This document shows positions 1 through 64,000 of a DNA stretch of 64,000 nucleotides, one piece after another. The notes beneath the pieces are model-generated. The model saw only the letters and a list, made by a program, of their open reading frames with translations. It was not told the DNA's origin and searched no databases. A program made the position numbers and the translations under genes. Within the stretch, counting starts at the first letter, position 1. Every line of letters starts with the position of its first letter. This stretch comes from Corallium rubrum (taxonomy: Eukaryota; Cnidaria; Anthozoa; Scleralcyonacea; Coralliidae): NCBI GenBank assembly GCA_964035015.1, contig OZ036007.1, positions 7,124,340-7,188,339 on the forward strand, given 5' to 3'.

Positions 1-64
1 TCATAGTTTCTGGCCAAGTTGTGAAAATATAAGTTACTGTGCATGTTCATGGTATAGTTGTAGT

Positions 65-215
65 TGGAGAGAAACGTGACTGACGAAGGGCCTTCGCTTG
101 AAATGTTAGACTCCTACGTTCTCTGTTTCAGCAGTATATCAAACCTTGCCATATTTTGATTGTTGTTCTACACTGCCTACACAGCACACTACTTTTATTA
201 CATTGTTTTGGCCTG
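65..215 (+). repeat. dispersed HHR-like repeat unit, copy a
   Basis: This is a member of the dispersed ~130-bp family also found near 11690, 12760, 13870, 22745, 29220 and 37460. It keeps CTGACGA at 80-86 and a GAAA at 100-103, then the shared tail (tacgttctctgtttc, atatttcgattg-like, cactgcctac, cagcacactac). It lies in the intron before the first INPP5F exon seen here. Confidence 0.7.
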
Positions 216-365
216 GAGAATTTTCCAAATAATATATTGGCAAATTTTCACCCATAATCTCAAGTTTTCACCACTTGGCCTTATTTTGCTGTGTTGCCAT
301 CTTGCTTGATAAAATCTCTGGGAGCGACGTTGAGTTGTTAAACTCGTTTATTACTCTATTTACAG

Positions 366-14988
<14,623 letters not shown>

Positions 14989-15071
14989 ATTTTTAGTTTT
15001 AGTTTTTGAGAAACTCACGAAATATAGACCGACCTGGTAGAATAAGATTTTGGGCTCACTTTTTAAAAACA

Positions 15072-15603
15072 CTAAAGCCCTGTTTACACGGCCAAAATTT
15101 AAGCACGCTTAAGTTAAGCGTGCTTAAAATGCACCACCTTGGTGCGTTTACACGGTCATTTAATAATCCCATACTAAAACACGTACACCATTATTCAACC
15201 TGGCGGACGAGCTATATTTTTGGTTTTGGAAGCTTCGTATGGGTAGCGTGCGTCAAAGAACAACGGAAGACATCGGTACACGAGAAAGAGTGATAGCTAA
15301 AAGAAAGAAAGAAACAAAGGAACAAAGAGTAGCGAGATGAAGCTTCTACAGCAGGGCAAAAAAATGCATTTTATTGTATTAATAACACCGTATTAATAGC
15401 AAGCGTTTTTCAATCCCGTTGCGTTTACACGGCCAAGTTAAGCGCGATTAACTGATCGTGCTCAGTTTAATCCACCTCCTTGAGGTGGTGCAAACTAATC
15501 GCGATTAATTTACGTCGATCTGTTTACACGGACATTTTAAGCCCGCTTAAAGTCAGATGTGGCTCAGATCCCGCTTAAATTTTGGCCGTTTACACGGGCT
15601 TAG
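15072..15603. mobile_element. MITE with long imperfect inverted repeats (TA target, Tc1/mariner-like?)
   Basis: Ends are aagccctgtttacacggcc and, read inward from the right, aagcccgtgtaaacggcc, each continuing aaaatttaagc. The flanking dinucleotide TA is present at both ends. Several internal gtttacacgg and ttaagcg palindromes occur. It lies 84 bp past the INPP5F stop and may sit in the 3' UTR. Confidence 0.65.
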
Positions 15604-15659
15604 CTTATGAATATACACGAGACACAGTCTGTATCAGACCTGATGTGGGATCTTTTTAG

Positions 15660-16130
15660 GGCAATATAGGGACAGAAATTTACAGTGGTTAGCGCACTTT
15701 TAGCTCTGAGACCTGGGTTCGATTCCAACCTCGTACCCAGTGTCTTCCGCTACCTCCTTTTTTTCGCAGCGGTACGAGGTGGGTTCGATTCCTGCTCTAT
15801 TTAACCGATTAAAATTTCACTTCGGCGACATGTGAGTGCTTCCAGTTTAACTCTACCAAACACCCACACAGGTTTTCTACGGGTACTCCAGCTTCCCTTT
15901 GTAGTAACACTGGACCAATGAAGAGGGATGGCCCTTGGTGGACCTCTAGGGAGAATAGTTTAGATATGACTGATAGAGTTATCCAGTATAAATAAAGTTA
16001 GTTGAGTTTTAATACTCTGGTTTCCTCTTGGCGGAGAATAGTTTAGATATGACTGATAGAGTTATCCAATATAAATAAAGTTAGTTTAGTTTACTCTGAT
16101 GTCCTCCTGTAGTAACACTGGATAAGTGAG
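15660..16130. repeat. SINE/retroelement tail with tandem duplication
   Basis: B-box-like gggttcgattcc occurs twice (about 15715 and 15782). It is followed by agaatagtttagatatgac with tataaataaagttag, which itself occurs twice (about 15952 and 16035). A related word is at 6311-6340. It is probably a tRNA-derived SINE or LINE 3' tail. Confidence 0.5.
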
Positions 16131-16135
16131 GGATG

Positions 16136-18021
16136 CACTGTTAATTTTAAGGAGTTGATACTACTCCAAAAAAGGAGTAAAAAAAAAAGGTACCAGTTGA
16201 CTCTATTTTGGGAGTATATTTTACTCCATCATTTTAACTCCATTTTTAGAGTACTTTCTACCTCACTAATGGAGTAATATTTACCTTTGCAGGAGTAAAA
16301 AATACTCTAGTTTAAAACTTCACTCTCATTTTGGAGTAAAAAATAATCCAAAAGTGGAGTAAATTTTATTCCTATGGGGGTCAAAAATACTCTGATTTAA
16401 TTTTACTCTCATTTTGGAGTAAAAAATATACCAAAACTGGAGTAAATTTTATTCCTTATGGGGGTGAAAACTACTCTAATTTAGAATTTTACTCTCATTT
16501 TGGAGTCAAAAATATACCAAAGGTGGAGTAAATTTTATTCCTCATGGGGGTGAAAATTACTCTAATTTAGAATTTTACTCTCATTTTGGAGTCAAAAATA
16601 TACCAAAAGGGGGGTTGGTTGCAATCAAACTTAAAACACGATCAAGTCGGTTTTCTTTGTTCTTTGCAGGTTTATATATGGCTAATAAACCTATCAAGAA
16701 CAATAGAAGATTTTGAAAGCAGGCGGCGGCTTTTGAATTGTCTCGGGGGAAAATGGGGTTTATGTGCTGATTAGCTGATTTACATCTGCGGTCGGGACTA
16801 TGAATTGATAATTGCCCAATTGATAGGGTGCCTGCTACAACTATCTCGTATGTTAACGCCGGTAGCGCCCACATACGAGAAGGAGAGCAAGGGTTTGCTT
16901 TTCGCTCACGCAATTTACGAGAGGAAGGCAAACCAATGAAAATCATCAAAATCTGCTGGTTGAGTCAGCACTTTATTCCACTGAACGTTGAGCATAAAAT
17001 GTGGGATTGATACTGCATCAATACGCATGCCCAATGCTATAATGATATGTGGTACTAATTATTCATCTGACTAATTATTCAAACAAGCTTGTAGAAGTCT
17101 GTGTATGTGTTCAATGAACCATTACGTACTTCTCAAGTTTGTTTAATAAACTGCTTTGGAGTCTTATTATTTCATAAAATATCGTTAACATTCGACATAA
17201 CAATGTCCTTCGACACTCGGTAAAGGCTATTTTTTTAGAAAACCTTCTTCAATTGTGTTTTAAGTAGGTTAAAAACCTCGAACCTCGGCTTTAAGCCAGA
17301 TTAATCCCTCGGGGCCTGCGGCCCCTCGGGTTATATCTGGCTTAAAGCCTCCGTTCTCGGTTTTTAACCTATACATAACGTGAGATGCAATGTATATTAA
17401 AGTAAAATTTTCAGGATGGTGAAGATAGTAACTTTGTTTCTGTTGAAGTTAAACTTACTTGTGGAGTAAAAATTTAGAAAAAAAATACACCCTCCTTTAC
17501 ATCCTTACAAAATACAAAATACATCCTTTTTTGAGTGAAAATTAAGGAGTAAATATACATTAATTACTCCGTTATGTTTATCCCGTTTCGAAAGTACATT
17601 TTACTCCTTTATGAGAGTTGTATTACTCCGGTATGTTTACTCCTTTTTTGGAGTGAAAATAAAGGAGTAAATATACAATAATTACTCCGATATGTCTATT
17701 CCTTTTCAAGAGTACATTTTACTCCTTTATGAGAGTTGGATTGACTCCCAGAGTAGTAAGATTGGGGTTAAAGTTACTCCTGGAGTAATAATAAAGGAGT
17801 AAAAAGTACTCTAATATTTGTACTCCTTTGCTGGAGTATATTTTATCCCTGCAGTGGAGTAATATTTACTCTTCGTAGAGTAAAAGTTTTAATATGAACT
17901 GAAGTGGAGTAGGTTTAACTCTGGTTTGGGAGTGAAATATACTCTATTTTTTTTACTCCCCAAAAGGGAGTTATTTCAATTCTTACGGTGGAGTTAAAAT
18001 TACTCCCTAGAATTAACAGTG
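16136..18021. mobile_element. 1.9-kb element made of GGAGT/ACTCC modules with terminal inverted repeats
   Basis: Ends are cactgttaattttaaggagt and, read inward from the right, cactgttaattctagggagt (18 of 20 match). Inside, the word ggagt or its complement actcc recurs dozens of times, spaced by A/T runs. About four ~90-bp tandem copies lie at 16310-16600. A non-modular middle is at about 16605-17460. No transposase frame or clear target duplication was seen. Family unknown. Confidence 0.55.
17265..17372. repeat. nested palindrome
   Basis: taggttaaaaacctcg with ggctttaagccaga at the left is matched by tctggcttaaagcc and cggtttttaaccta at the right. The G/C-rich centre is ccctcggggcctgcggccc. 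This foldback lies inside the GGAGT element. Confidence 0.65.
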
Positions 18022-18560
18022 TGACCTTTACCTGACAGACAGTTTTCCATTGACCGATTGGTTTATCAAACTGATTTGATAGTATCCGACAAAAATCTGC
18101 CAAAAACACTCGCATCGTACCATGTGGGGCGAATACTAATTTTCCCGTCACTTTATAAACTGATCATTTTTCCTGAAGTTATTTGATGATCGTGAATATG
18201 GCGCACATGTGTTGTATGAACTCATGTCTTTTGTGCAACGAACTTGCATATACATAATACATCCAACAAACGTCATCTCAAGTTTAGATCGACAATGTCA
18301 AGACAAGATATTCGACTGCTGCCATGAATTGACAAGAGAAAGAGACGAGTGCAGCAAATGTCATTTTAGCATGTTTTCTTTACCTAACTCAGTTCAAACG
18401 ACAAAGAGCAAAACTTTTTTTGAAATGTACAAACATGCAATAAAACACAAAATGAAAATTCTATGCTTAGCTCGTGGAGCACAAAACGTTTTAGTTTTTC
18501 GTTTATTATTCGTTGTTTTAATTTTTCGTTTTAAGGACAAACCGACATCATTATGTCAAA

Positions 18561-18735
18561 AGTAATATTGGGCATTTCACTCGATTACATAGCACATTGC
18601 ACTAGAATCGCAAGGTCGTGGGTTCAATTCCTGCTGGAAGGCCTGTGTAGTTGCCTTTTTTCGCAACTGGTCCCGGTTTGGTCTTAAAATGTATATATTC
18701 TACACTCGAATTTTCCTTCATTATGTCAATATTTA
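18561..18735 (+). mobile_element. tRNA-derived SINE fragment
   Basis: cgtgggttcaattcctgc is a Pol III B-box region, preceded by an anticodon-arm-like segment (gcactagaatcgcaag). The same sequence recurs reversed at 57352-57560, including the tail with tatattctacactcgaatt. The A-box half is missing here. Confidence 0.65.
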
Positions 18736-19322
18736 TATTGCACGTCTTCTTTACTTTTAACGGAAGAATAATTAGTTTTTCTCGCCCCTGCTTAGTAACA
18801 TGTGTATATATTAGCAGCAGTCTGATGTCAAACAGTCTTCATATTAAATTTCTGAAGTAAAGCCGAACTGGAACAATTATAGTAAAATATAGCATGGCAC
18901 GTTTTGGCAGAATGGCTGTATACCTTTGTCGGTTGAGTTCATTAATACTGTTCGTGGTTAAAGGCATTCCCACAAATTTTAAAAATTAATAAGTTTTACG
19001 GTATTTCGACAGTTCTTTGTTGATTTTTAATCTCCAATGTCAAGAATGAAAGTAACCGAGCACACGCTTGTTTGTTTTATGTCTTTAAGATAAAATCATT
19101 TTTCATTTGTCTACTATCGAATTTTGATTGTCAAAGAACTGCTAGCTTTGATTCAAAAACCTTCACACAATATACCCAGAAAACTTTCCTTATACCCTCG
19201 ACAACCATAAATACACAATGCTTAACGTTTTTCAAACGATCTCGCCCATGCAGACATTTTTTTGCATATTGAGTATAGTTGAAAATTCCCTGGTATAAGC
19301 TGACATGACTAAGTTTTTTCTT

Positions 19323-19550
19323 AACACTTCGAAGTCTGAAGACGAGTCATTAGTATTTTATTCTGGCTAACGCCAGACGATTTTATTCAGCACAGGGAGA
19401 GGTCCAGGCCTCAAAGTGTTAAAATCTATCTCTTTAACACTTCGAAGCCTGAAGACGAGTCATTAGTATATTTTATTCTGGCTAACGCCAGACGATTTTA
19501 TTCAGCACAGGGAGAGCTCCAGGCCTCAAAGTGTTAAAATCTATCTCTTT
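19323..19550 (+). repeat. 113-bp satellite, two copies
   Basis: Copies start at 19323 and 19436. Each begins aacacttcgaag and ends near ctcaaagtgtt, so the unit has inverted ends. It contains the hairpin tctggctaacgccaga. Five copies recur on the other strand at 42805-43346 and one at 59949. Confidence 0.85.
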
Positions 19551-20805
19551 AAGAGTGAGCACCATGAATGAACAAGGTTTGTTCCATAGTTTTTGTTTCA
19601 TAATTTTTATTTTTTGGGACAAGTTTTCAGGCTTGACGGCAAAAAAGCAGATGTATATCTCCGTCTATATTAAGTGTTTTTTTAAACTTGAAATATTTAA
19701 ATTTTAAAACGAACGAAATCATGTCAAGTGGCTGCGGACGACTACACTGTCACACATTCGCCACTCAAAAGCTGGCATGAGCAGCTTTTTGAACTACAAG
19801 GCTTTTTGTCAATGAAAAACTATGTAGGGAGACGTCACTAATATTTCAACACATTATTTTTCATTAATATTTTTGGCTTGAGATATTACATTCAGCCTTT
19901 TTTTCGAATTTACCAAAAGCAGCTTTCTTATATTATTTATTGACTTATTGATATTCCCGATAAGACGTATTTCATTAACTGCTTTATAATCTTATTCGAT
20001 TACTTTTTAAATCAACTTGGCGCTTTTCTCGTTGCCGTTAATTTATTGATGAAAGTGTATATTAGTACAGTTTCGTTCGACCCGATCACCTAGATTTATG
20101 ATCGAAATAACACTCACTATATACCACTAACATGCACAGAAGTTTCAAATTTCAAACCGCTGTCGTGACCCCTCAGGCCTCAGCGGTTTCCATGGTTAAG
20201 CAACGATCGCGTATACACACGATGCTGGAAAGTGTACATGAATTAGATATCGAGGCCAGCGTATATTGAAATGTAATATAATTTAATTGATGGCGCGTGT
20301 TTCTAAAAGACAGTGTATGTATTTATTTATTTAATATAACAACCATATATTGTCCGCCTCAAAAACAAACCAAATAGTCAACCACGCTATATATACCACT
20401 TTTATACAAACTTTTAATAAGATTGAGGGAAACGCGAAGCTGAATAAACAGGCCATTTTTTCTTTGCGGCGAAAGTGTTAAGCAATTTTTGTATAATTAT
20501 TATTTTTTTGATAATTATCTCGCAAAGCATAATAAGATATGTAGATCAACAGGCATCAAAATGAGAAAAGCTTGTATATATATATATAATATTGTAGGCG
20601 TGATCACGAGTTGACAACGGAGTGGGAATGTGAGATGGAAGGACGGAAGTTCGTTTGATTAAGGGTGTTTGTTTTTTGAAATGTGCTGGCCATTTGTGGG
20701 TATGTCAGTTTATAGTATTATATTGTCAAGGTCTTATGCTGTCATCTAAGTACACGAACTGAAGCTACTTTGTCAGTTTTGGGCGCCGAGCAGCATTGAT
20801 TGGTA
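19551..20805. other. AT-rich region upstream of the GPCR
   Basis: I see no gene, RNA or mobile element here. A short (TA)n lies near 20575-20590. The promoter of the downstream GPCR presumably lies here, but no motif singles it out. Confidence 0.5.
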
Positions 20806-21951
20806 ATGGCGGCAAACGGAAACGTTTCTTTTAACGACTCCTGCCTGTTGTTGTTTTATCAATGTAAAATTAGTATTACAGCACCCAACACCAGTATCTA
20901 CGACACACCTTGTGGAAAAGACTTTCTTAAACAATGTCACGACTCTACGAGTCCACAGGAATCACCTGCAGACGTTGAACTTCCTGTGTTTTTGATTATC
21001 ATATTTATCGTCATTGCTGTCTTCAGTTTTCTCAGTAACGTTTTTGTCTGTTTTGTCTACGTTTTAAGTCGAGAAATCAGGACAGCTAAACATTATTTTA
21101 TCGTCAACTTGGCCGTCGCAGATAGCCTGATCGCAGCTTTGGCCATTCCGTTCTTTTTAACCCAGTATATTAACGGAGCTCCGAAGACACTTTGCCAAGT
21201 TGGTTCAGTAATCGATGTTCTCTGCTGTACATTGTCTATTATTGGCTTTACTGTCATTAGCCTCGAGCGCTTCGTTGCTGTACGCTATCCTTTACGTTAC
21301 CCATCGTTTATATCACGAAAACGTTGCCTCGGAGTTGTTGCGTTTGTCTGGTTTTATTCCATTGCATTTTCACTCCTAGCTTACGTTCCAGTTGGTACTT
21401 TACACAACGACCATTGCGTTTTCTTTACTGGGTCGTATCTGGTCACCATTATATTCAGCAGTTTTCTCTTACCTCTCTTTGCCATGCTGATTATCTACGG
21501 TTGGATTTATAAAGTTGCGAAATACCAAGCCAGGCAAATGAACTACACTATCCCAAGTGGTCCTAATACTAGTGTAAAACGTGAGTTCAAGGCAGCAAAA
21601 ACTCTAACCCTTATTATCGGAGTGTTTGTCGTCTGTTGGCTTCCATTCATCGCTTACATCTTCCTGGTTGTTGTACTAGATATCTCGATATCTTCACTGC
21701 CTCTCTTCTATGCGGTACAAATCGTCCGTTATCTTAATTCTTTGGCCAATCCGTTTCTTTATGTTGGGATAAACAGAGAATTTCGTCGTAGCGCTTTACG
21801 AATCTTGAAGAGATGGACACCAAGCAGACAGAGTGGCAGTGATATAGAATCCTACTCACAAGCTACAACGGTCACTGTCTTAAGAAGGATGTCGCGAGGT
21901 CATGTGTTATCTGAGACCAACGGCGTCGCAACCGATAGTACACTTGCGTGA
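20806..21951 (+). CDS. class A (rhodopsin-like) G-protein-coupled receptor, single exon
   Basis: The start is the ATG at 20806 (MAANGNVSFNDSC), in a good context (gtaATGG). Product 381 aa. The extracellular N-terminus has NVS, NDS and NTS glycosylation sites. Seven hydrophobic segments begin near residue 60. Class A landmarks: SNVFVCFVYVL (TM1 Asn), NLAVADSLIA (TM2 Asp), LCQVGSV (TM3 Cys) with a Cys in loop 2 (NDHCVFF), SLERFVAVRYPLRY (the DRY motif is ERF), FVVCWLPFIAY (TM6 CWxP), NSLANPFLYV (NPxxY). The tail is Ser/Thr-rich. It resembles the aminergic, adenosine and melatonin-type receptors expanded in cnidarians. The ligand cannot be told from sequence. The Arg-Tyr to Arg-Phe change in DRY is mild. 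AATAAA occurs at 22151. Confidence 0.93.
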   Translation: MAANGNVSFNDSCLLLFYQCKISITAPNTSIYDTPCGKDFLKQCHDSTSPQESPADVELPVFLIIIFIVIAVFSFLSNVFVCFVYVLSREIRTAKHYFIVNLAVADSLIAALAIPFFLTQYINGAPKTLCQVGSVIDVLCCTLSIIGFTVISLERFVAVRYPLRYPSFISRKRCLGVVAFVWFYSIAFSLLAYVPVGTLHNDHCVFFTGSYLVTIIFSSFLLPLFAMLIIYGWIYKVAKYQARQMNYTIPSGPNTSVKREFKAAKTLTLIIGVFVVCWLPFIAYIFLVVVLDISISSLPLFYAVQIVRYLNSLANPFLYVGINREFRRSALRILKRWTPSRQSGSDIESYSQATTVTVLRRMSRGHVLSETNGVATDSTLA

Positions 21952-22150
21952 ACAAAATATGAATAATTACAAGACTTCCTCACCTACATTAGAATCTCTA
22001 TTGCTGGGTTGCATGGGTTGCACGTGACGTCATGGCGGCCATGTGTCTGTCCTCTGAATCTCAGAGGATTGAACTATATACCATTATTGTATCGATCAGA
22101 TTAAATTAATGCTTCATCCAGCCGACGATTTGAAAAAAACTCAAGAAAAG

Positions 22151-22156
22151 AATAAA
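22151..22156 (+). terminator. candidate poly(A) signal for the GPCR gene
   Basis: AATAAA lies 200 bp past the stop codon, with a second aataaa 11 bp on. No transcript evidence is available. Confidence 0.4.
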
Positions 22157-22743
22157 CCGAAAATAAACATCTTGAAAGTCAAAATACGAGCTAACTGAAC
22201 ATGTTGTCTTCTTCTCTTGTTTTAGCTTACATTTTGAGTTTCAGGATGTTGATTTTGATTTCGGTTTTGTTTTCTTAGATGTTCCCAGTGATAGCTGAAT
22301 TAACAAGGGTTTAAAATATTTACAATCATTTCGCCAAAAACTACTGACTACATCTTACAGATCATGAGTTAAAATGTATGTCAATACTAGCATTGAAGCA
22401 TTCTTAAAACGTTATTAGTTTTACAAGTTGGTGATTAAAAACGTCTTAAATGTCTTAGGTTTACTTAGGAACTATTTACATTATCTCAAAGTTGCGTAAA
22501 TTTTTTTTGAGGGTTTGAAATGGCGTTTTTAAAATATTTACCGCAAAGATGGTTTTCTTTAAACAAAATTTTTAAATCAGTTCGGCAAAGAGCTTGATCA
22601 TTAGATCATACTCAGGAACGTTGATGTATTTATTGATTGTTTTTTAAAAAAAAATCTGTATACACAATAGAGGATTCAACTAAGGATTATTCAGGTATTA
22701 TCAAGCAGTGAAATTGGATACTTTAATGCACGGCCTGTTTGTT

Positions 22744-22852
22744 TTTTTCTTCACGTTCTCTGATGAAGGGCCTTCGCTCGAAACGTTAGTAGACTGACCC
22801 ATACGTTCTCTATTTGAGCAATATATCTAACCTTGCTATATTTCGATTGCGT
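22744..22852 (+). repeat. dispersed HHR-like unit, copy e
   Basis: This copy carries the textbook core CTGATGA at 22760-22766 and GAAA at 22780-22783, then cgttag and the usual tail (tacgttctc, atatatctaaccttgc). It lies between the GPCR and SUPT7L. Confidence 0.75.
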
Positions 22853-23324
22853 TTATTTATGGTTCATTTACTGTTCAATCAATGTTTCTTTGGACTCGGT
22901 CTTTTAAAATATGTTATGCGGAAAAAATCCCCGCTACATGTGAAGTAGTATAGGATGGCTCTGATAAAATAAAACATGTTTCAATTTTAAGTTGCTTTTT
23001 TAGTTTTTCCATGCATGCATTGTTAATCGTATCAGTATTAATTGTAAATAAAACTATAGAACATGTAAGATAATAATATAAAACATAGGATAATGTGATA
23101 TTATATATGACTTGATAATGCAGGACACTAAGGATTTTATGTGACAGAGAGTATCAATATTAAAGCTTAGCGCAAAATACGTTTGTACGATGATAAAGAA
23201 CATATATAGAGAGCGTCCCAATAATATGGTATATATGAGCTATCGTGTGTATCTATGGTATTAAATGTACATATATAAGATATAGAACCACTTATAAGAT
23301 TAACATATAAAGAAGCTGCATAGC

Positions 23325-23328
<4 letters not shown>

Positions 23329-23382
<54 letters not shown>
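23329..23382. repeat. (TA)n microsatellite
   Basis: A pure TA run of about 54 bp. Confidence 0.95.
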
Positions 23383-23385
<3 letters not shown>

Positions 23386-23589
23386 TAAAATATCATTAAT
23401 AATTCATGAAGAAAACACAAAAGAAATCATGACCGTGAAGGAGGTTGTATATCTGATACAAACCACTAGTATATCAGCTCTAAAACATTGAAATTGAACT
23501 TTTTCTTTCTGCTGAATTAATCTGAACAAATATTACTCATATTTACATCAAAGACTCGGAGTATTTTAAGCTATTTACAATATTCGTGT

Positions 23590-23654
23590 CCGTGTTGTAT
23601 TGGATATGACAAGCTCTCACCTTCGGCTCAAGCTTGTATATCCAATACAACACG
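23590..23654. repeat. hairpin
   Basis: gtgttgtattggata and tatccaatacaacac form inverted arms around a 30-bp centre. It lies just upstream of a long (TA)n. Confidence 0.75.
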
Positions 23655-23673
23655 GCCACTCATTTTGTAAATA

Positions 23674-23805
<132 letters not shown>

Positions 23806-23997
23806 TGTATAGTATAATTACACTATGTGTATATTTTGAAGGGGAGACATCAGTGCAGAAATAATTCAATAAAGCTAATTTATCGTCACATCTATTTTTG
23901 TTGCCAGCTATTTCTATATCCACCGTACTCGCAACTTAATCTCAATGACGCTTGGACACAGAATAAACAATGACTTAAATTATGTTGCTGCTATACT

Positions 23998-24175
23998 GCT
24001 GCTGATGTTGTTGTTGGGTTATTGCGGCTAGTGTTGTTGTTTTTGCTGCTGCTGCTGTTGGTGGTGGTGGTGGTGTTGTTGCTGCTACAGTTGTTGTTGT
24101 TGCTGTTGCTGCTGCTGTTGCAGTTGTTTTTACTGTTGATGCTGTTGTTGTTGCTACTGGTGTTGCTGTTGTACA
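23998..24175. repeat. (GTT/GCT)n imperfect triplet array
   Basis: Mixed gttgtt, gctgct and ggtggt triplets end about 230 bp upstream of the SUPT7L start codon. Confidence 0.9.
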
Positions 24176-24402
24176 TATTATTTTTCAGTTTTATTCTGTC
24201 GCCTATGATGCTTTAAACGAGGCGACATGAAGTACTGCTATGTATATCTAACCCAGAATTCGCTGACCAAAATCATGAAGGATTCAAGATGGAAAAAATT
24301 TAAAGTTCCTTCACAGTTCAACATGTTCACGTTCTTGATTTATTATTATTGTGAAAATTACTGTTAAAATATTTACAGTTTAGCTGGAAAAATTTTAGGA
24401 GA

Positions 24403-27400
24403 ATGGAAGAGAAGGATCCTGTATTAGACCAGAGCAGTTATTGGGGAGAAATCAGCGAGAAAAAGCCTACTGACAGTGGAATATTTAGTGAACTTTTCGA
24501 ACCCAAAGCAGTAGAATGTGACCAACCTAAACTACATCAAATCGCTTCGAAACAATCATCTTCAAAAGAGTAAGTTGTCCCCAATGTCAAAATATCTTGT
24601 TGTATTTTATGTTCCTTGATGTTTAAAAGACAGCTTAGGAATACTATTAAATTACTGGTGGGACTTCCACAAGAATATTTATTATCTAACTTCCAAAATT
24701 GAATATTATTCTATTTTTATTCTTCTTGTTTTTAGAACAAACAAACAAGCCATGACTTCCATTCAGCCACCAGTAGATTGTCATGGGCAAAATTTACTTC
24801 TTCATTCAATTGAATTAAAACATCACATCAGGAAAATGATGTTGATGAAAATGGCTGCACAACATCAACACGCTGGGGGAAATGTATGGTTCTAGGGATC
24901 ATATCTCTGTGCAATTATTTCACCATTTAAAAAAGTTGCGTATTGAAAAAATCTTTTTGATCACTTATTTGTTTTTTCACAGAAGAATGAAAATCTACCC
25001 CAGCTTCCAAATCCTCCCCTTCCACCAAAGAAACATTGCTCAAAAAATGGAATATATGTTCGACCTTGTCAAAGAGGATTTCTATCAAAACCTACTGAAA
25101 TAAATACAAAGAGGTATAAAGTGTGATGAATGACAAAATGGAATCAGTTTAAATATAAATAATAAAAGTACAATAAATTACTCTATTTATTCATTTTTCA
25201 GTGCATTTCTCACTGGTCATGGCACTAGTCCAGTTGAACTAGATAGTGATTCATTGAGATGTCTTACATATAAAGCTGTAGCTGCTATTTGTTGTCACTG
25301 TGGATATGAAAGTGAGTAGGAATTAACTGAATGATCTAGCCTGCATTTCCACCCTAGCCTGGTTCCTCAGCCTGTATCTTCACCCTTCCTCACCCCAGCC
25401 TGCATCCTCACCCTTCCTCACCCTAGCCTGCATCTTCACCCCAGCCTGTATCTTCACCCTTCCTCACCCTTCCTCACCCTAGCCTGCATCCTCACCCTTC
25501 CTCACCCTAGCCTGCATCCTCGCCCTTCCTCACCCTAGCCTGCATCTTCACCCCAGCCTGCATCCTCACCCTTCCTCACCCTAGCCTGCATCCTCACCCT
25601 TCCTCACCCTAGCCTGCATCCTCGCCCTTCCTCACCCTAGCCTGCATCCTCGCCCTTCCTTGCCCTAGCCTTCATCCTCACCCTTCCTCACCCTAGCCTG
25701 CATCCTCACCCTTCCTCACCCTTCCTCACCCTAGCCTGCATCCTCACCCTTCCTCACCCTCACCCTTCCTCACCCTTCCTCGCCCGAGCCTGCATCCTCA
25801 CCCTTCCTCACCCTAGCCTGCATCCTCACCCTTCCTCACCCTAGCCTGCATCCTCACCCTTCCTCACCCTAGCCTGCATCCTCACCCTAGCCTGCATCCT
25901 CACCCTAGCCTGCATCCTCACCCTTCCTCACCCTAGCCTGCATCCTCACCCTTCCTCGCCCTTCCTCACCCTTCCTCACCCTTCCTCACCCTTCCTCACC
26001 CTAGCCTGCATCCTCACCCTTCCTCACCCTAGCCTGCATCCTCACCCTAGCCTGCATCCTCACCCTAGCCTGCATCCTCACCCTTCCTCACCCTAGCCTG
26101 CATCCTCACCCTTCCTCACCCTTCCTCACCCTTCCTCGCCCATCCTCACCCTAGCCTGCATCCTCACCCTTCCTCACCCTAGCCTGCATCCTCACCCTTC
26201 CTCACCCTTCCTCACCCTTCCTCACCCTTCCTCACCCTTCCTCACCCTAGCCTGCATCCTCACCCTTCCTCACCCTTCCTCACCCTAGCCTGCATCCTCA
26301 CCCTAGCCTGCATCCTCACCCTTCCTCACCCTAGCCTGCATCCTCACCCTTCCTCACCCTAGCCTGCATCCTCACCCTTCTTCACCTTAGCCTGCATCCT
26401 CACCCTTCCTCACCCTGGCTTGCATCCTCACCCTTCCTCACCCTAGCCTGCATCCTCACCCTTCCTCACCCTAGCCTGCATCCTCCCCCTTCTTCACCCT
26501 AGCCTGCATCCTCACCCTTCTTCACCCTAGCCTGCATCCTCACCCTTCCTCACCCTTCCTCGCCCTAGCCTGCATCCTCACCCTTCCTCACCCTAGCCTG
26601 CATCCTCACCCTAGCCTGCATCCTCACCCTTCCTCACCCTAGCCTGCATCCTCACCCTTCCTCACCCTTCCTCGCCCGAGCCTGCATCCTCACCCTTCCT
26701 CACCCTAGCCTGCATCCTCACCCTTCCTCACCCTAGCGTGCATCCTCACCCTTCCTCACCCTTCCTTGCCCGAGCCTGCATCCTCACCCTTCCTCACCCT
26801 AGCCTGCATCCTCACCCTTCCTCACCCTAGCCTGCATCCTCACCCTTCCTCACCCTAGCGTGCATCCTCACCCTTCCTCACCCTAGCCTGCATCCTCACC
26901 CTTCTTCACCCTAGCCTGCATCCTCACCCTTCCTCACCCTAGCCTGCATCCTCACCCTTCCTCACGCTAGCCTGCATCCTTACCCTACCCCGCCTGCATT
27001 CTGATTCTGGCCTGCATCCTCACCCTAGCCTGCATCCTTACCCTAGCCTGCATCCTCACCCTAGCCTGCATCACCCTAGCCTGCATCCTTACCGTAGCCT
27101 GCTTCCTTACCCTAGCCTGCATCCTTACCCTAGCCTGCATCCTCACCCTAGCCTGCATCCTTACCCTACCCTGCATCCTTACCCTAGCCTGTATCCTCAC
27201 CCTAGCCTGTGTCCTTACCCTAGCCTGCCTGCATCCTCACCCTAGCCTGCATCCTTACCCTAGCCTGCCTGCATTCTGATTCTGGCCTGCATCCTCACCC
27301 CAGCCTGCATCTTCACCCTGCCCTACCTCCTCACATATGCACTAATTTCTTAATGTTTATTTACTGTAGGTGCACATGAATTAACTCTGGATGTTTTAAG

Positions 27401-28452
27401 TGATGTCTTGGCTGATTTTTTGAAACGATTTACTAAATTACTGCATGTTGCTACTGATGCAGAAGCTTCTCAAAGAGAATCACGATTTCCAGTAAGTAAA
27501 GGGCAGTTTGCCACCTTTTCACTTTGCTCTATCTAAAACACTGCCTGCACAACACTCCAGTTGTTTACACAAAGAAAAGTGTCGTTCTTGTTGTGAAGAA
27601 AAAGTACCATTATGATGAGTGAGTGTGCATAATTGACTGAACAGAAATGTCCTTGTGTCTGCAAGATTTTGAACGATTTATAGCAATTAGTCCCCGGGAA
27701 ATTTTGAAATCTAGAGTCTCTGAAATGCCATTTCCTGCATTTTACGACAAGGATTTACAGAATTCTAAAGGTCCAAAAACGTCATAAAATACTCAAAAGC
27801 CAACATTTTCCCGGACATTGAATATCTGCATTTCTTTATTGAAATCGTTATTCAAAGTCATGGGTTAGTTTTGTTAATCATAACTTTATTCAACTGGCCT
27901 TGTTAAAAAGTGGGGCCCCCAAATATATTATGGCCCCCCACCAAAAAAAGTGGGGGGTGGCCCCCACTTCCAACGCCTCTGGGTCTATTAAAGGACACAC
28001 GCACAGCTGGCGTCACATCACGTCAGATCACGTCAGTAGACTTTTTTTCCTTTTTTCATGCCCCAGAACTTCAATAAATGACTTGACGTTTTTATTGTAT
28101 AAAACAAGTAGAATACACTTTTCCGTGCCTGTGTAGTAGATCACAGAAGACGTTATAACGTGTAAAGAACAGTCACACTGACTCAACTTCGTGTCGGCGT
28201 ACTTTCTTGTTCTTTACACGCTGTGACCTCATCTTTGAGGTATTACAGTAGACACGCAGGAGAAAGTGTAATCTATTTGTTAAATATTTCATGTACTGTT
28301 TTTAGAATGTAGTGGAGTATGCTCTTCAGGAAACAGGAATTGATGGTCTGAATTCAATATGGCAATACTGGTCGTCAAATGTTCTTGATTACGCCCTCAA
28401 ACTACAGCAAGAAGATCAACGACTTATTGCTGATTATGAAAAGCTAACTTGA
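24403..28452 (+). CDS. SUPT7L: SUPT7L/STAF65-gamma-like subunit of SAGA (six coding exons)
   Basis: Exons: 24403-24569, 24736-24883, 24983-25113, 25202-25311, 27370-27491, 28306-28452; frames agree across all junctions, giving 274 aa. The N-terminus has SYWGEI as in vertebrate SUPT7L. A Pro-rich stretch ([10 protein letters not shown]) follows, then a bromodomain-associated histone fold from about residue 165 ([52 protein letters not shown]) to the end. In human SAGA/STAGA this protein pairs through its histone fold with a TAF-type partner and helps scaffold the acetyltransferase complex in the nucleus. The long acidic C-terminal tail of the 414-aa human protein is absent; the frame stops right after the fold at EKLT. 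A 2-kb minisatellite interrupts the histone-fold coding region. Confidence 0.92.
25337..27325. repeat. 2-kb minisatellite (cctcacccttcctcaccc / tagcctgcat)
   Basis: Units combine two modules, agcctgcatcctcaccc and ttcctcaccc, in variable order with point variants (ttcacc, ctcgccc). From about 26990 the first module dominates. It starts about 25 nt after the donor at 25312 and fills the SUPT7L intron. The + strand is strongly C-rich. Confidence 0.95.
27510..27610. repeat. dispersed repeat fragment (tctatctaaaacactgcct family)
   Basis: The words cttttcactttgctctatc and taaaacactgcctgcac recur at 29045-29110, 31590-31620 and 48780-48815. It is part of a second family related to the HHR-like units. 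Confidence 0.6.
27665..27975 (-). repeat. dispersed repeat (atgccatttcctgcatttt family)
   Basis: The words gagtctctgaaatgccattt, aattctaaaggt and aaaacgtcataaaatactc match in reverse 44035-44205 and 63210-63345; part matches 63465-63530. It ends in a G/C-rich inverted gtggggcccccaa / ccccccac. Family unknown. Confidence 0.6.
28133..28240. repeat. inverted repeat in last SUPT7L intron
   Basis: gatcacagaagacgttataacgtgtaaagaac is answered by gttctttacacgctgtgacctc about 50 bp later. A small foldback. Confidence 0.5.
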
Positions 28453-28611
28453 ATATAATCCCCAAAGTAATATATCATTTTAATTTAGAGATTGCATGCA
28501 TGTAACTCTGTCTGTAACTTAGAATATGTCTGAATATTTTGTACTATAATATACAATACGCAGTTGCTGCGTGATTCTTTTTTTTAAATTTGGCCTTAAC
28601 TTTGACTTTTC

Positions 28612-28815
28612 GGTTTGCTTTTTATAAGAGTGCGTTTTACAAATTCGCGTTTTGAAAGTCCGTGGTTTACAAGTTCGTTTTTTTTTTATAAATCCGCGTT
28701 TTACATGTCGGGAGTTTTTCATGTCCACGTTTTTCATGTCTGCGTTTTTCATGTCCGCGTTTTTCATGTGCGCGTTTTACATGTGCATGTTTTGAAAGTC
28801 TACGATTTACAAGTC
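28612..28815. repeat. 14-15-bp repeat (catgtccgcgttttt type)
   Basis: Units such as gcgttttacatgtc, gcgtttttcatgtc and gcgttttacaagttc recur about twelve times with drift. It begins 160 bp past the SUPT7L stop. Confidence 0.8.
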
Positions 28816-28939
28816 GCGTTCATACGATAAGCCGCACTTTGTAGCCAACGTACGTCGCGACTGGGTTGTGGGCGGGCGGAAGTGCTGGGAGATTAACGGC
28901 CAGAATTTTACAAAATGTCTTGCATTGTGACGTATATGC

Positions 28940-29130
28940 AGTAGTGTGCCGAGAATAGTTTTGATAATGAAATACTGACGTTTCGAGTGGAGGGCTCTCT
29001 ATTTCGTTAAATTTGTTATCAAAACTATTCTCAGCAGTTAAGGACCTTTTCACTTTCCGTCTATCTAAAACACTGCCTACACAGCACTCTACTTTTGTAC
29101 ACAACAGAAGTGCGTCGTTTGAAATGGGCC
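28940..29130 (-). repeat. second HHR-like family member with inverted ends
   Basis: gagaatagttttgataa at about 28950 pairs with ttatcaaaactattctc at about 29017. Between them the - strand reads ccactcGAAACGTCAG, that is GAAA with a GTC triplet, but the CTGANGA half has decayed. The shared cttttcactttccgtctatc tail follows. Confidence 0.55.
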
Positions 29131-29219
29131 AATGGTTATGGTTGACTTGACACACTGCTGTTTTTCGTCTTAAAAATTATCACGAACTAATTTGCATAGC
29201 AATGTGTAAACAACTTAAG

Positions 29220-29385
29220 AATCTGACGTTTCGAGCGAAGGCCCTTAGTCAGTTTCTCTTTGACGAAGGGCCTATATAGCCTCGCTCCAAACGTTAGACT
29301 CCTACGTTCTCTGTTTCGGCAGTATGCAAACCTTACTATATTTCGATTGTTATTTCAACACTGCCTACGCAGCACACTACTTTGA
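29220..29385. repeat. dispersed HHR-like units, decayed head-to-head pair, copy f
   Basis: Opposed copies meet at about 29258. The - strand core reads CTGACTA (mutated) with GAAACGTCAG; the + strand core is broken by an insertion (cctatatagcctcgctcc). The arrangement is as at 11687-11908. Confidence 0.65.
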
Positions 29386-29906
29386 TTGAACAACTTAAGG
29401 GCCATTTCACTCCATCCAAAGTCATTCACTTCAAGTGTGTGTGTGTCCTTCAGCAGAGGTACTTGATGCGGTTTTCCTGTGATGTTGTCTGTTCTGATGT
29501 TCTTCAGCTGACGCTCATTCTGACTCAAGCATCTCAGGAAACTTGCCTTCAGCATCACTCAGGTGACGCCGGTGCTTGACCAACAGAACACAAAAGAGCA
29601 TCAAGAATACCGGAAAAGACTTGTAGCAGCAGTTCCTATAAAAGCTCTCGGGAACAAAACCTTGTAATTCAATTATTTGATAACATAAAAAGAACAACTT
29701 AGAAAATAAAAGTAGAAGAATTAACCTGACCAACGCTTTGAGGCATGTTATGATTTTTATAAGTGTTTATATTATAGAGTATTTCAAGAACGAAACACGA
29801 AATGTCTGGTGTGGTTTCTAGACGTATTCTGATTTTGGTTCAAAAGGAAAGCTTTACTTATTGTTTGTTTTAGCGTGTGACCACTGGCCTAGCAATCATT
29901 ATAATG

Positions 29907-30181
29907 TTGTCAGGAATATTAAAGCCCAGCATATAATTTTAAAAAGCCCCATATTGAAAGAGACATGAGTTATTTCAAATTTTTTATTAAAACTAACGTT
30001 TCGTTGCTAATCCTGCAACATCTTCAGAGTGAATAATTATTTACAAGGTTATCTCGACTTATATGCTAATATATTTACAATAACAGGAAATGAGTAACTG
30101 AGAGAGGGGTGGAAGTGACAGTTAATAAATTACAGTGTGAAGTAACAGGTATGATAGAATGTTTTCAGTTATGTGTCAAGA
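29907..30181 (-). repeat. left inverted arm (pLTR) of the Penelope-like element
   Basis: Reverse complement of 30999-31273, identical over the stretches I compared and equal in length (275 bp). The match stops sharply at 30181/30999, where the truncated coding part begins. Confidence 0.93.
29992..30030 (-). ncRNA. hammerhead-ribozyme-like core in left PLE arm
   Basis: Mirror copy of the core at 31150-31188. tcttcag at 30021-30027 and tttc at 29999-30002 are the complements of CTGAAGA and GAAA. Confidence 0.6.
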
Positions 30182-30960
30182 ATGGCAAATTTGTAACTTC
30201 CGTTTATCGTAAACCAACGTTTACTGGGCTTTTCACAAATTTTGAAAGTTTCATACCACTTGTGTATAAAAAGGGCTTAGTAATGACTTTACTTTTTCGT
30301 TATTTTAACATTTCTTCCTCCTACACAATTTTTCACGAAGAACTAGAGAAATTTAAAAGTATCATGCTTCAAAATGGTTATCCTATCAAATTTTTAGATA
30401 GTTGTATTCGCAAATTTCTTGAAAAAATTTTTTGTCCAGCGTCTAAAATTACCATAGCACCCAAACGTATCATTTTATTTACACTTCCGTTCACCGGTCA
30501 ACACTCCCTTCAAATTCGCCAACAAATCGTTAAGCTCTTTGCTTCTGCTTTTCCACAAATTCAACTTCGTGTTGTTTTTAAACCTATTAGACGCCTTTCA
30601 AGTTTTTTCCGTTTTAAAGATCAAATTCCTTTTGCTTTAAGATCACGCGTAGTTTATAAATTTAAATGTCATGACTGTGAGTCATTGTATGTTGGTGAAA
30701 CCATTCGCCATTTACACACGCGTGCTTCTGAACACATGGGAGTTTCGGCTTACACGGGAAAGCCTCTTTCTTTGAGTTCCTGGTCTGGAGTTTTAGCACA
30801 CCACAAAAAAACCGGCCACCCTGTTTCTTTAACAGATTTTTCTATTCTAAGCTCTTCTCCTTCCAATTTTGAACTCCTTCTTAGAGAAAGTCTGCTTATT
30901 AATAAGTTAAATCCTTCACTCAACGCCAAAATCAGTTCTCTTCCTTTAAACTTATTTTGA
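30182..30960 (+). pseudogene. Penelope-like polyprotein fragment: end of reverse transcriptase plus GIY-YIG endonuclease
   Basis: The frame is open from before 30182 to the stop at 30960 (about 260 codons from the arm junction), but most of the reverse transcriptase is missing. N-terminal part: TSVYRKPTFTGLFTNFESF and NGYPIKFLDSCIRKFL, the RT thumb-to-linker region typical of animal Penelope-like elements. C-terminal part: CHDCESLYVGETIRHLHTR with ASEH, a GIY-YIG nuclease signature (LYVGxT, R, EH), with a later Glu and Asn-Lys-Leu (LLINKLNPSLN). There is no own start codon in frame at the junction. The lack of stops suggests a fairly recent insertion. Confidence 0.9.
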
Positions 30961-30998
30961 TTTATACACACGTTTTTCTTTATATTTTTCTATACTTG

Positions 30999-31273
30999 TC
31001 TTGACACATAACTGAAAACATTCTATCATACCTGTTACTTCACACTGTAATTTATTAACTGTCACTTCCACCCCTCTCTCAGTTACTCATTTCCTGTTAT
31101 TGTAAATATATTAGCATATAAGTCGAGATAACCTTGTAAATAATTATTCACTCTGAAGATGTTGCAGGATTAGCAACGAAACGTTAGTTTTAATAAAAAA
31201 TTTGAAATAACTCATGTCTCTTTCAATATGGGGCTTTTTAAAATTATATGCTGGGCTTTAATATTCCTGACAA
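30999..31273 (+). repeat. right arm (pLTR / 3' region) of the Penelope-like element
   Basis: It starts 39 bp after the stop codon at 30960, contains the hammerhead-like core at 31150-31188, and ends cctgacaa before the 33-bp extension. Confidence 0.93.
31150..31188 (+). ncRNA. hammerhead-ribozyme-like core in right PLE arm
   Basis: ACT, CTGAAGA (31153-31159), T, stem-loop GTTGC-AGGATTA-GCAAC, GAAA (31178-31181), CGTT, AGT. Stem I pairs ACT with AGT and stem II has 5 bp. Hammerhead motifs are established in Penelope-like pLTRs. Stem III is minimal (AC/GT). Confidence 0.62.
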
Positions 31274-31469
31274 GATTACGCTTTCCGCCTGGTTCGTCTA
31301 TTGCTACAATCATTATAATGACTTGTATATTGGCTTGGTTTGAGCTGTGAACTTGAAAAGACTTATTCTATATGAAAGGTAAGTACCATAGAATAAATGT
31401 CATATTTAGTATAGAGACTAGAAAGTTGTTCAGGGACAAGTCGTTTAAAAGCTGATTTTTCCTAATCCT

Positions 31470-31680
31470 GGATTGAAAGTTTAAAAGTGCCAATTTTTTG
31501 ATTATTTCATCCCTTGACGAAGTCTGAATAGGGCTTTGCTCAAAACGTAAGTATTCCGTTAAAATTGTAGCAGTTGATCATTTTACTTTGCTCTATCCAA
31601 AACACAGCACTCTAGTTTTCAAAACTTAATTGGTTATGTTTTGAGATTGTTTGGCCAATCGTTTGAAACTCGTGTGTATA
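31470..31680. repeat. decayed HHR-like unit, second family
   Basis: cccttgacgaagtctgaata, gggctttgctcaaaacgtaa and cattttactttgctctatcc correspond to the core and tail of the 28940 family, heavily mutated. Confidence 0.45.
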
Positions 31681-32328
31681 TATAGCTGGTTCTATATATA
31701 GGTCCATTAGTGATCTAAGCTGGTTGGGAATCATGGTAACCACAAGTGATTGTTGTGAAATTAAGTATTATCAAAGATAAAGAGAGATTTATCTCTGCTA
31801 CGTTTTGGAGTCTTCCAGCCTGGTCGATGACTTGAATTGCATGGAGAATATAGAGTATTCAATATTTAAACCTGCCTTTCTGAGAAAAAAACCAACACTT
31901 TGGGTCTTCCCGACGCTGCAAAAGACAGTTTTGCTTAGGGGAGAGAGACGTGTGTGGTTGAAAAGAAATGGTTCATGGTTTGGCGTTCTCTATCAAGTTA
32001 TGAATGCACTTGGGAAGTTAGGAGAGCACGAAATTTACATGCATATTACATGAAATGCATATTTTTAATAATATTAGACGGCTTTTCTCCGCGAAAATAT
32101 GTTATACATTTCCAAGTATAGTACCGCTTAGTTAGGTGTATTGTATTAAAGATTATGACGATAGCTGGTTAAAAGAATTATTTTCTTCTGCAAATGTTTT
32201 TCATATGCCTGAAATTGCTCCATCGAGAAAAATACATCACCAGCAGAAGCGGCGTTATCAGTATTAAATCTATCTAAAAATTCAACTTATTATATATTCA
32301 AACTTTATTCTCGTTCGTGATTGGCCAA
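31681..32328. other. unassigned intergenic DNA
   Basis: An 82-codon frame at 31805-32053 was inspected; it resembles no family I know and is likely chance. Nothing else stands out. Confidence 0.4.
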
Positions 32329-32400
32329 AACGCCCCCGCTAATTCTCCGTATCTGGAAGCTGACGCGTTATTTCAGCTGCTGACGCGATCAGCGTGCGAT

Positions 32401-32443
32401 AATACCTTGTTTTGGATCGAACTTCGATCCAAAACAAGGTATT
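32401..32443. repeat. near-perfect 43-bp palindrome
   Basis: aataccttgttttggatcga and its complement flank a 3-nt centre. It has cruciform potential. It lies 90 bp upstream of the gene-like start at 32533. Confidence 0.9.
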
Positions 32444-32532
32444 ATTGCAACGCTGTCGAACCCAAGCCCCCAGCGCGGTCGGCAGCTTGCTAAAATCCCG
32501 CCAAAACTAAATATTTTTGAAGAGTAAACAAA

Positions 32533-32667
32533 ATGGCTTTTAACCGGTTTCCATCGTTAAACGAAGAAGAAATTTCGACGTTGCTCTCAGAGAAAGATAG
32601 TAAAAGCACGAAGAGTATAGTTTTTGAATATATAATAAAACAATTATTGAATTCGGTTTTCGCATGA
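32533..32667 (+). pseudogene. 5' fragment of a repeated gene (MAFNRFPSLNEEEIS..)
   Basis: The ATG opens 44 codons: MAFNRFPSLNEEEISTLLSE then KDSKSTKS. This resembles the N-terminus of a protein family highly repeated in anthozoan genomes and linked to tyrosine-recombinase-like elements; the link is from memory. The similarity ends where an inverted-repeat insert (32629-32750) begins, and the frame stops inside it. No downstream coding part was found. Confidence 0.45.
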
Positions 32668-32750
32668 TATCGAGAATTATCAAGGACGAGGTTTGTGTTA
32701 TCCACCGAAGCCGAATGCTCAACCTCATTCAATAATTGTTTATTATTTAG
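32629..32750. mobile_element. small inverted-repeat insert (MITE)
   Basis: Left aaaacaattattgaattcgg and right ttcaataattgtttattatt are near-complementary ends of about 20 bp. A related hairpin is at 62163-62313 (caattattgga / tcaataattg). Confidence 0.55.
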
Positions 32751-33698
32751 GGACAGTCCTACATTAGTTTCACTTGAAAACATCCTCTGCCCCAATCGTT
32801 GCTTATAGGTTTCATTTGATTAAGGTAAAACGTGTTGGAGTTTTGTAAGATGTGAGGTGCAAACTTTTCAGTCCATAATTTCCCAATAATGTTAGTTGTC
32901 AAATCAATGAGGACGTGTTCTCACTGGTTTAGTGCTCTTCGTTAATTTTAATTTCTTAAAGATGTGTGCTATTGTGATAAGATGAGCTAAAAACAACCAC
33001 CATACTTATTCCATTAACTCTCTTCAGTCCCGCTTCATCGTCGTTCCCAGGACCTTTTGCTCTCTATTAACCCTTTGCCATGCGATGGAAATACACAAGA
33101 CTTGAAAGTGCGATACCGCCTGGCTACTGCATATAGAAACGGATAAACTGACTACCGTTTAAATTTCACTCAATAAATGCCTTTATTATATACTGACCAC
33201 TTTCATATCTTATCAAGTCTTTTTCGCCTCGTTTGTGTGTCTGCAATTCAAAAGAATCTGCTTCACAATGAGGCCGGAAAGGCTTATTTAGATGCACATA
33301 AAAGAATATTTAAAATGAAGGCCAGTTTATGAAAGTGTATACTCATCTCATAGATTCTTCTCAAACTTAATAATTCTTGATCAGGAAAATTATGATAGGT
33401 TTTTTATGCTTATACTTTTAATAACATAATTTTAATTTAATTTTGACTTCTAACATTTTTGTCTGTAGAAATTTTCTTTTTAAATGCCGACAATACATAT
33501 TTTTAAAATATTTGATGAGCGCACTCTAGATATAAGCTGGATTTCCACTGGGTGTAAAGCGATTGCGAGCTCAATTTTTCTATTGTGCAAATTAAATAGT
33601 TTTTGACTTTGTTCCCGTATCGAAACTCACAAGACAAAAGAAAAAAAGTCGAGCGTGCGGCATTTTACGGCGGCTGGTATAAATTTAGCTTTATTTAA

Positions 33699-33937
33699 GG
33701 TGAGGTTGCAACGCAACAAAGTTGCATTGCAAGTTGAACTGCGTTGTTGCACGTATTACCACCCACCATAAACATTGTCACCGCAATAATGATTTTGTTG
33801 CAAGTTGAAAAAATTTGTTGATAAAAGTAGACTCCAGTTCTACTTGCTGCAACATGCTGTTTCAACTTGCAACAAAATCATTGTTGCGTGATAATGTTTA
33901 AGGTGGGTAGGTAATACACGCAACAACGTTATTCACC
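33699..33937. mobile_element. foldback MITE with TTAA target site (piggyBac-like)
   Basis: Ends ggtgag.. and ..ttcacc are flanked by TTAA at 33695-33698 and 33938-33941. Long inverted arms include gattttgttgcaagttgaa and ttcaacttgcaacaaaatc. TTAA duplication is the piggyBac signature; no coding sequence is present. Confidence 0.7.
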
Positions 33938-33954
33938 TTAAGTCGCGCAATTCT

Positions 33955-34675
33955 TGTTTGGCTGCATTCTGAAAGATGTCAGTTTTGAATAGGCGCGTTT
34001 TCAGCGGTATCTAACTTTGAATAACTACAGGTTGACCAGATTATATTAGATACTGCAGAACGTCTTTAATTTAAGTGCATTGTAAAAGCTGTTTTTAAAC
34101 TAAATTTAACTGCATCCTCAAAACGTTTAGTATTAAATAGGCGCATTTTGCGCTTTATGATGTTACTAGGAATAACCAGAGCCAAAAATTTTTACCTGGA
34201 TCATAATGCTACAGAATCTCTTTAATTTAAGTGTTGCAATATTATTCTAGAATATTATTCTGTTTTTAATGCATTTAGCTACATTCCCAAAATACTCACT
34301 TTTGATTTGGTGCGTTTCAACCCTTACCTAACAAGGAGTAGCCACAGCTTAAAATTTGTACCTGGATCACAATGCTGCAGAATTTCTCTAATTTAAGTGT
34401 TGCACTGATATTATTCTACAAGCTGTTTTTAATTCGTTTAGCTGCGTTCTCAAGATTGTCATTCTGGTGCGTTATCAGGCCTTATCTACCAAGAAATAGC
34501 CACAGCTTAAAAGTACGACCGTATTTACGTGGTAATTCAGAATTTCTTTTAAATTTAAGTGCTGTAATATTATTGTACAAGCTGTTTTTAATGCATTTAG
34601 CTGCATTCTCCAAATGGCAAAAAGGTCAGAGTATTGAATAGGCGCATTTTCCGCCTTATCTAATAAACGCGGCAT
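33955..34675 (+). repeat. diverged ~165-bp tandem repeat, about four copies
   Basis: Each copy has tagctgcattctc, aataggcgcattttccgcc, ggaataaccagagc-like, cctggatcataatgctacag, tctttaatttaagtg and caagctgtttttaatgca in that order. Copies differ by many substitutions and indels, so the array is old. Confidence 0.75.
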
Positions 34676-34889
34676 GTCCGTTTTCTTTGCGTTCATTCAA
34701 CATGATCGTATCGCGTCTCGAAAGGAAGCTTCTCTCTGCGGTGTATTTGCTTATTATTATTGTTAGAACTGAACTCACATGAACAGCACAATCGGAAGGA
34801 ATGAACAAGTAAACTAAACAAACGGAACGCGTTCGGCGGTGCTGGTGTGCTTGAACATATGGCGTGGCGCACGTTTAAAGCATTGACCT

Positions 34890-35222
34890 ATATATAACTA
34901 AACTGCGGGAAGCCCTCTACCAGTCGCTGACGAAGGTTGACCACTGACCTGTCTGTGGGTGCTCTATATACCATTGACTGAAAGAGAGTGATCACTGACC
35001 TATATATAACTGGACTGTGGGTCCTCTATAAATGACTGAGAGAGAGTGATCACTGACCTATATATAACTGGACCGTGGGTCATGTATATCAATGACTGAA
35101 AGAGAGTGATCACTGACCTATATATAACTGGACTGTGGGTCATATATATCAATGACTGAAAGAGAGTGATCACTGACCTATATAACTGGACACACGTCCA
35201 GTTATATATGGGTCAGTGGTCA

Positions 35223-35287
<65 letters not shown>

Positions 35288-35340
35288 ATGAAACAATGAC
35301 CGAAAGAGAGTGATCACTGACCTACATATAACTGGACGTG
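34890..35340. repeat. ~60-bp tandem repeats ending in a TA-centred hairpin
   Basis: Words tgaaagagagtgatcactga and cctatatataactgga recur five to six times. At 35190-35228 the unit is inverted, and a (TA)n run 35228-35285 forms the loop between inverted arms (cacgtccagttatat / atataactggacgtg). Confidence 0.85.
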
Positions 35341-36097
35341 TAACCGCATTGATTAGACTGCGGGCGCGGATGAGCCTACAGTCAAACCTATTTGGCGAAT
35401 AAAGTCAGCGGTAGCTACCATGAGTGAAAGGACGCATATTTCCGTCACATTGTTCTCGGTCCTTTTCTGAGCAGGACTCTGGAGCATGTTTAAATAATGT
35501 GTTTATATAGAATGTTCTTTTTAGCTTCTTCTAGACTAATCATTTCAATGTGTTTTATTCATCTGCGGTTATATTTAGGCGTTAAAAAAACAACCAGCAG
35601 CCACACGTATCACGTTCAGAACTGAAAATCTTGAAAATCTACTTTACGGGAGTACAGTATTTGTATAAGGACAGTTTTGTAAGGTTCTAAGATAAGCTGT
35701 CAGGTGGGAAAATTACACTAAATTAGGAGAGTTGGCGGAGAAAAAGTTGTAGGTATAACTGAGTATTGCTGAGCCAAAGGTTTTTCTAGTGAGAGCTGTT
35801 TGAAGTGAAAACAAAGCATTGAACCTGCAAGGAAGAGTCTGGGAAAGTTGTTCTAATTTATCAGACAGGGTGGGCTGGTCAGGCACGACTTTTACCTCCT
35901 GCAATCCAGCTTCGATTCCTGATCGATATGGTTATCGGATTAAAATTTCACCTTGGTCGCGTATGAGAAGAGTAAATCATATCAAACACGAGTTAATGTT
36001 CTTCCCGGATCTTTAAATACAGCCAAGCAGGTTGAATATACGACCACCTGTATTTAGCCTGCTTTAGCCTTCATTTGTTTCTTTTGTAAACAATGGC

Positions 36098-36612
36098 CGC
36101 ACTCGACTTAGTCAAAATCCAACCCTTAAAGTTCCTCTATGTAAATCCAGGACATTCCAAGATTCTTACTTCAACCGCATAGTCAAACTATGGAATTCAA
36201 CCTGTAAAATACTCCCTACCACTAGTTTTTCTAGTCTTTCCTTTTTTAAAAGTTCCCTCAAAGAAATGTACTATAATTTAAGTTACTCAATTTTTCATGT
36301 AGATCTGCTGTGCACGTGGTCCCTCGTACGTGATTGCCCCTGTCATAGGTCGTAAACTCAGTTGGGTTTTTATTTATTTTTATTTTTACGGGGAGTGCCC
36401 TGCATGGGACTTAGTGTCCCGTTCGTACTCTTCCCATTTGGGTTATTTTTATTTTATTATTATTATTATTATTTTTATATATTTTTTTTTGTTAATTTTT
36501 TTTTTGTTCTTGTTTTGTTTTTTGGTTTGTTTTTGTTAATATAACATTTGATCATTGTAATTTTGTTAGTAGATAACCCAATAAAGTTGTTAAAAAAAAA
36601 AGAAAAAAAAAG
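36098..36612 (+). mobile_element. LINE 3' fragment (ORF2 C-terminus, 3' UTR, A-rich tail)
   Basis: In frame to the stop at 36353-36355: SQNPTLKVPLCKSRTFQDSY then FNRIVKLWNSTCKILPTT and ending CTWSLVRDCPCHRS. This is the C-terminal signature of a non-LTR retrotransposon ORF2 common in invertebrates. The 3' UTR contains a T-rich run, then cccaataaagttgttaaaaa and an A-rich tail near 36590-36612. The copy is 5'-truncated. Confidence 0.8.
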
Positions 36613-37457
36613 AAACGTTAAACTGGCCTATGACGTCCCCTGTTTCCGCAGTATACTCAACCTTACTATTTAGCCTAAATTCTGAAAAACAACACTGACG
36701 AGTGTTGGATATCGCTTCTCAAACAAATCTATATTTCAAGAGAAAATCGACATATAGAAATTTCCTAAATTTGACTACCGTCTTTCTCCGATTTCTAAAT
36801 ACTGATAAAATGTCTATCCCTTTTGAAGTTTCCTCATGAATTATAAATGAGTCGGTATTGAGCCTGTTTCCAGTCATTTCGCCTTAAGAAGAGTGTTTCC
36901 AGTTCAACTCTAGCTACGAAACAGCGTAGATTTTCTTCTGACTCCAGTCTCCTCCTGTTGGCTTTGCCTGACTTACAATATGGCGGCTGCTATCGTGAAA
37001 TCCTTTCTATACTACTACGAGTCTAGAGATCAGTGGCCATGAGTGATCTACTGATAAGAAACTCTTTCTAGATTGAAAGATGTGTTTTTGGCAAGTAGAA
37101 TTAGTTGTTTTTCCAAGCAGATGTTTTAGCTGTCACAAAACCTTTTAGACGTTTTATTTTCTTTATGTCTGCAACTGTTTTTTAATTTGTTTTTTTAAGT
37201 TCAACTTACAAATAGCTTGCCATAAAACCCCATTCTATTGTTCTGCCACGCCAGTCAGTCCTAGGCCCTAGAACCTTGCGCGGTCAAACGCAATGATTTA
37301 TGGGATCGATTGAAGTTAAACTTAGCTCAGCCGGTAACCACTAAAGACTTCTGCTTTCCTATTGGTTAAAATTTCGCGCGTTTTCTGCAATCATCATAAG
37401 TGGATTTAGCCCTGGCCATATTTATTTTGAAATTGAGCTTCCAAGGTTAAGCCTAGT

Positions 37458-37590
37458 GCAATGAAAGTAGCGTGCTGCGTAGGCAGTGTAGAAACAACAA
37501 TCGAAATATAGTAAGGTTAGATATACTGCCGAAACAGAGAACGTAGGAGTCTAACGTTTCGAGCGAAGGCCTTTCGTCAGAGAGAAACGT
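37458..37590 (-). repeat. dispersed HHR-like unit, copy g
   Basis: A full-length copy: agtagcgtgctgcgtaggca through gaaacagagaacgtaggag to tcgtcagagagaaacg. The - strand core is CTGACGA (37574-37580) with GAAA at 37557-37560; stem II carries one mismatch. It directly abuts a 5S-derived SINE. Confidence 0.8.
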
Positions 37591-37599
37591 TAGATGTAG

Positions 37600-37780
37600 T
37601 TACACGGGGTTAGTACTTGAATGGGTGACCGCTTGGGAATGACCACGTTGTCGAGCTGGAAACTAATGTGAGTAGAGTTGTAGTTGATCTCTCCTGTGCT
37701 TCAAGGGTTTTTCACCAAGTTCTCCAATCTTCTTCCCTCCATAAAATCAACACCTACATCTTATGGCGACTGCCTGGAGC
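37600..37780 (+). mobile_element. 5S rRNA-derived SINE (SINE3-like)
   Basis: ggttagtacttgaatgggtg plus accgcttgggaa matches the 3' half of animal 5S rRNA (normally ggttagtacttggatggg and agaccgcctgggaa). A SINE-type body follows (gttgatctctcctgtgcttc, gggtttttcaccaagttctc). The 5' half of 5S is absent. It is not a functional 5S gene. Confidence 0.75.
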
Positions 37781-37929
37781 GTCTGTAATTTTGATATGCC
37801 TTCGACTCGCCCACGTTGAATCTGCGTTCTTCGCACTGCAAGTAAGGATGATTAACATTATTCCTTCTCGATGGCGTGCAGCTGTCAGATTAAAATAAGA
37901 GTGCTTCCAGTTTCATTCTATCGTCTTAA

Positions 37930-40900
37930 AAATAAGATCTCTGAGATGTCACTTCCTGCTTTTGAGATTATTTTAAACTAGTGACGTACATCTCTTAAAT
38001 ATGGCTTTTGTCGAACATGACAGTGAATAACACTTCTATTTGAAACAAAATACCTAACAGAGTTGTTATTTTAAACATTCTCAAGGAATTCAATAAGAAA
38101 TTCAAATATATACATATTCTATAAAAGGAGTACGACTTGAGAATGAATAAAAAGGAAGAACTGCATGATCTGATGTAGATAACAAAACTAATCCTCAACC
38201 AAGCAATGACAGTTATCAGTCATCATTTCCTAGAATTATTTCAGCCTAAGGAAGCTCATTAAAATAAACCTGTTGACAAACATTCACCGTGCTTTCCTCT
38301 TTTAGATATGTAATAAAAATCAACTTTGACCTCAGCGAAGGGCACTCTGTTTGTGAGGCTTTTATAGCTCACAGTTTAATATATTCACGCCAGAAAGTTA
38401 AGTTTGCTCGTTACAGTCTTATTACAAATTAATTTTTTTTGGGAAAAAGAGTTTTGTAATTCAGATCTGAGCTTGATTTTAATTTTAGTGATGGTCTATT
38501 TTGAAATGATCTATGCCGTGGCTCTAGAGGTGGTCTGGCTAGTTCGTTCAGTTGCATATAGCTGTACATGAGAGAGTGGTGGTCTGAAATTTTTTTACTA
38601 TCAAAGTTTATAGTTGATTGAAGAAATCCATCAGAATTACCACAAAGACGACACGTACGTTGCTCTTCTGCACACAATAATATCACCGATTTTAACGTTC
38701 TATATCCGACGGCTAACGCCTAACTGCACAGTGCATAAAATTTAGACGCTTAAAAGTATAGAAAATCATATCTACATGACTGTTTATCTCCAAGAAAACT
38801 ATCGCCGGTGACTCGGTAGAAAAAACGCTATTTTAAAATTAGATTACAGGTATGTTCCACTAAAAGACTAAAACGTTTTTCGATTTAAATTTGTACTTTA
38901 TATTCTAGTTGCTTGCACAGCCCCAGTGTATCGAAAATCATTAGATAGTCTACATCAGAGTCCAGAGATGTGGTCTATTGGTCTGGAAACTCGGCAAACT
39001 TCAAAGCGCCTATAATGAGCTGTGATTTTATGTTGAACCGTACCTTACACCGTGCACATCCTTTGTTTTAGGTTTATTAATATTTAAATAGTACGGTTGA
39101 GTGATTGAGCTGAAACGTTGCTATTGGATAATTCCTTCATTATACTAAAATACAATGTGTTCAGTGACCGTGCACCACGTGCACAAAAATGCATAAAGGT
39201 GAACAAAAAGATAGAACAAAGATTTTAGCTGAGTTTCCAGACCATATTTTGAATGGCTATGTCTACATGCACAGCTTTCCAGAGCCCCATCCGTTATTCA
39301 AAAGATTTAGGAGATTTTGACGGTCGATTTCGGTGAAGAGCGAATTATATGATTCATGTCTGTCCCGTACCTAGCCATTGGTTCAGAAATGATTTCCACC
39401 TCGCTCTGAGCAGCTCGTGTAAACCAATCGAAACATCTTGGTATCGCTTACAAACACGTTTGATCTCCGACTGTGCTCTGCATTCGCTGAATACTACTAG
39501 ACTATCCTCGGTGACGTTTCAGTTTAAAGATTACCAGCTGTTCCTGATGCCAAAGAGCTGATAACACAACCTGAAATGTGTTATCATCTTCACAAACATC
39601 ACGTTTCACATTGCGCCATTCCCGCACGTTGCGACTGTTCTACGTCTCCGCGATCTTCACTATTGTAGTCAACGACGACATTCGCATGTGATTTCAAGGG
39701 CATCCCACAAACCATTACGATAAATTCTCACAGGTGTGTAAGAAAACATGTGAAGTAAACTAAGATTGTTTTGATACTAAGAGGACACTTCAATTCTTAT
39801 AGGAACACACTGGAAGCAAGCTTAGCCGAAAGTCGCTCTGTGATCTGTCCATTCGGAGTCGTATTATTACAAGCTTGTCGTATGCCAAGGTAATCAGAAT
39901 ACGTTAGTAATAGTTGCACGACAGTTCTTGCTAAACGGCATTGCGTTCGACAGTGCAGACTCCATCGGATTTGTTGATAGGATTTTAACAATCAAAGGCG
40001 GGGGACCCAACTGCGCGCCAATATGAAGCGCGCACCGATGAGACGCGTTTTCGGAAACTTTTGCGTCAAGTCGTGGCTGGCTATACTATACTACCATTAC
40101 GAATGTGCGACAGAAAGTTTCTATTTTCGAATAGGCGCACCTGTGGACTATTAATGCCAAATGCGAAACTCATCTTTGTTGTCTGCGAGCGCTTTGAGCT
40201 ATTTGTGCTATATGACACATTCGTGTGTCTAACGCCATGCGCAAATGCTTGTTTAGATCCCTAGCTCAAAGCAAAATGAGATTTTAACCTAAACCAGATG
40301 AGCACGAAGTTATACACACGTCGGGACATGTAAACACCTGCTCAGCAAGTCAATAGCGGGCGTCAAAGAGCGGTCATAACAGCCCTACCACAGCCAAACC
40401 AAAAACAAACTCCGCAGTAAAACCGTCAACGAATGGTTGTAAAATTACGTTAACGGACTGGAATCTGAAGCCGAGGTTCGAAAGACAAGTTCTATTTAGC
40501 AGGTTTGGAAAATTCTTTGCATTATCAGAAAGATCGATAAGAGTGAGAGTGAGAGAAATTGAATGTTTGCTTCGATTCAAATATATACTCAAACTTTAAT
40601 ATTCTAGTGTGGTAGCTTGCTATCGTGGTTTCTGAGCTTCTGCGTTTGAATATCACGACTTTTGATGCGATATATTTTTACTGCAGACTCACCAGAATTA
40701 AGAGACCCATTCTGCTTCTGTGTAAGGTTCGTCCGCCACGCTTGTTAATTCATGTTGTGGTTTTCTTTTAAACACCGAGAGTGCATGTAGTTGTGATATA
40801 GATGGCAATAGCAATCAACTCCGTTCATTTTGTGCAACAACATTTATACTATAGTTATGTGTTTGCTAAACAGGTTGAAATAACCACATCTGGTATATTC

Positions 40901-42800
40901 CTAAAGTGGTATAATCATGGCGCATGTTTTTCTCTTCACACACTTCGTTGAGTTGACTAACTGAAGAGATGGTAACATTGAAAGGAGATTTATAAAAGCG
41001 ATTAGGGAGAGCGTGGAGCGTGATTGCATGACTATTTCGGGTCAATAGCTCAGTTAACAACATATCAGGCAGGAGGAGTGTGAGGTTAACGGGAAGCTTG
41101 TATGTACAGTGTACACACAAATTAAGTCCTTGACTGATCAACGATCGGAAGTCATTGACACTGTAAAGATATCCGTGTTTCAACCATCTATTCTTCCTTA
41201 ACGTAAATCGTGTAATCCCATGAACACCCCGCAGATGGAGCCCACAGTGGATTAACAGCAACATGCTATGTAGCCTTTTAATACCGTGCTACGCTACCAT
41301 TTATAGCTTTTCACTACCATTTTACGAATGATATTCCAAAAGAATCGGGATATTATTAAGTCGGGAACCTACTTAGCTCATTTCGGTTCTTGAGAAAAAT
41401 CTACAGTTTTAAAAGTCGAGACGAGCAACCGTGCGTTTTTTATAGAGTCATTAGAGGTGAAACACGTCGGTGTTTCATGTTTATTAACGCAATACTAACT
41501 GATCAATAACTCGCACAAAGGCGTGATGTCTGATCTTTCTAAAGTTCGTACTTCATAAGTTCATACGCAAGATTTTATATCAAATGGGAAGATTTTTCGA
41601 AGTAACACCTTGTGATAAAACGATAGCCAGATAGGAAAAGTTGCCAATTCTTGGCATTCTCCCAGAGAACGAGTTTGTTATTTGCTTAAAAAATCACCTC
41701 TGTGTTACTATTCTCGTGTTGGTTTGTTGTATCAGATTAAAATAGATTAATTAGACAAATGATCCGTAGAAACAAATGATCCGTAGGTATTGAGTGTTTG
41801 TAAGTGCGTTTGAATGATCGGCATCTGTTTTTACATTGTTATTGTATTTGTTTGTTAATTTTAATGTTGTTGCAGCTCTCTAGTTGTGTTCTATTTTTTG
41901 TCCCGTCTCTAATAATTCAGGAGGCGTACTTGAGGTACTTTGCGAGATAAGATTTCATTTGTGCGCGTTACCGATGTTGTTTCAGCTGGCCAGCCACAAA
42001 AAAAATGTAAAATAAAAAAGTCTGTATATAGTTGATGCTGACAATGTCTGGAACTAAGTAACTGTCGAAAAACAATTTAGAAGACGGCTCTTCGAGCATG
42101 TCGTTGTTTTAATAGTCAGTTACAGAGCAGTTGAGCGCAGCAGAATCCCTTTCCTCCGTTCAGTGCCAAAAGATCCTTAATTCATAAATTGATAGCATTT
42201 TCACGTATCCTCACACTGTAAGTCACAGGCTTAAAAGCGTGCCTTAGATAGAAAACATTGTTAGCTAAGTTCGTTTATTTGAAAAGCACTGAAACCGTAG
42301 CACTGCCCCTCGGGATATGTCTGTATACGCAGTATATTTTGGCCAATTATAATGAGATCCAGATGATCGCATTTTTGAGTTGCACATCACACTAACTAAT
42401 AATAAAAGACTGTTTTACTTTATATGAAGGCCAGCCAGGTCTGGTAGCCGACAAGATAGTGTGTTAGGTACTATACTATTTCCTCATTTTTATCATATAT
42501 ATGAAAACCGAGCCAGACCGCTTAGCCCTGTATCTCAGTCAAATAGTGAACACGGTGACAGACCAGAGCTGGCTTACCTACCCCGAGGCTGACACTAATA
42601 AAAGCTACACGCGACAATTTGTTTTGATCAACTTCTTTTCGAGTTTGTTGTATTTCGCAAGTTCGGATTTGTTTATGTATACAGTAAATATTTAAACAAT
42701 GACAGTTCATAATTTGTTCAAAAGACAAAACTGATAAATTACGCACTTAACATAATGCGGGGCCTGGCTCGCCTCCATATACAAATAAACGTTGGCTTAT
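37930..42800. other. long intergenic stretch without recognised genes
   Basis: Several short frames were inspected (39349-39561 +; 40061-40264 +; 38429-38686 -; 40866-41264 -, 132 codons). None shows a domain, splice context or family resemblance. A short piece near 37930 belongs to the dispersed 27665 family. Composition is AT-rich and single-copy in appearance. Confidence 0.5.
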
Positions 42801-42804
42801 AAAT

Positions 42805-43346
42805 ACTTTGAGGCCTGGACCTCTGAATAAAATCGTCTGGCGTTAGCCAGAGTAAAATACTAAAGACTCGTCTTCAGACTTCGAAGTGTTAAAGAGATAG
42901 ATTTTAACACTTTGAGGCCTGGACCTCTCCCTGTGTTGAATAAAATCGTCTGGCGTTAGCCAGAATAAAATACTAAAGACTCGTCTTCAGGCTTCGAAGT
43001 GTTAAAGAGATAGATTTTAACACTTTGAGGCCTGGACCTCTCCCTGTGTTGAATAAAATCGTCTGGCGTTAGCCAGAATAAAATACTAAAGACTCGTCGT
43101 CAGACTTCAAAGTGTTAAAGAGATAGGTTTTAACACTTTGAGGCCCGGACCTCTCCCTGTGCTGAATAAAATCGTCTGGCGTTAGCCAGAATAAAATACT
43201 AAAGACTCGTCTTCAGACTTCAAAGTGTTAAAGAGATAGGTTTTGACACTTTGAGGCCTGGACCTCTCCCTGTGCTGAATAAAATCGTCGTGCGTTAGCC
43301 AGAGTAAAATACTAAAGACTCGTTTTCAGGCTTCAAAGTGTTAAAG
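42805..43346 (-). repeat. 113-bp satellite, five copies
   Basis: tttgagg starts at 42911, 43024, 43137 and 43250, exactly 113 bp apart, with a shortened first copy at 42805. It is the reverse orientation of the family at 19323-19550. Each unit holds the hairpin tctggcgttagccaga. Confidence 0.9.
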
Positions 43347-44034
43347 CCCCCACAAGGTCCTTCATAGCTTTACCTCTACGACGAACAAACCTTTTTTCGA
43401 CACGTTTTATTGGTTAATGTGTACGAGTGGACGAGTTTTCGTTTACTGCCAAAGAAACAAACAGTTGCATTGGATTAAACTTTGAAAGATTCAAGTTTCA
43501 ACTAAACGTGACGAAACCAAATACTGGTTGTCGATTTCGTCCCTATCCAGTTTTCTTTGACATCTATACCATGTCACACAAGCACGTATCCTTGACGACT
43601 AGCTTTTTCAACAAGCTTTTCTTATGTCAAAACTTGTCAATTTGTGTTGTACATACGAGAAAACTATACTTCTCAAGGAAAATTTGGAATCGTGTAAATT
43701 TGGAGTTGTGTATGTGCGCGCCTTTTGACCAATTTTGTAAGAAGTGTTTTAAGAAAATAATATCTAGATAATACTTTCTGAAATGCTAGGAACCATGCAT
43801 AAGCAGTTAAAAACGATATTGTTAATTAATATTAATCCTACTTAATGTTTGGGAGAGTATTGTTAAGCTATCTTGATATATATTGTCATGCTGTTTAGCC
43901 ATGTGGCTATAATAATATTATTTGTCAGTGGCACTCAGAAAGCAGTAGGGTTACATAAAGTACGCTCGGTCGCATCCCCTCCGCTGATACGAAGTAGTTA
44001 GGGCTCGGGCGAAATTTCGTAATGTGTTTTCTTT

Positions 44035-44205
44035 TGTGCATTTTTTATGACGCTTTATAACCTTTAGAATTCTGTAAAATCACCCCTCAAAGTGCAGGAA
44101 ATGGCGTTTCAGGGGCTCTAGATTCCAAGATTTTCCGGGGGAGCCATGCCCCTGGACCCTCTAGAGGTTTCTCGCGCCTTCGGCGCTCGGTTTGTCCACC
44201 CCAGT
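44035..44205 (+). repeat. dispersed repeat (ggaaatggcgtttcagggg family)
   Basis: ttctgtaaaatcacccctca, caggaaatggcgtttcaggg and gattccaagattttccggg match 63210-63345 and, reversed, 27665-27975. It is followed by tctcgcgccttcggcgctcgg. Confidence 0.6.
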
Positions 44206-44209
44206 TGTA

Positions 44210-46864
44210 TCACCCTGCGACTGCGTAGTTGTGACACGGATTGTGTGAAACGATTAAACGAAGAACTAATCACCTACTTGGGACGGTTAAGACATATGAA
44301 GCTTATAGAGGGAGACGCGAAGTAGATACAAAATCGGAAGTAAGTACAAATCGAAATATAGTAAGGTTTAAGTACTTACTACGAGGCGTAGCCGAGACCA
44401 ACTCTAGATTTTTGAGTGCCCTCCCAATTTCCCAAGTGCATCGATAACTCGATGGAGCACACTAAACCATGAGCCATTTCTTTTATAACATAGCATTAAA
44501 TCCTTTCAGAAGCCGGCGAATCGTTTGGGTTGTTGTGTTTTTCAACTTTCGTCCAGTTTATGTCTTCTGGGTCGTTGTTCTTTATTACTCAATAAAATTA
44601 AACGACTCTGTATTTTGATAATATAAAAGGCCATAAAAAGTCAGTTTAAAACTCAGTTTTGTTTGGAAATTTTTCCCCGCGCTTTTTTGCCGTGCTCCAT
44701 CGAGTTGTGGAGCACGCACGACAGCCAATCAAAACTGTTGCTATATCAAAGCTATGTTATAAGGACATTTCAAGTATAGGAAGTACTGAAGTACAACTAG
44801 AAGGCAAAAATAGAAATAGACAAATAGACTCTCTCATTGATACAGCCGACTTGTTGTCTTTTGTTATTGCCAGACGATTTTACTCGTCAAAGGGAGAAAT
44901 TTAGCAGTGAAATGGTTAAGTTTTGAGGGAGGCGCACTAAAGTAACGTCGTTTGAAGTATGAGAATGAATAGAACTAGAAGGCAAAGATAGAAATAGACA
45001 AAATAAATAGATTACATTTTGTTGCGCGCGTTGATAAATTTCATAGTATAAATATTGCGTCAAAAGTTTGTTTTCGTGATGGGGTCGTATATGAGCTCTA
45101 GCCAAATTTTAAACAATACTGGCTTTAGAAAAACCTCACACCTGGGTCATCCAATGGCAGTCACTTGACCTTTGTAAAATATTTTATCAGTACTACTTAC
45201 TTGTCAACATATTTACCCCCAAAGGCCCCCCAAAGTATTTTTCCATCAAAAAATTGTCCCTTGTTGATACTTAGTTGAATGGGGAGACTGGATAAGTTAA
45301 TAATAACAAGACTGGATAAGTTCCTAAATAATTAAATGTATTGTTCTTGCGTTTCGTACGTTTTTTGTCCATGCGGTGTACAAACTAAGGCGTTCTTGGA
45401 GACAGTTTTAAGTGCTATGTTGATTTTCTGAAACATACTCAACCCCACTTGAGCTTAAAAATCCGAGAGGTAAAGATTCAAGATTGATTTATATTTTCTC
45501 TTCACTGTCTGTGCACACAAGCTAAATTCTTCCTAAAACTTCATCCGAAGCGAAAAGACTCATTGAACATATTCGAACAATAACGGGAACCGAAACAAAT
45601 ATTTACTCAACCTTATACTTGACATTGTTGTTTTAACGTTTTTCGTTAGTTTGGTTTGTGCATTCCTTAGGGTAATTAATAGTAGAAATTATTAAATTAA
45701 TTGCCGTATTCACTGGCGCAGACTTCTCCATTTGACGAGTAAAGTCGTCTGGCATTAGCAAAACTACAAAAGTCGAGGTTTTTGTGGTGAAATTAGAGAG
45801 TTAATACTGTATTAAATTGATCTTTTAATAGACTGGTTTTATCAACAAGTTCTTAAATATTCCCAAAAGTTGCCAAAATCCTGACGAGTGACGTATTTAG
45901 CTCAATAAATAGCACATCACCTCAGGCTAAATACAATTCTCTCTTGTCAACTCCATTCTATCAGGTCACATTTTTCGCGTTTTATCGCGCACGACTAGAA
46001 CTTTTCTCACACGCTATTTTAATTTCAGTGGTGATAAAATCAACGAGTGATGAATTTTAGAGAGAACGCACGTTCTTTCGTGCGATAAACCAATCACAAG
46101 ATTCTCTTTTGCCCACGCAATTCGCTTTTCGTTTTTCTTAGTTCTTGAGAAGCTTGCATGTCAAAGAGGTTTGCTATTGCAAGACATTGTTCGAACAATC
46201 GAGGGATATCAAAATCTAAATTCATAGCCCTTGCCACAGCCAATCATGTTCGTCGAGATTTAATTTACGGATGCCCCCATAATGAAAACTGACACTTCAT
46301 TCCTATAGTCTTGCTGTGCCTGATTGAGCGAGGCGGGGCTTAATATTGTCACAAATAGTTAATTACTGCTGAGGTATTGGGTGTCGGATTTACATTTAGC
46401 GGCTGGTTATTTTTCCTAGTCGTCTCCGCCATTCACAATCATCGGAAGAGTTTCTTTTCCTGTGTCGAAAACAACGAGGAGTTCGTTCACAAATTGATAC
46501 ATTTTTGGATTAATATACTTTCTTACGAAGAAAGAAGTGAGTATTGAAGTGGTTCAATGATGCTTCTATTAAGACTGTGTGTGGCAAACAATACCATGGC
46601 CAAGAAGCTATTGTGCTCTTATTTAATTTACACATTAAGTTAAGAAAGCTGGACGTTGTCTTTATTTGCACTTTCTACTGTCTACGGATGTTACGATTTA
46701 ATACGTTTGGTCGCCTTTGGTCTGCCTATTTGTTCAAGAATAATTGTCTTATTGGTTTTAAAAATGCCAATATTTGTTCATCTTTAGTGCTGCTACACCA
46801 AGTTGGTTAAAGATTATTGAAGAGGATTCCTATTATTCATGTATATGGCCTGTGGTTAATAGCA
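44210..46864. other. region upstream of the receptor kinase
   Basis: A 27-bp remnant of the HHR-like unit is at about 44345-44371. Pieces of the 113-bp satellite hairpin (gccagacgattttactcgtc) occur near 44870 and 45730. Frames at 43427-43771 and 46544-46810 have no recognised domain. The receptor promoter and 5' UTR presumably lie near 46400-46864. Confidence 0.4.
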
Positions 46865-63124
<16,260 letters not shown>

Positions 63125-63136
63125 ATTATGTCAGGA

Positions 63137-63142
63137 AATAAA
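63137..63142 (+). terminator. poly(A) signal of the receptor kinase gene
   Basis: AATAAA lies 12 nt after the stop codon at 63124. If used, the 3' UTR is very short. Confidence 0.55.
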
Positions 63143-63209
63143 CTCTAAACAGTGTATTCAATCTACTGAGTGTATGCATCTTGAGTATCAATGTGACGTT
63201 TGCGTGTTT

Positions 63210-63345
63210 TGAGTATTTTATATGACGTTTTTTAACCGTTAGAGTCTGTAAAATCTTCCTCCAAAAGCCAGGAAATGACATTTCAGCGACTCTCGATTTC
63301 AAAATTTCCTGGCGGCTCCCCCTCTTTCAAAATCCTGGCTACGTC
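63210..63345 (+). repeat. dispersed repeat, ggaaatgacatttcagcg family
   Basis: agagtctgtaaaatcttcct and atttcctggcggctcccc match 44035-44205. A reversed relative follows at 63465-63530 (gagtctcggaaacgccattt). Confidence 0.6.
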
Positions 63346-63634
63346 GCTGATTCTTGCTGTGTCAATTCTACAGCTGACGTGCTGTCTAGACGGGATTCGA
63401 ACCAGTTTCGGATTACCAGTTTCGGGGCCTGTAGGCTAAATAAAATTCACGGGCCTTTATGATGATATTGTCCGGAAAAAAGAGTCTCGGAAACGCCATT
63501 TCCTGTATTCTGAGGCAGTGTACGATACGGCCTTGATATTCATATAAGAACTAATCTTAATGAAAAATCCATTCTCTGGAAATTACGGGCCTCTTGTAAG
63601 CCTGGGCCTGTAGGCTTCAGCCTACTGGATAATC

Positions 63635-63837
63635 CAGTGGCGGATTAAGGGGGGGGGGGGGGGCTGACTGGGCTACAGCCAGGGGCCCGCGGCCTCACGG
63701 ATCCTAGGGGGCCCGGGGCCGCTGATGTCTTATTAAAAAAAGAATGCCCCAGGCCCCTACGTGCAGTGCAAGAAGGGGCCTGGGGGGCCCAATCAGAAAT
63801 ACAGCCAGGGGCCTCAGGTACCCTTAATCCGCCTCTG
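63635..63837. mobile_element. hAT-type MITE with 8-bp target duplication
   Basis: Ends cagtggcggattaagg and ccttaatccgcctctg are inverted repeats. GGATAATC is duplicated at 63627-63634 and 63838-63845. It contains a poly(G) run and repeated ggggcc words. The 8-bp duplication and CAGTGGCGGAT-type ends point to hAT. Confidence 0.8.
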
Positions 63838-63845
63838 GGATAATC

Positions 63846-63910
63846 CGCCACTGACTCGAACCCACGACCTTCCGAATACTAGCTGGACGCTCCAACCATT
63901 GAGCTACGTT
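63846..63910 (-). pseudogene. tRNA-like sequence, decayed
   Basis: On the - strand: gtagctcaatggttggagcg (A box), an AGT anticodon-like loop (ctagtat), then gtcgtgggttcgagtcag (B box). The T stem and acceptor do not pair, so it is a pseudogene or SINE head. Confidence 0.55.
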
Positions 63911-64000
63911 GTTTACGATATTTTTTATCTGGGAACAGTACGTGTGTCGCAAGTACTTGTTGGACGAACAGTCACTTTGTGTCAGTTAATTTGTTAGTTT

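Follow-up and report, generated by a model that had tools for sequence, protein, structure and literature searches.

Structure of the Penelope-like element insertion

The window, a stretch of 64,000 nucleotides of the Corallium rubrum genome, harbors an insertion of a Penelope-like element (PLE) with the following features.

29893..29906, no strand: left TSD of the PLE, 14 nt
29907..31306, + strand: PLE insertion, consisting of an inverted 3'-terminal arm, a 5'-truncated ORF and a 3'-terminal arm with tail
29907..30181, - strand: inverted arm, tailless, identical to 30999-31273
29992..30030, - strand: probable minimal type I hammerhead core of the left arm, from the descriptor scan; self-match of the covariance model
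30094..30960, + strand: 5'-truncated PLE ORF, stop to stop, with the first ~30 codons inside the inverted arm and a GIY-YIG-like C-terminus
30999..31273, + strand: sense 3' arm
31117..31121, + strand: TATA box of putative function, beginning 36 nt upstream of hammerhead C3
31150..31188, + strand: probable minimal type I hammerhead core of the right arm, from the descriptor scan; predicted cut between 31185 and 31186
31274..31306, + strand: 'tail' of 33 nt, present on the right arm and absent from the left
31307..31320, no strand: right TSD of the PLE, 14 nt

The insertion is flanked on both sides by the TSD CAATCATTATAATG, and its two arms form a perfect 275-nt inverted repeat. A figure of 280 nt for this repeat is not used, as the last 5 positions lie within the TSD and include one mismatch. 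Direct or inverted repeats, an optional 30-40-nt tail and a TSD, the features by which PLEs are recognized, are all present. The inverted pLTRs, the optional tail of ~31 bp on one of them and the short TSDs thus place the insertion on the PLE plan. In full-length relatives, the sequence of the window 'tail' falls within the start of the ORF.

Against Pfam GIY-YIG, the window ORF scores 19.9 bits (E 9e-4; cut-off 22.6), and all three PLE proteins compared with this model stay under the cut-off (E 9e-4, 0.015 and 0.057); an LYVGET/LYIGET motif is visible in the PLE proteins by eye. RVT_1 lies above the Pfam cut-off in the full-length relatives L061 and L041, the window copy itself being truncated. 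Structure prediction of the truncated ORF gave a mean pLDDT of 40.8, and a PDB sequence search with it returned no match. The host assembly (474,352,983 bases in 312 contigs) holds at least 146 scored matches to the ORF, most of them 93-100% identical and one group 65-69% identical, and the full-length relatives among the genomic copies have ORFs of 838-840 aa. Family F1 is present as near-identical copies and family F4 as a head-to-tail tandem array with a period of 2,729-2,731 nt.

A probable hammerhead core in the element and in dispersed units

The PLE motif reads ACT CTGAAGA T GTTGC-loop7-GCAAC GAAACGTT AGT. A second motif, TCT CTGACGA A GGGC CTTC GCTC GAAACGTT AGA, recurs in dispersed units of ~131-135 nt. 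With a 131-nt unit as query and E up to 10, the window yields 12 matches, of which two are weak (E 0.33 and 2). The unit copies and fragments are as follows.

80..200, + strand: unit D, with tail, beginning at the core
11690..11818, - strand: unit B, with tail; core 11781-11814 intact; TSD 11676-11689 and 11903-11916
11819..11902, + strand: inverted partner of unit B, tailless; core 11819-11849 without the 5' strand of stem I
12755..12883, no strand: decayed head-to-head unit pair G; one arm tailed (12759-12829, - strand), the other tailless
13866..13996, - strand: unit A, with tail; core 13958-13991 intact
22752..22850, + strand: unit E, tailless; core 22757-22790 with one stem I mismatch
29069..29098, + strand: tail-only unit fragment; nhmmer E 0.33, blastn E 1.3e-4
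29220..29252, - strand: short inverted partner of unit F; core substitution at G8
29253..29388, + strand: unit F, with tail; core substitutions at C3 and G12; TSD 29209-29219 and 29389-29399
36612..36671, + strand: decayed unit fragment, middle part and 3' end of the core
37460..37590, - strand: unit C, with tail; core 37550-37583, first stem II pair mismatched

Tailless copies end after ...TTCGATTG and tailed ones ~38 nt further, after ...CTACTTTTATTA. When compared with mir-2041 and mir-242, an inverted unit pair scored under threshold, which we take as an effect of its long hairpin.

A preliminary description of this DNA had proposed that the PLE arms and the units share the layout CTGANGA / stem-loop / GAAA / CGTT, that stem I changes on both sides from TCT/AGA in the units to ACT/AGT in the PLE, and that stem II pairs in both in spite of wholly different sequences (GTTGC/GCAAC versus GGGC/GCTC). 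All three points are borne out by the two motifs, and the span described, 29992-31188, extends from the outer edge of one PLE core to that of the other. Both contain the type I hammerhead core, CUGANGA ... GAAA ... UH, with a stem III formed by a two-pair ACGT without loop. A strict descriptor (core, 3-bp stem I, stem II of at least 4 bp and two-pair stem III) finds four cores in the window and none in 300 dinucleotide shuffles, and the core pattern has 10,653 matches in the host genome versus 9 for a reversed control pattern. With the core held fixed, stem II forms in 2.3% (PLE) and 5.9% (unit) of shuffled intervals, so that the two families alone are thin evidence and more families are needed; stem I is formed by 5.9% of random 3-mers. 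Rfam hammerhead models gave no match to the motifs in a search run without a verified positive control.

The core region is kept in eight unit copies in the window: A, B (two), C, D, E and F (two). Seven of these carry the cleavage triplet GTT and one GTC, in line with the mostly GTT triplets described before. A looped-out base ahead of stem II and a loopless 2-bp stem III had been ascribed to all copies. Both features are present, but not every unit is intact: in two of the eight the core carries substitutions (29255-, 29257+), in three the copy begins at the core, so that the 5' strand of stem I is missing (11816+, 77+, 29255-), one has a mismatch in the first stem II pair (37550-), and one lacks the third stem I pair (22757+). 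Of 31 distinct intervals, drawn mainly from the first 100 genome matches listed, 21 have at least three stem II pairs, and in 20 of these the stem follows an unpaired base; the other 10 have fewer than three pairs. At position 17, 10,579 of the 10,653 motifs have C or T and 74 have A or G. Hammerheads tolerate A at this position, which is thus more restricted here than a hammerhead requires.

Covariation of the stems in the host genome

For the PLE-type motifs we aligned eight chosen distinct versions (F1-F4, L099, L103, L105 and L110), omitting L098, which is near-identical to L110, as well as L088 and L102. In this alignment, 98.4% of the pair cells are standard and five of the eight pairs show changes on both sides (11 cells in all); like the other covariation counts, these are inflated by sequence relatedness and, with the core fixed by the search pattern, bear on the stems only. 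Slid registers of the same alignment are 22-66% paired. In paired share, in the 11 cells and in the covariation score, the alignment exceeds all 500 shuffles, of which 4 attain five changed pairs and 336 attain its number of further pair types.

Stem I was followed in 33 distinct intervals, taken with one context each and with decayed ones included. Pair 2.3/1.3 is formed in 29 of them (A-T 17, T-A 10, G-C 1, G-T 1) versus a permutation mean of 16.8, and none of 5,000 permutations reaches 29. Pair 2.4/1.4 is formed in 12, compared with 7.1 by permutation (69 of 5,000 reach it). A competing hairpin, in which CTGANG pairs with CGTYAG, would use pair 2.1/1.3 instead, which is formed in only 12 of 33. 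As the registers of the hammerhead stem I and of this hairpin differ, the stem I counts separate the two, and the idea that the stem I change also fits the hairpin was rejected. For stem II, the 31 distinct intervals among the genome matches listed, two from another search included, average 3.29 bp versus 1.24 bp when shuffled (largest of 2,000: 1.9) and 1.83 bp with the halves swapped (largest 2.77).

Stems I and II are kept by compensatory change. The earlier proposal that covariation supports an RNA fold thus holds in a wider set of motifs, and covariation across genomic copies, the absence of which had been set beforehand as refuting when combined with a lack of cleavage of dimeric RNA, is found in the host genome. 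When a covariance model was built from the eight PLE motifs alone, four dispersed units came out as its best non-self matches in the window (E 1.4e-4 to 1.6e-3, the E-values being rough); a fifth unit has E 0.43, and the two PLE matches are self-matches.

Insertion footprints of the element and the units

We located the 3' ends of 68 distinct PLE 3' regions with a core, belonging to families F1-F4. Measured after C3, the F1 ends fall at 117-125 nt (18 regions) and 145-157 nt (20), with two others and three regions running on. The F2 ends are split evenly, three at each of two sites; F3 has six short (spread over 95-113 nt) and four long ones (140-153 nt), and F4 one at each site plus one other, while six further F2-F4 regions run on. 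The two sites correspond to those at which reverse transcription starts in the Anolis PLE; as described in PMC11167929, the protein of that PLE cuts both strands and extends them. Among 18 automatically paired head-to-head PLE insertions, 12 combine a long with a short arm, two a long with an even shorter arm and one two short arms, three being unclassifiable. Counted by hand on the outermost arms, all 16 of the listed pairs are long plus shorter, in a list without the short/short pair and the unclassifiable C53 pair.

The unit search of the genome gave 1,430 first-look candidates, and 58 matches came from the 40 that were scored. Thirty unit loci were fetched, representing 27 distinct insertions, one of which is window unit A. 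In all 30, the main copy begins within reference positions 1-5 and extends through the tail, as expected for loci chosen by score. Inverted partners occur in 20 of the 30 rows (four rows being one duplicated insertion); they end at 85-96, none of them tailed, and ends at 107-108 in two rows are probably alignment overrun. Six window insertions, which were not chosen by score, start at unit positions 1, 2, 4, 4, 5 and 12. Position 40, which directly follows the predicted cut, is the start of none of the window copies, so that these inserts bear no trace of cleavage.

The PLE and units B, F and G lie between TSDs of 9-14 nt; none were seen around units C, D and E, and unit A is embedded in a simple repeat. 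In 16 of the 30 unit rows (13 of the 27 distinct insertions), the two flanks share a word of at least 9 nt, compared with 19 of 2,000 random 40-nt pairs. Among 85 unit matches in 43 sequences, some of which overlap, close neighbours are head-to-head in 30 cases, tail-to-tail in one and on the same strand in none. One PLE pair has inserted inside a unit with the TSD CTTACTATATT (by eye). No clear sequence likeness between PLE tails and unit tails is apparent by eye. Two candidates for products of cleavage were rejected: short inverted arms (q2-40 and others), considered as copies of a cleaved RNA template, realigned to the no-tail site and not to the cut site, and an L117 stretch that ends exactly at the cut site is better explained, by eye, with a deletion between two ACGTT repeats.

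The units have the PLE-type ends, head-to-head pairs and TSDs that characterize PLE-mobilised non-autonomous elements, and they are too short to encode an enzyme. Since they carry the marks of PLE insertion, namely a fixed 5' end, an optional tail of ~38 nt, TSDs in about half of the cases and head-to-head pairs of a tailed and a tailless copy, they are most likely short elements moved by the PLE machinery. From the footprints and the published PLE biochemistry we infer that the PLE reverse transcriptase-endonuclease would spread the units in trans. The enzyme would cut both target strands and begin cDNA synthesis at one of two internal sites of the RNA, and frequent copying on both strands would give rise to the head-to-head pairs.

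Promoter position and the putative transcript start

In the PLE, the hammerhead motif sits just upstream of the ORF, and in the right arm of the window copy it is immediately preceded by the initiator-like bases TCACT. Among 16 PLE-type rows, which are distinct intervals with several from the same family, TATAA or TATAT begins 33-41 nt before C3 in 11, at -36 in eight of these, and TCACT directly precedes the core in nine (by eye). A TATA at -36 to -41 is kept in 5 of 61 scanned unit contexts, from the two loci L073 and L117, in the latter within a palindrome. The usual 5' end of the units (C3 minus 7 to 11) falls ~25-34 nt after the TATA of these loci. Given the position of the TATA box and the usual spacing, the first bases of stem I would lie close to the transcript start, which suggests that PLE transcripts begin with the hammerhead. 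Transcription from the TATA box would start at TCACT in the PLE and at CACGTTTC in the unit. The units share the PLE layout, with the ribozyme motif at the 5' end and alternative 3' ends ~38 nt apart.

Predicted folds and a model of the cleavage state

The free minimum-energy fold of the unit and of families F3 and F4 is the longer hairpin, with CTGANG paired to CGTYAG and followed by stem II. For the unit, this fold is predicted at -14.7 kcal/mol versus -6.3 kcal/mol with hammerhead stems I and II. The corresponding values for F1 are -7.9 kcal/mol free versus -5.6 kcal/mol with the core kept unpaired, and in longer context the free folds predicted for F1 and F2 are structures other than this hairpin. 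A double-hammerhead dimer reaches -8.7 (PLE) and -5.7 kcal/mol (unit) versus -13.0 and -22.6 kcal/mol for two free monomers. Computed with the Vienna energy model, which credits neither tertiary contacts nor protein, these predictions count against easy activity.

According to PMC11167929, the Anolis PLE ribozyme needed its protein for cleavage, and mutating the ribozyme left insertion unaffected; self-cleavage of PLE hammerheads at 3-25 mM Mg2+ is cited there from earlier work. For the RNA studied here, the hammerhead fold most likely depends on help, either from a partner copy that contributes stem III (ACGU with ACGU) or from bound PLE protein. Tandem or read-through transcripts would presumably be cleaved into units under these conditions, and the inserted copies seem to derive from uncut RNA.

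We tentatively put forward a more specific model, to which we give no great credence at present. The start point of the promoter may coincide with the first bases of the ribozyme, so that every transcript would be led by a hammerhead in its first ~40 nt. This tip might act as a two-state switch: locked in the hairpin, the RNA would remain a capped, uncut mRNA and cDNA template, and upon triggering by protein or dimer the hammerhead would remove the capped tip. The 135-nt unit might then represent the smallest complete template, with a promoter-set 5' end, a ribozyme and two RT start sites.

Alternative explanations

Judged on sequence patterns and covariation, the motifs are probably minimal type I hammerheads of the PLE kind that carry an additional unpaired base after A9, ahead of stem II, and the units short non-autonomous elements spread in trans by the PLE enzyme; cleavage itself is a prediction. 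Instead of a ribozyme, the motif might be an ordinary, irregular hairpin, built from CTGANG paired with CGTYAG and from stem II, that is kept for binding protein or RT, its likeness to a hammerhead being incidental. Such a hairpin is what the unit, F3 and F4 are predicted to form when free, the near-constant pyrimidine at position 17 would also pair with G5, and PLE insertion in vitro needs no ribozyme activity in the results available from PMC11167929. Stem I, however, covaries in the hammerhead register (29 of 33), the hairpin pair being formed in only 12 of 33, and the predicted free folds of F1 and F2 differ from the hairpin. Positions C3-A6, G8, A9 and G12-A14 are the same in PLE and unit motifs despite their differing stems, although the search pattern had set them in advance. 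We consider the plain hairpin improbable. A stronger contender, though still unlikely in our judgment, is that the units are 3'-terminal pieces, from hammerhead to tail, of an unseen autonomous PLE family that were 5'-truncated at a strong stop. The unit layout indeed equals the PLE end, and the longer unit form with TATA (L117, L073) resembles, in L117, the palindromes at pLTR 5' ends described in PMC3846280. Against truncation stand the six tested window insertions, all of which start at unit positions 1-12, and the 1,430 first-look candidates of the unit search.

A different origin of the units would be that of retrozymes, tandem hammerhead repeats that are processed into circular RNAs. Like the retrozymes described in PMC7229834, the units are small, have TSDs and occur together with PLEs, but the 30 head-to-head neighbours with none on the same strand, and the absence of stem III and of canonical loop contacts, make this origin very improbable. 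Head-to-tail tandem repeats with canonical type I hammerheads, which define retrozymes, did not occur in the 43 sequences, and the motif is minimal. That the palindromic copies are MITE-like DNA transposons can practically be dismissed: head-to-head pairs do resemble terminal inverted repeats flanked by TSDs, but their two arms are of unequal length with ends at fixed sites, copies often stand alone, TSD lengths vary (9-14 nt), and the pattern is the same as for the PLE. Spread of the units by the PLE enzyme remains our preferred reading.

Relation to known systems

Published systems are compared here as far as excerpts of the respective articles describe them. Minimal type I hammerheads in the repeats of PLEs and Terminons (Cervera and de la Pena 2014, via PMC7761336 and PMC7229834) have the same core, near-absent stem III, type I topology and location in PLE repeats, with thousands of dispersed copies in animal genomes. 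That such hammerheads are established in PLE repeats, as the preliminary description had stated, is documented in print; possible dimeric action has been published as well, and their role has been called a mystery. The coral motifs differ by a near-constant unpaired base between A9 and stem II, unmentioned in these excerpts, and by one dispersed family that carries PLE insertion footprints. An unpaired A directly after A9 occurs in the self-cleaving plus-strand hammerhead of chrysanthemum chlorotic mottle viroid (excerpts of PMC3705267), a plant-host viroid of different biology.

Poseidon of Anolis carolinensis (PAc; excerpts of PMC11167929) likewise carries its ribozyme close to the beginning of the ORF, starts reverse transcription at two internal sites, seen as an optional 30-40-bp tail, and cuts and extends both strands. 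Its ORF begins at stem II, whereas in the F1 copy L061 the large ORF opens 74 nt past C3, and the pairing of mostly one long with one short arm was not found described for PAc in these excerpts. The Penelope families of Adineta vaga (main text of PMC3846280, seen in part) share inverted pLTRs, a 31-bp tail on one of them, TSDs of 8-10 bp and a TATA with a TCACT initiator-like motif; there, too, a pLTR covers the ORF start and sequences (a gene) were moved in trans. The words 'hammerhead' and 'non-autonomous' occur 0 times in that text, and no satellite family of ~135 nt was found in it. Metazoan non-LTR retrozymes (excerpts of PMC7229834) are similar as small non-autonomous repeats with type I hammerheads and PLEs as suspected helpers. 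They form tandem arrays, with canonical tertiary contacts in many, whereas the motifs here are minimal and single or head-to-head.

In the literature searched, which left out most subscription papers, we found no description of ~135-nt hammerhead units as PLE-moved elements or of a transcript start at the ribozyme, which is weak evidence of novelty. The apparent additions of this work are the near-constant unpaired base before stem II, the identity of the units and a TATA box that would place the transcript start at the ribozyme. The genome gives one dispersed family a concrete probable identity, that of short elements with PLE insertion footprints, and offers many motif versions for the study of covariation. 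It also leads to a testable idea on the location of the ribozyme, the tip of the transcript, and the near-identical F1 copies and the tandem F4 array provide material for a biochemical test.

All comparative evidence comes from the host genome, as scans beyond it yielded no relatives: the PLE-type pattern had 0 matches, two PLE protein scans returned no relative, and in the sequence inspected none of the nine loci from a broad pattern scan of IMG/VR resembles the window units. By eye, five of these nine loci resemble phage type I motifs whose stem III is long, with no Rfam confirmation, and one GTDB match lies in apparent protein-coding DNA of a Treponema MAG.

Nested and head-to-head insertions

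Head-to-head arrangements of the dispersed unit and of the Penelope-like element (PLE) are found both within the window and elsewhere in the host genome. At one host locus, a dispersed unit is interrupted by a head-to-head PLE pair, with CTTACTATATT as target-site duplication (L061, the stretch carrying a full-length PLE relative; G000:C8:26440616-26446007). A second stretch, which bears a longer unit form, contains a complex nested unit (L117:150-560), in which two copies of a palindrome with TATATAA lie between head-to-head units; these copies possibly act as a two-way promoter. The open frame that holds a PLE C-terminal match at G000:C15:14714109-14714726 is given as 2,724 aa, the PLE ORF being far shorter.

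In the window, the head-to-head unit pair at 11771-11859 forms a long hairpin, which scores 40.9 bits against Rfam mir-2041, below the cut-off of 70, and GAAACGUUAGAG is present in the printed consensus of that family. Hairpins of this kind may originate from inverted PLE-type inserts.

Related motifs in other unit families and in phage

A GGCAGT-like stretch 3' of the core is common to other unit families (L108 and L104; fragments in L100, L107 and L109). Long copies carry a tail with ACTGCC plus a GCAGCAC-like sequence, which could pair with this stretch.

CTGANGA-stem-GAAACGTGAG motifs occur in five phage contigs (L004, L006-L009). By eye they resemble hammerheads of type I in which stem III is long, but Rfam gave no hit for them that reached the gathering score.

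Unit relics and other features of the window

Decayed unit-like relics:
31518-31560, shortly 3' of the PLE: decayed motif CTGAATAGGGCTTTGCTCAAAACGTAAG
near 28983 (-): second relic, CACTCGAAACGTCAG

Other features:
19321-19552 and 42823-43346, opposite strands: ~113-115-nt tandem repeats, apparently one family (by eye)
20800-21951: seven-helix receptor-like ORF, likely a host gene (by eye)
52011-57325: immunoglobulin-domain exons with a transmembrane stretch downstream, likely a host gene (by eye)
57481-57552 (-): tRNA-like sequence, scoring above the Rfam cut-off
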